From Bdellovibrio sp. (GTDB taxonomy: Bacteria > Bdellovibrionota > Bacteriovoracia > Bacteriovoracales > Bacteriovoracaceae): a stretch of DNA of 64,000 nucleotides. Made by a program: the position numbers and the translations under genes. Below the pieces are notes generated by a model. The model did no database searches and was not told where the DNA came from. It saw only the letters and a list, made by a program, of their open reading frames with translations. The stretch is from contig JACPIU010000026.1 in NCBI GenBank assembly GCA_016187935.1, forward strand, positions 1 through 64,000, given 5' to 3'. This document shows, one piece after another, positions 1-64,000 of this stretch (positions are counted from its first letter, which is position 1; every line of letters begins with the position of its first letter).

Positions 1-111
1 ATTGTCTCATTTTTAGATTATGATTTGGGATATTTTGACGAAGAGGGCAAAAGAATTGAACCGGTAGACGATCCCTTTGGCCCAAAAGTGTTACCTATGT
101 CTCCGGAATAA
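1..111 (+). CDS. IS481-like transposase, C-terminal end (partial)
   Basis: The first 36 codons form an open frame that enters from outside the window and stops with TAA at 109-111. The tail reads FDEEGKRIEPVDDPFG then PKVLPMSPE. A tail ending in VLPMSP, whose codons double as the copy of an end repeat, is what I know from rve-type (IS481-like) transposases. Only the last part of the gene is present, so activity cannot be judged. The family call rests on this tail plus the repeats that follow it, with no catalytic DDE residue visible. Confidence 0.6.
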   Translation: MVSFLDYDLGYFDEEGKRIEPVDDPFGPKVLPMSPE

Positions 112-138
112 ACTGTTACCCATGTGTCCGGAACGGAC
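89..138. repeat. End repeats of the IS element
   Basis: Two near-identical 19-base direct copies of TGTTACCyATGTsTCCGGA lie at 89-107 and 114-132; the first overlaps the last codons of the transposase. Such doubled motifs mark the ends of many IS481-like elements. The exact boundary with the flanking DNA cannot be fixed because the other end of the element is outside the window; it probably lies just after the GGAACGGAC at about 138. Confidence 0.55.
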
Positions 139-296
139 CTTACTGGTAGTGTTGATATGGCCCAAGCAGTGACAAGGCACAAAGACATTCAGGTGGCCCA
201 GCAGTATGCAAGCCTTCCCACAGAGGCAAATCGGAAGGCGGTTAATGACGTAAATTCTTACTTAGAGAATTTAGAGCAGAAAAATTTTGCCAAGTG
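139..296 (+). pseudogene. Possible C-terminal remnant of a tyrosine recombinase
   Basis: An open frame follows directly from the end of the IS element and stops with TGA at 294-296; the first ATG is at 157. It encodes RHKDIQVAQQYASLPTEA, which has the spacing of the last conserved box of tyrosine recombinases (H-x-D/S-I...Y, catalytic Tyr). It lies pointed at a tRNA gene, where integrases usually sit. The 5' part, with the Arg-Lys-HxxR residues, is absent, so the gene would be dead, probably cut by the IS insertion. The match is short; a small unrelated gene of 46 codons from ATG 157 is the alternative. Confidence 0.35.
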
Positions 297-315
297 ACCA
301 GACCAAACCAGACCA
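296..315. repeat. Four tandem pentamers (RACCA)
   Basis: GACCA-GACCA-AACCA-GACCA runs from the last base of the recombinase-like stop codon. It lies between that remnant and the 3' end of tRNA-Pro. No function is apparent; it may be debris of the integration boundary. Confidence 0.6.
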
Positions 316-368
316 GCTTCTTAAAAAATCTTAGAGAATCTTGTAAATTTATGCACTTGAAGAAGAGA

Positions 369-445
<77 letters not shown>

Positions 446-479
446 ATATTTTATGCAAAGGAAGTTTATAAAAGAAAAA

Positions 480-1079
480 TTAAGGCCTGGCAATATAACT
501 TGTTAAAAAACTACGCGCTCTTACGGCAGCGCGCGCTCTGTGGGAATGCGCCATCTTATATTCCACATCCTGGGCAAGAGATCTGGCACCTAATGGGCCA
601 TCTTTAAGGTCATTGGGATAAAAAATGGGATCGTAGCCAAAACCCTGCTCCCCAATAACTTGCTCGCCTATGAAACCATTTAATCGCCCTTCAAAGAAAA
701 AAGTCTCATGAGGCGAAAGTACGAAACATAACACGCACATAAAATAAGCATTGCGATGAGTTTCATTTTCCAGGCGCTTTAACAGCAGCTCACAGCGCTG
801 AAGGGCCGACAAATGTTCGCCTCCAAATCGAGCAGTCATCACACCCAATTCATCCGGCAAGGCCTCAACAAACAGGCCGGAATCATCCGCTACCGTCGGG
901 CGTTTATATTTTTGAAAGTAAGCTTGGGCCTTGATTTCGGCATTACCGTAGAGATTATCGGCCGTCTCTGCCACCGACACACTCTCAGGCGCAGATACAA
1001 TTCTAAAACTTGATCCCTCGAACAAAAGGGCAAGTTCCTCGGCTTTATGAGCATTACCGCTGGCAAAAAGTAATTCCAT
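480..1079 (-). CDS. rdgB: XTP/dITP pyrophosphatase (RdgB/HAM1 family)
   Basis: This cytosolic house-cleaning enzyme hydrolyses non-canonical purine triphosphates (dITP, XTP) to the monophosphate and PPi, keeping them out of DNA and RNA. The 199-residue protein begins MELLFASGNAHKAEEL, the family's SGN...K substrate motif, and carries VADDSGLFVEALP near residues 63-75 with the metal-binding acidic pair. Length is normal for the family. It starts only 6 nt after the rph stop, so the two are surely cotranscribed; rph-rdgB pairing is common in bacteria. tRNA-Pro follows 34 nt downstream. The Shine-Dalgarno is weak, suggesting coupling to rph. Confidence 0.93.
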   Translation of the reverse strand: MELLFASGNAHKAEELALLFEGSSFRIVSAPESVSVAETADNLYGNAEIKAQAYFQKYKRPTVADDSGLFVEALPDELGVMTARFGGEHLSALQRCELLLKRLENETHRNAYFMCVLCFVLSPHETFFFEGRLNGFIGEQVIGEQGFGYDPIFYPNDLKDGPLGARSLAQDVEYKMAHSHRARAAVRARSFLTSYIARP

Positions 1080-1085
1080 AACTTA

Positions 1086-1790
1086 TCACTGTATGATGGC
1101 GTCCTGTTTCTCAAAAATGGTATCAAGGCTCTTTCGCGCAATGCGCAACATTACGCCAAGCTGTTCTTCGGAAAATGGCTTTTTTTCAGCAGTCCCCTGA
1201 ATCTCAATAAAATGTCCTTGCCGGGTCATAACAACGTTCATATCGGTCTCACAGGATGAATCTTCCTCGTAATTGAGATCAGCAATAATTTGCCCTTCAC
1301 TATTTACGCCAATACTGACCGCGCCAATCTGAGTGATGATTGGAGAAGTTTTAAGCAGACCTTGATCCAACAATTTTTTGACTGCCAGACTAACCGCCAC
1401 ATAGGCACCAGAAATGGAAGTTGTACGCGTACCACCGTCGGCCACCATGACATCGCAATCGATTAAAAGAGTGCGTTCCCCGAGTTTATTTAGGTCCAAG
1501 CAGGCACGCAAACTACGCCCAATTAAACGCTGAATTTCTTGCGTTCGCCCACCGACCTTACTCCTCTCTCTTTGCGTTCGAGTATGGGTGGAGGACGGCA
1601 ACATATTATATTCAGCAGTAAGCCAGCCCTTACCTTTTCCTTTTAAAAAAGGAGGTACTGATTCTTCAATAACCGCCGTAACATGAACCTGAGTATTGCC
1701 AAATGACGCCAGAACACTGCCCGTAGCATAGGGATTGATATTGGGAATAAATTTAATATCTCTAGGTGTGTCGCGTAATATTTTAATCAT
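1086..1790 (-). CDS. rph: Ribonuclease PH
   Basis: RNase PH is a phosphorolytic 3'-5' exoribonuclease that trims the 3' ends of tRNA precursors, working as a ring hexamer. The 234-residue protein has the usual family length and motifs: an N-terminal RDTPRDIKF, GKGKGWLTAEYNMLP, then RTQEIQRLIGRSLRA, the phosphate-binding arginine region, and CDVMVADGGTRTTSISGA in the second half. AGGAG lies 5 nt before the ATG at 1790. It heads an rph-rdgB-tRNA-Pro run, which places a tRNA-maturing enzyme next to a tRNA. It diverges from the biotin ligase gene. Confidence 0.95.
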   Translation of the reverse strand: MIKILRDTPRDIKFIPNINPYATGSVLASFGNTQVHVTAVIEESVPPFLKGKGKGWLTAEYNMLPSSTHTRTQRERSKVGGRTQEIQRLIGRSLRACLDLNKLGERTLLIDCDVMVADGGTRTTSISGAYVAVSLAVKKLLDQGLLKTSPIITQIGAVSIGVNSEGQIIADLNYEEDSSCETDMNVVMTRQGHFIEIQGTAEKKPFSEEQLGVMLRIARKSLDTIFEKQDAIIQ

Positions 1791-1892
1791 CGGTGCTCCT
1801 AATAAAGAAAATTGCTACGAAGTCATATCCAGTGTATTCAGTAAATTGACAAAACTTTATCACAAAGGCGGCCTTCTCTGCGACACATAAAA

Positions 1893-2603
1893 TTGAATGC
1901 TTGTTCTTCGACTCAAGCCTATTTGAAAGATTTGACTGCTCAGATGTCACCTTTTCAGACAACTTTGGTTTCAACCCATAATCAAGAGCATGGTTTTGGC
2001 CGTAGAGGCACAACTTGGCTAAAGTGCCAAAATGCCCTTGCCTTCAGTCTATTATTTCCATTTCAGCTCGCACCCACCCTGGCTTCTTTGAAATTAGGTA
2101 ATGACGTTTGCCAATTTATACAATCTAAGTACGACTTCACCGTTAATATAAAATGGCCTAATGATATTTTCTTTAATGGTAAAAAAATTGGTGGGATTAT
2201 TGCAAACTTTATCCAAACTCAGGATGAGGGTGCGTGGATTTTGGCCGGCATCGGGCTCAATTTAGGGCGTCCTTCGCCAAGCGAGCTGGAAGAACTTTCT
2301 CAACTTCAAGCGGCTTATCTTACGGACTCCATCGTCTTGAATGATGAAGACGATCATCAAGTCGCCCTTGAGCTGGCGGAACTGATCACACAACAAAATG
2401 AGACCACAGAAGCATCGATTTTGACTGAATGGAAAAAGAATTGTTCCCACATTGGTCGTCAGGTCATCATTTTAGAAAATGATCAAGTTGTCTCTGAGGG
2501 AACATTCCTCAATGTTGGAAACCAAGGTCAGGCAATAATAAAAACGTTCGATAGAATCCAAGAAGTATGGTCTGGCACCCTGCGAATTAGGCCTATTTTT
2601 TAA
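1893..2603 (+). CDS. birA: Biotin--[acetyl-CoA-carboxylase] ligase, without DNA-binding domain
   Basis: The enzyme activates biotin with ATP and attaches it to the lysine of a carboxyl-carrier protein; the BCCP encoded at 30792-31307 is a likely client. Motifs are a variant of the biotinyl-AMP loop (FGRRGTTW), KWPNDIFFNGKKIGGI with the key lysine, and GIGLNLGRP. It lacks the N-terminal helix-turn-helix, so it is a monofunctional ligase, not a repressor. The start is uncertain: TTG at 1893 has no good Shine-Dalgarno and would begin inside the first beta strand (KLNACSSTQ). The frame is open back to 1845, and CTG at 1878 follows AAAGGCGG by 6 nt. Its stop overlaps the convergent response-regulator gene by 4 nt. 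Confidence 0.85.
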   Translation: MNACSSTQAYLKDLTAQMSPFQTTLVSTHNQEHGFGRRGTTWLKCQNALAFSLLFPFQLAPTLASLKLGNDVCQFIQSKYDFTVNIKWPNDIFFNGKKIGGIIANFIQTQDEGAWILAGIGLNLGRPSPSELEELSQLQAAYLTDSIVLNDEDDHQVALELAELITQQNETTEASILTEWKKNCSHIGRQVIILENDQVVSEGTFLNVGNQGQAIIKTFDRIQEVWSGTLRIRPIF

Positions 2604-4042
2604 GTCCGAGATTGTGCTTCAATTTTTTTAATTTCTTCACGGATTAAATTCTCGGCCAGATCAGGAATCACTTCCCAAGCAATACGTTCCACAGAATTTT
2701 TACAATAGTCTTTGAGCTTGGACTCTAATAACGGAGCTAGTTTAGCTAGAATTTTTTGAACGATGGCATCCTCATTGAGACTGGAGACCGTTTGCGTAGA
2801 TACGGGCGTGGGCCCGGTTGGAGTGTTCACTTGATTGGAACGAAATTCCCAATTTTCATCAAACTTAATCCCCACTTTTTCATTGGTAGAAACTTGCGTT
2901 TTGACTTGTTCCTTTCCAGGGATTGGTGTCGAATCTGCCGCCCAAAATTTATCCGGGTCCTCATCGGCTTGGAACTGTGCCAATAATTTTTCATTTAATC
3001 CTTGAGGCAATTCAAATGCTGGGTCTGTTATATCTGAATCTTCTTCCGCAATAGGGGATAGTTGATCGAGTGGAATAAGTTTACTTTTAGGTTTTTCCGT
3101 CTCAAAGGTAAAACTTGGATATTCTAAATCTGCCGCATCGGGCAGTTTAAAATCATCATCCTTGCTGGAATTAGAGATATCTTTCACTGTTTCCGGAGGG
3201 CGCGTAAGATTTACCACTTGTGCAGTCTCGGTCTGCTCAGGACCTGAACTTAAAAAATCTTCGATATGAAATACGTCAGTCGTATTTTGTGATTTATTTG
3301 CATCGACATCTTCAAATTCATCATCACCCGGATCAAGCGCTTGCAACATCGGCCTTCTTTCCGGCAATTTCGGTGGAACAAGAGATGTTTCTTCTACCTT
3401 TCCAATCACATCTGGAATTCCGATACCCCATCCTGAGAGATCCTCCTGTAATTTATTTTTTTGAGAGACATTCACATCCGCCGAAGCCAGATCATCATCG
3501 AGTTGAGAGAGATCAATTTCACGGACTCCCGATGTTTCATGGGATGCATTCATCACCCAGTTGGCATCATCATTCTCAGATAGCTGGTTGGTTGCTTCTT
3601 TTAAATCAATTTCTGTTTTAGCATCAAGATCTGCAATGCTGTTCAATTCAAATGGCGAAGAGCTTGTTGATTCACTCGATGATTGGGACAATAAATTCTG
3701 ACATTTTGAAATGAATTTTTCTGATTCGAACGGCTTCGTAATATAATCTTCAATCTTGGCATCACGAAGATTATTTTCATCAATGCTATCAAAAGTTCCC
3801 ACAAGTGTGAGAATAGGGCCGTTGTATCCACTTTTGCGAACTTCACGCGCTAAATCGTAACCTGATTTTTTATCGACAAGTCCAAAATCGAGTAAAATGA
3901 GGTCAAATTTATCTGTTTTTAATAGCGTGTTTAACTCGCTCTCGCTCTTGGCCGGCACCAATTGGTGGGGAAGAGACGAAAGTGTAATACTTACCACTTT
4001 TTGAATCGTCAAACTATCATCAGCAACTAAAATTCTGGCCAT
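2600..4042 (-). CDS. Response regulator with long acidic linker and conserved C-terminal helix
   Basis: 480 residues. The receiver domain covers about 1-120, with the acidic pair D8-D9, phosphoacceptor D52 (DLILLDFGL), T79 and K103 (TKPF). A long, acidic, low-complexity and presumably disordered stretch (about 125-410) follows. It ends in a compact helical module, RIAWEVIPDLAENLIREEI, a tail I know from deltaproteobacterial receiver proteins without a DNA-binding output. Output is therefore probably by protein interaction. I chose ATG 4042 because GGGA lies 7 nt upstream; TTG at 4048 is too close to it. It has its own promoter (4076-4104) behind the PP2C gene. The cognate histidine kinase is not in the window. 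Confidence 0.8.
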   Translation of the reverse strand: MARILVADDSLTIQKVVSITLSSLPHQLVPAKSESELNTLLKTDKFDLILLDFGLVDKKSGYDLAREVRKSGYNGPILTLVGTFDSIDENNLRDAKIEDYITKPFESEKFISKCQNLLSQSSSESTSSSPFELNSIADLDAKTEIDLKEATNQLSENDDANWVMNASHETSGVREIDLSQLDDDLASADVNVSQKNKLQEDLSGWGIGIPDVIGKVEETSLVPPKLPERRPMLQALDPGDDEFEDVDANKSQNTTDVFHIEDFLSSGPEQTETAQVVNLTRPPETVKDISNSSKDDDFKLPDAADLEYPSFTFETEKPKSKLIPLDQLSPIAEEDSDITDPAFELPQGLNEKLLAQFQADEDPDKFWAADSTPIPGKEQVKTQVSTNEKVGIKFDENWEFRSNQVNTPTGPTPVSTQTVSSLNEDAIVQKILAKLAPLLESKLKDYCKNSVERIAWEVIPDLAENLIREEIKKIEAQSRT

Positions 4043-4075
4043 GGCCAATTCCCTGAAAAAAACCTTTCACATATT

Positions 4076-4104
4076 ATTCTAAACTATTTTGGTAAATGTC
4101 TCAA
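4076..4104 (-). promoter_or_regulatory. Sigma-70-type promoter for the response regulator gene
   Basis: On the minus strand TTGAGA (4099-4104) is followed after exactly 17 nt by TAGAAT (4076-4081). Each box matches the consensus at 5 of 6 positions. It lies in the 90-nt gap after the PP2C gene and about 35 nt before the ATG at 4042, so the regulator can be expressed apart from the FHA cluster upstream. Confidence 0.6.
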
Positions 4105-4132
4105 AGAAAACGGGGTTAAATTGAAAAAAGTT

Positions 4133-4873
4133 TTAATAGTGAAGAAAAAGGGCCGTTTGATTATCAAGATTACCGCGCTGGCAAGAAATTTTAAAAAGAG
4201 CATTGATTTTATCGGCCGACGTCTGATCCGGGTCACTGATAATGTGTCGCAGTTCTCTATAAGCCAATCTTGAATATACTCCATCTGTCATCAAAACTAT
4301 TTGGTCGCCCTCTTGCACTTTCACCTCACGGCAATTTAGATGCAATTCTTCAAAAAGACCTATCCCGCTGAGAGGAGAAGTCGAATACTGGCCGGCAAAA
4401 CGATCATCCGACACAAATTGTAGGGAATCAGGCGCTAAAACAATATCCAATGTACCCTTTCTAGAAAGCAAAGCAAAAATATTACCTGCACTCACAAAAG
4501 TTAATAGGTTTTCACTTTGAGAAACACCTGCTACCGAAGCCCCACCCCGATTAGACATCTCTTTTGCCTTATTTTCTTTCAACATACTGTCATGTGCGTA
4601 GTGAAAAGCATTAATCAACGCATTTCCTTCTAATAGATATTTTATGCTGTAATAGAATGGCATCGTAGCATCGGGATCTTTTGAAGCACGCAGATAAAAA
4701 TTTTTAATCTGATCACGAATTTTTTGAATACACACATCTCCGATGCCCGCTCCACCAAAACCATCCATAACAATGGCGAGACGGTTGGCATAATCTACCA
4801 ACACTCCATCTTCGTTAACTTGGAGATAAGGACCTTGATGAGATTTTGCTGAATAACTTTTTAAACGAATCAT
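4133..4873 (-). CDS. PP2C-family (PPM) serine/threonine phosphatase
   Basis: 246 residues with the PPM motif series: NEDG at 20-23 (metal binding), IVMDGFGG at 34-41 (usual VxDGMGG), GGASVAG, LMTDGVYSRL, and a C-terminal DNQTALFL with the last metal-binding Asp. The usual GDSR is GNIF here, so the sequence is diverged, but the metal-binding aspartates are in place. Such enzymes remove phosphate from Ser/Thr. The gene begins 2 nt after the stop of an FHA-domain gene, and FHA domains read phosphothreonine. It is therefore probably the eraser for the phosphoproteins read by the three FHA proteins encoded just upstream. No partner Hanks-type kinase is in the window. Confidence 0.85.
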   Translation of the reverse strand: MIRLKSYSAKSHQGPYLQVNEDGVLVDYANRLAIVMDGFGGAGIGDVCIQKIRDQIKNFYLRASKDPDATMPFYYSIKYLLEGNALINAFHYAHDSMLKENKAKEMSNRGGASVAGVSQSENLLTFVSAGNIFALLSRKGTLDIVLAPDSLQFVSDDRFAGQYSTSPLSGIGLFEELHLNCREVKVQEGDQIVLMTDGVYSRLAYRELRHIISDPDQTSADKINALFKISCQRGNLDNQTALFLHY

Positions 4874-4875
4874 AA

Positions 4876-7131
4876 CTAATCCAAATAATCTTTCAATTTT
4901 TCTGTCGCCTTCTTATAATAATCACTATCACTGGGAGAAACCTGTTGCACTTCTTGTAATTTTTCTTTCGCATCATCAAATAAACTCAAACTCTCCGAAA
5001 TGATGGCTTCACGATATATTTTCTTTGACCGATTATTCAACATTTCACGAATCAAATTCATTTCATTCATAGCTTCTTCGTTGGCAGGATCATATTGTAA
5101 AATCTGATTATAATTCTCGTAGGCACCCTTTAAATCTTGTCCTTCTTTAAGTGAGCGCGCCTTACCAAGAAGAGGATCAACAAGCTGTTTCAGATTTTCC
5201 TTGGACTCTTCCAACATTTTGGTAGCATCCTGAACTAGATCTTCGTCCATATCTTTTAATTTGAGAAACTCCTCAAGTTTTAAAATGGCACGATACCAAT
5301 CCTTTTTCAAATAATATCCTTTGGATGGTGCTAAGGCGGTTACTTTTCGATTACGTTCTGCCTCTTTCTGGGCCTGTTCGACTTTTATTCGCTCTTGCTC
5401 TTTTTTCCAGGCATCCAATTCCATCTTTAATTGTGGAACATCGAAATTCTCAGGATCCATTTCTGCAATCTTCCCAAACAAGGCCTCTGCCACTGAAACA
5501 TTCCTTTCTTTTGTAGCTTCCTTGGCCTTCTCAACTAACTCTTTAACCTTTTTAACTCGCTCGGCCCTTTCAATTTCTGCTTGTTTCTTCCTTTCAAGTT
5601 CTTCAATTTTTCGCAGTCCTTCTGATGCCAGCTCAATAAGTTCCTTGGTACTCTGATAGTCAGGGTCTACTCTTTTCACTTTTTCTAATTCAATAATAGC
5701 ATCAGCATATCTGCCTGTATTAAACAGTTCCTGCCCTAAAGCATACGTGGCAGAAAGAAACTGTTCTTCTTCCGGTGATCTCTTTTTCTTAGGAATGCTT
5801 GCCGTTTTGCCACCCGACCCCATACCGCTACCGGTGGCGGCTTTCTTTGCTTTGTTTTTTGCGGCCTCATCTTGTTGACCACCATCATCGAGCATTAACA
5901 TGGCCGCCATTAGAACAACGACTCCAATGATCGCTTTTTTGCGCTTTTGAGGATCCTTTAATATTCTCTTGATAAATGATTTTTCGACTGGAGCATTATT
6001 TGCATTAAGTAAAGAATCTACAGATTGATCTACTACTTCTTCGACCACTTCTTCAATTTCAATGACTTGATTCTCTTCAACAGGCATGAGTCGTTTTTCT
6101 TCCTTATTCATGAAATCGGAAGAAATTTTTACCGTAAAGGTAGTCGATCCTATGATGAACTCATCATTGTTGCTTAAATCGACTTTGTTAATGCGTCCGC
6201 CGTTCAAGATGGTCCCATTGCCCGATTGCAAATCTTCTAATATCAGACCTATTTTTGTCTTTTTAATAACCGCATGAACGGAAGAAACTTCTGGATCATT
6301 CAAAATAATTTGACACTTATTTGCATCTCGCCCAATAAATGTTTCCTTGTCATCGACAACGTAGCGGTCGTAAGGTGCAAATTCGCCAAAAAGCTCCAAT
6401 TCAACTTTGGCAAAACTTTGCATCACTTTTGTTCCATCAACTTCCTCAACTTCTTGCACAGGAAATGATTCATCCGGAACGGTGTCGGTAGCTGATGGCA
6501 ATTCTTCTGTGGGGACACCACCTTGGGCACCCTCATCAAAGGCTTGGCCTAAATTAACATCTCCAATTCCTTCTGCTGCAGCAGCATCTCCTGCCTCTTT
6601 GCTAACCTCAAGATCATCTGCAGTAGCAGTAGCGGTTGCAGTAGCCGTTGCGGTGGATGTTTGAGTGGAATCAGGATTGGCCTCTGCATTTAATTCATCG
6701 GTGTTGTGATTTTCCTCTAATTTCGCTGCCGCCGTATTCTCTTTCGCTTTATCCTCTTCAAATTTATGCGCACGATCGAGAGCACTATTGCCACTGGTCT
6801 CATCACTTTTAGTGTATTCAGGGATTGTAAAAGAAAGAATGTATTGACCGATTGTGATCAGGTCACCGTTTTTTAATTTCGCCTCGCTAATATCACTACC
6901 GTTTAAACGAAGTTCGTTATATGGTGAATTTTTCTTTATATACCATTCAAAATTTTTGAAATTAAGTTGGGCGTGTTCGCGGGAAATTTGCATGTCATCT
7001 AAGAGAATATGACAATGCTGTGCCCTGCCAATAAAGAAAGTTACACCTTGATTGCTGGTTACTCCCTGTATTTCCTTGGAGAGGTCGAACTTTGCAAGCA
7101 GTTCGTTATTCTTCAAAACATTTATATTCAC
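4876..7131 (-). CDS. Membrane protein with two FHA domains and a TPR/coiled-coil region
   Basis: About 751 residues. FHA domain 1 spans about 5-105 (GRAQHCHILL, SREHAQLNF); an acidic linker with a Thr-Ala repeat near 160-172 follows. FHA domain 2 spans about 250-336 (FIGRDANKCQIIL, SSVHAVI, SGNGTILNG). One hydrophobic segment (about 400-415, VVVLMAAMLML) is followed by a long Lys/Glu-rich helical part with TPR-like units (ALGQELFNTGRYADAIIELE). FHA domains bind phosphothreonine; the likely topology is FHA inside, TPR part outside. It overlaps the previous gene by some 26-32 nt. I chose GTG 7131, 9 nt after GGGGA; TTG 7137 is the alternative. Confidence 0.85.
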   Translation of the reverse strand: MNINVLKNNELLAKFDLSKEIQGVTSNQGVTFFIGRAQHCHILLDDMQISREHAQLNFKNFEWYIKKNSPYNELRLNGSDISEAKLKNGDLITIGQYILSFTIPEYTKSDETSGNSALDRAHKFEEDKAKENTAAAKLEENHNTDELNAEANPDSTQTSTATATATATATADDLEVSKEAGDAAAAEGIGDVNLGQAFDEGAQGGVPTEELPSATDTVPDESFPVQEVEEVDGTKVMQSFAKVELELFGEFAPYDRYVVDDKETFIGRDANKCQIILNDPEVSSVHAVIKKTKIGLILEDLQSGNGTILNGGRINKVDLSNNDEFIIGSTTFTVKISSDFMNKEEKRLMPVEENQVIEIEEVVEEVVDQSVDSLLNANNAPVEKSFIKRILKDPQKRKKAIIGVVVLMAAMLMLDDGGQQDEAAKNKAKKAATGSGMGSGGKTASIPKKKRSPEEEQFLSATYALGQELFNTGRYADAIIELEKVKRVDPDYQSTKELIELASEGLRKIEELERKKQAEIERAERVKKVKELVEKAKEATKERNVSVAEALFGKIAEMDPENFDVPQLKMELDAWKKEQERIKVEQAQKEAERNRKVTALAPSKGYYLKKDWYRAILKLEEFLKLKDMDEDLVQDATKMLEESKENLKQLVDPLLGKARSLKEGQDLKGAYENYNQILQYDPANEEAMNEMNLIREMLNNRSKKIYREAIISESLSLFDDAKEKLQEVQQVSPSDSDYYKKATEKLKDYLD
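6617..6660 (-). repeat. Thr-Ala dipeptide repeat within the FHA gene
   Basis: About seven degenerate copies of a six-base unit (ACN GCN on the minus strand) encode a run of alternating Thr and Ala in the linker between the two FHA domains. The third bases vary, so it is a protein-level repeat rather than a pure microsatellite. A threonine-rich linker beside phosphothreonine readers could itself be a phosphorylation target (inference). Confidence 0.7.
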
Positions 7132-8092
7132 CTTCAATCATCCCCAATTCTTTTTCCACGTTTCGTAATTGACCCTCAGCACGTTTAAATCGCTCATCAT
7201 CTTTGTACGCTTCGAGAATCCTCATAATCGAACAATATGTTAGACCTGCACTCTGATATCGAAGCGAATCAAAATCTCTCCTGGCCTTCAAAAATAAATC
7301 CTCAATTGAATTATCTAAAGATTGTTTTGTTTTATTCAAATAAAATGCCGCACGACCATTATTTGGGTTCAAGACTAGAGCAAGATTAAACTCTTCAATG
7401 GCGCGAAAGAAATTTTTTTCCCGATATTCTCTCTGTCCTCGCTGGATAATTGCATCTAATTTTTTTTGCAAATCCTTATCTTCAACCTCTTTTTTCTTCA
7501 TCAACTGAGCAGTATAATTATCTGATATATCCTGCATCTTTTTGTCTGTGTCTTCTTTCTTTACTGCGGGTCCATTATCTCCACTATCAAGCATGATGAA
7601 GATCACAAAAATAGCTACCCCTCCAAGCATGAGAAGTTTACTGGGTTTCTTTTTGGGAGCTACGGCCTGCTCTTTTTCATTTTCACCTTTGGCCGGTTTC
7701 CCGAGAGGATTATTTTTAATTTCCTGAATCAAGTCTCTGACGTCAATAACGTCGAATTTGAATACAGTCTGACCAATAATAATTTTGTCACCATTCGTGA
7801 GGGTGTGTTGGGCCACTTTGAGATCATTAACAATAATTCCATTTTGCGATCCAAGATCTGTAACTATAAAAGTATCTTTAAACCGCGTCAGCTCTGCGTG
7901 CTCGCGAGAAGCTTTCACATCTGCCAATTGAACATCGGCATCTTCAGATCTTCCAAGAACGACACGATTTTCTTTCAAATAATATGACGTACCTTTATAA
8001 TCGCCAGTCATACACAAAAGGCGATAGTGCTTCCCCGGTGTTGGTGGCGGTTTAAATGATTTACTAATTGCAACTGCGGTACTCTGTTTCAT
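7106..8092 (-). CDS. Membrane FHA-domain protein with TPR region
   Basis: 328 residues. The FHA domain covers about 23-115 (LGRSEDADVQL, SREHAEL, DLGSQNGIIVND). One membrane segment lies near 153-168 (LMLGGVAIFVIFIMLDSG), and a TPR-like part follows (FFRAIEEFNLALVLNPNNGRA). Its layout and the MLD-acid-Gly motif after the membrane segment match the following 751-residue protein, so the two look like tandem duplicates. The ATG at 8092 is taken as start; the frame also contains TTG at 8104, which would overlap the previous stop. It probably assembles with the neighbouring FHA proteins at the inner membrane. Confidence 0.85.
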   Translation of the reverse strand: MKQSTAVAISKSFKPPPTPGKHYRLLCMTGDYKGTSYYLKENRVVLGRSEDADVQLADVKASREHAELTRFKDTFIVTDLGSQNGIIVNDLKVAQHTLTNGDKIIIGQTVFKFDVIDVRDLIQEIKNNPLGKPAKGENEKEQAVAPKKKPSKLLMLGGVAIFVIFIMLDSGDNGPAVKKEDTDKKMQDISDNYTAQLMKKKEVEDKDLQKKLDAIIQRGQREYREKNFFRAIEEFNLALVLNPNNGRAAFYLNKTKQSLDNSIEDLFLKARRDFDSLRYQSAGLTYCSIMRILEAYKDDERFKRAEGQLRNVEKELGMIEGEYKCFEE

Positions 8093-8100
8093 TTTTAATC

Positions 8101-9669
8101 TCAATGATTTTTCACAAACGTAATATAATACGCTTTTGCAAAATGATCCTTTCCCATCAAAGCATTGACAAATAACTTATAATCATGGCCGGTCAAACTA
8201 TACGTACCATCTTGGCCAACTCCCCCATTGTTAGCGCATTTATCACAGAGTTCTATGACCGTGGCGGCGAAACCTTGCTCTCGTGCTACATCAAGAAGAC
8301 TCATCCCTTCAGCCGCACTTTGTCTGATTCCCGTGAGGTCCTCACCCTCTGTGTTTATTGCTCTCAGGTTTTTATCGTTGTCTAAAACCATGGCGGGACC
8401 GGCAGAGCCACGAAGAAATTCTTTCAAAGAATTTACGTATGGACCTGAATCTTCCGACTCTTGCATCTCTTGCTCCCCGCCGGTACTGGTTAAATCGCGA
8501 ATTCTCTGGAGGATTGTGTTGAGTGCACTCTTGAGAGGCTGCAATTCTGAAAATAAAAGTTTTGTTTCAATCCCACGACGTTTCCCTCGCAGGGTTTCTT
8601 CCACATGAATTCTAATTTCCTCAAGCGGTTTGATTGTCAAGTAGTAGACAATTCCAAAGAAAATTATTGCGATAATACCTGATGTGGTTAGTGCTTCTAA
8701 GAAAGCGGAAGAATTTTTTGTTGCCTCAACGGCCAATGACTTTGGAGTAAAATGGATGGCAATAACACCGACAGCTTCTGTTTGTCCTGTTTTAGCGTTG
8801 TAGGCCATGATTTTTTGAGCGATTCCTATCTCACCATCGCCAAGAACCAATCTTAATGCGCCGGTATTTTTGTTTGCTGAAGCTGCGGCCCATTCTTTGG
8901 CCTTAATTGAGAGCGAGTCCGAAGTGTATTCATTTAACTTTCCCATCGGACGTACAATGCGACCTTCTAGATCAAATAATTCATAGGAGGCAACGTCCGC
9001 TTCAGTTTCCAAAAACCCTGAATCAACTCTGTCTAAATTTTTTTGCTCAAGCCATCGCGCGTTCAATCTGGCAATTTCTTCGGCGAAATGTTCACCACGT
9101 TTTGCTGTCTCTTTCAGGAGTATCTCACTACTCTGTTGCAAAACGGGAAAAATAGTAAGAGCGATCGTGGCAAAAACAAAGATGGCCAACAATATCCCTA
9201 ACATTACTCGCCATTCGTACTCCTCATTAATGCCATGAAGAAGTGGCATAAGTTTGTATTTGAACATCCAAATAAATTTCTCATGGATTCTAGATGGCGC
9301 AGGAGGAATCAAATTCAAATCTTCTGTTTCCGCCCCTTCTTCGATTTTTGCAATCGTTTTTTTGATAATAACTTTCTTTTCTTGAACAAATACAATTTGA
9401 AAAATTATATCGGGAAGTGCGAGCTTATCCCCTCCTTTCACTGTGGCCTGTTTGGTAATTTTGCCGTTTAAGAATGTACCATTTGAGGATCCGAGGTCTT
9501 TTAAATATGCGGTATCCCCTGTAACCGTCAGACTAAAATGTTTTTTTGAGACACCATCAACACTCACTTGATGATCACATGCGGCATCTCGACCGAATAT
9601 ATTTTCACCTTCTTTAAGAATAAATTCTTTGCCGCGAATTTTTCCTGCAACGGCGACTAGCTTATACAT
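8101..9669 (-). CDS. FHA - membrane sensor - HAMP-like - PAS-like protein
   Basis: 522 residues. The FHA domain covers 1-95 (GRDAACDHQVSVDGVSKKH, GSSNGTFLNG at 60-69). Membrane segment 1 is at 156-178, a periplasmic part of about 150 residues follows, and segment 2 is at 330-347. A HAMP-like stretch (IKPLEEIR) and a C-terminal PAS-like domain from about 415 complete it. That is the frame of a transmembrane sensor with an FHA head and no kinase, cyclase or methyl-accepting part. It might couple an outside or redox cue to phosphothreonine binding. It overlaps the DUF192 gene by 13 nt, so the genes are coupled. Confidence 0.8.
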   Translation of the reverse strand: MYKLVAVAGKIRGKEFILKEGENIFGRDAACDHQVSVDGVSKKHFSLTVTGDTAYLKDLGSSNGTFLNGKITKQATVKGGDKLALPDIIFQIVFVQEKKVIIKKTIAKIEEGAETEDLNLIPPAPSRIHEKFIWMFKYKLMPLLHGINEEYEWRVMLGILLAIFVFATIALTIFPVLQQSSEILLKETAKRGEHFAEEIARLNARWLEQKNLDRVDSGFLETEADVASYELFDLEGRIVRPMGKLNEYTSDSLSIKAKEWAAASANKNTGALRLVLGDGEIGIAQKIMAYNAKTGQTEAVGVIAIHFTPKSLAVEATKNSSAFLEALTTSGIIAIIFFGIVYYLTIKPLEEIRIHVEETLRGKRRGIETKLLFSELQPLKSALNTILQRIRDLTSTGGEQEMQESEDSGPYVNSLKEFLRGSAGPAMVLDNDKNLRAINTEGEDLTGIRQSAAEGMSLLDVAREQGFAATVIELCDKCANNGGVGQDGTYSLTGHDYKLFVNALMGKDHFAKAYYITFVKNH

Positions 9670-10016
9670 GAAAACTCCAAAGTATCTCCGATTTTCAAAT
9701 CACTTGGTATAAGGCCGGACTTTAACTCGAGTACTTTTTTGGCACGCCAAACGATCCAAGTCATTCGCCAAGGTTTTACATTTCGTTGTATTTTCAGAAT
9801 GACATTTTTTCGAGAGAGAAAAACCAGATCCAAGTTAAACCGCATAAAAAATGTATGTATGGAATTACATGGCTCAATAAGCAATCCATCAATTTCAACT
9901 GTTGGAGGCGCAAACATAAGTCCTATCATGCGATCTAATGTTGCATTCGCATGTCTCGTTTTTGAGGAAAGTAGAACTGAGTTTTCCTGCCATGTAACTT
10001 TAAGCATATCTATCAT
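9657..10016 (-). CDS. DUF192 family protein
   Basis: 119 residues with the DUF192 pattern: RMIGLMFAPP, a conserved small hydrophobic core, the CNSIHTFFMRFNLDLVFLS segment (family xxMxxxxFPLDxxF) and a later conserved hydrophobic strand. The function of the family is not established. Most members carry a signal peptide; this one has no clear one. Its ATG overlaps the stop of the TadC gene (TAATG) and its end overlaps the next FHA gene. DUF192 proteins beside Tad/Flp pilus genes are a pattern I have met, but I cannot prove a link. Confidence 0.85.
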   Translation of the reverse strand: MIDMLKVTWQENSVLLSSKTRHANATLDRMIGLMFAPPTVEIDGLLIEPCNSIHTFFMRFNLDLVFLSRKNVILKIQRNVKPWRMTWIVWRAKKVLELKSGLIPSDLKIGDTLEFSCIS

Positions 10017-11581
10017 TATTGAGGTCCTGAAATAAATTCAACGACAAGCGGACCAGCAACGATCAATAATACCGCTGGCGTTATTAGAAATAGCATTGGA
10101 AAAAGAATTTTCGTTGCTGCTGTCGCACCTCTCTTTTCAATGTCACTCGATTTTTTCTGTCGTATTTCAACGGCGAGACTTTTCAAGATAGGCCCGATGG
10201 ATGCACCAACTGAATCCGCGGCGATGAGAGTTGCGCAAAAGGAAGATATCTGAATCAAGTCAATTCTCCATGACATGTTCCGCAAAGCTTCTGCACGGCT
10301 GGCACCAATTTTAATTTCTTTAATGAGAATCTGGAATTCTTCTGTAAGCGCGGACGGCTTCGCCTTTTCTACGACCTTCGTCATGGCGGCGATAAAATCC
10401 AAACCGGCTTCAACAGAGAGCGCCAGCATATCAACACAAAACGGCATTGAATTGATAACATCAACCTGCCGCTGTTGCTTCTTACCATTGATCCATATGT
10501 TGGGATAGAAAAAGCCGATACTCCCCAATAGCGGCATAAGGCTCAAAGGCCATGTTTCCTCAAGGAACGCTCTAACACCCATAAAGACAACAGGAAATCC
10601 TATAATCAAAAAAAGTTTGAAACTGTAAAAATCTTCAGCCGACATCAAGTTGGTCAATCCGGCGGCAGCTAAAGGACGCTTATATTTTTCCTTTAATACC
10701 CTCTTGTATTTCATCGAAGAGACAACGGGGGAGATATAACGTTTGAAAAAGGGTCGAGAATATTGCAATACAATCCCGTGTTTTGCTATGTCTGCTTTGC
10801 TAACAGTATCTTCTAATTGCTCTCCGGCCTTAAATTGGCTCTCATCTTGAAATACCATTTTTGCAAATAAAAAAACTGAAAGTCCGATCAAAATCACCGC
10901 GGCATACATTAAGAGATCACTACCAGTTTTTTTATTTTTTAATCTTTCACATGCAGTCGCCTCTCCTCCATCGCAACCCCGACGATAATATATTTGTGCT
11001 TTTTCATATTCTTCTTTTTTTATCAACACATCTCCCATCCGTAAGCATCCCAAAATTCTTTCTGCTGAACATGACGGTATACCTTTAAGGCCATATTTTT
11101 TTGCCATTTCAGGCGTTGCACAGCCATAGCGACGCAGGTTTTCAATGGCTTTTTCTTTATCTTTGGCATAAGCAGCTTCGGAAAAATACAATCCACACGC
11201 TTTTGTTAAAACGTTTTCTGCCTCATCTAATTTCTCCATCGCCATTAACTGCTCTCCAAGTGTTGTACAACTCTCTGGAATAGCAGGACGCGTTGGTTTT
11301 ACTCTTAACCAATCACCATCAGCACACAGATTATCCCAAACCAATTTTTCATTAGGAGACATTTTATCCATTTTATCTTTATAGGTTTCATCCAGTTCCT
11401 TGCATCTCTTGATCGTTTTTTGTGTTTTATCTTGTTCCGCCTTTTCTTCAGCGTAGCATTCAAAGGCATACCGCTTGATCAATGCTTGTGGTGAATTATC
11501 ATCATCCTGGGCCAATGAGAGATTTTTAAAAACACTGATAAGCAGAAAAATAGAAATAACAACCTGACATTTTGTTTTCAT
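10016..11581 (-). CDS. TadC-like type II/IV secretion (T2SSF) protein with N-terminal periplasmic Sel1/TPR part
   Basis: 521 residues. A signal peptide covers 1-24 (LSLA before QDD). A cysteine-rich periplasmic part (25-220) ends in a Sel1-like repeat (ALGKAQ-type, here YEKAQIYYRRGCDGG). A membrane segment lies at 223-244, and the T2SSF domain covers about 290-521, with VDMLALSVEAGLDFIAA, then a series of membrane helices to the C-terminus. That domain is the inner-membrane platform of Tad/Flp pili and type II systems. The signal peptide plus Sel1-like extension is unusual for TadC. No other tad gene (tadA, tadB, cpaB-E) is in the window. It heads the FHA/PP2C cluster. Confidence 0.85.
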   Translation of the reverse strand: MKTKCQVVISIFLLISVFKNLSLAQDDDNSPQALIKRYAFECYAEEKAEQDKTQKTIKRCKELDETYKDKMDKMSPNEKLVWDNLCADGDWLRVKPTRPAIPESCTTLGEQLMAMEKLDEAENVLTKACGLYFSEAAYAKDKEKAIENLRRYGCATPEMAKKYGLKGIPSCSAERILGCLRMGDVLIKKEEYEKAQIYYRRGCDGGEATACERLKNKKTGSDLLMYAAVILIGLSVFLFAKMVFQDESQFKAGEQLEDTVSKADIAKHGIVLQYSRPFFKRYISPVVSSMKYKRVLKEKYKRPLAAAGLTNLMSAEDFYSFKLFLIIGFPVVFMGVRAFLEETWPLSLMPLLGSIGFFYPNIWINGKKQQRQVDVINSMPFCVDMLALSVEAGLDFIAAMTKVVEKAKPSALTEEFQILIKEIKIGASRAEALRNMSWRIDLIQISSFCATLIAADSVGASIGPILKSLAVEIRQKKSSDIEKRGATAATKILFPMLFLITPAVLLIVAGPLVVEFISGPQ

Positions 11582-11683
11582 AAGCCTTTACCAATTCTTT
11601 GATCTTAACTAAATAATATCAAAGAATTACAGGACTTACGCCTGGCGCAAATGAGGCAAAAATGGACTAGGAAAAAGATGACT

Positions 11684-12763
11684 CTAAATTGATTTTAACT
11701 GAGATATTTTTTCAGTTATTTGGGCCAAAAACTGCGCACCCTGAGCTGCATGAAATGCTTTTGCAACGCCCGGGATATAAATTGGATTGTACGCAGCAAG
11801 GTATTCTTTCTTTAACTCATTAACTCTTTTTACTTTCTGAGCAATTTCATCATTCTTCAATTCCTGTTTTTGCTTAGCTTCCCTCAGTGCCTCTAAACCA
11901 AGCCTGGCAGAGGCACTTGAGCGGTAAAGCGCGATGTCTGTACCTGCTTTGATCGCCATGACAGTAGCGATGCCCAAACCGTAGTGATCCGTGATGGCCT
12001 TCATTTCCATGTCATCTGTAATGATCACTTTTTGGAATTTCAGATCTTTGCGCAAAATCGCATGGGAATTTTTGCTTAACGAACAAGGCAATTCTTGATC
12101 AATCGCCTCGATAATCAAATGGGCCATCATGACAAATTCAACGCGAGACTTAATCGCTTTAACAAAGGGAACTAATTCACTCTTTTTCAAATCATCCAGG
12201 CCCGTTTTAACAACGGGCAAGTCGTAGTGAGAATCCTTCAACGTAGAACCATGCCCAGGAAAATGTTTTGCACAAGCCATTATTTTGGCGGTTTGCAAAC
12301 CACGAATAGCGGCACTCACATATTTTGAAACTGTTTCAGCATCACTTCCAAAAGCACGATCACCGATCACTTTATTTTCAGGATTGGACCAAATATCACA
12401 AACTGGTGAAAAATTTAAATTCACGCCACAAGCGCTCAACTCTTGTGCCATAATGTGATGGGCCTCGAAGCATAATTTTGGTGAATCAAGCCTAGATAGT
12501 TCGAACATTGAGGGCAAAATTGTAAATTGATTTTTAAATCGTTGTACCCGGCCGCCTTCCTGATCAACCGCAATAAAAAGCGGATATTCTTTTCTTGTTT
12601 GTTGAATATTATTAATTAATTCCGCTAATTGGGTCGGATTTTCATAATTGTGCGAAAAAAGAACCACCCCACCGATGTTTTCTTTTTCTAAAAAAGATCT
12701 ATCCTCACTATTGAGCGTGGTGCCGGTTATTCCAGTTATTATGAGTTGGCCGAGTTCACTCAA
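11684..12763 (-). CDS. nagZ: Beta-N-acetylhexosaminidase, GH3 (NagZ)
   Basis: NagZ removes GlcNAc from anhydromuropeptides in peptidoglycan recycling, in the cytoplasm. Motifs are FIAVDQEGGRVQRF, the catalytic KHFPGHGSTLKDSHYDLP loop and ITDDMEMKAI with the nucleophile Asp. From TTG 12763 the protein has 359 residues, near the usual 340. I prefer that TTG: GAGGAGG lies 6 nt upstream, and the start overlaps the previous gene's TGA (TTGAGTGA). The frame is open further upstream to an ATG at 12817, but that would add a basic tail not typical of NagZ. It closes the mreB-PilZ-lipoprotein operon. Confidence 0.93.
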   Translation of the reverse strand: MSELGQLIITGITGTTLNSEDRSFLEKENIGGVVLFSHNYENPTQLAELINNIQQTRKEYPLFIAVDQEGGRVQRFKNQFTILPSMFELSRLDSPKLCFEAHHIMAQELSACGVNLNFSPVCDIWSNPENKVIGDRAFGSDAETVSKYVSAAIRGLQTAKIMACAKHFPGHGSTLKDSHYDLPVVKTGLDDLKKSELVPFVKAIKSRVEFVMMAHLIIEAIDQELPCSLSKNSHAILRKDLKFQKVIITDDMEMKAITDHYGLGIATVMAIKAGTDIALYRSSASARLGLEALREAKQKQELKNDEIAQKVKRVNELKKEYLAAYNPIYIPGVAKAFHAAQGAQFLAQITEKISQLKSI

Positions 12764-13700
12764 GAGCTTCCTCCTCTGCTTCTTCGACTTCTTCTCCGAG
12801 GTCCGTATTCTGATCATCCCGCTCGAAGGATTCTTTAGTCTGCTTTTTGAATTTGTTACTGCCTGTCTTTGATTTTACCGCAGGACTATCACTCCTCACA
12901 ATTGTCAAACCCTGCGATATCCAGAATATCTTAGACAGATTTTCATATTCATCAACATTAAAAAAAATCGATTCCTCGCCAAATAGAATCGAGTACTTCC
13001 GTTCACCATTATCATTACGCCCTTCATACGTCACCTGTGCCCTTGAAAAGACCTCTGACGGGATATTGGTGTATTGTTCTTGGAAATATGGATACCCATC
13101 CCAAATGATATGGAAATTTAATTGCCCGGCATTTTTATTGGTCGACAGCTCAAAAAAGCGCGTTCTGGCAATGCATTCTACCACTTGTGAAAAAAAGCAA
13201 AATACTCCAGTTCCCTTTGGAAAAGGTACCTTAACCTTCCCATTCCATTTCGCCTCGGGGGACGACATACTCACCGATAAACTTTTAGAAGCACTCTCTA
13301 GTTTCATTTCAGTAAAATACTTCTTGCTGTCAAACCACACGGTATATTGAGAAATTTTCGGTTTTAAAATGGGCGTCTTGGTACCATCGACACCTTCAAG
13401 GACCCCTACATCAGCAATGGCGATACTCTTCTCCAGTTCTTTTTCTGATTGTCCTGGCAAATAAATTCTTCTTTTTACAATGTGAATATTTTTTTTAGCA
13501 TTCCCACCACTTTCACGCTCCAAGATAAATTGCCCAGAAAGGTCAGTCATATGAAAAAGCGCTCGAGGGCTTGACTTCACTGAAGATTTTTCCTTTAGTG
13601 CATTTACAAACGCACATCCATTCAATGCGACAATAATTAGGAACAATTTACAAAGAAATAATATATCTTTGAAAAAGTACTCGTTCTTCCTCAGAAACAT
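12756..13700 (-). CDS. Lipoprotein of unknown function
   Basis: 314 residues from ATG 13700 (AAGGA 6 nt upstream). A short basic N-terminus, a hydrophobic stretch (ILFLCKLFLIIVALNG) and the lipobox LNGC make Cys29 the lipidation site. The mature part is mostly beta-like with no motif I recognise. It ends in a charged tail of Lys/Arg then Glu (EEVEEAEEEALE). The gene starts inside the end of the PilZ-like gene and its stop overlaps the nagZ start, so all three are translationally coupled. From its place a role in the outer membrane or wall is likely, but this is inference. Confidence 0.7.
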   Translation of the reverse strand: MFLRKNEYFFKDILFLCKLFLIIVALNGCAFVNALKEKSSVKSSPRALFHMTDLSGQFILERESGGNAKKNIHIVKRRIYLPGQSEKELEKSIAIADVGVLEGVDGTKTPILKPKISQYTVWFDSKKYFTEMKLESASKSLSVSMSSPEAKWNGKVKVPFPKGTGVFCFFSQVVECIARTRFFELSTNKNAGQLNFHIIWDGYPYFQEQYTNIPSEVFSRAQVTYEGRNDNGERKYSILFGEESIFFNVDEYENLSKIFWISQGLTIVRSDSPAVKSKTGSNKFKKQTKESFERDDQNTDLGEEVEEAEEEALE

Positions 13701-14442
13701 AGGGTTCCTTTTCCATTTCAAAAAACCATTTTAAAGGATTTTCATGAGGATTGATAATGTTGATCCCAATTTTTCTGCGATGAGTCTCCTGATTCGTTCC
13801 ATCAATAAACTCTATATTATACACAATTTGGGCGCCTGTGATTTCAAAACCGGCATTATTGTATGTCAAATAGAGATCATGCAGCGTTTTTTTTGCTTCA
13901 AAATAATTATCGTGCCCAAGACCTGCAAGAAAAGAAAGACCATTATGGCCTATATCAAAAATTGGAAAACAAAAATTAATCCCATCGCTTTTTAATGAAT
14001 TACCCCTCAAAGAAAATACATTGGACATATTTTTGCGCTGTCCATGTACAATTTCTAATTTTTTATAAGGAAAAAGACGAAGTCTATCGTTTTTTCTACG
14101 CTCTAATTTGTAAATTTGATTATTAAATATTTCAAAGATGTAATACTCACTTTGTTTACCAACGAAGCATGCTTGGGCAAAAAAATAATGCAGACCGTGT
14201 TTGAAGGATATTGAAAAATTTTGATTAGGAATCAAAAAATGTTGAAACTCTTCACCACAAAAAAGCGTTTGCAGCCAAATTGCCTTACCTTGTTTGTGAT
14301 TGACTGAATCCCCCTCAAAAGAGATTTTATCATTCCAAAATAACAATCTGGTTGCTGTAGAATTGATCTGGTCAATTTTTTGAACTGATCGTTGCTTGAG
14401 TAATTTTTTGAAGGGGGCCTGTTTCAGTGTTTTTCTAGCCAC
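13648..14442 (-). CDS. PilZ-like protein, possible c-di-GMP receptor
   Basis: 264 residues. A region of about 1-105 resembles the N-terminal beta domain of YcgR-like proteins. The PilZ signature follows: an arginine cluster ERRKNDRLR (RxxxR, R116 and R120), then DIGHNGLSF (163-171). The second motif is normally D/NxSxxG; here the Ser is Gly (D-I-G-H-N-G). Binding of c-di-GMP is therefore likely but not certain. GTG 14442 follows GGGGCGACGG, 12 nt after the mreB stop. Being between mreB and a wall lipoprotein gene, it could tie c-di-GMP to growth or shape (inference). Confidence 0.65.
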   Translation of the reverse strand: MARKTLKQAPFKKLLKQRSVQKIDQINSTATRLLFWNDKISFEGDSVNHKQGKAIWLQTLFCGEEFQHFLIPNQNFSISFKHGLHYFFAQACFVGKQSEYYIFEIFNNQIYKLERRKNDRLRLFPYKKLEIVHGQRKNMSNVFSLRGNSLKSDGINFCFPIFDIGHNGLSFLAGLGHDNYFEAKKTLHDLYLTYNNAGFEITGAQIVYNIEFIDGTNQETHRRKIGINIINPHENPLKWFFEMEKEPYVSEEERVLFQRYIISL

Positions 14443-14454
14443 CCCGTCGCCCCA

Positions 14455-15504
<1,050 letters not shown>

Positions 15505-15633
15505 TCATTTTCAATCTTCACAAATTAGTATACTGGCATACAGATTAAAATAGAAGGTACTCTATATTGCCAATATTACATTTTTTAATTAGACTACGAG
15601 ATCACTCCAACACAAAGCAAGAGGAACCAGAAT

Positions 15634-15738
15634 ATGGGTGCCGGACGAAAGCGCAGTATTAGAAAAATGAACAGAAAAAAGAGACAAGTGAAAAAGAAGG
15701 CACGGATCAAAAGAAAAATAGTAAAAAAAGCAAAGTAA
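15634..15738 (+). CDS. Tiny highly basic protein (34 residues), possibly a small ribosomal protein
   Basis: MGAGRKRSIRKMNRKK starts a 34-residue protein with 19 Lys/Arg and no acidic residue. A strong AGAGGA lies 8 nt before the ATG, and the gene stands alone on the plus strand between two minus-strand genes, so it is probably real. The size, charge and RKMNRKK centre recall the bacterial AURKAIP1/COX24-domain peptides of about 32 residues (bS22/mS38-related ribosomal proteins) and also bTHX. I cannot prove either family by eye. It is most likely a nucleic-acid-binding, probably ribosomal, peptide. Confidence 0.65.
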   Translation: MGAGRKRSIRKMNRKKRQVKKKARIKRKIVKKAK

Positions 15739-15759
15739 TGCTGACGAAGAAAGAGTTAG

Positions 15760-17751
15760 CTAATTTTTCTTTCGACTACTAAGCTCAAGTATTTCTCCAT
15801 GTTCAAAGCCAAGAGACGCCATGGTTTTAAGCCATAGTCCTTCGTTTAATCCCCAAGAACCAGTCATACCTACGAGTTTTCCGCGCGCCCGCCAATAACT
15901 GTCGAATTCGTCCCTTGTTGCAAATGACTGATTGACCAGTATTCCCGCGAGGATTTTGAGGGCATCATAGCAACGGAGTTCAATTAGTTTTGGATAAGTC
16001 TGATGCTCTTTGAAAAAAATCTTTGAAAAATCTTCATTCACTTCGCTGACTGTATCTCCAATGAAAAATAGTTTCTGTGTCTTTGAGGAATTCTTGGCGA
16101 TAAGCTCTGAACGCCAACTAGGTCCTCCAATAAACTTCAATTTATAAGCATCAAAATAGGCAAACGTCGGAATAATCTGCAAAGCCTCCTTCGGAAAGGC
16201 CGGAATAAAGACCCAATCGAAATCAATTTCAGGGGGCAACGTTTGAACACGCCGCATACTTGTTTTCTCTAAAACATGTATTTGCGAAAGCAAATGGTAT
16301 TCTTCCTCACGCATATTTGGGTATTTTAATCCCAGCATAAGCTGAACAATAGGCCTAAAATCCGTTTCATTAACTTGGTAAGAGCTAGCACCTGTTACTT
16401 CGACTCCATGTACCTCAGCTTTACGCCAAAATTCATCCAAATAAGCTTGTCCCATATCAGATTGCGGATAAACAATCCCCGCTCGTTTCCCAACGCTATT
16501 TAAAAAGTTGTCTGAGAAAAGTGCTGCCATTTGCCCTTCAATCGAACCAGGTATTTCAAGTAACAAATAATCTTTTTGGTCTCTTGGGATGTAGAGAGAT
16601 GATAAAGATAAGAAAACAGTTCCATGTTTTTTCGCCTCAAAATATTCTTTTTCAGCTTCTTTTGGAACCAGCCCGCCAATAACAGCGACGACATTATTAT
16701 TCTCAATCACATCGGCCACTTGTCGACTTCCCACACTTCCCAGTCCTTGTGAATCGCGAATGATAATTTTTATATCCTCGCCAGTCTTCTCTGGTTGCTT
16801 TCCATTTCCAGATTTGCGGTAGGCGGCATTAACCTCTTTTAATGCTGAATCAATCCCCATAAGGGCCCTTTGTCCAAACTCAGCATTTTTTCCTGATAGC
16901 GGTAATACTACGGCAATCAACGAAGGGTTTACCTTAGAATAATTTTCTGAACGTGCCTCAAAATTTTTGACGAGTTCTTGGATTTCAAAGAAATTTCCAG
17001 ATTGGTTTTTGGCAAAATCTAGAAGTCTGCCGACTTCTGCTTTATCACCTATAAAAAAACTCCGTTCAGCTTCAAGATAGGCCATGTAACTGGCCAGGAG
17101 CACATGCCTCTTTAAAATTTCTTCTATAACTAACTTTTTTTCATTGCCAGTTAATTTATTAAAATAGCCAAACAAGAGGTCAAAAGAAGGATCACCTTTT
17201 ACTTCACTCAGGGTAGAACTTACTGGAAACATTTTAGCTGCGGCCATGGCGCCAAGATAAAAATTACCTGTCACATCCGCTATTCGCGTGGCCAATTTGT
17301 AAGCCTTCTGTGCCTCCGAAAGCGACAAAGCATCATCAGGTATATCCTTGAGTATATCATTCGCTTTATCATGCAATCCAAGCTTAAAATAGCTACTGGC
17401 CAAATTTAATTTGATTTGTCCCGTTAAAAAATAGTCCTGCCCAGAAGTTGTCAGACCCATATTAAAATTGTAAATGGCCTGTTCAAAGTTCTCTTGAGAG
17501 AAATAAACAACGCCAATTAAATTCCTTCTTAAGGCCTTCTCCGGATCTTTTAGTTCCCCTTCATCAATGGCATGTAACTTATCTAAGGCCTCTTTGACTT
17601 TTCCTTGACGATATATTTCTTTAATCTTGTCAATTTGAGCCACGAATGTTTTTTCATATAGTCCGGCAACATCTTTGCGCTCCAACACCGTAATACCGCC
17701 ACAGCTTACAACAATTATAAGAGTGAGGAACCAAAGGACATGCTTCAACAT
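15760..17751 (-). CDS. LpoA-like lipoprotein (TPR plus type 1 periplasmic binding fold)
   Basis: 663 residues. A lipoprotein signal has lipobox VVSC and Cys17. A TPR-like helical part covers about 35-270 (ALDKLHAIDEGEL, FEQAIYNFNMGL), and a type 1 periplasmic-binding (amino-acid receptor) fold covers about 275-650 (SLIAVVLPLSGKNAEFGQRA, VAVIGGLVPKEAEKEYFEA). This two-part build is that of LpoA, the outer-membrane activator of PBP1a in peptidoglycan synthesis; an unlinked amino-acid-binding protein is the alternative. AAGAAGG lies 8 nt before the start. The neighbourhood of mreB, nagZ and a wall lipoprotein supports a wall role. Confidence 0.75.
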   Translation of the reverse strand: MLKHVLWFLTLIIVVSCGGITVLERKDVAGLYEKTFVAQIDKIKEIYRQGKVKEALDKLHAIDEGELKDPEKALRRNLIGVVYFSQENFEQAIYNFNMGLTTSGQDYFLTGQIKLNLASSYFKLGLHDKANDILKDIPDDALSLSEAQKAYKLATRIADVTGNFYLGAMAAAKMFPVSSTLSEVKGDPSFDLLFGYFNKLTGNEKKLVIEEILKRHVLLASYMAYLEAERSFFIGDKAEVGRLLDFAKNQSGNFFEIQELVKNFEARSENYSKVNPSLIAVVLPLSGKNAEFGQRALMGIDSALKEVNAAYRKSGNGKQPEKTGEDIKIIIRDSQGLGSVGSRQVADVIENNNVVAVIGGLVPKEAEKEYFEAKKHGTVFLSLSSLYIPRDQKDYLLLEIPGSIEGQMAALFSDNFLNSVGKRAGIVYPQSDMGQAYLDEFWRKAEVHGVEVTGASSYQVNETDFRPIVQLMLGLKYPNMREEEYHLLSQIHVLEKTSMRRVQTLPPEIDFDWVFIPAFPKEALQIIPTFAYFDAYKLKFIGGPSWRSELIAKNSSKTQKLFFIGDTVSEVNEDFSKIFFKEHQTYPKLIELRCYDALKILAGILVNQSFATRDEFDSYWRARGKLVGMTGSWGLNEGLWLKTMASLGFEHGEILELSSRKKN

Positions 17752-17827
17752 AGTAAAACCCTTCTTTCAATATTCAGGTATACTTATGGATGATAACGAA
17801 TCAAAGTGAGTGGAGCAATAAAAAGTA

Positions 17828-18964
17828 CTATTGGAAAAAGTCTCGCATTCTTTCAAAAAAACCGCGCGTCAAAGGCCCGTTAGAGGTATTTTCCAAAGCT
17901 GCCATCTGCTGAAAAAGCTCCCTCTGCTCATTGGAAAGTTTAGTGGGGGTTTCAACATGAATTTGAATAATTTGATCACCTAAACCACTCCCACCAAGGC
18001 GCTGAATACCCTTCCCTTTCAATCTCATCTTTTTGCTTGATTGAGTCCCGGGAGGAATGCGAAGAGCTACTTTCCCTACTAAGGTCGGTACCTCTATTTC
18101 TGCTCCCAAAGCAGCTTGCGAGAAACTTACAGGAACAGTGCAATAAACATCAAAACCGTCTCGCTCAAAAAATTCGTGTTCTTCGACTTCAATATTTACA
18201 TAGAGGTCACCGTTCGGGCCTCCGTTTTGCCCAGAATCACCTTCATTTGACAACTTTAATCGCTGACCATGGTCAATTCCTGCAGGAACTTTAACTGATA
18301 ATTCTGATTTTTTCTTGGTCAAACCTGCTCCATGACAAACAGAACACGGGTCAGAGACCATTTGCCCTGAACCCTGGCACTTCGGGCAAGTTGTCGCAAT
18401 CGTAAAAAATCCTTGCTGCCTTCGTACTTCGCCTGCTCCACCACACATATTACAATTGGTGGGGCGAGCACCATCCCTTCCGCCTGAACCATGACAGGAC
18501 AAACAGACAGTATGGCGATAAACACTTATATTTTTTTCGACTCCAAAGGCGGCTTCAGCAAATGTGATTTTGAGAGACATTTCCAAATCATTACCTGGAC
18601 GTCCCTGTTGCGCACGCCTTCCGCCACGTCGTCGCCCTCCGCCTAAAATATCACCAAAAATATCGCCAAAAATATCACCTAAATCACCAAAACCTTCGGC
18701 GCTCCATTGACCTCCAAATCCTCCAGGTCCTCCAGCACCAAGTCCTGCATGTCCAAATTGGTCATATTGAGTGCGTTTTTTGTCATCAAGCAAAACCTCA
18801 GCAGCTTCAGATGCTTCCTTAAATTGCGCCTCAGCGGCCTTGTCACCAGGCTTACGATCAGGGTGACACTGCATTGCTATCTTCCGATAAGCTTTCTTGA
18901 CCTCTTCCTTCGAAGAGGATTTTGAAACTCCCAGAATGTCGTAATAATCACGTTTTTGGGCCAT
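17828..18964 (-). CDS. dnaJ: Chaperone DnaJ
   Basis: Hsp40 co-chaperone that delivers clients to DnaK and stimulates its ATPase. 378 residues: J domain 1-70 with HPD (CHPDRKPG), a Gly/Phe-rich linker (GGPGGFGG, GDIFGDIFGDILGGG), four zinc-binding CxxCxGxG units (CLSCHGSG, CNMCGGAG, CPKCQGSG, CSVCHGAG) and the C-terminal substrate domains. It is a complete class A DnaJ. It lies about 50 nt after dnaK on the same strand in grpE-dnaK-dnaJ order. Confidence 0.97.
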   Translation of the reverse strand: MAQKRDYYDILGVSKSSSKEEVKKAYRKIAMQCHPDRKPGDKAAEAQFKEASEAAEVLLDDKKRTQYDQFGHAGLGAGGPGGFGGQWSAEGFGDLGDIFGDIFGDILGGGRRRGGRRAQQGRPGNDLEMSLKITFAEAAFGVEKNISVYRHTVCLSCHGSGGRDGARPTNCNMCGGAGEVRRQQGFFTIATTCPKCQGSGQMVSDPCSVCHGAGLTKKKSELSVKVPAGIDHGQRLKLSNEGDSGQNGGPNGDLYVNIEVEEHEFFERDGFDVYCTVPVSFSQAALGAEIEVPTLVGKVALRIPPGTQSSKKMRLKGKGIQRLGGSGLGDQIIQIHVETPTKLSNEQRELFQQMAALENTSNGPLTRGFFERMRDFFQ

Positions 18965-19015
18965 AGATACAGACCTTGATTTGCACTTGGTAATTACTCT
19001 AGATCAATTTCGCAA

Positions 19016-20938
19016 TTAGACTTCCTTATAATCTGCGTCGACAACATCTTCATCCTTCTTTTTAGTAGAAGGACCCTCAGATTCCTGTCCTTGTCCTTGA
19101 CTTCCTGCTGCCTCGGGCCCCGCCCCTGCACCAGCTTGAGCATACATTTCTGAAGCCAACTTATGTGATACATTTTGCAATTTGTCGGTGGCTGATTTTA
19201 ACTGTTCAAGATCTTCACTACTTAATTTACTTTTAGCTTCTGCTATTGCAGAGGATAATTCAGTTTTGGAATTAGCTGACAGCTTTGCATCCCCGTCTTT
19301 TAGCATTTTCTCACAAGCCAAAACCATACCATCAAGTGCATTACGTGTATCAATTACTTCACGACGTTTTTTGTCAGAGTCACGATTCACCTCGGCATCT
19401 TTCACCATTCGCTGAATTTCCTCTTCGGTCAAACCCGATCCTGCAGTAATGCGAATTTCCTGAGATTTTCCAGTTGCCTTGTCTAAGGCTGAAACATGCA
19501 CAATTCCATTCGCATCAATATCAAAAGTAACTTCAATCTGTGGAACTCCTCTTGGTGCAGGAGAAATTCCGGCCAGATCAAATTTCCCAAGGGTTTTGTT
19601 GTCTTTAGCAAATTCGCGTTCTCCTTGAAGAACATGAATACTCACCGCAGGTTGATTATCTTGTGCGGTTGAAAAGACCTGAGATTTACGAGTGGGTATT
19701 GTAGTATTTTTCTCGATGATTTTAGTAAACACACTACCGAGTGTCTCGATCCCGAGAGACAAGGGAGTTACATCAAGAAGCAATACATCTTTCACATCTC
19801 CGGCCAATACGCCACCCTGAACGGCAGCGCCAGCAGCTACGACCTCATCAGGGTTCACACCTTTAGAGGGTTCTTTGCCAAAGATTTCTTTTACTTTCGT
19901 CTGTACAATGGGAGTACGTGTAGCGCCACCGACTAAAATAACTTCATCAATTTCTGTTTTTGTCAGACCGGAGTCCTTAATGCAGGTTAAGCAAGGTCCA
20001 ACAAGCCCATCAATGTATTTAGCAATAAGGGATTCAAATTTCGCACGTGTGAGTGTCATGGTTAAATGTTTTGGACCAGATGAATCCGCTGTAATAAATG
20101 GCAAGTTGATTTCAGTTTGAGTGACTGCAGAAAGTTCATGCTTGGCCTTTTCAGCCGCTTCTTTCAGGCGCTGTAATGCCATCTGATCTTTTTTCAAATC
20201 GATGCCATTTGTTTTTTTGAATTCCTCTGCGATCCAACCAATAATCTCCTCATCAAAATTCTCACCACCTAAAAATGTGTCTCCATTTGTGGCCTTAACT
20301 TCAAAAACACCGTCTGCTGTTATTTCGAGAATAGAAATATCAAATGTACCACCACCTAAATCGAATACTGCAATATTGCGATCTTTTTTAGAATCCAATC
20401 CATAGGCCAACGCCGCAGCGGTAGGTTCGTTAATAATTCGCTTTACATCAAGACCGGCAATCCTGCCGGCATCTTTTGTAGCTTGCCTTTGAGCATCGTT
20501 AAAATATGCCGGAACAGTAATAACTGCTTCAGTAACTTTCTCACCCAAATAATCTTCCGCAGCCTTTTTCATCTTTTCCAAAACCAAAGCTGATATTTCT
20601 TGCGGCGAATATTCTTTTCCATCAACTCGTATCCAAGCATCACCGTTTTTATTTTCAAAAGTTTCAAAAGGAGCATTTTTGGCAAAGACCTCAACTTCTT
20701 TTGTTCGATATTTTCTGCCAATCAAACGCTTGATGCCATAAAGTGTTTTTCGCGGATTGGTGACTGCTTGGCGCTTTGCCACCTGCCCGACCAATTTCTC
20801 TCCTGTACTGGAAAATCCAATAATAGACGGAGTCGTGTTATGCCCCTCAGAATTGGGGATAATTTTAAATTTACCGTGCTCCATAATCGCAACGCACGAA
20901 TTTGTTGTCCCTAAATCTATTCCAATAATTTTTCCCAT
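19016..20938 (-). CDS. dnaK: Chaperone DnaK (Hsp70)
   Basis: ATP-driven chaperone of the cytoplasm. 640 residues with the Hsp70 signatures [33 protein letters not shown] and [14 protein letters not shown], a substrate-binding part from about 390, and the flexible tail ending in [11 protein letters not shown]. Length and tail are typical of proteobacteria. GrpE lies 29 nt upstream and DnaJ downstream, so the machine is encoded as one unit, expected to rise under heat shock from the promoter at 21591-21618. Confidence 0.98.
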
Positions 20939-20967
20939 ATATGTCTCCTTTCCATTTGAATTTAATA

Positions 20968-21561
20968 TTATTTATCTTTAGCTTCTTTTTTCTTCGCAAT
21001 AACTACTTTAGCGGCCCGAAGTAAACGTCCATTTAACATATAGGCCTTCTCAAATTCACGTAACACTACCCCTTCCTCATGAACATCCGACTCTTCCTGG
21101 GTCAATGCTTCGTGAAAATTCGGGTCAAATTTTTTACCAATTGCCGGCGCAGATTTCAGACCATTTTCCTCTAAAATCTGCACAAACTGCTGGCGAACCA
21201 TTTCAATCCCCTTGCGCAAATTTTTAACTTTCACATCTTCGTCATTAGCCACAGCATCAATTGTACGATCAAAATTATCGAGGACAGGAATTAATCCGCT
21301 TAAAAGTTTTTCCGTCCCATATTTGATAATACCTTCACGCTCTCGATCAAAACGCTTTCGCATATTATCCATTTCAGCGGCAATATAAAAATATTTCGAT
21401 TTGTAGTCTATTTCCTCTTTTTTTATTTCTTTAATTTCCGCTATTTCTTCTACTGCATTCCCTTTTGATTCTTTCACTGGAGGTACTTCACTCTCTCCAC
21501 AACAACCACCTGCACTCTTGTTATTTTTCACGTCTCCATCCTCGTTCGTTTGCGGCTCCAT
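20968..21561 (-). CDS. grpE: Nucleotide exchange factor GrpE
   Basis: GrpE releases ADP from DnaK. 197 residues: a charged, low-complexity N-terminus with an uncommon GGCCGES Cys pair near residue 18, a long coiled coil ([18 protein letters not shown]), the conserved [17 protein letters not shown], and a beta domain with [11 protein letters not shown]. The reading frame ends in AKKKEAKDK, 29 nt before dnaK. First gene of the operon; preceded by a candidate sigma-32-like promoter. Confidence 0.97.
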
Positions 21562-21590
21562 AACTTCACCTCAAAAGTTAAACTAGTTGC

Positions 21591-21618
21591 AAAATGGGAT
21601 TTATACTCTGAATGTCAA
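21591..21618 (-). promoter_or_regulatory. Candidate sigma-32-like heat-shock promoter of grpE-dnaK-dnaJ
   Basis: On the minus strand ATTGACA (-35) ends at 21613 and is followed after 14 nt by CCCATTTT (21591-21598). The RpoH consensus is CTTGAAA, a 13-15 nt spacer and CCCCATnT; 5 of 7 and all but the first position match. The expected leader is short (about 25-30 nt). No CIRCE inverted repeat is present in the gap, so HrcA control is not expected here. Confidence 0.5.
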
Positions 21619-21655
21619 TGGAAGTGCCAAAGAAAATCTCCTAAACTGATCTAAC

Positions 21656-22804
21656 TCATTGAATATTAAAGAGTTTTTCGACCCAAAAAAGTTCATTCAT
21701 AAGACTATCTAAGAGCAGCATCCCCTTGGAATTTAAGATAATTTTTGGAGCGCACTGGGCCAAGAGTCCCCTTCTTTTCCATCCCAAAAAAATCTCTTCG
21801 AGTCTGCTATTAGAAATGGAATCTAAATTTGTTTTGAATTGTGCCAGATCAATACCTGTATGCGTGCGCAACCCGAGGTAAATTTCTTCCATTCGCTGTT
21901 CATCGGCCTTTAATTCTTCTCGAGAAAATTGCGCGAATTCTGTCAGCCATTTATATCGGATACATTTCCTCCCATTTTTTATCAGGCCTGTCGCAGATGG
22001 GCCTAATGCCGCCACCGATTCTAAGTTCCAGTAGGCCATATTATGCATGGCCATAGAGCCTGGCTTAGCAAAATTCGAAACTTCATAATGCAACCATCCC
22101 TGGTTTTTCAAAAAATCTGATACCTGGTAGTATTCACGCTCGATCTCAGCATCAAGCGGAAGATTTTTGGCATGGATATAATTCTTGCCGGTGGTGAGAA
22201 TATAAACGCTCATGTGGGAAGGATTGAATTCCAATACCTGGGCCAATTCATCCACAATTTTACGTTTTTCTTCGATCGGAGAACGCGGTAAACCAATCAT
22301 GAAATCGACTGAATAATTGATTCTTAGTTCCCTCAACATCCGTAATGTTTGCAATGTTTCGTCCAAATTATGAAACCTATCAAGCATTTTGAGGTATCGT
22401 TCATTCATGGATTGAATTCCGACAGACACACGATTAAGCCCAAAATGCATCCATGCCTGCAAATTTTTGTGACAATTCACACCGGGATTCATCTCATAGG
22501 TAAATTCATATTCTTGATCAAACGATATTTGCATTTCTTCCATCAATTCTTTCAAAAATATCGGGCCTTGTTCCCACATGGAAGGTGTCCCGCCTCCAAC
22601 GTACAAACTTTTGAGTTTCCCCCAGGATATATTCATGTCTTGCATTAATTCTTGGTGAACGCTAAGAGATGCTTTAAGATACTGATGAAAATTCTCAAAA
22701 TTAAAACCGGACGACATGATTTCTCGATGAAAATCGCAATAATTGCAACGATGTCGACAGAAAGGGAAATGAATATAGAGACGTCTAACTAAGTTTGAGG
22801 CCAT
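21656..22804 (-). CDS. hemW: Radical SAM protein HemW-like (coproporphyrinogen oxidase-like)
   Basis: 382 residues from the ATG at 22804. The N-terminus reads RRLYIHFPFCRHRCNYCDFH with the CxxxCxxC [4Fe-4S] motif (CRHRCNYC), then GGGTPSMW (SAM binding) and VSVGIQSMNERYLKMLDR. The HemN-like C-terminal domain follows. HemW is now viewed as a heme chaperone rather than an oxidase; the family name carries that ambiguity. A longer start (22840) has no better Shine-Dalgarno. It is divergent from the M16 peptidase gene and downstream of nothing on its strand. Confidence 0.88.
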   Translation of the reverse strand: MASNLVRRLYIHFPFCRHRCNYCDFHREIMSSGFNFENFHQYLKASLSVHQELMQDMNISWGKLKSLYVGGGTPSMWEQGPIFLKELMEEMQISFDQEYEFTYEMNPGVNCHKNLQAWMHFGLNRVSVGIQSMNERYLKMLDRFHNLDETLQTLRMLRELRINYSVDFMIGLPRSPIEEKRKIVDELAQVLEFNPSHMSVYILTTGKNYIHAKNLPLDAEIEREYYQVSDFLKNQGWLHYEVSNFAKPGSMAMHNMAYWNLESVAALGPSATGLIKNGRKCIRYKWLTEFAQFSREELKADEQRMEEIYLGLRTHTGIDLAQFKTNLDSISNSRLEEIFLGWKRRGLLAQCAPKIILNSKGMLLLDSLMNELFWVEKLFNIQ

Positions 22805-22854
22805 AATAATCATCAATATAACAGCAACGGGTTCTAGCAATTTTTTGAGGTGTT

Positions 22855-25443
22855 ATGCAACACAAAATTCTTAAATTAAAAAGCGGTTTAGAATTAATCT
22901 TGGCACACTCCAAAGCACAGCCGACTGTTAGTGTACAAATCTGGTTTCGTGCAGGAAGTGCCCTTGAAAGTGTAGAGGACCATGGGATAGCGCATTTTCT
23001 TGAACATATGTTTTTTAAAGGGACGGCCAAGCGACCCGAAGGGAAAATGACCTACGAAGTGGAATCATTTGGAGGCGAGATTAATGCGTTTACCTCGTTC
23101 GATTATACTTGTTATTACATCAACGCTCCAAAGGCCAATCTCCTGCAGTGTATAGATATCTTATTAGATATGGTATCTGCACCACTTTTTAAAGAAATCG
23201 ATTTATCACCAGAGCGCGAAGTAGTTTTTGAAGAATATCGTCGCTCTCTCGATGCGCCAAAGCAATTTGGCTTCATGAAGGTCCAAGAGGCTTGCTTCCC
23301 TGAAGGTTATGCCCATCCCATTATTGGTGGCGAACGAACTATTAAGCAATTTACCATTGAGCAGCTAAAAAAGTTTAGGGAAAGCTTTTATAATAATCAA
23401 AACGCATTCCTTTTAGTTGCCGGGGATGTGGAAGCGGTGGAAGCTGAGATTATTCACTTGGCCAATAATTTTCAACTTCCAGATGGACATCAGTCCGCCT
23501 TTGCCCATTTTGAACTTAAGGCCACTGACACCGTCAATCATCACCAAAAAGATGTAAGAATGGCCAACTTAACATGGAGTATTTCATCACTCGGCCATCA
23601 AGAATTTGGATCTGAATATGAAGATCTAGGCTTAAGTGTATTAGGTCATGGTGATTCCAGTCGGCTCTATACAAGTTTGGTCTCTGAAACCGGCTTGGCC
23701 AATAATTGCAGTACTTCAACCATGTTCTTTAAAAAAGGTGGAGTTCATATTCTTTCATTCAATTTCCCTCTTAATGCTGGATCAAAAGTCATAGATTCGT
23801 TAACAAAAGAGTTAGAGAACACACTCCACGATGGGCCCACTGAAGAAGAAATCATCAAAATCAAAAACCAATATCTTGCTTCAAAAGTCTATGATTTGGA
23901 AAATATCGAAAATTTTGCCTTTTCCTTAGGGCACAGCTACGCCCTGACTGGAGACATTTTTGGAGAAGAAAAATATCTACAGCGAATCAAAACGGCCAAT
24001 CGACATCAGGTTGATCACGCGCTCCATACTCTGCTTTCCCGTCCATGGCACTTCACACTTCAAATACCTAAAGAGACCAGTGCTGCAACATTAGAAAAAA
24101 AGTTACAACAACTGATCAAAGTTAAAAAGCATGCTTTGCTCAAAGTCGGGATCAAGAGAAGTTTACCCAGAACCATTTCAAAACATGATTCTCTTGCTTC
24201 AACTATACAACTAAGGCCCGGCATTTCACTTTTTTATCGTCAAAACAAGACAGCGCCAACTTTCATTTTGCATGCTTATTTAAAAGGCGGATTGGCCGAT
24301 GAAACAATAAAAAATAATGGTCTATACAATCTTCTCAGTTCGCAGCTCACCAATGGTCATAAATACATCTCTTATGATGAGTTAAGGGAGTTTATGGACG
24401 ATCATGCAGCCAGCTTGAATGGCTTCTCTGGTAAGAATGCCTATGGTCTCACCCTCCATGGTCAATCAGATCATTTCTATGCTCTGGCCGATCATTTCTT
24501 TCACTCTCTTATAAATCCGACATTCCCTGGAAAATATTTCAAGCTTGAAAAAGACCTTCATTTGCGCGCTATTTTAAATGAGAAAGAAGATACTGTTCGT
24601 CAGTGTTTTAACGCTGTTGCAAAAATTATGTTTGCGGGTCACCCGTACTCTTTAAGCCCTTTAGGTACCAAAGAATCAGTTACCAGCTTAACTGAGACTT
24701 CGGTTAAGCGCACACACTATTCGAATTTGAAAAATAAAGAAATGTTGATCACATATTGCGGCGATAAAAATCTTGAAGAAATTTTACCCTTCATGCAAAA
24801 CTTTTTATCGACATTGCCTCCTCGTAAAATAGTTAAATCAAAACCTTTTCATTTTAAACATCGGTCCCAAAATAAGGGGATAGATTTTCCTCGTGAACAA
24901 GCACAAATTTATATTGGCCTCCCGATTGGGGATTTTACTCACCCCGATCATATCTATATTAAAATGTTATCAACCTTCTTATCCGGCCAATCATCAGAAC
25001 TCTTTATGGATGTCCGCGATAGAAAAGGATTGTGCTATAGTGTCGCTCCTATTCACTTCAGTGCACTTAATGGTGGCCATTTCGGTATCTACATGGGTAG
25101 TGGTAAAGATAAAGTACAAGATGCTATCAAGGCCATTACTGATCTTTTTGCAAAATATAAATCTTCGCACATGTCACGCGATGACTTTGAACGCATTAAA
25201 AAAATGATCAAAGGACAAAATATTTTAAATCTTCAAACCAATGAAGATTATGCAACCACATATTCAGTGCCTATTCTTCACAATAAAGGAATTGATTTCA
25301 TTCATGAGGTGCAAGCACAAATTGACCAGACAACTTTTGAAGATTTTTCCACCAACGTGTCTAAAATCTTATCTCGACCTTTGAGTGTTGTGGTTGTCGG
25401 TCCAAGTGCAACAGATATTGTAAGTAAATTAAGAGACTTTTAA
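22855..25443 (+). CDS. M16 family zinc metallopeptidase, two-domain
   Basis: 862 residues. The first M16 unit carries the inverted zinc motif HFLEH (H47, E50, H51) and the third ligand E127, 76 residues after H51, in EREVVFEEYRRS. The second half repeats the fold without the motif, as in pitrilysin-like enzymes with one active and one inactive half (LFMDVRDRKGLCYSVAP). No signal peptide is visible. GAGG lies 4 nt before the ATG. It probably degrades peptides; M16 enzymes of this kind often act in peptide turnover. Its end overlaps a convergent gene by 15 nt. Confidence 0.92.
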   Translation: MQHKILKLKSGLELILAHSKAQPTVSVQIWFRAGSALESVEDHGIAHFLEHMFFKGTAKRPEGKMTYEVESFGGEINAFTSFDYTCYYINAPKANLLQCIDILLDMVSAPLFKEIDLSPEREVVFEEYRRSLDAPKQFGFMKVQEACFPEGYAHPIIGGERTIKQFTIEQLKKFRESFYNNQNAFLLVAGDVEAVEAEIIHLANNFQLPDGHQSAFAHFELKATDTVNHHQKDVRMANLTWSISSLGHQEFGSEYEDLGLSVLGHGDSSRLYTSLVSETGLANNCSTSTMFFKKGGVHILSFNFPLNAGSKVIDSLTKELENTLHDGPTEEEIIKIKNQYLASKVYDLENIENFAFSLGHSYALTGDIFGEEKYLQRIKTANRHQVDHALHTLLSRPWHFTLQIPKETSAATLEKKLQQLIKVKKHALLKVGIKRSLPRTISKHDSLASTIQLRPGISLFYRQNKTAPTFILHAYLKGGLADETIKNNGLYNLLSSQLTNGHKYISYDELREFMDDHAASLNGFSGKNAYGLTLHGQSDHFYALADHFFHSLINPTFPGKYFKLEKDLHLRAILNEKEDTVRQCFNAVAKIMFAGHPYSLSPLGTKESVTSLTETSVKRTHYSNLKNKEMLITYCGDKNLEEILPFMQNFLSTLPPRKIVKSKPFHFKHRSQNKGIDFPREQAQIYIGLPIGDFTHPDHIYIKMLSTFLSGQSSELFMDVRDRKGLCYSVAPIHFSALNGGHFGIYMGSGKDKVQDAIKAITDLFAKYKSSHMSRDDFERIKKMIKGQNILNLQTNEDYATTYSVPILHNKGIDFIHEVQAQIDQTTFEDFSTNVSKILSRPLSVVVVGPSATDIVSKLRDF

Positions 25444-26028
25444 AGCGGAAGAACTATTTACAAAAAATAATATTTCTTGCCCGTCTCCCTGAAGTTTTTG
25501 TGCCACAGTTCCCATAAGTAAGGTGATGGTACAAAATGCACGGGATAAATTTAGATAAAAACAGGGGATCTCCAGATAGTCTGGTTTGAAATGATGTAAT
25601 CTTTCATAAGCCATTTTTCCAAGATTCATATAGTAACGAGTATCTACTAATTTTTTGTTAGTGGATTCTGAAAAATATCCACACATAAAAAGGGCCGTAT
25701 CACCTATATCATTAAGGGCCCTCTCCTGACCTTGACGACTCTTAGACTGTGATTCAAGCAACTTTAGCCCCAGAATTTTTTCACGAATACGCCCTTCTAC
25801 ATTTTCGAAATAATTTTCTGACTCTGAATACTTATCCATCACGGTACTCGAATAGAAAATCGTTTCCTGCGGCAGAGGATGCAGAGATTTTTTGTTCACT
25901 TCAGTGAGTTGATCAAAAAAGAAGGACTGTAAGCTCGTTTCGAGAATAATTTCTGAACTTTCTGCACTGGGCCCGCCCTGATCGCCCACAAGACTCTTAT
26001 TAGAAGATATCTTTTTAACCACCGACAA
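25429..26028 (-). CDS. Conserved protein of unknown function
   Basis: 199 residues, no signal peptide and no membrane segment. The centre LNDIGDTALFMCGYFSEST, then DTRYYMNLGKMAYERL, resembles a family of unknown function that I have seen in deltaproteobacteria (GD.ALF..G.F, then YY..LG..AY). Nothing there tells a function, and no catalytic motif is visible. It is transcribed convergently with the M16 peptidase gene (15-nt overlap) and diverges from the methylmalonyl-CoA mutase gene. Confidence 0.75.
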   Translation of the reverse strand: MSVVKKISSNKSLVGDQGGPSAESSEIILETSLQSFFFDQLTEVNKKSLHPLPQETIFYSSTVMDKYSESENYFENVEGRIREKILGLKLLESQSKSRQGQERALNDIGDTALFMCGYFSESTNKKLVDTRYYMNLGKMAYERLHHFKPDYLEIPCFYLNLSRAFCTITLLMGTVAQKLQGDGQEILFFVNSSSALKVS

Positions 26029-26235
26029 TAAACCTCCAACTGCTGGGACACGCGCTCAATTCTATTTTACCACTACTGGTGCAACTCTTTGGAATTGGTC
26101 ATTTTTTGCCTGAATAAACGACACTTCTCTAGAACCACATACTCAAATAGTAGGCATAATTGCATACAATTTGCTAAAATTGGCTTATCTAATCACTTAA
26201 CTTGTTGAAATTTAACATTTAAATAGGGTTTAGTT

Positions 26236-28353
26236 ATGTCATCTGTTGATGAATGGAAAAAAATGGCGGTGAAGGAATATGGTTCTTCCTCTGTAGAGGC
26301 GATGAATACTTTAACATCCGAAGGTATCACTCTCAGGGCCCTTTATACTGAAGAAGATTTACATCGTCTTCCTCACATTCACTCCTTGCCTGGTATAGAA
26401 CCGTTTATGCGAGGGCCGCGAGCTACCATGTACACAAAAAAACCCTGGACCGTCCGTCAATATGCAGGATTTTCTACCGCTGAAGAGTCCAATGCCTTTT
26501 ATCGCAAAGCTCTCGCAAATGGAGGGCAAGGAATCAGTGTCGCTTTCGATCTGGCAACTCATCGAGGTTACGATTCAGATCATCCACGTGTGAAAGGTGA
26601 CGTTGGTAAAGCAGGAGTCGCCATAGATTCTGTTGAAGATATGAAAATATTGTTTCAAGGAATTCCTCTCGATACAGTCTCTGTATCTATGACGATGAAT
26701 GGTGCTGTGATACCCGTTTTGGCCATGTATATTGTGGCCGCGGAGGAGCAAGGAGTTACACCGGAAAAATTATCAGGCACGATTCAAAATGATATTTTAA
26801 AAGAGTTTATGGTTCGCAATACTTATATTTATCCCCCAAAGCAATCACTACAGTTGATTGCAGACATCATCGACTATACCGCTCGACATATGCCTAAATT
26901 CAATTCTATTTCAATTTCAGGCTACCACATGCAGGAAGCCGGTGCTGATTCGGCCCTCGAATTGGCCTATACTCTTGCCGATGGGCGGGAATATGCCAAA
27001 CTTGCTTTGGCGCGCGGTCTCTCCATTGATGCTTTTGCTCCACGACTCTCTTTTTTCTTTGGCATGGGTCTTAATTTTTATATGGAGATTGCCAAACTTC
27101 GAGCTGCCCGAGTGCTCTGGTGCGAAATAATGTCGGAACTTGGCGCGAAAGATCCTCGCTCGAAAACCTTACGAACCCACTGTCAAACATCTGGTCAATC
27201 TCTTACCGAGCAAGATCCATTTAATAATATCGTGCGGACAACAATCGAAGCAATGGCCGCTATTTTTGGAGGAACGCAATCTCTGCATACCAATGCCTTT
27301 GATGAAGCCGTGGCACTTCCGAGCGAACTTTCCTCTCGCATTGCCCGAAATACGCAACTTATTCTTCAGGAAGAAACACAAATTACCAAAGTTATTGACC
27401 CATGGGGTGGCTCATACTTGATGGAAACTTTGACTAACAATCTTATTGAGCGTGCAAAATTTTTAATGGCCGAAGTTGATAAGGCCGGAGGTATGATTAG
27501 TGCCATTGAGAAAGGAATTCCCAAGCGAAATATTGAACAAGCGGCAGCACAAAAGCAGGCACGAATCGACAAAGGTGATGACGTCATCGTTGGTGTTAAC
27601 AAATATTGTACCGATGCAAAAACGACCTTCAAAATTTTGCAAATTAACAATCTTTCAGTTTTAAAAAAGCAAGCTAAGCGACTTAAACAGATCAAAACAA
27701 ATCGCGATCAAAAAAAAGTTGAAAAATGCCTTCAGGCCCTTGCCAGCTATGCCCGATCGGGAAAGGGTAATGCCCTAAGTTTGGCCATTGAAGCTGTGCG
27801 TGTGCGTGCAACTCTTGGAGAAATTTCCGACGCACTTGAAAGTGTCTGGGGACGGTATAAAGCAATCCCATCGTCCCTGAATGGAATCTATGATAGAATT
27901 TTCCAACATGACCCCGTTTGGGAAAATTCAATGAACCGTGTAAAAAAATTTCAGAATAAACATGGCCGGCGCCCGCGAATTCTACTAGCGAAGATGGGGC
28001 AAGACGGCCATGACCGTGGAATAAAAGTTGTCGCAACAGGATTGTCTGATGCAGGTTTTGACGTAGATCTCTCACCACTTTTTTCCATGCCTGATGAAAT
28101 TGCCAAGATTGCCATTGAAAATGATGTTCATGTTGTCGGAGTTTCTTCGCAGGCAGCGGCCCATAAAACATTAATTCCCGAACTTATTAAGATTTTACAC
28201 AAAAAAAAGTCTGGCGACATTAAGGTTATCTGTGGGGGAGTTATTCCAAAACAGGATTTTGCTTTTCTCAAAAAAGCAGGGGTTGGCCTAATCTTCGGCC
28301 CTGCAACTCCAATCCCAACCATTGTCGAAAAAATCTTAGATTTAATCGAGTAA
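26236..28353 (+). CDS. mcm: Methylmalonyl-CoA mutase, single chain with B12 domain
   Basis: Interconverts (R)-methylmalonyl-CoA and succinyl-CoA with adenosylcobalamin. 705 residues. The catalytic barrel has [36 protein letters not shown] and [16 protein letters not shown]. The C-terminal B12 domain has [18 protein letters not shown] (DxHxxG) near 590. GPR and KPW stand where most mutases I recall have GPY and RPW around residues 60-70; those positions touch the CoA. The sequence otherwise favours methylmalonyl- over isobutyryl-CoA. meaB follows 3 nt downstream. No epimerase gene is in the window. Confidence 0.93.
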
Positions 28354-28356
28354 GAA

Positions 28357-29328
28357 ATGGTTAATCTAGATATAGAAAAACTAAAATCAGGTGACCCCCG
28401 AACTTTGGCCCGTGCCATCACTCTAATTGAAAGTCAAAATCCCAAACATCGCCGTGATTCTAAAAAAATTTTGAAAGCGGTTTCGCAGGTTAAAAAATCT
28501 TCTTTTCGTATAAGCATTAGCGGAGCCCCCGGTGCTGGAAAATCCACCCTCATTGAAAGTTTAGGTCTTCATCTTCTCGAGCATGGTCATAAAGTTGCTG
28601 TCCTAACAATCGATCCCACATCGCCTATCTCCGGCGGAAGTATTTTGGGTGATAAGATACGAATGGAAAAACTTTCGGCCCAACCTAACGCCTTTATTCG
28701 TCCCTCACCAACCGGCCTACATATGGGAGGCGCTACCAATCGGACGCGTGAAGCCATTCTTCTTTGCGAAATCGCCGGATTTGATATCATCATGGTTGAA
28801 ACTGTTGGTGTGGGCCAAACTGAATATCAGGTAAAAGATATGATTGATGCCTTTGTCTTGGCAGTCTCGCCCTTATCCGGGGATTCTATTCAAGGTATGA
28901 AAAAAGGTATCCTTGAGTTGGCCGATATCGTTCTTATTACCAAAGCCGATGGAACGAGCAAGAATTTGGCCGAAATAACACTCAACGATTATAAAAATTC
29001 CATGAAACTTATCTTTCGAAAAGACCAATGGATTCCGCCTGTCATGGCGATAAGTTCGGTAGATAAAACCGGGATTCCCGAACTCTGGATCAGTTTACAG
29101 CATTTCCTCGCATTCAAACAATCAACAGGTACACTGGAAAAGGATAGAATGAGACAAAAAGTGATCTGGATTCAAGACCTCTGTTGGGAAGCTATTCGCG
29201 AGCGATTTAAGCCCAAACTTGAAAGTCCCAGAATGCAAAAGAAATTGTTTAAACTGCTTAGTAAGGACACAATGAATCCAAATCAGATCGCAGACATTAT
29301 TCTCAAACAGATCGAGCTTAAACGCTAA
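28357..29328 (+). CDS. meaB: MeaB/ArgK GTPase, methylmalonyl-CoA mutase chaperone
   Basis: 323-residue G3E GTPase that gates cobalamin loading of the mutase and protects it from inactivation. Motifs are ISGAPGAGKSTLIESLG (Walker A), MVETVGVGQTEYQVKD (switch/Walker B), and LITKAD (base recognition). It begins 3 nt after the mcm stop in the same operon. The C-terminal dimerisation arm is present (RFKPKLESPRMQKKLF). Its 3' end overlaps the convergent gene at 29318 by 11 nt. Confidence 0.95.
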   Translation: MVNLDIEKLKSGDPRTLARAITLIESQNPKHRRDSKKILKAVSQVKKSSFRISISGAPGAGKSTLIESLGLHLLEHGHKVAVLTIDPTSPISGGSILGDKIRMEKLSAQPNAFIRPSPTGLHMGGATNRTREAILLCEIAGFDIIMVETVGVGQTEYQVKDMIDAFVLAVSPLSGDSIQGMKKGILELADIVLITKADGTSKNLAEITLNDYKNSMKLIFRKDQWIPPVMAISSVDKTGIPELWISLQHFLAFKQSTGTLEKDRMRQKVIWIQDLCWEAIRERFKPKLESPRMQKKLFKLLSKDTMNPNQIADIILKQIELKR

Positions 29329-29959
29329 CTGCTTCGCCTGAATCTCGTTCTTGGTTTCTCCTTTCTCCACCATTATCTTGAGACGAATTGCGAGGGCCAT
29401 CAAATATTCTCGTATTATCAGAAACGAGACCACGTTCTTCCATTTCCGGAAGAACTTTTACCATTCTCTGCGTATCGCGGTTAAAGACCCATAATTTATC
29501 GGCCGATAACTCATGACGATTGACGATCGTTGCAGAATGCTTCCTGCAAAAGAGAGGAATGATTCCGCACTCTTCCCATTTACTTTCCCCATTCAGTGGA
29601 TTGTTAAAAAAATCATAATAGAGGTCAAGATTGGAAGATGAATTCATCATATTAACAAATCCGCGGGCCTCATCCTGTTCATCAAACCATGCCGAAATTT
29701 CTTTGTTGTAAGTAGAACCGTCAAGCCTAGTTACTTTAACAGTAATAATGGCCTTTCCATCATAATCGCTAAAAACATTTCGATACTTGGTACCACTTCC
29801 TAAGCGTACACTCAAGATCTCACTTGTCACATAGTTTTTATACGTATCTGTTCCATCATTACGCCTATAATACTCGTAATCGACCAAGTTATTCGCTGCC
29901 TGAGATTCACTTACAAGAATTCCAATAAACAAGCTTACAAATGCTATTAATCTAAACAT
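29318..29959 (-). CDS. Secreted protein of unknown function
   Basis: 213 residues from ATG 29959, with GGGGTG 6 nt upstream. A signal peptide of about 21 residues (MFRLIAFVSLFIGILVSESQA, cut after AQA-like SQA) is followed by a mature chain rich in Asn, Arg and acidic residues. There are two cysteines (EECGIIPLFC) and no domain I recognise. The sequence YEYYRRNDG opens the mature part. Possibly a periplasmic or outer-membrane-associated protein; the function is open. Confidence 0.7.
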   Translation of the reverse strand: MFRLIAFVSLFIGILVSESQAANNLVDYEYYRRNDGTDTYKNYVTSEILSVRLGSGTKYRNVFSDYDGKAIITVKVTRLDGSTYNKEISAWFDEQDEARGFVNMMNSSSNLDLYYDFFNNPLNGESKWEECGIIPLFCRKHSATIVNRHELSADKLWVFNRDTQRMVKVLPEMEERGLVSDNTRIFDGPRNSSQDNGGERRNQERDSGEAVSV

Positions 29960-30138
29960 ATTTCTCACCCCTTTCCCTTTGTAATATTTCAATGCACATC
30001 GGATGCCAAAATACTCACTGTCAACAATGCGAAAAGAGGTTGAACAACTGTCAAAAATTTAGACATGTTATAAAAATTGACTTAAATCCATCCATTCCTG
30101 ATAAATGGTAATCAAACTAGGCACAAAAAAATAGATAT

Positions 30139-30675
30139 TTATTTGGTAACGACTTTAAAATTCAATACCACTTCATCGTGAATCATTTTATCGCCTAAAC
30201 TTTTAAAGAAGCTTCCTGAACCATAAATCATGTCGAATTTAGTTCGATCAAATTTTAATATACCAGAATACTCGCTATCCTTTTTAGCCACTTTAAAGGA
30301 CACGGGATTTGTCTTTCCTTTGATCGTTAAATCAGCAGTTACATGATCACCTTCAACTTTCCTAACGATTAACTTTGATTCAGGAAATTTTTGAATGTCA
30401 AAGAAATCAGAACTTTTCAAATGAGTTATCAATTTTTCACGCCATTCTCCCGTTTGATCTGTATTTGTAATCGAGTTCATATCCATAATGAACTCTCCAC
30501 CTTTGAGTTTCCCTTGATCAAATTCGAGTTTGCCGCTCTTTAGAGCAATTGTTCCAATGTGTTTTCCGGTGACTTTTGTTCCCAGCCACTCAAAATGACT
30601 TCTAGCAATATCCACCTCATCCCCCCATAGCGCTGAAAAGGTCAATAGCGAGCAGACAATTGTTAATAACTTCAT
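30139..30675 (-). CDS. yceI: YceI family periplasmic lipid-binding protein
   Basis: 178 residues. A signal peptide MKLLTIVCSLLTFSALWG is followed by the YceI (polyisoprenoid-binding lipocalin-like) fold, here RSHFEWLGTKVTGKHIGT, then GGEFIMDMNSITNTD and HLKSSDFFDIQKFPES with the family strand pattern. It probably binds an isoprenoid or other lipid in the periplasm. AGGAG lies 6 nt before the ATG. It may be a single-gene unit; it follows the biotin-carboxylase operon on the same strand with a 117-nt gap. Confidence 0.92.
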   Translation of the reverse strand: MKLLTIVCSLLTFSALWGDEVDIARSHFEWLGTKVTGKHIGTIALKSGKLEFDQGKLKGGEFIMDMNSITNTDQTGEWREKLITHLKSSDFFDIQKFPESKLIVRKVEGDHVTADLTIKGKTNPVSFKVAKKDSEYSGILKFDRTKFDMIYGSGSFFKSLGDKMIHDEVVLNFKVVTK

Positions 30676-30713
30676 TCAATTCTCCTAAATAATGATTGTA
30701 ACAATTTTACATC

Positions 30714-30730
30714 GCTCATATTTTATGAGC
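30714..30730. other. Perfect 7-bp inverted repeat upstream of yceI
   Basis: GCTCATA-ttt-TATGAGC is a perfect palindrome about 40 nt before the yceI start codon and after the BCCP gene end. No U-run follows on the minus strand, so it is not a classic terminator. It may be an operator or part of a leader. Confidence 0.4.
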
Positions 30731-30791
30731 ACTAAACGAATGCTAGACAATGAAATTATTATGCTTCTAATGAATATGTTTGCAGTAAATT

Positions 30792-31307
30792 CTAAACTTT
30801 CTCTTCCAAGGTCATCATGGCCACACCTTGTTCAAGTGCCTGACCTTCACTCACAAAAATTTCTTTGACGATTCCATCGGCATTTGACTTGACTTCATTT
30901 TCCATCTTCATGGCCTCGAGAATAAGCAGAGTTTGGCCTTTTTGAACCTGATCTCCCACCTTCACAGCAATTTTCACGACTTTGCCCGGCATTTGAGTCA
31001 CGAGGCCACTATCTGCTGAACTGTCCATACCTGAAGGTTTATATCCTCGATAGACATTATAAAGGCGATTTACGTTTAGAAAGACCTTTGGCAGTTCCTG
31101 ACGTGCCAATTTTTTCCAATGGATGTTATCCATGGAAACAAAATACTGACCTGCTAACCTCCGCACGAAAACATGTGCGACATTTGTTTCATGGTTATCA
31201 ACGACAGTAGCAAATTCAAATTCAACCAATTCGCTCGAATGCACAATAGTTTTCTTCAAATCAATACAGTGCTCATTTTTTTCTTTATCTATCAGATATG
31301 TTCTCAT
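30792..31307 (-). CDS. Biotin carboxyl carrier protein of the acyl-CoA carboxylase
   Basis: 171 residues. A beta-rich N-terminal part (1-95) precedes a biotinyl domain (100-171) with EAMKMENE; Lys134 should be biotinylated. The carrier swings between the carboxylase and the transferase encoded upstream. In most propionyl-CoA carboxylase alpha chains this domain is the C-terminus of the biotin carboxylase protein; here it is separate. The ATG overlaps the preceding stop by 4 nt (ATGA). The birA gene at 1893 would supply the ligase. Confidence 0.93.
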   Translation of the reverse strand: MRTYLIDKEKNEHCIDLKKTIVHSSELVEFEFATVVDNHETNVAHVFVRRLAGQYFVSMDNIHWKKLARQELPKVFLNVNRLYNVYRGYKPSGMDSSADSGLVTQMPGKVVKIAVKVGDQVQKGQTLLILEAMKMENEVKSNADGIVKEIFVSEGQALEQGVAMMTLEEKV

Positions 31308-32734
31308 CGACCAAACCTCCTGACCTCAATCGTCGCAAGCACTTGGTAGACACGATGATGGTCAAAGTCTGTATTGATTTTTTCTTGAGGTTTAAATTCT
31401 GCAATATAATTTGTGTTGTAATGACCTGAAAGGAAATGCTCTTCTCGTAAAATCTCTTTTAAAAGCGGGATATTGGTTTTCAAACCCTCAATGAATAAGC
31501 CGTCCAGTGCCGCCCGCATCTTTCTCAAGGCCACATCGCGAATGATTCCCTTTGCTACTAATTTTCCAACCATCGGATCAAAATCTGGAGTAACCTGAAG
31601 TCCTTTATATAGACAGTTATCAAATCGTGTTCCTTGAGGAAAATTCGTCTCGAAACCAGTAACTTTACCTGGTGCTGGTAGCATGGTTATCGGATCTTCG
31701 GCACAAATCCGGCACTCTATGGCATGGCCAGTTCGCTTAATCCACTCCTGGGAAGGAATTCCCAATGATTCACCAAAGGCCCCTTGGATCATGCAGACAA
31801 TCAAGTCAACTCCAGTTATTTCTTCTGTTATTGGGTGCTCCACTTGAATCCTGGTATTCATCTCAAGAAAATAGAAATTACGATCTGCACCCATCACAAA
31901 CTCAACAGTGCCGGCAGAATCATAACCAACAGCTCGTGCCAGAGTCACGGCCGTATTGCACAAACGTTTTCTCAATTCCTCATCTTCACCAACAAAAGGA
32001 CTTGGAGCTTCTTCAATAATCTTTTGATGCCGACGCTGAATGGAGCACTCGCGCTCAAAGAAATGATAAACATTGCCCTTTTTGTCTGCCAAAATCTGAA
32101 CTTCGATGTGATGTGGATTAAGAATATACTTTTCAACTAAAAGTTCTGCATTGGCAAAGCTAGCAAGAGCTTCTCTGCCAACCGCTTCAAAATTCTTTAA
32201 GATGTCCTGGTCAGAGTCGCAGCGACGCATCCCTCTTCCACCACCGCCAGCAACTGCTTTGAGCAGAACTGGATAACCGATTTGCTTAGCAATTTTGATC
32301 GCTTCTTCAACAGTCGGAATTGCTTGAGTAGACCCAGGAACAACGGGAACACCTGCTTTTTTTGCGATTTCTTTACTTGTCGCCTTATCTCCCATGGACT
32401 TAATGGCCTTGGGGTTTGGTCCGATGAAGACAATACCGGCCTCTTCGCAAGCTGAAGCAAAGGTACCATTCTCAGATAAAAATCCATAGCCAGGATGAAT
32501 GCCGTCAATCCGGTGATCTTCAGCCAATTTTAAAATTTTTTGGATATCAAGATATGTTTCTCTATTGTTTTTTCCTGGCAAGAACACCCATTCATCACAA
32601 AACTCCAAATGTTTTGCATTCACCTCAAAATCCGTCCATATTCCAACGGACGTGTAACCTAATTCTCGGCAAGCGCGCGCAATACGTGTGGCGATTTCAC
32701 CCCGATTGGCAATAAGAATTCTTTTCGTGTTCAT
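31304..32734 (-). CDS. accC: Biotin carboxylase subunit of acyl-CoA (propionyl/acetyl-CoA) carboxylase
   Basis: 476 residues, ATP-grasp biotin carboxylase: [18 protein letters not shown] (N-terminus), [13 protein letters not shown] (ATP loop) and [18 protein letters not shown] (catalytic core). Length is near that of AccC (about 450) and short of a full PccA chain, since the carrier is a separate gene. It overlaps both neighbours by 4 nt (ATGA), the mark of tight coupling. Its neighbour pccB and the mcm-meaB genes favour propionyl-CoA as substrate. Confidence 0.95.
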
Positions 32735-34293
32735 AGTTGGATATTCCCGTGTTTACGTCTCGGAAGTTCGACTTTTTTGTTCTTCAGAACAATTAAATAT
32801 TGATACAAGCGTCGCCGAGTTTCCTCAGGTAAAATAACTGAATCAACATATCCCAACTCCGCCGCGCGATATGGATTGGCAAATTCATCTTCATAGGCCT
32901 TAACAAGTTCGGCCTTCTTTTTTTCAAATGCAGCACCCTTAAGTCCTTCCAGTTCTTTTCTAAAGACAATACTAACAGCACCTTCGGCACCCATGACGGC
33001 AATCTCAGCTGTTGGGTAGGCCAAATTGATATCGGCCTTAAGATGCTTACTGGCCATCACATCATAAGCCCCGCCATAGGCCTTTCTTGTAATCAAAGTG
33101 ATAAGTGGAACAGTGGCCTCTGCAAAAGCATAAAGAAGTTTAGAGCCATGCTTTATGATCCCACCATATTCTTGGACTGTTCCGGGCAAGAATCCTGGTA
33201 CATCCACCAAGGTGACAATAGGAATTTCAAAAGCATCACAAAAACGCACAAACCTCGCTGCTTTAATCGAGGCATCAATATCGAGAACTCCGGCCATGAC
33301 AGCGGGTTGATTGGCAACTACCCCAATCTTAATCCCCCCAATAGCACCAAATCCGCAGATCATATTTTTAGCAAAATCTTTGTGTACCTCTAAAAAATGT
33401 CCGTCATCGACTACATCGAAGATAATTTCACGCATATCATAGGGACGCTTGGGATTAGCTGGGACAACATATTTTATTTTGTTATTGTCACGATGAACTG
33501 GATCGGATGTGGGGCGCAAAGTTGCTTTGGGGAAATTGGAGGGAGGAATAAAAGTGAAAAGTTCACGCACCCGCTCAAAGCACTCATCTTCGGTTTTGCA
33601 TCGAAATTGCGCCACCCCTGAACGTTCACTATGGGTCTTAGCGCCACCCAGCTCTTCCTTCGTGACCTCCTCATGGGTCACTGTCTTAATAACATCAGGA
33701 CCTGTAACAAACATATAAGATGTTTGCTCCACCATAAAAATATAATCCGTGATGGCAGGAGAATAAACCGCGCCACCAGCACAAGGTCCCATAATCAAAC
33801 TAATTTGAGGAATGACCCCGGAAGATTTTACGTTACGATAAAAAATATCTGCATAACCTGCCAGCGATTCCACACCTTCTTGAATTCGTGCCCCACCTGA
33901 ATCGTTAATGCCGATGATCGGAATACGATTTTCGAGCGCAAAATCCATTATCTTGCAGATTTTTTTGGCATGGGCCGCACCTAATGCTCCTCCCCAGCAT
34001 GTAAAATCCTGGGAAAAAATGGCCACGCGTTGGGAATCGATGGCGCCTATTCCCGTAATCACTCCGTCACCTAAAAATTTATCCTTGTCTAGGCCAAATT
34101 GATTACATCGATGGACAACAAATCGATCAAATTCAATAAAACTACCAGGATCAAGCAGACGCTCCACTCGTTCACGCGCAATATATTTCCCTTGCTCATG
34201 TTGTTTTTTTATTTTTTCTTCACCACCACCAAGTTTGGCAAGACGGCGTTTTTCAACAAGAAGCTGACGCTTCTCTTCTAAAATATCTGACAT
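32731..34293 (-). CDS. pccB: Carboxyltransferase, propionyl-CoA carboxylase beta-type
   Basis: 520 residues, both crotonase-like halves: [59 protein letters not shown], then [21 protein letters not shown] and [15 protein letters not shown] in the second half. It moves the carboxyl group from biotin to the acyl-CoA. A GGAGG ribosome site lies 6 nt before the ATG. The promoter and palindrome at 34304-34347 precede it. First gene of the three-gene carboxylase operon; it feeds the methylmalonyl-CoA mutase of the divergent/convergent block at 26-29 kb. Confidence 0.95.
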
Positions 34294-34303
34294 GGTAAAC
34301 CTC

Positions 34304-34316
34304 CACAGGGCCTGTG
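34304..34316. promoter_or_regulatory. Palindrome at the start of the pccB transcript (candidate operator)
   Basis: CACAGG-G-CCTGTG is a perfect 13-nt inverted repeat that sits between the candidate -10 box (34320-34325) and the Shine-Dalgarno GGAGG (34300-34304). A site around +1 is a common place for a repressor operator; it could also be a small leader hairpin that touches the ribosome site. Confidence 0.45.
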
Positions 34317-34319
34317 TAT

Positions 34320-34347
34320 TCTATACCTTCGCCCGAGTGGAGGCCAA
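34320..34347 (-). promoter_or_regulatory. Candidate promoter of the pccB operon
   Basis: On the minus strand TTGGCC (34342-34347) is separated by 16 nt from TATAGA (34320-34325), about 25-30 nt before the ATG at 34293. The -35 is moderate (4 of 6) and the -10 is 4 of 6, with TAGAAT as an overlapping alternative. A perfect palindrome follows directly. Confidence 0.4.
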
Positions 34348-34411
34348 AAAATTTCTCTGTTTAGGGAGCACTGAATGCCAGCATGATAGCAAAGTATATA
34401 AGCTTTTGACG

Positions 34412-35983
34412 CTATTCGCCAGCAGCCTTTCGTCGTTTATCTAATCCGTATTTTTCAACCTTCATAATCAAGCTTGCCCGACTAATGCCAAGCTCTTTAG
34501 AAAGCTTTGATTTATTGAAATTACACCGCTTAAGGCCTTCACGGATCATCAGGCCCTCTAGTTCTTCAAGGGCCTCTTTGAGGCTACCGGAGGTATTTAC
34601 TCCACGAGCGACTGCGCCTTGATGCATCCCATGTTCCAGAATTCTCGGACTTAAAAGTTCCGGAGTAATTGTTTTCTCCGGTCCGGCCAAGACAACCAGA
34701 CGCTCGACTTCGTTTTCCAACTCGCGCACATTTCCTGGCCAGGGATAATCGAGCATTTTTTCTAATGTTTTCTTTGAAAGAACCTTGGTTTGCACTCCCG
34801 ACTCTGCACAACGCTTTTCCAAAAAATGATCAGTTAATAATGGTATATCCTCACCTCGTTCACGTAAGGGCGGAATATGAACATTAATAACATTAATACG
34901 ATAAAAGAGATCTTCGCGGAACTCTCCTTTAACCATCATTTCTTTTATATTTTTATTAGTTGCGGCCACGATACGGACATCACCTTTTCTTGGTGTTGAA
35001 GCCCCCACAGGTAGGAATGTACCTTCCTGTAACACTCTTAAGAGTTTTACCTGCATGCTCAAGCTCGTATCACCAATTTCATCGAGGAATAGGGTTCCAC
35101 CATGAGCCATTTCAAAAAGACCTTTTTTATCCTTGATCGCACCTGTAAACGCCCCTTTCACATGGCCAAACAACTCAGAATCGAGCAAATTATCGTTAAA
35201 GGCAGAGCAGTTAATGGCCAAAAACATGCTATCTTTTCGAGGTGAATAAAAATGAATTGCCTTGGCAACAAGTTCCTTACCAGTACCATTATCCCCTTGA
35301 ATGAATACTGAAGATTCCGAACTAGAAATCTTTTCCAAAAGACGATAAATGTTCTGCATACCTTTAGATTTACCAATCATCATATGATAGCGGTATTTGT
35401 CACCCAATTCTGAATTCAACTCATGAATTCGATTTTCCCGCTTCGTAATTTCCTCATGAAAAGTCACAACTTCACCGGAGACCAATTCTACCAGTTCTTT
35501 TAGATATTCGACGTCTGCAGGACTCAGCTTTCTCAAATGATGAAGCGCGGACTTAGCATCTTCTACGGAAGACCCACATTCCACCATTTTTTGGGCGACT
35601 ACGTCTAATTCTTGAGAAGTAATCGAATCACTAAGCCATGGATAGGCGATGATAGCGCCCATAAATTCGCCATCAATCATGATTTTTGAAGCCATCATTT
35701 TAACTTGCGGAAAAAATGAATCGAAAACCAGCGTAGCTGATGGTGCCTCTATAAGTTCCTCGGCAAGTTTTTCTAAATCTTGCCCTAAATATTCATAACC
35801 ATACTTCATCGACATGACCACTTTCATGAGATGATTTCTAAAAGTGTGATTCTTTTCCAAATGGCGGCTTTGAATTTTAAAATGCTGATCGATATAAATA
35901 AGTTCCACGCCAAACCACCGACCCAGAATTTGATCAAGTTTTGCTACGACATGAAGACTGCTAATCTCTTTCCAATTCATCAT
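34412..35983 (-). CDS. Sigma-54 dependent transcriptional regulator
   Basis: 523 residues. The N-terminal sensor part (1-200) has no receiver domain; it resembles a GAF-like or unknown ligand domain followed by a coiled coil. The AAA+ domain has Walker A GDNGTGKELVAK, the sigma-54 loop GAFTGA, Walker B GGTLFLDEIGD and a FYRINVINVHIPPLRER segment. It ends in a Fis-type helix-turn-helix (KSKLSKELGISRASLIMKVEKYG). It should activate sigma-54 promoters on an unknown signal. AGGAG lies 6 nt before the ATG at 35983. It stands alone between the pcc operon and rplQ. Confidence 0.93.
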   Translation of the reverse strand: MMNWKEISSLHVVAKLDQILGRWFGVELIYIDQHFKIQSRHLEKNHTFRNHLMKVVMSMKYGYEYLGQDLEKLAEELIEAPSATLVFDSFFPQVKMMASKIMIDGEFMGAIIAYPWLSDSITSQELDVVAQKMVECGSSVEDAKSALHHLRKLSPADVEYLKELVELVSGEVVTFHEEITKRENRIHELNSELGDKYRYHMMIGKSKGMQNIYRLLEKISSSESSVFIQGDNGTGKELVAKAIHFYSPRKDSMFLAINCSAFNDNLLDSELFGHVKGAFTGAIKDKKGLFEMAHGGTLFLDEIGDTSLSMQVKLLRVLQEGTFLPVGASTPRKGDVRIVAATNKNIKEMMVKGEFREDLFYRINVINVHIPPLRERGEDIPLLTDHFLEKRCAESGVQTKVLSKKTLEKMLDYPWPGNVRELENEVERLVVLAGPEKTITPELLSPRILEHGMHQGAVARGVNTSGSLKEALEELEGLMIREGLKRCNFNKSKLSKELGISRASLIMKVEKYGLDKRRKAAGE

Positions 35984-36257
35984 AACTTGCTCCTGGCCAA
36001 AACTTTGGCAATTCCACCATCAATTCTCAGGAATCTTATCGGTGAATTGCATAAAAGCTTTACAGTGGTACTGCTGAAGTGATTGATTTTTTTTCAGAAC
36101 GCAAGATATGGGTTGATCGGATGTTGGAAAATCAGTTGGTTACATTCTAGATGATCAAATTGTTAACAAATGTTTACCTAGATATTAACCGATGTAAATC
36201 CTCGACTGTTTAGCAAAGGCAATCTCTCTCAACGTGAAAATAAAATGACCGTGGATA
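35984..36257. other. 274-nt gap between the sigma-54 regulator and rplQ
   Basis: The region lies downstream of rplQ, the last gene of the ribosomal run, and upstream of the regulator gene on the same strand. It is AT-rich with no convincing gene, no strong terminator hairpin with a U-run and no clear sigma-54 promoter. It probably holds the regulator's promoter and a terminator I cannot identify. Confidence 0.5.
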
Positions 36258-36614
36258 TTATTCGACTAAAGCTAAATAACTCAAGGGAGCACCATCACCT
36301 AGCCTCGCATCGGCCAATTTCAAGATTCGAGTATAGCCACCTGGGCGGTTTTTAAATTTAGGTGCAACTTCTTCAAACAGTTTATTAACAGCAGCCCTGC
36401 TGTTAAGTCTTGTATACGCAAGGCGGCGATTTGCAGCTGTATCTTCTTTTGCCATTGATATTAATTTCTCAATGTATCCGCGCATAAATTGGCATTTCGT
36501 GTGAGTCGTCTTGATTTTGCCATGGTCAATAACTTCTACCGCCAAATTCCGCACAAGAGTCCGACGATGCCCAGGAGAACCCGCAATTCTATGTTTATGT
36601 TTTAAGTGTCTCAT
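36258..36614 (-). CDS. rplQ: 50S ribosomal protein L17
   Basis: 118 residues, usual length. It starts MRHLKHKHRIAGSPGHRRT, the L17 signature, and includes GGYTRILKLADARLGD near the end. It follows rpoA by 26 nt and is the last gene of the alpha operon. Confidence 0.97.
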   Translation of the reverse strand: MRHLKHKHRIAGSPGHRRTLVRNLAVEVIDHGKIKTTHTKCQFMRGYIEKLISMAKEDTAANRRLAYTRLNSRAAVNKLFEEVAPKFKNRPGGYTRILKLADARLGDGAPLSYLALVE

Positions 36615-36640
36615 AAATTAACCCCTCATCCGACTCGAAT

Positions 36641-37672
36641 CTAAGCCTTAGTTTCACTACTCTGTTTTTCTTGCATTTCTTTCATCACACCATCTACTTT
36701 CATTCCTAAACCAAGTCCCATGGTGGTCAATATTTCTTTGATTTCATTTAATGATTTGCGCCCAAAATTTTTGGTTCTCAACATCTCGCCTTCTGTTTTT
36801 GATACAAGTTCATAGATATACTTGATGTTGGCGTTCTGTAGACAGTTCGCAGAACGTACCGATAATTCCAGTTCCGAAACTGGCTTTAAAAGGAAATTAT
36901 TAATTGAACTTGTCGTTGGAACTGGCTTGTTTTCAATTCTAGTAATTTCTTCCTCGTCTTCAAAATTTAAGAATACAGCCAATTGATCACGCAAAATTTT
37001 TGCTGAATATGCCACTGCATCTTGGGGCCCAATGCCTGAATTGGTCCACACTTCAAGGGTCAGCTTATCAAAGTCAGTTCTTTTTCCAACCCGTGAATTT
37101 GTGACAGTGTAATTCACTCTATGTACTGGCGAAAATAGTGTGTCCACATAAATCCAGCCAATTGGTAAATCGAACTGCTCCTTGTTGTCCATTGCAGTAA
37201 CATAGCCTTTACCACGAGCAACCTTGAGTTCCATTTTCAAGCTACCACCAGAAGATATATTGGCGATAACATGCTCAGGGTTTAGGACTTTGGCATGACT
37301 ACTGTCAGAAATATCACCAGCAAGAACAGGGCCCTCACCGTGCTTCTCAAGAGTTAAACTGATATCTTCTTTTTCAGAAATACTAAAACGAACTTCCTTC
37401 AGGTTCAGGAGAATTTCAGAGACCTCTTCTTTTACGTTATTAATCGTACCAAATTCATGTTCAACGCCATCGATTTTAACCGCAACGATACCAGCCCCTT
37501 GCAAAGAACCAAGGAGGACTCGACGGAGAGAATTGCCCAGAGTTTGTCCATAGCCCCTTTCAAGTGGTCGAGCAATAAATTTTCCGTAATTGGTTTTGAG
37601 AGATTCAGATTCAACCTCAAGTGCTACAGGTCTGATCATGCTTGCCCAATTTTTTGCAACGTAATTAGTCAT
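36641..37672 (-). CDS. rpoA: RNA polymerase alpha subunit
   Basis: 343 residues. The N-terminal dimerisation domain ([23 protein letters not shown]) and the C-terminal domain ([29 protein letters not shown]), which binds activators and UP elements, are both complete. It nucleates polymerase assembly. It lies 77 nt after rpsD, the usual alpha-operon order. Confidence 0.98.
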
Positions 37673-37749
37673 TATTGAACTCCCAGAAAATTTCTTTGTT
37701 CAATCACAGAGAGAGACCGTGTCTCTCGATCAAACTCTTAAACAAAAAT

Positions 37750-38376
37750 CTATTTGTTATAATACTCAACAACAAGGCGCTCTTCCACTTTAGCAGTAAT
37801 ATCGTCTCTCTTCGGGAGATCCTTGATCACGCCTGAAAATTTCCCCTTATCCACTTCAATCCATGCAGGAATTTCGCGCATACTATAAATATCCAAGCCA
37901 CCAGTAATTTTTGTCACAGATCGTGAACCTGTTTCCAAAGAAACTACATCACCCGATTTGAGAATCATGGATGGAATGTTGGCTTTCTTGCCATTCACCG
38001 TAAAATGATAATGTTTTACAAGCTGACGGGCCTCTTTTCGAGAACCGGCAAAACCAATTCGATAAACGACATTGTCCAACCGTCGTTCAATCAAACTGAG
38101 CATATTATCACCAGTAACACCTTTCATACGCAAAGCTTTAAAAAAAAGATTTCGCATTGGTCTTTCATTGAACCCATAGATTCTTTTAAGCTTCTGCTTT
38201 TCTCGCAATTGGATACCAAAGTCAGACACTTTTCCTCGACGCTGGCCATGTTGACCAGGGGGATAAGGTCGTCGCTCAATAGCGCACTTATCGGTATAGC
38301 AACGAGTACCTTTCAAAAAAAGTTTTTCATTTTCCCTTCGACACAATCTACAAACAGATTCAACATATCTCGCCAT
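37750..38376 (-). CDS. rpsD: 30S ribosomal protein S4
   Basis: 208 residues. Primary 16S binder; in many bacteria also the alpha-operon repressor. It has four N-terminal cysteines (CRLC, RCYTDKC), a zinc-binding (C+) form, followed by RRPYPPGQHGQ and an S4 RNA-binding domain (RLDNVVYRIGFAGSRKEAR). It starts 20 nt after rpsK. Confidence 0.98.
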   Translation of the reverse strand: MARYVESVCRLCRRENEKLFLKGTRCYTDKCAIERRPYPPGQHGQRRGKVSDFGIQLREKQKLKRIYGFNERPMRNLFFKALRMKGVTGDNMLSLIERRLDNVVYRIGFAGSRKEARQLVKHYHFTVNGKKANIPSMILKSGDVVSLETGSRSVTKITGGLDIYSMREIPAWIEVDKGKFSGVIKDLPKRDDITAKVEERLVVEYYNK

Positions 38377-38396
38377 ATCATCTACTCCAATCTCAC

Positions 38397-38780
38397 TTAC
38401 ACTCTTCTACGCTTAGGTGCTCTACAACCATTATGGGGAATGGGACTCCCGTCGGATACCGAGGTTATTCTCATACCTGTTCCCAAAAGGGCACGAATTG
38501 CATTTTCTCTACCTGCCCCAGGTCCTTTCACTCGAACTTCACAAGAGTTTACTCCTTGCTCCATTGCTCGACGTGCAGCCTCTGCTGAGGCAGTCTGAGC
38601 AGCGAAAGGTGTCGACTTCTTCGAACCCTTAAAGCCTAAATGGCCAGCACTTGCCCAAGCAATTGCATCACCCTGAAGGTCGGTAAAAGTTACGATAGTA
38701 TTATTGAATGATGCCAGGATGTGGCATACGGCGTATGACACACTCTTTTTTACTTTCTTTTTACCTGCTTTTACCACCAT
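38397..38780 (-). CDS. rpsK: 30S ribosomal protein S11
   Basis: 127 residues, complete, with the conserved [15 protein letters not shown] and the C-terminal [18 protein letters not shown]. It lies in the platform near the E site. It follows rpsM by 27 nt. Confidence 0.98.
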
Positions 38781-38807
38781 ACAGAATTCCCTTTACTCTT
38801 ATTATTT

Positions 38808-39194
38808 CTATGACTTCATTGATTTAATTGATTTCTTGCCAGCAATAGCTATTGCGCGACCTTTTCTGGTTCTAGCATTTGAATGTGTCCGTTGACCACG
38901 CACGGGCAAATTTTTTTTATGTCTTGTACCACGATAACATCCCATGTCCTTCAAGCGCTTTATATTAAGGCCGACTTCTCTTCGAAGATCACCTTCAACC
39001 AAATAGCCATCCTCTAACATTTTACGAATACCCTGAGCCTCTTCCTCAGTAAGGTCATTCGAACTCTTTTCTAAATCTACACCGGCCCTATTTAATACAT
39101 CTGAAGCGATTCTCGGGCCTACGCCGTAAATAGCTCTTAAAGCAATCTTCATTGCTTTATTTCTTGGAATATCGACGCCTAATATCCGTGCCAT
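38808..39194 (-). CDS. rpsM: 30S ribosomal protein S13
   Basis: 128 residues. It starts [18 protein letters not shown] and ends in a basic tail. It carries the [24 protein letters not shown] segment split here as [14 protein letters not shown], which contacts tRNA and bridge B1b. AGGAG lies 6 nt before the ATG. Confidence 0.98.
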
Positions 39195-39213
39195 TATGAA
39201 CTCCTAAATTAAA

Positions 39214-39330
39214 TTAACCCTGACGTTGCTTGTGCTTCTTACTGGTTTTACATACCACTCTGAGCACTCCTTTCCTCTTAACCACCCTACAGTCTTTACA
39301 AATTGGTTTTACTGAAGTTCGCACTTTCAT
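39214..39330 (-). CDS. rpmJ: 50S ribosomal protein L36
   Basis: 38 residues, [19 protein letters not shown] onward. The zinc ligands of the C+ form are present: CKDC, a later Cys and a His. It sits between infA and rpsM, its standard place in the spc/alpha region, and is too short to appear in ordinary gene screens. Confidence 0.97.
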
Positions 39331-39339
39331 AGATGTATC

Positions 39340-39564
39340 CTATTTCCCCTTCGACCTAAAGGTAATCCTTCCTTTCTCTACGTCGTATTTACTTATTTCT
39401 ACAACAACTCTATCACCTGGTAAAATTTTGATAAAATGCATTCGCATCTTACCACTTATATGAGCAATTATTTTATGCCCATTTGGCAACTTAACTCTAA
39501 ATTTTGTATTAGGTAGTAATTCCGTTACTTCTCCTTCCACTTCGATAATGTCTTTATCGACCAT
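39340..39564 (-). CDS. infA: Translation initiation factor IF-1
   Basis: 74 residues with an S1-like OB fold: [20 protein letters not shown], then [20 protein letters not shown]-1 blocks the A site during initiation. Length is near the usual 72. The map gene often found between adk and infA is absent. Confidence 0.97.
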
Positions 39565-39605
39565 ATTTCACACTCAAAAAGTTTTGACTGTATATAAAAA
39601 TAGCA

Positions 39606-40277
39606 CTAATAAGGCAAGTCCTTATTCACTCCGTTAAGGCCTAAAGCACTGAGAAGATTCTCACGAATTGCATTCTCCTCAGCATTGGCATTAATCACTT
39701 TTAAGATTCCCTTCTGGGTATAAAACTCAACCATTTCATCAATGGTCGCTTTAAACACATCAATCCGATTCCTAATTACTTCTTCAGTATCATCCTTCCT
39801 GTGAATTAGAGGTTCGCCAGAAACATCACATATACCTGGTCTTTTTGGCGGGCGTGTAAGCAGGTTGTAGATCATACCACTTTTGGGTGCAACTCTACGG
39901 TTAGTAATCCGCTGCACTAAAGCCTCTAAATCCATCTTGAAATATACTGCTTGCGTAGCGCATCCACGCAATAACTGTTCATCCAATAATTTTGCTTGAT
40001 TTAATGTTCTTGGGAATCCATCGAAAATAAAATGTCCACTAGAAGTATCGCAATTGGCCTTCAGCAGATCTAAAACGGTCATATCATCGACTAAATGTCC
40101 TGCATCTATGATTCCCTTCACTCGCATACCAAGAGATGATCCCTTGCCAATTTCAGCTCTCAGTAGGTCTCCAGTGGAAACATGCTTATATCCAAAATTT
40201 TTGACCAGATAATTGGCTTGAGTTCCCTTGCCTGAACCTGGAGCACCTAAAAATATCAATTGCGACTGACGAGCCAT
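39606..40277 (-). CDS. adk: Adenylate kinase
   Basis: 223 residues; ATP + AMP to 2 ADP. Walker A GAPGSGKGTQ, the AMP site STGDLLRAEI, DGFPRTLNQAK, and a LID domain that includes RPPKRPGICDVSGEPL. The ATG follows the secY stop with no gap (TAAATG). Confidence 0.97.
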   Translation of the reverse strand: MARQSQLIFLGAPGSGKGTQANYLVKNFGYKHVSTGDLLRAEIGKGSSLGMRVKGIIDAGHLVDDMTVLDLLKANCDTSSGHFIFDGFPRTLNQAKLLDEQLLRGCATQAVYFKMDLEALVQRITNRRVAPKSGMIYNLLTRPPKRPGICDVSGEPLIHRKDDTEEVIRNRIDVFKATIDEMVEFYTQKGILKVINANAEENAIRENLLSALGLNGVNKDLPY

Positions 40278-41585
40278 TTAAAACCTTTTATTCATTCCAC
40301 TGTATTTTCCACGCGATTTGTAAGCACTTTCATAACGATCTGAATAGAGGAATGCTTGCACATTAAGCATTACCCGCATTGCCACAGAAACAAGAATTAA
40401 CATGGAAGTCCCACCAAAACGCGTATTTGCTCCAGTTAAAAGAGACGGCGCAACGCAAATAAAAACTAAATAGATAGCAGCAAAAAAAGTCAATCGGTAT
40501 AAGATAAATTCAAGATATTCCTTCGTTTTTTGGCCTGGTCGAACTCCCGGGACAAAAGCATTATTTTTTTGCAACGATTCACTAATCTTTTTTGTTTTAA
40601 ACTGAATTGGCGCATAAAAATATGCCATATAAGTTATTAGTAATGCGAAAAAAACATTAAATAGTAATTTGCCAGGGTATAAAGATTGCTGGATCAAATC
40701 CAGATATGGCTTGAGGAACGATCCCTGAGAAACAAAAGAAGCAAACGTAGCAGGCGCTGCGAGCAACGAAGATGCAAGAATTGGAGGCATAACACCACCA
40801 GTATCCACACGCATTGGCAGGGTTTGAGCACCACCGTAAACACGGTTGTTAACCACTTTTTTTGCATATTGCACAGGGACGGCACGATAAGCTCTTTCGA
40901 TGTATGAAACTATGTAAAATGTTCCAATTACAACAAAGAACCCTAGCAACAAGTTGATTCCTTGTAACTCACCGCTCCTATAAAGAGTCAGTCTTTGAAC
41001 AACTTCGGCCGGGAGTTCAACTGCAATACCAGTGAAAATAATAAGAGAGACACCATTTTCCAAGCCGTACTCTGTGATTCGCTCGCCAAGCCAGAGAAGA
41101 AACATTGTTCCACCTGCCAAGGTAATCATAGCTGTCAATCGAAATAACATTCCAGGATCAGGAACAACAGGTGCTCCTGAAGGACTTTTAAAAGTTTCAA
41201 AAACAGCAGCTAAGCCGTATCCCTGAACACAACATAAAATTACAGTTGCATAGCGAGTCCATTTCTGAATTTTCTTGTGGCCATCGCTGTCTTCCTGCAA
41301 TTCTTGAATCTGGGGAATAACTTCACCTAGTAGTGAGAAAATAATTGAGGTCGTGATATAAGGCATGATACCAAGGGCGAGCACAGAAAATCGTTTAAAC
41401 GCACCACCACTAAACGTGTTAATAAGATCAAAGATGCCACCAGCTGATTGTGCAAAATAAGAATGAATCGCTGACCCATCGACACCTGGAACTGGAACTT
41501 GCGCCGCCAATCGATAAACAACTAGCAAAAGAAACGTTACTAAAATCTTTTTCTTGAGTTCCTCTAATTTTCCTTGAGAAAGCAT
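40278..41585 (-). CDS. secY: Protein translocase subunit SecY
   Basis: 435 residues, ten membrane segments, channel of the Sec translocon. It opens with LKKKILVTFLLLVVYRLAAQ, with the plug region after it (FDLINTFSGGAFKRFSVLALGIMP split as GGAFKRFSVLALGIMPYI). The cytosolic loops and the C-terminal segment are complete. AAGGAAG lies 6 nt before the ATG. Confidence 0.97.
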   Translation of the reverse strand: MLSQGKLEELKKKILVTFLLLVVYRLAAQVPVPGVDGSAIHSYFAQSAGGIFDLINTFSGGAFKRFSVLALGIMPYITTSIIFSLLGEVIPQIQELQEDSDGHKKIQKWTRYATVILCCVQGYGLAAVFETFKSPSGAPVVPDPGMLFRLTAMITLAGGTMFLLWLGERITEYGLENGVSLIIFTGIAVELPAEVVQRLTLYRSGELQGINLLLGFFVVIGTFYIVSYIERAYRAVPVQYAKKVVNNRVYGGAQTLPMRVDTGGVMPPILASSLLAAPATFASFVSQGSFLKPYLDLIQQSLYPGKLLFNVFFALLITYMAYFYAPIQFKTKKISESLQKNNAFVPGVRPGQKTKEYLEFILYRLTFFAAIYLVFICVAPSLLTGANTRFGGTSMLILVSVAMRVMLNVQAFLYSDRYESAYKSRGKYSGMNKRF

Positions 41586-41615
41586 TAAAAACTTCCTTTT
41601 CTAGTGATTTCGTTT

Positions 41616-42074
41616 CTATTTCTTATTAACAATCTTCCCACCAATCTTAAGAATAGCTTCCTCTGCTGATTTGGTGAATTTTTCCAAATTGACGAAGGTC
41701 AAAGCAGATTTCAATGTGCCATGTCCAAGTATCTTAACAGGTTTTGTTCTATCTTGTCCCTTGAGCAAGCCCTTTTTAATGAGAACTTCGCGAGATACCT
41801 CTTCGTTTGTAAAATGCTCAGAAATTCTTTTCAAATTTATAACAGCATATTCAGTTTTAAAAGGTTCATTCTTAAAACCACGCTTTGGCAATCGCATATA
41901 AATTGGCATCGTACCGCCTTCAAATCCGATACGAGTCTGTCCGCTTTTCCTAGCGGTCTGGCCTTTACCACCTTTACCTGCCGTTTGCCCTTGTCCAGAG
42001 CCCATACCACGGCCAAGACGTTTCGTATTTCGGTGAGCACCTTTGGGACTATTTAAATTTTTTAAAGTTAGCAT
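41616..42074 (-). CDS. rplO: 50S ribosomal protein L15
   Basis: 152 residues. The Gly-rich N-terminus (RLGRGMGSGQGQTAGKGGKGQ) penetrates rRNA; it carries RIGFEGGTMPIYMRLPKRGF. Late-assembly large-subunit protein. It follows rpmD by 15 nt. Confidence 0.97.
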   Translation of the reverse strand: MLTLKNLNSPKGAHRNTKRLGRGMGSGQGQTAGKGGKGQTARKSGQTRIGFEGGTMPIYMRLPKRGFKNEPFKTEYAVINLKRISEHFTNEEVSREVLIKKGLLKGQDRTKPVKILGHGTLKSALTFVNLEKFTKSAEEAILKIGGKIVNKK

Positions 42075-42089
42075 ACAAGCCTCAATGAT

Positions 42090-42269
42090 TTATTTATAAT
42101 CTACTAAATGGATTACTTTCTTGATCATGCCACGAACGCAAGGAGTATTCTCTAAAGTTCGCTCTTGACCTACTTTCCTAAGTCCAAGACCTAATACAGT
42201 TGCTCTTACCTTTTCTGGGGTCCCGGAAGCTGATTTCTTTAATTTTACAGTTATGGTTTTAGCGGCCAT
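42090..42269 (-). CDS. rpmD: 50S ribosomal protein L30
   Basis: 59 residues, [18 protein letters not shown] onward, with [16 protein letters not shown] and ending HLVDYK. The characteristic L30 fold and place between rpsE and rplO make it sure. Short enough to be missed in a plain gene scan. Confidence 0.95.
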
Positions 42270-42309
42270 AAAATACCTCTCCTCAGTATAATCTTCTCAG
42301 CTAACAATA

Positions 42310-42918
42310 CTATTTAATGCGTACTCGCTTTGGATCTATGCCTCGAATTGCAGCTATCTGCTCAACCGAACGTAATGCTCTTAGCGCATCAAAAGTTGCC
42401 TTAACAACATTATGTGGATTATTGTTTTTCACGCTTTTTGTTAGCACATTTTTCACACCAGCTAGTTCTAAAATAGATCGACAAGCCCCAGCAGCTTTAA
42501 TTCCAGTACCTTCAGCCGCTGGTTTGAAAATAATTCTGCCTGCATCGTGACATCCTATAATCTGATGAGGAATAGTTCCTTTATCGAGCGAGACTTTAAT
42601 CATATTCCGATGAGCCGCTTGAATGGCCTTCCGAATTGCTTCTGGGACTTCATTTGCCTTTCCTAACCCAAAACCAACACTTCCTTTCTTATCGCCTACA
42701 ATCATAAGAGCGGAGAATGAGAATCTGCGACCACCCTTAACGACTTTTGCAACTCGATTAACAGCAACGACCCGTTCTTCAATATCAGGATTCACGGTTG
42801 CTTGTTTCTTCTTGACCTGCATGCGCTTCTTTGGGTGCTTCTCTTTTATACTTTCAGAAGTTTCCTCGTCGCCACTAGCAACATCATCTTGTTCATTTTT
42901 TACTTCGTCGCTGCTCAT
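42310..42918 (-). CDS. rpsE: 30S ribosomal protein S5
   Basis: 202 residues. Accuracy and helicase functions at the mRNA entry. The conserved part begins at [20 protein letters not shown] (about 46). Before it is an N-terminal extension of about 40 residues, first acidic ([18 protein letters not shown]), then Lys-rich. The standard S5 fold and C-terminus are complete. Confidence 0.95.
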
Positions 42919-42939
42919 CAGTTTTCCCCACGAAAATTA

Positions 42940-43314
42940 TTAGAATTTTATTCCAGATTCACGAACCGCATTAGCCAATGCAGCCACTACACCAGTATAT
43001 TTATATCCATTTCTATCAAATACAACTGTGCTAATGTTCCTTTTAACAAGTTCCTTAGCTATTTCCTTTCCTAGCACTGTTGCTGCCTCTCTATTGCTAC
43101 CTTTCACTGGTGCATTTTTCCCGAATGTTTTAACAGAAAAAAGAGTTCGTGCAGCAGCATCATCAATTACTTGTACAAAAAGATTAGCGTTAGATTTGTT
43201 AAGACAAACTCTTGGACGTTCTGCCGAACCAATAACGCTTTTACGAATCACTAATTTTCGACGAATCCGTCTGGCAAGTGATACATTTTTAATTCTTTCT
43301 TGTGGTTTTCTCAT
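42940..43314 (-). CDS. rplR: 50S ribosomal protein L18
   Basis: 124 residues; binds 5S rRNA. Conserved [19 protein letters not shown] and [21 protein letters not shown] at the end. Usual length. It follows rplF. Confidence 0.97.
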
Positions 43315-43368
43315 AACTCATCCCATCTTTAAATCTAATCGATCAGTACCCTAACCTTCGCTTGTTAA

Positions 43369-43911
43369 CTATTTAGCTTTTGCAGCGGCTTTACCTGCTT
43401 TTCTTACAATTACTTCATCAAGATACTTCAGACCTTTGCCCTTGTAGGGTTCTGGTGGTCTAAATGAACGCACTTTGGCTGCAACAAAGCCAACCAATTC
43501 TCTATCACATCCGTAAATTTCTACTTGGTTTTTATTAATCTTTGCTTCAATGCCCTTTGGTAATTGGTAGTCGATTGCATGTGAGTGCCCGAGATTCAGG
43601 GTCAAAATATCCCCTTTTACGGCAGCTTTATAACCAACGCCATTAAATTCCAAAGCCTTCATGAAGCCATTACTTACACCAAACACCATATTGTTAAGCA
43701 ATGTTCTAGCAGTGCCCCATTGAATACTTGCTTCCTTTGTCTTCTTTACAGGTATGACCTGCAATACTTTGCCTTCCAATTTAATTGAAATGAGTGGGTT
43801 GAATGTGTATGACATCTGCCCTTTCGGACCTTTCACTGAAACATTCAACTTATTAATCTTCACTTCAACCTTATCAGGTAAAGCAATCGGTTTCTTTCCA
43901 ATCCGCGACAT
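43369..43911 (-). CDS. rplF: 50S ribosomal protein L6
   Basis: 180 residues, two repeated L6 folds: SRIGKKPIALPDKVEV at the start, and PEPYKGKGLKYLDEVIVRKAGK at the end. It lies near the factor-binding centre. GAGAGG lies 4-5 nt before the ATG. Confidence 0.98.
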   Translation of the reverse strand: MSRIGKKPIALPDKVEVKINKLNVSVKGPKGQMSYTFNPLISIKLEGKVLQVIPVKKTKEASIQWGTARTLLNNMVFGVSNGFMKALEFNGVGYKAAVKGDILTLNLGHSHAIDYQLPKGIEAKINKNQVEIYGCDRELVGFVAAKVRSFRPPEPYKGKGLKYLDEVIVRKAGKAAAKAK

Positions 43912-43931
43912 AATTGCCTCTCAATATAAAA

Positions 43932-44315
43932 TCACCAAACGTTACAAATAACTTCGCCACCAGCTTTCAATTTCTTTGCTTCTCGTGAAGACACGACTCC
44001 TTTCGAAGTGGAAAGAATTGAAATTCCAAGTCCGCTGAGTACTCTTGGGACTTCGTTATAACTGGAATATCGTCTCAACCCAGGGGTAGAAATTCGTTCC
44101 AAACCTTGAATTGCATCTTCCTTCAATAAAACTTTTAAATTGATCTCAGCATCGCTCTTGGCGATAATTTTAAATGATCTAATGTAGCCCTCTTCCTTCA
44201 GAATCTTGCAAATATTGGCCTTCAATTTGCTTGCAGGAAATTCTACTTTATCCTTGCCCGCTTTTACTGCGTTCCGAATCCGTGTTAACATATCTGCTAT
44301 TGGATCAGTCATCAT
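43932..44315 (-). CDS. rpsH: 30S ribosomal protein S8
   Basis: 127 residues. It starts MMTDPIADMLTRIRNAVKAG and ends GGEVICNVW, the S8 signature. AGGAGA lies 8 nt before the first of two adjacent ATG codons; the second (44312) would fit equally. S8 often represses the spc operon by binding near rplE, but no such hairpin was verified here. Confidence 0.97.
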   Translation of the reverse strand: MMTDPIADMLTRIRNAVKAGKDKVEFPASKLKANICKILKEEGYIRSFKIIAKSDAEINLKVLLKEDAIQGLERISTPGLRRYSSYNEVPRVLSGLGISILSTSKGVVSSREAKKLKAGGEVICNVW

Positions 44316-44336
44316 ATATTTAAATCTCCTACAAAA

Positions 44337-44642
44337 TTACCAACTAGATTTAGTTACACCTGGTAACATCCCAGTCAGGGCCAATTCCCTGAATTTAATT
44401 CGACAGAGACGAAAAGTTCTGTAATATCCACGAGGCCTTCCAGTAATCTCACAACGGTTGCGTACTCTAATCTTGGCAGAGTTGCGTGGAAGTTTTTGCA
44501 AGCCTATTTGCGCTTGTATTCTTTCATCTTCGGGAAGTTTTACATCTTTTGCCTTCGATCGAAGCTCACTTCGCCTCGTCTTGTATTTTTCACTTAATTT
44601 TCTTCTGCGTTCATTTTTTACGATCGTTGAAAGCTTTGCCAT
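44337..44642 (-). CDS. rpsN: 30S ribosomal protein S14
   Basis: 101 residues, long zinc-free form. Only two cysteines ([21 protein letters not shown]) remain in place of the four of the short zinc form. It carries the C-terminal tail LPGVTKSSW, usual for proteobacteria. It follows rplE. Confidence 0.97.
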
Positions 44643-44665
44643 GACTCTATCACTCCATTAGCTAG

Positions 44666-45211
44666 TTAATTCGCTCTAAAAGGCATCCCAAATCGTGTCA
44701 GCAGCTCACGCCCTTCTTCATTTGATTTTGCCGTTGTTACAATACAAATACCTAAACCACGAACCGCATCAATCTTATCGTAGTTAATTTCTGGAAAAAT
44801 GATTTGCTCTTTCATTCCCAAGGTGTAATTCCCACGACCGTCAAAGGCGCGAGGTGAAACACCACGAAAGTCACGAACTCGTGGAAGAGAAACAGAAATC
44901 AACCTATCCAGAAACTCGTACATCATGTTCCCACGCAATGTAACTGATGCTCCAATTGCTTGGCCTTCACGCACCTTAAAAGTGGCTATAGATTTTTTTG
45001 CTCTTGCAACAACCGGTTTCTGCCCCGTAATTGTAGACAAGTCACTTATAATAGAATCAACCACTTTAGAATTACTTACAGCTTCACGAGTACAGCAATT
45101 AACTATAATCTTTGTAATCTTAGGAACTTGGTGCACATTCTTATATGCAAACTTGGTCATCAGCTCCCGCTTGATTTCCTTATTGTACATTTCATTCAAT
45201 CTAGATTTCAT
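44666..45211 (-). CDS. rplE: 50S ribosomal protein L5
   Basis: 181 residues from the ATG at 45211 (GAGG 5 nt upstream, 11 nt after the rplX stop). 5S rRNA-binding; forms bridge B1b with S13. Conserved [38 protein letters not shown] split as [10 protein letters not shown], and the end. A longer reading frame runs 11 codons further but would overlap rplX. Confidence 0.97.
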
Positions 45212-45222
45212 AAACGCCTCAT

Positions 45223-45534
45223 TTATTTCAACGCAGATCCACACTTAACGAGCATTCTGACTTTTTTTCCACCCTGATCAGCTATTTTTACACGTCCGGC
45301 CTTATGAGACTTGGGACTAACTATTCCAACAGCACTCATTGCAATCGATCTCTCAGCTTCAACAAAACCACCATTGGGATTGGCTTGTGATGGTCGCATT
45401 GCTTTCTTTCGGAGATTTACTCCCTTTACCAAAACTCGGCCTTTTTTATAATCAAGTTTCAAGATGAGCCCTCTTTTGCCTTTATCACGCCCACTTCGAA
45501 CCAGCACCTCATCATTAACTTTCAACTTTTGCAT
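45223..45534 (-). CDS. rplX: 50S ribosomal protein L24
   Basis: 103 residues, KOW-type assembly initiator. Starts [20 protein letters not shown], with [12 protein letters not shown] further on. Usual length. It follows rplN by 16 nt. Confidence 0.97.
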
Positions 45535-45550
45535 ATAATCCTCTACCTAA

Positions 45551-45919
45551 TTAAAGAACTTCTGGTGCAAGCGAACAGATCTTCGTAAAATTTTTCGCCC
45601 GCAATTCTCTTGCAACTGGCCCAAAAATACGAGTTCCAAGTGGTTCATTATCAGCACCAAGTAATACAACACCATTTGAATCGAACGTAATATATGAGCC
45701 GTCTTCGCGACGAATTGGAAAAGTTGTACGGACAATAACACCTTTTTTAACTTCACCCTTCTTAAGTTTGCCACCAGCCTGAACTTGCTGCACCGCAACA
45801 ACAATAATATCGCCAACACTTGCAGATACCCGCTTTGAACCGCCCAATACTTTAATACAAGTAGCCGTTCGAGCTCCGCTATTATCAGCTACTTCCAGAT
45901 TTGTTTGCATTTGAATCAT
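45551..45919 (-). CDS. rplN: 50S ribosomal protein L14
   Basis: 122 residues. Conserved [18 protein letters not shown] and the [20 protein letters not shown] tail. It lies at bridge B5/B8. Follows rpsQ by 22 nt. Confidence 0.98.
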
Positions 45920-45941
45920 ATGCTACTCCACGCAACCTAAA

Positions 45942-46193
45942 TTATTTTACAATCGAAAATAGTTCCCATCTTTTCAATGCCGAGAACGGACGAGATTCAA
46001 TTATTACAACTTTATCACCAATCTTGGCAGACTTGGCTTCGTCATGGGCATGATACTTTTTTGTTTGGTTTACAAACTTGCCATAAGCACCATGCTTAAA
46101 TCTTCGAGTGACAGAAACCACAATCGTTTTTGCGGTTTTATCACTAATAACTGTTCCTTCTAATTTTCTTTTAAATTTTGCTACATCACTCAT
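45942..46193 (-). CDS. rpsQ: 30S ribosomal protein S17
   Basis: 83 residues, OB fold: RKLEGTVISDKTAKTIVV, KKYHAHDE, and ESRPFSALKRWELFSIV. Primary 16S 5'-domain binder. Normal. Confidence 0.97.
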   Translation of the reverse strand: MSDVAKFKRKLEGTVISDKTAKTIVVSVTRRFKHGAYGKFVNQTKKYHAHDEAKSAKIGDKVVIIESRPFSALKRWELFSIVK

Positions 46194-46206
46194 GGCTCAA
46201 CCCACT

Positions 46207-46419
46207 TTATTTTTTTAATTTAGCCGTTCTTTCAGTTAAAAGCCGTGCAACTGTTGTACGTAATTCCTTCTTCAGATGTGGCTTTGTAGAACCTGAAGTA
46301 AATCTTTGGATATTTATGTCGAATAGTTGTTTCTGTAAATCCGCAACCTTACTATCCAGTGCTTTTACATCCATTTTTTTTATATCTTGTTGCTCTAGCA
46401 TTTTAAATCCTCCAATCAA
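46207..46419 (-). CDS. rpmC: 50S ribosomal protein L29
   Basis: 70 residues, two long helices: DVKALDSKVADLQKQLFDIN and TTVARLLTERTAKLKK. Lies at the peptide exit tunnel. Its first residues MIGGFKMLEQQ offer a second ATG (MLEQQDIKK) as start. Confidence 0.93.
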   Translation of the reverse strand: MIGGFKMLEQQDIKKMDVKALDSKVADLQKQLFDINIQRFTSGSTKPHLKKELRTTVARLLTERTAKLKK

Positions 46420-46427
46420 TCAGCTTC

Positions 46428-46871
46428 CTAGGCAGAAGTTTTGCTTGCCACAGGGGCAGCTGCCATTTCTGCCTTGATAATTTTCGTTTTAACCGACAAC
46501 TTGTACTTCGCTAGTTTCAAGGCTTCAACACTTGATTGGCCTTCTGAATGCTTAATCTCAAACAAAATACGTCCTGGCTTGATTACAGCAACCCAGCTTT
46601 CCGGAGATCCTTTGCCTGAACCCATTCGAACTTCAGCGGGTTTCTTGGTCAAAACTTTATCTGGAAAAATTCTGATCCAAACTTGTCCGCCTCTTTTAAT
46701 GGATCTTGTCATGGCAATACGAGCAGCTTCAATCTGGCGATTGGTAATATATCCGGGGCTTAGAGCTTGAAGACCAAAATCACCGTAAAATAGTGTATTT
46801 CCGCCCTTGGCCCGTCCTCGATTGCGGCCTTTCTGATGCTTTCTCCATTTTACCTTTTTAGGACTTAACAT
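46428..46871 (-). CDS. rplP: 50S ribosomal protein L16
   Basis: 147 residues. Core [38 protein letters not shown] and [20 protein letters not shown]. About ten residues of Ala-rich C-terminus ([14 protein letters not shown]) extend past the usual end. Near the A-site tRNA elbow. Confidence 0.96.
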
Positions 46872-46899
46872 ATGCTTTCCTCAATTAATCCACTTGGCT

Positions 46900-47526
46900 T
46901 TATTGATAAATTTCGCCTTTATATACCCACACCTTAACACCGATGGCTCCGTAGGTGGTTTGAGCCGTTGCTACGTTGTAATCAATATCAGCGCGCAAGG
47001 TATGCAAAGGAACTTTTCGTTCAGAATAGCCTTCAACTCGGGCCATATCAGCGCCACCTAAACGACCTGAAACTTTCACCTTAATTCCTTTCACTCCTGC
47101 GCGAAACGCTGCTTGCATCACTTTTTTCATGGCCCTACGGAACGCAACACGCTTCTCTAATTGTTGTGCAATATTTTCAGCAATTAGTTTTGCGTCTGCA
47201 TCGGGTCTTTTCACTTCAGCAATATTAAAAATTACATTGCCTTTACCCACTTTCTTTAACTCAGCTCTAATCTTATCAATTCCGGTACCTTTTTTACCTA
47301 TCGCAACACCAGGTCTTGCGGTGTAAACAGTGACTTTAATCTGATCAGATGTTCTAGAAATCTCCGTTTTGGATACAGCAGCATTCTTCATCGTTTCTTC
47401 AATAAATTTGCGAATCGCTAAATCCTCATGAAGCGCATTTGCATAGCCCTGTTTTGCATACCAATTAGAATGCCAAGTTTTAATGTAACCCAACCTGAGA
47501 CCATACGGATTTACTTTCTGCCCCAT
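46900..47526 (-). CDS. rpsC: 30S ribosomal protein S3
   Basis: 208 residues. KH domain with GIKVKVSGRLGGADMARVEG split as VKVSGRLGGADM, and RPGVAIGKKGTGIDKIRAEL. Part of the mRNA entry helicase. It is about 25 residues shorter than the E. coli form, from a trimmed C-terminal tail, which is common. Confidence 0.97.
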   Translation of the reverse strand: MGQKVNPYGLRLGYIKTWHSNWYAKQGYANALHEDLAIRKFIEETMKNAAVSKTEISRTSDQIKVTVYTARPGVAIGKKGTGIDKIRAELKKVGKGNVIFNIAEVKRPDADAKLIAENIAQQLEKRVAFRRAMKKVMQAAFRAGVKGIKVKVSGRLGGADMARVEGYSERKVPLHTLRADIDYNVATAQTTYGAIGVKVWVYKGEIYQ

Positions 47527-47546
47527 TATCCCTTCCTTATTCCTTA

Positions 47547-47882
47547 TTAAGCTTCTTTCAGTTCAACATATACATGTGAACTTCGTTTCCTAATGCGGTA
47601 AGCACGCCCTTGCGCCCTCGCCTGAATTCTCTTGAGCATCGGGCCCTCATTAGCATAGATAGTGCCAATTACCAAGTTCTCAAGATCATATTTCTGAGCT
47701 CCTTGAGCTATTGCCAATCCACTGTTCAGCAGTTTCGTTAAAACGATAGCAATTTCTCGCTTCTGACAATAGCGCAAAACCTTTAGAGCTTCAGAAACCT
47801 TTTTGTTCCTAACTAAATCACAAACCTGGCGCACCTTTTGAGGGCCAATTCCAATCTTGTTACTCTTCACTATGATAGACAT
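47547..47882 (-). CDS. rplV: 50S ribosomal protein L22
   Basis: 111 residues. The tunnel loop is present (PMLKRIQARAQGRAYRIRKR), as are QKVRQVCDLVRNKKVSEAL and the start MSIIVKSNKIGIGPQK. It follows the rplB::rpsS fused gene by 18 nt. Confidence 0.97.
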   Translation of the reverse strand: MSIIVKSNKIGIGPQKVRQVCDLVRNKKVSEALKVLRYCQKREIAIVLTKLLNSGLAIAQGAQKYDLENLVIGTIYANEGPMLKRIQARAQGRAYRIRKRSSHVYVELKEA

Positions 47883-47900
47883 AATAATCCCCTTCTAATC

Positions 47901-48929
47901 TTACTCTGCTGCTGGCTTCTCAACCTTCTTATCCGCAGCTGTGTGCCCATGGAACTGACGTGTATGAGAAAATTCACCAAGTTTATGCCCAATCATATTA
48001 TCTGTGACATAAACAGGAATAAATTTTTTCCCATTATGCACGGCAAAGGTGAGGCCAATGAATTCAGGAACAATGGTTGTCGCTCTTGACCATGTCTTAA
48101 TAACTTTGCCAGCTTTATTTTTCTCACCTTGAAGCGCAATCACTTTGCGCATCAATTTGAAACTTACGAACGGGCCTTTCTTTAAAGATCTAGGATGACG
48201 ACCACCGGATGTACGACCCTCGCCACCACCAAGTGGATGGTCAATTGGGTTCTGTGCTACACCACGAACACTTGGACGAATACCAAGATGTCTGCTTCGT
48301 CCGGCTTTTCCAATCACAATATTCTCGTGATCAAGATTGCCTACTTGCCCAATTGTTGCACGACACTCTGGTTTTACTTTTCTTAATTCCCCAGATGGAA
48401 CTCGAAGGAGAACATAGTCACCTTCTTTGGCCATGACTTGTACATAAGAGCCAGCTGAACGAGCCATCTGTCCACCAGCACCTGGATACATTTCAACATT
48501 ATGCACCAAAGTACCAATCGGTATATCCTTAAGCTGCTTTGAATTCCCAACTTTAATGTCAGCATCATCAGAACTAACAACGACATCGCCGACTTTTAAG
48601 CCCTGGGGAGAAAGAATAAAACTTTTGTCTCCATCTAAATAGGCGAGAAGAGCAATGTGGCAGGTTCTGTTTGGGTCATAACAAATAGCTTCTACTTTGG
48701 CAGAAATATTCAACTTATTGCGCTTAAAATCAATGACGCGATAAAGCTGCTTATGTCCACCTCCCTGATGGCGTGTTGTAATGCGCCCAAAATGGTTGCG
48801 AGCAAATTTTGATTTTTTTGCTTGAACTAATCTCTTCGGAACCTTCACACCGTCTGTAAATTCTGACGATGCAATAGTTGTCATATATCTTCTACAGGGG
48901 GTCGTGGGACTATACTTTTTAACACTCAT
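47901..48929 (-). CDS. rplB-rpsS: Fused ribosomal proteins L2 and S19 in one reading frame
   Basis: 342 residues from ATG 48929 (GAGG 6 nt upstream). Residues 1-245 are L2: [47 protein letters not shown] and [18 protein letters not shown], ending GGRH. Residues 246-342 are S19 without its Met: [49 protein letters not shown] and an Ala/Lys tail. Codons at the joint are CGT CAT CCT AGA TCT TTA AAG (48198-48178), read on both sides without a stop. About 29 residues of the L2 tail, the L2 stop, the gap and the S19 start are missing. No in-frame start codon lies near the joint to make S19 alone. The L2 peptidyl-transferase-side His (DHP) is kept; the second His of HPH is Leu. A deletion in assembly is the main alternative. 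Confidence 0.9.
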
Positions 48930-48986
48930 AACAAACCTCAAATTCTATTTCTGCGCTCTATTTCGTGCATTCAAAAATGCGCCTTC

Positions 48987-49277
48987 CTAAACACCTTTAA
49001 AAAATTCAATTCGTTGGCCTTCACCAAGCTGAACCAGGGCACGTTTACGAAAAGAACTCTTGTATGCATGCGCACCAAAACGGCGATGCTTACCAGGGAG
49101 TGTAACAGTAGCAACTTTTAAAACTTTAACATCGTAAAGTTTCTCTACCGCCTTCTTAATCTGGGTTTTGGTGGCCCATTCAGCCACAACAAATCCGTAA
49201 CAATTGGACTTTTCAGTCGCCTTGGTTGCCTTTTCTGTAATGAGAGGCTTCACTAAAACACTTTCTAACTGAGGCAT
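48987..49277 (-). CDS. rplW: 50S ribosomal protein L23
   Basis: 96 residues, at the tunnel exit where SRP and trigger factor dock. Conserved VLVKPLITEKATKATEKSNC, TKTQIKKAVEKLYDVKVLKV and a tail rich in basic residues. It starts 1 nt before the rplD end. Confidence 0.97.
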   Translation of the reverse strand: MPQLESVLVKPLITEKATKATEKSNCYGFVVAEWATKTQIKKAVEKLYDVKVLKVATVTLPGKHRRFGAHAYKSSFRKRALVQLGEGQRIEFFKGV

Positions 49278-49278
49278 A

Positions 49279-49896
49279 TCACACCAACTTTTTGAGTAAC
49301 GTTTCTAATGCTTTCTTTTCAATAATCAGATTCTCAAATTTGATAGCTTCATAAACACTGAAACCATCTACATGAACAGCTTTTGCATTGGAAAAATTTC
49401 TGCAAGCTCTTAATACTAATGAATCCTTGGAATCCGTTACTACTAATCCAGGCAACAAACCTTTCTTGCTCAAAAGATTAAACATCTCTTTCGTCTTACC
49501 TGTACTTTGCAATTCACTAACCACAGTCAATTTACCAGCTTGAAATTTATCTGCTAACACGGAGTGAATGGCACCCAGCATAGTTTTCTTGTTAATTTTT
49601 TGTTCATAAGAACGTGGTTGCGGGCCGAATGACGATCCTCCACCTGGCATCAAAGGGGAGCGATTACTACCTTGTCTCGCATTACCAGTCCCTTTCTGCT
49701 TAAACGGCTTCTTCCCTCCGCCTGCAACAAGGGCCTTACATTTTACAGCGGCATTACCTTGACGCCGACTTGCCAATGTTGCCTTCACCACCTGATGAAT
49801 GACCGCCACATTGATGTCTTCAGGGGTAAGACTTACTGAAGTTTCCAGCTTTCCTGTCGCATCAAATTTACTATTCAAAACATTTAACTCTGCCAT
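49279..49896 (-). CDS. rplD: 50S ribosomal protein L4
   Basis: 205 residues. Long tunnel loop with the conserved KKPFKQKGTGNARQGSNRSP. In enterobacteria L4 represses the S10 operon; whether it does so here is unknown. Complete. Confidence 0.97.
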   Translation of the reverse strand: MAELNVLNSKFDATGKLETSVSLTPEDINVAVIHQVVKATLASRRQGNAAVKCKALVAGGGKKPFKQKGTGNARQGSNRSPLMPGGGSSFGPQPRSYEQKINKKTMLGAIHSVLADKFQAGKLTVVSELQSTGKTKEMFNLLSKKGLLPGLVVTDSKDSLVLRACRNFSNAKAVHVDGFSVYEAIKFENLIIEKKALETLLKKLV

Positions 49897-49929
49897 AATG
49901 CACCCTCTAATCTCTAAAACCCTGCTCGC

Positions 49930-50625
49930 TTATTCGCGTGCTTTTTTAATGGCTTTGGAAATTCTCACAAAACCATTTTTCGATCCTGGAACTGAACCCT
50001 TAATAAGCATGTATCCCTTGTCCAGATTTACTTCAACAACCATCAAATTTTGCACAGTTTGTTCCAAGTCACCCATATGACCTGGCAATTTTTTTAACTT
50101 AAACACACGCGCAGGAGTTGCACGATTTCCAATAGAACCTGGACGGCGATGGAACATAGATCCATGGGCGGCAGGCCCTCCTGCAAAATTAAACCGCTTC
50201 ATTACACCTTGATAACCTTTACCTTTCGTCGTACCGGCAACATCTACATAAGCTGAAGGTTTGAAAGACTCATATCCCAGTTTTCCACCTAGTGCTGCTG
50301 GATCAACCTTATCCATGCGAAGTTCTGATAAAAGAGTGTACACTGGAGTAATCTGTGCTTTTTTTAGATGCCCCACCATCGGTTGAGGAACAAGTTTTTC
50401 GCGTTTTTCATAGTAGGCAACTTGATAAGCGTTATAACCGTCTTTTTCTTTGGTCTTAACCTGTGAAATATGATTAGGGATAAGTTTAATGACCGTGACG
50501 GGAATATGATTGCCTTGCTCATCGAAAATTCGCGTCATACCGGCTTTTTGACCATAAAATGAAGATAAATTAACGACTGACTTCTCTGATGCAGACTCTG
50601 CTGCAGCTTTTTTATCTGGGGCCAT
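49930..50625 (-). CDS. rplC: 50S ribosomal protein L3
   Basis: 231 residues. Conserved YGQKAGMTRIFDEQGNHIPV and GMSFHRRPGSIGNRATPARVF-like HGSMFHRRPGSIGNRA. It begins with an Ala/Lys/Glu extension of about 20 residues (MAPDKKAAAESASEKSVV) before the core; the usual MIGLLGKK start is replaced by VVNLSSFYGQKAG. GGAGG-like GGAGGA lies before the ATG. Confidence 0.96.
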   Translation of the reverse strand: MAPDKKAAAESASEKSVVNLSSFYGQKAGMTRIFDEQGNHIPVTVIKLIPNHISQVKTKEKDGYNAYQVAYYEKREKLVPQPMVGHLKKAQITPVYTLLSELRMDKVDPAALGGKLGYESFKPSAYVDVAGTTKGKGYQGVMKRFNFAGGPAAHGSMFHRRPGSIGNRATPARVFKLKKLPGHMGDLEQTVQNLMVVEVNLDKGYMLIKGSVPGSKNGFVRISKAIKKARE

Positions 50626-50685
50626 TCTTCCTCCACAGCATCACCCTTAGACTAAGGGATGCATGCATGGTTATTAAAATATAAA

Positions 50686-50994
50686 CTAATACTTGATTTC
50701 TACATCCACGCCAGACGAAAGGTCGAGTTTCATCAAACTATCAATAGTTTGCTGAGTAGGATCTAAAATATCAATTAATCTCTTATGAGTTCTCATTTCA
50801 AACTGCTCACGCGATTTCTTGTCGATATGAGGAGAGCGCAAAACAGTAAATTTATTTATCTCTGTAGGCAATGGAATTGGACCAGCGACGCGAGCGCCTG
50901 TCTCTTTCGCAGTCTGTACTATCTCATTGACAGAATTATCGAGTAACTTATGATCGTACGCACGCAGCTTAATTCTTAATCTTGTCGCTTTCAT
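50686..50994 (-). CDS. rpsJ: 30S ribosomal protein S10
   Basis: 102 residues, first gene of the S10 run. Conserved [44 protein letters not shown] split as [18 protein letters not shown]. Also the NusE antitermination factor. Preceded by a promoter with a perfect -35 box. Confidence 0.98.
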
Positions 50995-51029
50995 TTAAAA
51001 ACGTCCCATTTTGGCAAAATTGAACCAGA

Positions 51030-51058
51030 TATTTATTTGTATTGCGGCCCTTTGTCAA
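51030..51058 (-). promoter_or_regulatory. Candidate promoter of the S10 operon
   Basis: On the minus strand a perfect TTGACA (51053-51058) is followed after 17 nt by TAAATA (51030-51035), a weak -10. It lies in the 81-nt gap between fusA and rpsJ, about 36 nt before the rpsJ ATG. The -10 may shift by a base or two in this AT-rich stretch. It would give the S10/spc/alpha run its own start. Confidence 0.5.
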
Positions 51059-51075
51059 CCATTTATAATAGCACC

Positions 51076-53163
51076 TTACAGGTAGATCCCCTTGGACTCT
51101 AAAACTTTTTTGGTTAAATTGAGATCCATCGGTCCATAATGGTGAAAGGCCAGCGTGAAATTGGCACGTCCTTGGGTAGCAGATCGCAAATCTGTGCTAT
51201 AACCAAACATTTCACTCAAAGGCACTTCGGCCTTTATGACCTCTTTATTGTGTTTTGATTCTATACCAACCACATGCCCTCTTTTCATATTTACATGAGC
51301 TATAACTTCTCCAGAAAATTCGCTAGGCGTCACGACCTCCAAGGACATATAGGGTTCAAACATGACAAATCCAGCTGCTTCGCAAGCTGACTTGAAAGCA
51401 TTCGCTGAAGCAATAACGTAGCCTAGAGATGAACTCTCCATTTCATTATATTTGGCCTTAATAAGGGTCGCTTTGATATTGATAAATGGATATCCAACCT
51501 TACATCCCCCCGGAGCTGTATCAAATATCGATTTTTTGATGGCGTCTAGAATCTCTTGAGGTAAGTCACGTTTTGAAATAGACGACTCGAACAACACACC
51601 CGCCTGATAGTCATACGGCTCAACTTGGATCACACAATGTCCAAATTGAAGTTTTCCATTAATTTCTTTTTCAAAGGTATATTCTGCCGTGGCCAATGAC
51701 TTAATTCCTTCTCGATAGGAAACTTGGGGCCTACCGACATTTATTCCAACACCGAAATCTCTGTGTATGCGATCAGCAATAATCTCGAGATGAAGCTCTC
51801 CCATGCCGTAGATTAATAACTGGCCTGTTTCAGGATTATGTTTGAAGTTGAAGGAAGGATCTTCAATCTTGAGTTGATCCAAAACACCAAGCAATTTTTT
51901 TTCATCCACGCTGGTTTTTGGTTCAACGGCAACAGAAATGACTGATTCAGGAAATTCCATGAGATCATATATTATCGGCCGATGCTCCAAACAAAGTGTC
52001 TCACCTGTTGTTGTGATTTTAAGACCAGCCAACGCCACAATTTCACCGGCACCAGCTTCATCTAATTCTGTTCGTTTATTGGCATGCATCTGAAGAATTT
52101 TTTGAACCCGCTCACGCTTTTTTTTGAGAGGGTTATATATCGTAGCACCCACTTTTAATTCACCCGAGTAAATTCGAACAAAAGTCAAACTCCCTACAAA
52201 CGGATCAGAAGCAATCTTAAATGCAATACCACTAAACACTTCATCAGCAAGAGGTTGCCGCTTTTCCAGTTTTTCAAAATCCTTAGTGTTGTGTCCCTGG
52301 ATTTCTCCACGATCTATCGGAGAGGGCAAGTAATCAACAATTGCGTCCAAAAGTGGCTGAATACCTTTATTTTTGAAAGCAGATCCACATAACACAGGAA
52401 TGAAATTGTGCTTGATAACTGCTTTACGAATGGCTGCTTGAATTTCATTTTGAGAAGGGGTTTCCCCATTCAAATATTTTTCAGCTAACATATCATCATA
52501 ATCAGCAATTGCACTGATTAGCTCCTCCCGAAATCTCTGCGTGTCTTCTAACATATCCTGTGGGATTTCTTGTTCTACTACTGAGCAGCCCAAATCTTCT
52601 TCTTTGAAAAAAATGGCTTTCATTTTTACCAGATCAATCAATCCCTTGAATTTTTCTTCCTCTCCAATCGGAAGCTGAATCGCATTTGCCTTTTTACCCA
52701 GTTTCTCCCGAATTTCATTTATACATCCTTGAAAATCAGCACCAGCACGATCCATTTTATTTACAAAGGCCAAGCGAGGAACACTGTATTTGTCGGCCTG
52801 GGACCATACTGTCTCAGATTGGGGCTCTACGCCTGAAACGGCATCAAAAATACCTACAGCACCATCTAAAACTCTCAGAGATCTCTCTACTTCTATTGTG
52901 AAATCCACGTGCCCAGGAGTATCGATGATGTTAATGATTTTTTTTTGCCAAAGACAGGTGGTAGCAGCGGAGGTGATTGTAATCCCTCGTTCTTGCTCTT
53001 GAATCATCCAATCCATGGTGGCGGTTCCATCATGGACTTCTCCCATCTTATAATTTTTTCCTGTATAAAATAGAATTCGTTCTGTTGTGGTTGTTTTTCC
53101 AGCGTCGATATGGGCCATTATGCCAATATTTCTTATATTATGAATTTCATTTTGAGTTTTCAT
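51076..53163 (-). CDS. fusA: Elongation factor G
   Basis: 695 residues from ATG 53163. GTPase that drives translocation. G1 [19 protein letters not shown]3 DTPGHVDF, G4 NKMDRAGA; domains II-V are complete ([34 protein letters not shown]). The start lies about 20 nt after an intrinsic terminator. A TTG at 53184 would start inside the U-run and is unlikely. tuf, usually next, is absent. Confidence 0.97.
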
Positions 53164-53182
53164 GTTCAAATCTGAGTGGACC

Positions 53183-53212
53183 AAAAAAAAAGCCTCTCTA
53201 TAAAAGAGAGGC
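53183..53212 (-). terminator. Intrinsic terminator/attenuator between rpsG and fusA
   Basis: On the minus strand GCCTCTC-TTTTATA-GAGAGGC is a perfect 7-bp stem with a 7-nt loop, followed at once by nine T. It is a textbook intrinsic terminator, but its U-run ends only about 20 nt before the fusA ATG. It therefore either ends the rif/rpsL-rpsG transcript with fusA read by leakage, or acts as an attenuator for fusA. No promoter fits in the remaining 19 nt. Confidence 0.85.
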
Positions 53213-53245
53213 CCTAATCATAAATGATTAAAAGAAAAAAGGAAA

Positions 53246-53716
53246 TTACCACTTAAGGTGAGCAAAAGCTTTATTGGCTTCAGCCATCTTATAAACATCC
53301 TCACGCTTCTTAACAGCTCCGCCACGATTATTTGCCGCATCGATGATTTCATCCGCAAGCTTTTCAATCATAGTCTTACCAGAACGCTCACGTGCATAGT
53401 CACGAATCCATCGAATGGCCAAAGACTGTCTGCGGTTTGTGCGAACTTCTACCGGAATTTGATACGTTGCGCCACCAATTCTGCGAGATTTTACTTCAAC
53501 CGCCGGCTTCACATTGGAAAGGGCCTTCTTAAAAGTTTTAAGCGGCTCCTCATTTGTTTTTTGTTCTACAAGCTGAAGAGCACCATAAAAAGTGGATTCA
53601 GCAATAGACTTTTTCCCACCAACCATTAAACAATTCACAAATTTTGTAACCAGGATTTCCTGATATTTTGGGTCGGGAAGAACTTCTCGAACAGTGGCAC
53701 GATGTTTTCTACTCAT
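53246..53716 (-). CDS. rpsG: 30S ribosomal protein S7
   Basis: 156 residues, primary binder of the 16S 3' domain; in E. coli it represses its own operon. Conserved [38 protein letters not shown] and the end [11 protein letters not shown]. It is followed by the terminator before fusA. Confidence 0.98.
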
Positions 53717-53819
53717 TATCTTTCTCCTCTTCAGTTCCTTCTGGATTCAATCCAAATGAAAGGAACTTACTCTCCCGATTTCCAATTCTCATAATAGAAA
53801 CCGGCAAGTGTTTAATAAA

Positions 53820-54194
53820 TTAGGCTTTAGGCCGTTTTGCCCCATACTTGGAACGAGATTTCTTTCGTTTTTCAACGCCAGTAGCGTCTAGCGCACCACG
53901 AATTGTATGGTAACGAACACCTGGTAAATCCTTCACACGACCGCCACGTACAAGAACAATAGAGTGCTCTTGTAAATTATGTCCCTCTCCACCAATGTAC
54001 GAAATGACTTCATAACCGCTAGTCAATTTGACTTTGCAAACTTTGCGAAGTGCCGAGTTCGGTTTTTTGGGTGTTGTCGTATATACACGAGTACAAACTC
54101 CCCGTTTTTGAGGACAGGATTTGAGTGCAGGTGATTTTGTCTTCACTTCCTTGTCAGTTCTACCACTTCTAATTAACTGATTAATGGTTGGCAT
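53820..54194 (-). CDS. rpsL: 30S ribosomal protein S12
   Basis: 124 residues; decoding-site protein. Conserved [20 protein letters not shown] and [21 protein letters not shown] split as [10 protein letters not shown]; the K42- and K87-equivalent loops are wild-type-like, so streptomycin resistance by the usual changes is not seen. It lies 70 nt after rpoC. Confidence 0.98.
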
Positions 54195-54224
54195 TGATCG
54201 TGCTCCCTTTACTTAACTTTCCAC

Positions 54225-54247
54225 TGGGTGTCTAACATGGCCACCCA
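54225..54247. other. Hairpin between rpoC and rpsL
   Basis: TGGGTG and CACCCA (6 bp) flank an 11-nt loop in the leader of rpsL, 30 nt before its ATG. No U-run follows, so it is not a terminator. It may be a processing site or a regulatory leader element. Confidence 0.35.
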
Positions 54248-54264
54248 AGTATCACAAGAAATTT

Positions 54265-57200
54265 TTAAATCTGGGCGTTTATCTTATTCGCCAATTCATC
54301 TTCTTCCACTATTGCTACCGCTTCGTAGTCACGATATTTTGGAATACCCGTTCCTGCTGGAATGAGGCGGCCCATAATAACGTTTTCTTTGAGCCCACGC
54401 AACTTATCCTTCTTACCCTCAAGTGCTGCTTGTGTCAGAACTTTAGTAGTCTCCTGGAACGAAGCTGCAGAAATAAATGAATCGGTTGTCAATGAAGCTT
54501 TAGTGATACCAAGCAACATAGATCTTGCTTCTGCCGGAGTTTGACCAGCGGCCACTAATCTTTCATTCTCGGCAGCCAATTCACCCTTCGTGATAGTATC
54601 ACCGACAATAAAGCATGAATCACCTGATTCCGTAATTTCAACTTTTTTAAGCATTTGGCTCACTATAACTTCAATGTGCTTATCGTCAATTTTAACACCT
54701 TGGAGTCTATATACTTCTTGAATCTCATTAACGATATAGTTGGCCAGGGCCTTTACTCCAAGAACACGTAAAATATCATGAGGATTGCTTGGGCCATCCA
54801 TAATAGCTTCGCCGGGACGAATATAATCTCCCTCGTTCACGATCACATATCGCCCCTTTGGAACAGAGTAGATAACGGGCTCTGCACCATTCTCGGGACG
54901 AATGATAATCTTGCGCGTGCCACGTAATTCAGGGCCAAACTCTATCGTTCCTGAAATATCCGCAATCTGCGCTGAATTTGAAGGTTTACGAGCTTCAAAT
55001 AGTTCAGCAACTCGCGGCAAGCCACCCGTAATATCTTTCGTTTTAGTGGTTTCACGCTGAACTTTAGCTATCGCTGTACCAATGTTAATCGGATCGCCAT
55101 CAGTCACGATAATATGTGCTCCAAGAGGTAGACGATAACTGGCGGTACGTTTTGTACCGGCAATGCTCACAGGTTTTCCTTTCTCATCAACAATAACCAA
55201 GCGTGGTTGCAGTGATGGATCTTTAGATTCAATTACCACTCTGTGTGTAAGACCTGTAACAGCATCAACCTGTTCACTAACAGTGGCACCTGTTACAAGG
55301 TCTTCAAATTTAACATGCCCACTAGCTTCCGTTAAAATAGGCTGTGAGTATGGATCCCATTCCATAATGGTCTCACCCACACTTACATTCTGGCCCTCCT
55401 TAAACATTAAGACGGCACCGTAAGCAGCCTTATAGCGCTCTTTTTCCACGCCTTGTACGTTCTTAACAACGATCTCACCGACTTTGTTCATAATAATAGA
55501 TTGCCCTTCGGGGGTGACAACGGTTTGAACATTGTCGAAGTGAATAACGCCAGCTGTACGAGCTTCAGTTTTGTTAACCTGCGTTCCTGCAAAAGCCGCT
55601 GTACCACCAACGTGGAAAGTACGCATGGTTAATTGAGTTCCTGGCTCACCGATAGATTGAGCAGCAATAACTCCAACTGTTTCACCATTGCAAACTAACC
55701 CACCTCGAGCGAGATCGCGACCAAAGCACATTGCACAGAAACCGTAGCGCTCTGAACAGGTTAAGACCGAACGAACTTTAATTTGATCAATCGACTGTTC
55801 TTTTAAAACGGTATTTTCTTTCTCAGTGAGAAGCTGATTACGAGGAAATACCTCTTCGCCTTTCGCATTCACGACAGGTGATGCTGTAACTCGCCCCATG
55901 GCACGATCAGCAACGTGTTCTACCACATCGCCACCTTCAATTCTGGAATGGAGAATGATTCCATCCTGGCCATTACAATCAAAGGAACGAATAATCCCAT
56001 CTTGAGCAACATCGACAAGGCGTCTTGTCAGATAACCTGAGTTGGCTGTTTTGAGGGCCGTATCCGCAAGACCTTTTCTCGCTCCGTGAGTTGACGCAAA
56101 ATACTGAAGAACTGAAAGTCCTTCACGAAAGTTTGAGGTAATAGGAGTTTCAATAATCTCGCCACTTGGTTTAGCCATCAAGCCACGCATACCGGCCAAC
56201 TGTCGCATTTGTGTAGTCGATCCTCGGGCACCGGAATCGGCCATCATAAACAATGAGTTGAAGGATGGAGCAGTTAAAGTATCACCCTTTTCATTGCTGA
56301 ATGAATCAGTAGAAATCCGTTGGATCATAACTTTGGTAAGTTTCTCGTTTGTCTGGGCCCAAACGTCGACGATCTTGTTATAACGTTCACCGTTGGTAAT
56401 AGATCCTTCGTTATATTCGTCAGTGATCTTATCCACTTCTTTATACGCATCATTAACAATTTTGACTTTTTCTTCTGGGATGATCATGTCCTTAATATTG
56501 ACTGAAATACCGGCTTTGGTAGCGTATTCAAAACCAAGACGCATGATTGAATCAGCTAACAATACAGTCTCTTTTTCAGTACCAACACGATAAGCAAGAT
56601 CAATTAACTTACTAATTGATTTTTTATCCAAAATTTTATTAATATCGGCATACTTGAGACATTTTGGAATAACATCATAAACGAAAGTCCGTCCCACAGT
56701 AGTTTCAATCAGCTTGCCTTCAATACGAATCTTCACAGGAGCTTGCAAATGAAGCTTCCCAGTAAAATATGCAAATTGGGCCTCTTCCTTGCCGGAATAT
56801 ACGTTGCCGTAACCGCGAGCAAAAGGACGTGGACGAGTCATGTAATACAGACCAAGAACAATATCTTGTGTAGGAACGATAATTGGAGTTCCGTCTTTCG
56901 GAGACAAAATGTTGTTTGTCGACATAGCAAGAACGCGACACTCAACTTGCGCTTCTAATGACAAAGGAACGTGAACGGCCATTTGGTCACCGTCGAAGTC
57001 AGCATTGAACGCAGTACAAACGAGAGGATGAAGCTGAATGGCCTTTCCTTCGATAAGTATCGGTTCAAAAGCTTGAATGCCCAATCGGTGGAGGGTGGGT
57101 GCGCGGTTGAGAAGAACAGGATGTTCCTGCACAACTTCTTCCAAAATATCCCACACTTCTTGCTTCTGCTGATCCACCATGCGTTTAGCAACTTTAATTG

Positions 57201-58386
57201 TTGTACAATGTCCTTTATCAATAAGTCTGTTATAGATAAATGGTTTGAACAACTCGAGGGCCATTAGTTTTGGAAGACCACATTGATGCAAACGTAAACT
57301 CGGCCCAACGACAATAACCGAACGACCGGAGTAATCGACACGTTTACCAAGTAAGTTTTGACGGAAACGTCCCTGCTTTCCTTTTAGCATGTCAGAAAGT
57401 GAGCGCAAGGGCCGTTTGTTGGCACCTGTAAATACCTTTCCACGCCTACCATTATCAAACAAAGCATCCACAGCTTCCTGAAGCATTCGTCTTTCATTTC
57501 TGATGATAATTTCAGGGGCATTAAGCTCTTTTAGCCTTTTTAAACGGTTATTTCGATTGATAACCCGACGATACAAATCATTCAAATCCGAGGTCGCAAA
57601 TCTGCCTGCTTCCAAAGGAACAAGTGGCCGCAAGTCAGGAGGTAGAATGGGAATAACATCCATCATGAACCAATCAGGACGGTTTCCAGAGTCCATGATA
57701 CTTTCAATAACTTTCAGTCGTTTAATTAATTTAGCGCGCACAACCTCTGTCGTCGCTGCTTGCAGGGCCTTGCGAAGATTTTTGTTCTCAAGGTCAATAT
57801 CAATTTTTTTGAGCAGTTCTTTTATGGTTGTACCGCCCATGCCTGCTTCAAAATCAACACCTGCCTCTTTCAATTCAAAATATTGTTGCTCAGAAATTAC
57901 TCGACCAACTTCCAGACCAGCTTCAGCATCATTCGTCACCGACTTAGTCACAATGTAAGCTTCGTAATAAAGGACTTTTTCAAGCTCTTTCAAACTTAAA
58001 TTCAACAATGCTCCGAGACGCGAAGGCAATGATCGTAAAAACCAGATATGGGCAACAGGAGTTGCCAATTCAATGTGACCACAACGTTCACGCCGCACTT
58101 TAGACAGCGTAACTTCTACACCGCATTTTTCGCATACAACTCCGCGATGTTTCATGCGCTTATATTTTCCACAAATACATTCGTAATCTTTAATTGGGCC
58201 AAAAATTTTGGCACAGAATAAACCATCTCTTTCTGGCTTAAAGGTACGATAGTTAATTGTCTCAGGTTTTTTGACTTCGCCAAATGACCATTCGCGAATA
58301 GTGTCAGGTGAAGCCATCTTAATTGACACAGCTTCTACGCTAATAGGATCTTTCGGTTTATCAAAAAAGTTAAGAAGGTCTTTCAT
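54265..58386 (-). CDS. rpoC: RNA polymerase beta' subunit
   Basis: 1373 residues. N-terminal zinc finger [19 protein letters not shown], the catalytic [12 protein letters not shown] (three Asp that hold Mg), second zinc cluster [11 protein letters not shown]...C, trigger loop and jaw complete. It follows rpoB by 25 nt. Length near that of other proteobacteria (about 1400). Confidence 0.98.
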
Positions 58387-58411
58387 GTTTATTACCTCTT
58401 ACAAAACGTTA

Positions 58412-61400
58412 CTAATTTAATACTTCAGCTTCAGTATTTTCATCCAACTTGATATCCAAACAAAGGGCCTGCAGTTCTCGGATGAGCACGTTGAAGGATT
58501 CCGGCAATCCAGGCTCTAATACCTGTTCCCCTTTTACGATAGATTCGTACATCCTCGTTCTGCCAATAACATCGTCAGATTTTACGGTGAGAAATTCTTG
58601 GAGTGTGTAAGCCGCACCATATGCTTCAAGGGCCCAAACTTCCATCTCCCCTAGACGCTGACCACCAAACTGGGCCTTGCCACCGAGTGGTTGCTGAGTG
58701 ACTAATGAGTAAGGACCAGTCGACCGGGCATGAATCTTTTCGTCAACAAGATGGTGCAATTTCAACATGTACATGGTTCCTACAGTTACTTCCTCAGCGA
58801 ACGCATCACCTGTCATACCATCAAACAAAGTTGTCTTGCCGCTCGGATCTAGATCTGCCAATTTCAACATTTCTTCAATGTCTTTTTCCTTAGCACCATC
58901 GAAAACGGTAGATGAGAATCGCACACCTGTCGTGAGAATCTGGGCCACTTCACGAACCTTAGTATCAGAAGCTTTCTTTAGCCATTCCTTCACTTCTTCT
59001 GTCTTATAAATTTTGTAAATTAAGTCGCGCAAATCATGAAGTTCGCGTTGCTCTTCCAACAGCACCTTGATTTTTTCGCCTAACCCTCTGCCGGCCCAGC
59101 CCAAATGCAATTCGAGCAACTGACCAATATTCATACGCGATGGAACACCCAAGGGGTTTAAAACCAGACTAACGGGGGTGCCATCGGCCAGATATGGCAT
59201 ATCCTCTGCAGGGAGGACATTAGAAATTACACCCTTATTTCCATGCCTTCCGGCCATCTTATCCCCGGCTTGCAACTTACGTTTGATTGCAATATAGACG
59301 ATGACTTTCTTGATTACACCTGGAGGTAACTCATCTCCTCGATGTAATCGCGCAATTTCTTCATTTGCTTTCGTACGAACGCGATTAATTCGGTTACGAA
59401 CTTCTGCAAAATACTCACTTAAGCGTTCCTCAAGAGATGCTTCAAGTGGGATATACCCAATCAATTCAAATGGAATCTTTTGCAAAGCTTCTACTGTTAA
59501 CTCTGAACCCTTCGGCAATAATTCCGTAGATCCATCTTCTGATATCAGTTTTTCAGTGGTCTTATGCCCTTTAAGCAGCTTCGTGATGTGCATAATTGAT
59601 GAAGACTGAATCGCCTTGATTTCAATGCGTTCATCTCGTCTTATCAATGTCGTTTCGCGATCGATAATTTCTTTTGAACGTGGATCTAACTCAACACCTT
59701 CACGTGTGTAGACGCGCGCATCAATGACTGTACCACGCACATGAGAAGGAGATCGAAGAGAAGTATCTTTCACATCCCCGGCCTTATCACCAAAAATTGC
59801 TTTTAGCAGTTTTTCCTCAGGCGAAAGCTGGGTCTCACCTTTGGGAGTAATTTTACCAACAAGAATATCCCCAGGTCTTACAATGGCGCCAATACGAATA
59901 ATGCCTGCATCATCAAGATCGCGCAGAGCTTCTTCACTGACGTTGGGCATATCGCGGGTAATTTCTTCCTTGCCTAATTTCGTGTCACGGGCCTCTATTT
60001 CAAAACTCTCAATATGGATGGAAGTAAATATATCTTCCGCCAAAATATGTTCATTGATGAGGATTGAATCTTCATAGTTATATCCACCCCATGGCATGAA
60101 CGCGACAAGTACGTTCTGCCCTAATGCCAAATCTCCAAACTGGGTGGCAGGTCCGTCTGCGATCACCATACCTTTTTTGACGATATCGCCTTCTTTAACT
60201 AGGGCACGTTGGTTATTACAGGTGTTCTGATTAGTTCTCTGATATTTAATCAGTTTATAGAAATCGACACCAGATTCACCCTCTTTGAACTTATCACGCT
60301 GAATAACGATTCGATTTGAATCAACGAAAATAACCTTTCCGTCTTCTTTGGCGGTAAGTACAGCTCCTGAATCAGAGGCAATGACCTTCTCAATACCAGT
60401 ACCAACAATCGGCGCATCCGTTCTCACAACAGGAACAGCTTGCCTCATCATGTTTGAGCCCATCAATGCTCTGTTGGCATCATCATGCTCCAAAAAAGGA
60501 ATCAAAGATGTTGCAATAGAAATCATTTGGGTAGGAGCAACGTCCATTAGATCAACTTCATCAGCTGTAACAAGGGCCAATTCGCCGATTCTACGCGCTG
60601 GGACGTGATCACCAGTTACCTTATCACCCTTAATATACTCCTTATCTCTTTGAGCAATAATTTTTCCTTCCTCTTCAAAGGCTGAAAAATATTTAATCTC
60701 TTTTGAAATAGAGCGATCTTGGTTAATAACGTGGTACGGTGTTTCGATAAATCCATATTCACTAACTTTGGCAAAAGTTGCCAAAGAGGTAATAAGACCA
60801 ATGTTTGGCCCTTCAGGTGTCTCAACCGGACACATTCTTCCGTAATGTGTACTATGAACGTCGCGCACTTCGAATCCGGCACGCTCTCGTGTCAAGCCGC
60901 CGGGGCCAAGGGCCGATAGTCGGCGCTTGTGAGTCACTTCTGATAGGGGATTTGTTTGATCCATGAATTGGGACAATTGTGATGACCCAAAGAATTCCTT
61001 AATCGCTGCAACAATCGGTTTTTGGTTAACCAAATCATAAGGCATCATTGTTTCAAGTTCTTGTATGGCCATTCTTTCTTTAACAGCCCTCTCCATTCTG
61101 ACAAGACCTACGCGAAATTGATTTTCTAACAATTCGCCTACTGCACGAACTCTTCTATTTCCCAAGTGATCAATATCGTCGACTTTTCCTTTTCCATTAT
61201 TCAAATCGACCAAATATTTGATGGTCGAAATAATATCTTCCTTCGTAAGTACCGTATTGCTAACAGGAACATCCATTCCAAACTTGTAATTGATTTTCAT
61301 ACGGCCGACACGGGACAGATCATATCTCTCTGAATCAAAGAACAATGATTGGAAAAGTTTGTCAGCAGCTTCGGCAGCAGGTGGTTCACCTGGTCTTAGT

Positions 61401-62542
61401 CGCTCAAAAATCTTAATTCTGCCCTCTTCAGGAGTCTCGGTTTTATCCAAAAGAAGGGTATTTCTAATCTGATCCCCAAAATTGATCATATCAATATAGA
61501 GAACTTTTATCTCCTTAATTCCTGCGGCGATGACATCATGGATTTTAGCTTCGGTAAGTGCTTCGTTGGCAAGAAGCAGTACTTCTCCGGTTTTTTCATC
61601 AAAAATATCTTTCGATGATACTTTTCCAACAATCTCTTCAAGTGTCACTGGAAGTGATTTCATTCCAAGTTCTTCTATCTTGGTCAAGGTGCCTTTGGAG
61701 AATTTTTTACCTTTCTTAAGGATTAATTCACCACTTTTTGGATCGATAATATCAGTTCCAGCACGAGTACCATTGAGCAAATTAAAATCTAGAACCCGTA
61801 AGAATGTTCCATCTTTTTTAAATTGAATCGTTTCAAAATGATAGAACATGGCGAGCAATTCTTGAGTAGAATAACCCATTGCTTTAAGAACAACAGTTGC
61901 ATGCAATTTTCTTTTTCTATCGATTCGTGCAAACAGAATATTTTTGTGATCAAACTCGAAATCCAACCATGAACCACGATGAGGAATTATTCTAGCGGAG
62001 TATAATAATTTACCACTTGAATGTTTCTTCCCGCTGTCGTGCTCAAAAATAATACCAGGTGAACGGTGAAGCTGAGATACAATAACTCGCTCTGTACCGT
62101 TGTATACAAATGAACCTGTCTCTGCCATCAAAGGGATATTTCCAAGATAGACTTCCTGTTCCTTGATTGAAGAAACTGTTCTGGTCTCGGAAACTTCTTT
62201 GTCGGGCGATATATCGTAAAACACAAGCCGAACAATGACCTTAAGTGGTGCTTCATAGGAGAGACCACGCTGTCGGCATTCTTTAACATTGTATTTCGGT
62301 TCCTCAAGACTGTAGCTCACGAACTCAAGTGAGACTGTCTTATTGAAATCGGTAATAGGAAAAACTGACTGAAAAACAGCCTGTAGACCTTTATTTTCCC
62401 TCTTCGCTGGAGGAACGTCTTTCTGCAAAAACTCACTATATGAGTTGATCTGCAAGCGCATCAGCGGAGGTGTGTCTATCGCGACTAGGGTACTAGAGAA
62501 ACTTTTGCGATACCATTCATTTGGAGAGAAAACCTGGGCCAT
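58412..62542 (-). CDS. rpoB: RNA polymerase beta subunit
   Basis: 1376 residues from ATG 62542 (AGGAGA 7 nt upstream). Conserved rifampicin-pocket region [20 protein letters not shown] and LGPGGL, with the standard rif-sensitive residues; [15 protein letters not shown] and the C-terminal [17 protein letters not shown] at 62560 would also read but overlaps the Shine-Dalgarno. The rplL-rpoB gap holds a stem-loop. Confidence 0.97.
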
Positions 62543-62594
62543 ATACGGGTCTCCTGGCACGAAGTAATAAATTTAGGACCAACAAACAGCAAAG

Positions 62595-62623
62595 GGTGTG
62601 AGGACACTACGTGTCTTCACACC
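62595..62623 (-). other. Stem-loop between rplL and rpoB
   Basis: A 13-bp inverted repeat (GGTGTGA..GACAC / GTGTC..TCACACC) with a 3-nt loop and one internal mismatch on the minus strand lies between rplL and rpoB. It has no U-run, so it is not a plain terminator. E. coli has an attenuator and an RNase III site at this very place; a processing or RNase III site is the likely role here. Confidence 0.55.
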
Positions 62624-62650
62624 GCTAAAAAAACAATATCAATAATACGA

Positions 62651-63016
62651 CTACTTAAGCTCAACCTTGGCCCCAGCAGATTCTAATTTCTTCTTAATTT
62701 CTTCTGCTTGAGCTTTAGGAAGTCCTTCTTTCACAGTTTTTGGAGCACCTTCAACCAGATCTTTCGCTTCTTTCAAGCCAAGACCGGTAATCGCACGAAC
62801 TTCCTTAATAACATTAATCTTTGTTGCACCACCATCTTTCAAGATAACGGTGAATTCTGTTTGTTCAGCAGCAGCTGCCGCAGCTCCAGCTCCAGCAACA
62901 GCTACAGGAGCAGCAGATACGCCAAAAGTTGTTTCCAACTGTTTCACTAAGTTTGCAAGATCAAGGACACTCATTTTAGAAATGTGTTCAATTACTTGTT
63001 CATTTGTTAAAGACAT
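62651..63016 (-). CDS. rplL: 50S ribosomal protein L7/L12
   Basis: 121 residues. N-terminal dimer region ([18 protein letters not shown]), Ala-rich hinge ([14 protein letters not shown]) and C-terminal factor-binding domain ([20 protein letters not shown]). Stalk protein that recruits elongation factors. It follows rplJ by 31 nt. Confidence 0.98.
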
Positions 63017-63047
63017 ACGAAACTCCTTCTATTTATAAGCAAAAAAA

Positions 63048-63557
63048 TTATTTAACTGTTAATGTACCTTTTTCTTTTTCTTCCCTTATCGTATTCAACA
63101 CACGGGCCAAAGAAGATACAGGGGCCATGAAAGTTGCGAGCAAAGTTCCAAGCATCTGATTGCGAGATGGTAAGTTACTTAACTGCATAAGCTCTGCAGC
63201 ATTTAATACCTGCTCGTTTAATAAGCCAGCTTTCAACTTTGCAAATTCCTCAAACTCTTCTCCCGCTTCCTTAAGACACTTCGCCACTGCCGCCGCATCA
63301 CCGTAGGCAAAAGCCACGGCATGGGGGCCTTTTAAATTCTTAAATATCGGTTCGCATTTTGTCCCTTTGGCGGCACGCTCAAAAAGCGAATTCCTTGTGA
63401 TCACCAACTTTCCATTGGCATCACGGACGCTTTTTCTAATCCGAACAGCATCGTTAGATTGCAATCCAACGAGGTTGGTTAGAAAAATCGCCTGGGCCTT
63501 ATCGATGTTTTGTTTTAATCCATCGATAATTGCCTCTTTTTCGGCACGAGTGAACAT
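63048..63557 (-). CDS. rplJ: 50S ribosomal protein L10
   Basis: 169 residues. Stalk base; binds L7/L12 by its C-terminal helix. Conserved KEAIIDGLKQNIDKAQAIFL and the GALLATFM-like LGTLLATFMAPVSSLARVL. A strong GGAGG lies 5 nt before the ATG. Its leader (63558-63658) may carry the L10 autoregulatory site, not verified. Confidence 0.97.
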   Translation of the reverse strand: MFTRAEKEAIIDGLKQNIDKAQAIFLTNLVGLQSNDAVRIRKSVRDANGKLVITRNSLFERAAKGTKCEPIFKNLKGPHAVAFAYGDAAAVAKCLKEAGEEFEEFAKLKAGLLNEQVLNAAELMQLSNLPSRNQMLGTLLATFMAPVSSLARVLNTIREEKEKGTLTVK

Positions 63558-63602
63558 ATTGACCTCCTCTATATACTACTCAGAGGGAGATTTCAGGCAG
63601 GA

Positions 63603-63612
63603 ATTATAGCAA
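63603..63612 (-). promoter_or_regulatory. Candidate extended -10 promoter of rplJL-rpoBC
   Basis: TTGCTATAAT on the minus strand is a perfect -10 (TATAAT) with the TGn extension, in the 101-nt gap between rplA and rplJ, about 46 nt before the rplJ ATG. The -35 region is poor, which an extended -10 tolerates. Confidence 0.5.
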
Positions 63613-63658
63613 CTGTTTGCAACCGACCGTCTTCAACCTCAAAAATATTCTGTATCCC

Positions 63659-64000
63659 TTAAACTAATGTTGCTGCTTCTAAGACATCTACCCTAATACC
63701 AGGCCCCATAGAAGTACTTACGGTAAGGGATTTTAAATATGTACCCTTCGCGCTTGAAGGTTTAGCCCTCATTATCGCTGTTACAACCGCTAGAAAATTT
63801 TGCTTAATTTGGTCAACTGTAAAAGATTTTTTACCAATGACCACTTGAACGATCCCCGACTTCTCCGTTCGATATTCGACTTTGCCGGATTTCTGCTCAG
63901 CCACGGCCTTACCAATTTCGGTTGTTACAGTACCAAGTTTGGGGTTTGGCATTAATCCACGAGGACCTAGAACTCTACCAATTTTACCAAGTTTTCCCAT
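63659..64000 (-). CDS. rplA: 50S ribosomal protein L1, C-terminal half (partial)
   Basis: The last 113 residues of L1; the N-terminus lies beyond the window end. [20 protein letters not shown] and [20 protein letters not shown] are L1 signatures. L1 forms the mobile stalk at the E site. The Met that opens the visible part is internal, not the start. Confidence 0.97.

Follow-up and report, generated by a model that had tools for sequence, protein, structure and literature searches.

The window analysed here (64,000 nucleotides of Bdellovibrio sp., contig JACPIU010000026.1) contains a cluster of seven genes that raises the question of what a TadC-like pilus platform protein does beside three FHA proteins and a PP2C-type phosphatase, in a cluster that includes no kinase, no other tad gene and no type VI secretion system (T6SS) gene. 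The layout, the domains and the local lack of a kinase given in the original prediction were verified from the ORF positions and Pfam matches. All seven ORFs are on the minus strand, between positions 2600 and 11581. The first six overlap or are 2 nt apart, and an 84-nt gap separates the PP2C gene from the last, a receiver gene. In none of the seven proteins did Pfam identify a DNA-binding domain.

The first gene (10016..11581) encodes a 521 aa TadC, the second inner-membrane platform protein of a Tad (type IVb) pilus, with a T2SSF domain (2e-15) and TadC-type topology (TM stretches at 5-23, 222-240, 323-341 and 496-514). About 220 aa at its N-terminus form a lineage-specific extension, made up of a signal-peptide-like stretch and TPR-like repeats, and relatives lacking the extension are 295-301 aa. 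The second gene (9657..10016) regularly occupies this place in the order and encodes a DUF192 protein of 119 aa (PF02643, 1.1e-15).

The next three genes encode membrane proteins with FHA domains. The FHA-sensor (8101..9669, 522 aa; Pfam FHA 7.3e-14, PAS 0.004) has a cytoplasmic FHA domain, a TM stretch (155-173), a periplasmic sensor domain, a second TM stretch (323-341), a HAMP-like coil and a PAS domain, and it has no kinase domain. In its AlphaFold model the FHA part matches the FHA domains of GarA, OdhI and DgcB, and the best overall match is WalK-YycH. FHA1 (7106..8104, 332 aa; FHA 6.5e-17, TPR_2) consists of a cytoplasmic FHA domain, one TM stretch (157-175) and a TPR region. FHA2 (4876..7137, 753 aa; FHA 1.7e-31 over two stretches, TPR) has two cytoplasmic FHA domains, one TM stretch (402-420) and a periplasmic TPR region. 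The FHA-TM architecture of FHA2 resembles that of the gliding protein GltG, and the Yop-YscD_cpl profile (the FHA domain of the T3SS inner ring) matches all three FHA proteins.

The PP2C-type phosphatase (4133..4873, 246 aa) is followed by the receiver-domain protein (2600..4048; Response_reg 1e-12), which has a long linker and a conserved C-terminal helix (VERIAWEVIPDLAENLIREEIKK).

A conserved predation operon

The original prediction could not name this gene set. However, the first six genes are the orthologue of the Bd0470-Bd0475 operon of B. bacteriovorus HD100 (PMC6561027, PMC12034629), in which all six are present and in identical order (at 439.8-446.7 kb in our HD100 entry, G073). The sizes of Bd0473, Bd0474 (the FHA2 orthologue) and Bd0475 (the PP2C orthologue) also agree. 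Unlike HD100, the window has the N-terminal extension of TadC and the receiver gene after the PP2C gene. Published transposon mutants in Bd0470 (TadC) and Bd0474 (FHA-FHA-TPR) are unable to kill prey, and complementation succeeded for each. The Bd0474 mutant retains attachment to prey, a two-hybrid assay shows binding of Bd0474 to Bd0075, a periplasmic protein with TPRs, and bd0470 is down-regulated in host-independent strains. By analogy, the window cluster may also be needed for prey killing, a phenotype known from B. bacteriovorus only.

Conserved gene order in Bdellovibrionota, which the original prediction had proposed as a check, was found. Among the 55-60 genomes from which the locus was retrieved, almost all have the order TadC-DUF192-FHA-sensor-FHA1-FHA2-PP2C; it fails where the contig is cut and at a few loci where FHA2 has diverged or a PP2C was not recognised. 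The relatives' loci yielded no recognisable kinase or T6SS gene. The FHA-sensor profile matches 72/72 genomes of the window's own family and 145/241 of the phylum, and a deeper profile matched at near full length in 60 of the 67 genomes first missed. The gene cluster is ancient and is not a chance arrangement.

The receiver gene does not share this history, as it was seen beside the block in the window's own family alone. It was rejected as a core part on this basis and is a family-specific neighbour, leaving six of the seven genes as the conserved set. For the promoter of its own that had been assigned to it, there is a candidate defined by consensus matches, TTGAGA-17-TAGAAT at 4104-4076, and sites resembling promoters occur in total no more often (28) than in shuffled sequence (23.6, sd 5.4). 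Likewise, no sigma-28 (FliA) promoter better than those in shuffles was found upstream of tadC, the receiver gene or the tad locus found elsewhere on the same contig (see below). A circuit acting mainly on transcription or the cell cycle, with the receiver and FHA-sensor controlling attack-phase genes and TadC as a passenger, would fit the adjacent receiver gene and the down-regulation of bd0470 in host-independent strains but is highly improbable, as none of the seven proteins has a DNA-binding domain, the block has no receiver gene in other families and the FHA proteins are membrane-anchored.

Predicted phosphothreonine readers, phosphatase and kinases

The FHA proteins are predicted phosphothreonine readers. 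At the phosphothreonine site, 43-45 of 45 FHA-sensors retain the Arg, the Ser and the Asn-Gly, and the C-terminal FHA domain of FHA2 retains its site residues in 37/37, while for FHA1 the binding residues were examined in four sequences. The first FHA domain of FHA2 has an Asn-Gly loop that is not canonical. In the three FHA domains checked, the key binding residues are essentially invariant.

The Pfam call for the window PP2C is weak (SpoIIE 4e-6, PP2C_2 3e-5), and an AlphaFold model (mean pLDDT 94.5) confirms it; the best solved match of the model is PppA from the Pseudomonas aeruginosa T6SS (6jkv, E 1e-17). The metal-site motifs NED, DG, TDG and DN are intact, and with this fold and the metal-binding Asp residues the window protein is predicted to be an active phosphatase. 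The active site is intact through most of the window's family. However, HD100 and several families have lost the metal residues, and an active eraser is therefore not universal. Bd0475 is degenerate, with no Pfam match and the DG motif gone, and this 'hypothetical' protein is, as read from its motifs, a decayed PP2C.

The statement that there is no Ser/Thr kinase holds for the cluster but not for the genome, which encodes four, all outside the cluster. In 34/35 single-kinase genomes the only STPK is one and the same conserved kinase, whose window-genome counterpart is at 100719-102773 on contig C25. HD100 has one Hanks kinase over the cut-off, the same conserved kinase, which is probably Bd3148; the HD100 Hanks kinase has already been linked to attack phase and predation. 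No Pkinase match was found in three operon-bearing genomes (G105, G010 and G018), all of which are incomplete assemblies. The kinases on contigs C9 and C48 were rejected as writers because each has an FHA protein gene beside it and neither is universal, so that they look like separate circuits. The C9 kinase locus includes a complete FHA-sigma54 activator.

In the T3SS, the FHA-like domain of YscD is a structural scaffold, and the three FHA proteins could similarly make constitutive, phosphate-independent contacts at the base of a pilus with no regulated phospho-switch. The Yop-YscD_cpl matches, the architecture shared by FHA2 and GltG, the loss of PP2C catalytic residues in many families and the three genomes with no detected kinase are all consistent with this alternative, which we consider unlikely although it is the strongest of those weighed. 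A scaffold would not need a phosphothreonine site, yet the site is kept at the frequencies given above for both the FHA-sensor and FHA2, and most of the window's family has an intact PP2C.

The two halves of a tad locus

The absence of any other tad gene also applies to the cluster but not to the genome. On the contig that carries the window (C19), pilins, CpaB, CpaC, a CpaE-CpaF fusion and TadB are encoded at 403.7-411.1k, 400 kb from the window block, with an RHS gene at the end (403.7-412.9k in all). This locus has the other tad components and is missing tadC. It corresponds to the hit/Tad locus Bd0109-Bd0119 (PMC5430801, PMC3818213), which has the same TadB, CpaE-CpaF, CpaC, CpaB, pilins and RHS, and is also without tadC in HD100. 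The C19 locus encodes a prepilin peptidase, which was reported to be missing in Bdellovibrio (PMC5430801).

In at least 14 genomes from 8 other families (f4, f8, f9, f12, f13, f15, f19 and f25), the PP2C gene runs directly into pilin-TadE-CpaB-CpaC-CpaEF-TadB. As both halves form one locus in these families, the second platform protein of the C19-type, Tad/Kil-like pilus is this TadC, and the FHA module is likewise a part of that pilus system. Within the window's own family, where the halves are unlinked, their partnership is predicted from orthology.

Of the two observations that the original prediction had listed as counting against it, a complete tad locus elsewhere was found, on contig C27 with its own TadB and TadC, and a lack of conserved linkage was not. 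In the TadC tree, branches are long and the operon and C27 TadC proteins are not firmly separated. It is nevertheless very doubtful that the window TadC serves the C27 locus, or no tad system, with the FHA module regulating something else. The C27 locus is complete, and 400 kb lie between the operon and the C19 locus, but C27 already owns both platform proteins while C19 lacks TadC only, and the locus that is continuous with the operon in the 8 families is of the C19 type (CpaEF fusion, terminal RHS gene) and not the C27 type, so that gene order disfavours this reading.

Overall, the best explanation, to which we assign a probability of roughly 0.75, is that the block is part of a split tad/FHA locus that encodes the TadC of a predatory Tad pilus together with FHA-based phospho-control. 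An ancestrally single locus would have been split in the window lineage, the block being one half, and the window TadC would pair with the C19 TadB, CpaE-CpaF ATPase, CpaB/CpaC channel and pilins in a type IVb (Tad, Kil-like) prey-attack pilus. The three FHA proteins would act as cytoplasmic readers with an anchor in the inner membrane; two have periplasmic TPR arms and one has a periplasmic sensor domain. A Ser/Thr kinase acting in trans would most likely mark pilus or platform proteins, the FHA proteins would bind the marks and thereby license the Tad machine, or recruit it, at the site of contact, and the PP2C would reset it. The phosphothreonine-reading membrane module on a pilus platform that was originally proposed is supported by the phylum-wide linkage and by continuity with the tad locus in many families; on the model of threonine phosphorylation in the T6SS, we infer the pairing of kinase and substrates, the gating and what the PP2C does. 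A more specific version is put forward tentatively, at somewhat below even odds: that a vertically inherited, phylum-wide phosphothreonine switch is integral to the predatory Tad pilus, with one conserved Hanks kinase acting in trans (that on C25 in the window genome, probably Bd3148 in HD100) marking the machine on prey contact, the three membrane FHA proteins reading the mark and licensing TadC/CpaEF and the PP2C erasing the marks, having decayed to a non-catalytic pseudophosphatase in several lineages.

Comparison with known systems

The T6SS threonine phosphorylation pathway is made up of PpkA, PppA and Fha1. The window cluster shares with it an FHA reader and a PP2C eraser on a contact-triggered envelope machine, and the window PP2C model is nearest to PppA. 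However, the cluster has no kinase and no T6SS genes, and the machine is different. DgcB (Bd0742), an FHA-GGDEF protein (PMC6733907), also has a phosphothreonine-reading FHA domain, which licenses prey invasion, and Bd3148 has been discussed as a candidate kinase (PMC6733907). DgcB makes cyclic-di-GMP, whereas the window FHA proteins sit in the membrane and carry TPR or sensor regions.

The Tad-like Kil system of Myxococcus xanthus (PMC8460266, PMC12075869), compared here from published descriptions of the kil clusters, also has its tad genes in two clusters and several FHA proteins, and it is needed for contact-dependent prey killing. The window genome has the same split tad clusters with associated FHA proteins. 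The Kil ATPase KilF carries an N-terminal FHA domain, whereas the C19 ATPase is a MinD/CbiA-like N-terminus fused to CpaF. For both Bdellovibrio and Myxococcus, the question is how prey contact leads to assembly or firing of Tad/Kil pili, and the Kil authors suggested an FHA cascade, naming no kinase (PMC8460266, PMC12075869). The Bdellovibrio cluster was known by its phenotype, and its wide conservation and link to pilus genes are added here. With the continuity of the FHA/PP2C genes and the tad locus, the essentially invariant predicted binding sites and the single Hanks kinase in HD100, both the switching mechanism and the suggested FHA cascade become directly testable.

Block anatomy and conservation of gene order

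The seven minus-strand ORFs of the original prediction all occupy 11581-2600 as claimed, and the Pfam domains of their products are, in order, T2SSF (TadC), DUF192, FHA plus PAS (FHA-sensor), FHA-TPR (FHA1), FHA-FHA-TPR (FHA2), PP2C and receiver. Hydrophobicity indicates one transmembrane (TM) segment each in FHA1 and FHA2, and two in FHA-sensor. The predicted structure of FHA-sensor (mean pLDDT 86.6, pTM 0.47) is laid out as FHA, TM, periplasmic alpha/beta domain, TM, coil and PAS. In a structure search, its FHA part resembles GarA, OdhI and the FHA of Bdellovibrio DgcB; over the whole length, the top match is WalK-YycH, at a modest TM-score of 0.32. On this model, FHA-sensor would be a histidine-kinase-like sensor that lacks the kinase.

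The N-terminal extension of TadC (approximately 220 aa, 11581-10922) is signal-peptide-like and TPR-like, and may have arisen by fusion of a TadD-like lipoprotein domain to TadC. It is present in some genera of the window's family and absent from others, and TadC totals range from approximately 295 to 527 aa. In the receiver protein (2600-4048), the linker is long and of low complexity, and the C-terminal helix carries an invariant motif, IPDLAENLI..EI. The protein has no output domain and no adjoining histidine kinase gene, and is possibly a localisation factor.

Scanning the collection turned up this block in named Bdellovibrionota MAGs. A four-sequence profile matched FHA-sensor in 145 of the 241 genomes sampled from the phylum, all 72 from the window's family among them; of the 67 genomes missed at first, 60 proved to have it near full length when searched with a 45-sequence profile. 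Conserved order in Bdellovibrionota had been proposed as a check, and the order TadC-DUF192-FHA-sensor-FHA1-FHA2-PP2C is indeed the rule in the fetched loci; it is broken where contigs are cut and in a few loci whose FHA2 is divergent or in which no PP2C was recognized. The receiver gene and the flanking gene order MreB, PilZ, NagZ, birA, rph are confined to the window's family. One marine Bacteriovoracaceae MAG retains TadC (L029:491-1378, 69 % identical), with unrelated downstream genes in place of the FHA module.

The probable tad partner locus and the HD100 orthologues

The window's genome encodes several T2SSF and T2SSE proteins, and the absence of other tad genes in the original prediction stands for the cluster but not for the genome. 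At 403.7-411.1 kb of the window's contig (C19) are CpaA, TadE-like pilins, CpaB, CpaC, a MinD-CpaF fusion (CpaEF) and TadB, followed by an RHS protein; tadC was not found in this locus. A second contig, C27, carries a distinct tad locus that is complete and encodes both a TadB and a TadC. When the C19 tad proteins were used to search the operon loci of other families, PP2C followed by pilin/TadE, CpaB, CpaC, CpaEF, TadB and the RHS gene was found in at least 14 genomes from 8 families, and each of the 16 genomes tested, among them the ones whose sensor is divergent or missing, has a CpaEF-type ATPase. The most natural interpretation is a single ancestral tad/FHA locus that was split in the window's family and also, in a separate or earlier event, in the Bdellovibrio lineage. 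Judged by gene content and linkage, the block is part of a Tad pilus.

The C19 RHS/YD-repeat protein (L031:12241-13866; DUF6531 plus RHS repeats) is the counterpart of Bd0109, and its gene is conserved at the end of the tad locus in different families. In the C27 locus (L032, 106-118 kb), CpaF has an extra N-terminal region with no Pfam match that by eye resembles a degenerate FHA domain, recalling KilF.

In Bdellovibrio bacteriovorus HD100, the operon at 439,774-446,707 encodes TadC, DUF192, a 565 aa FHA-sensor, a 387 aa FHA1, a 684 aa FHA2 and a 228 aa PP2C-like protein. The last three correspond to Bd0473, Bd0474 and Bd0475 (386, 674 and 228 aa as published), which share one operon with Bd0470-0472 (PMC12034629), and the window block is a member of this operon family. 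The HD100 locus at 97.2-104.5 kb (RHS protein, TadB, CpaEF, CpaC and CpaB, with no tadC) agrees with the hit/TAD locus, bd0109-0119 (PMC5430801, PMC3818213). Transposon mutants of Bd0470 and Bd0474 lose prey killing, and both were complemented; attachment to prey is kept in Bd0474 mutants and lost in Bd0470 mutants (PMC6561027). In a two-hybrid assay, Bd0474 binds Bd0075, a TPR protein also essential for predation (PMC12034629).

Bdellovibrio-like families have a conserved set after the operon (HD100 L149:12720-15643; also L115-L119 and L152-L154), namely a 500-650 aa protein on the opposite strand, an ExbB/TolQ-like protein (MotA_ExbB) and a 134-154 aa protein that is probably ExbD/TolR-like.

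Predicted phosphothreonine readers and eraser, and a candidate writer

Phosphothreonine sites were aligned for 45 FHA-sensor and 37 FHA2 sequences sampled throughout the phylum. Gly-Arg, Ser and Asn-Gly show little or no variation in the FHA of FHA-sensor and in the C-terminal FHA of FHA2; the N-terminal FHA of FHA2 retains Gly-Arg and Ser with a non-canonical Asn-Gly loop. For FHA1, only four sequences were aligned. These residues suggest that phosphothreonine reading is conserved across the phylum.

As the PP2C assignment from sequence was weak (Pfam, 27 bits), the protein was modelled with 40 homologues (mean pLDDT 94.5). The best solved matches are PP2C phosphatases, the first being PppA of the P. 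aeruginosa T6SS (6jkv, E 1e-17), and a profile search of PDB sequences likewise gave PP2C (tPphA, 1e-26). The metal residues are intact in almost all of the window's family, eroded elsewhere and completely lost in four families (f11, f22, f23 and f26) and HD100, so erasing by the operon PP2C is not universal. In HD100 (L149:12022-12708), as in L079-L082, the gene is kept in the operon despite loss of these residues; here and in several other families the product is a predicted pseudophosphatase.

The original prediction of no Ser/Thr kinase stands for the cluster, as none of the seven products has a kinase domain, but not for the genome, which encodes four Pkinase proteins. At least one Pkinase match was found in 238 of the 241 genomes. 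Of the 35 single-kinase genomes, 34 have a match to the kinase at C25:100719-102773, and the match and the single kinase coincide in position wherever coordinates were given for both. In HD100, a single Hanks kinase exceeds the cut-off; it lies at 3,060,256 and is 43 % identical to the C25 protein over the kinase domain, the remaining match being one ABC1 (UbiB-type) protein. As the only such kinase, and from its approximate map position, this Hanks kinase is very probably Bd3148, which is reported to be expressed in attack phase and whose interruption reportedly compromises predation (PMC6733907).

A GYF_2-PilZ protein gene (L035:4329-5123) lies shortly upstream of the conserved kinase gene on C25. 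On contigs C9 (L034:4751-8811) and C48 (L033:5185-9165), an FHA protein gene is paired with a gene for a Ser/Thr kinase of 907-913 aa, and the two pairs are paralogous; the C9 FHA protein is an FHA-sigma54 activator (FHA, AAA, Fis HTH). These pairs appear to be separate phospho-circuits.

Proposed mechanism and comparison with known systems

The anatomy, split locus, orthology and residue conservation are established here, and the need for TadC (Bd0470) and FHA2 (Bd0474) in killing was established by others (PMC6561027). We propose that a trans-acting kinase would mark pilus-base proteins, and that the FHA proteins would bind these phosphate marks, couple them across the membrane to periplasmic assemblies of TPR proteins (for example Bd0075) and so license the Tad machine once the cell has attached. 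Attachment without killing in Bd0474 mutants is consistent with a post-contact step. The chief alternative is that the FHA domains are purely structural, as in the T3SS inner ring. It is favoured by the decay of PP2C and by three operon-bearing genomes in which no kinase was detected, and disfavoured by the essentially invariant phosphate-binding residues of the FHA domains.

Phosphate-gated licensing would work like the T6SS threonine phosphorylation pathway, though this is a likeness only. Split tad clusters and FHA proteins are shared with Kil, the Tad-like killing system of Myxococcus xanthus (PMC8460266). However, KilF has an FHA domain that the C19 ATPase lacks, and the block is therefore not classed as Kil proper, although the Kil authors include Bdellovibrionales among the carriers of Kil-like systems (PMC8460266).
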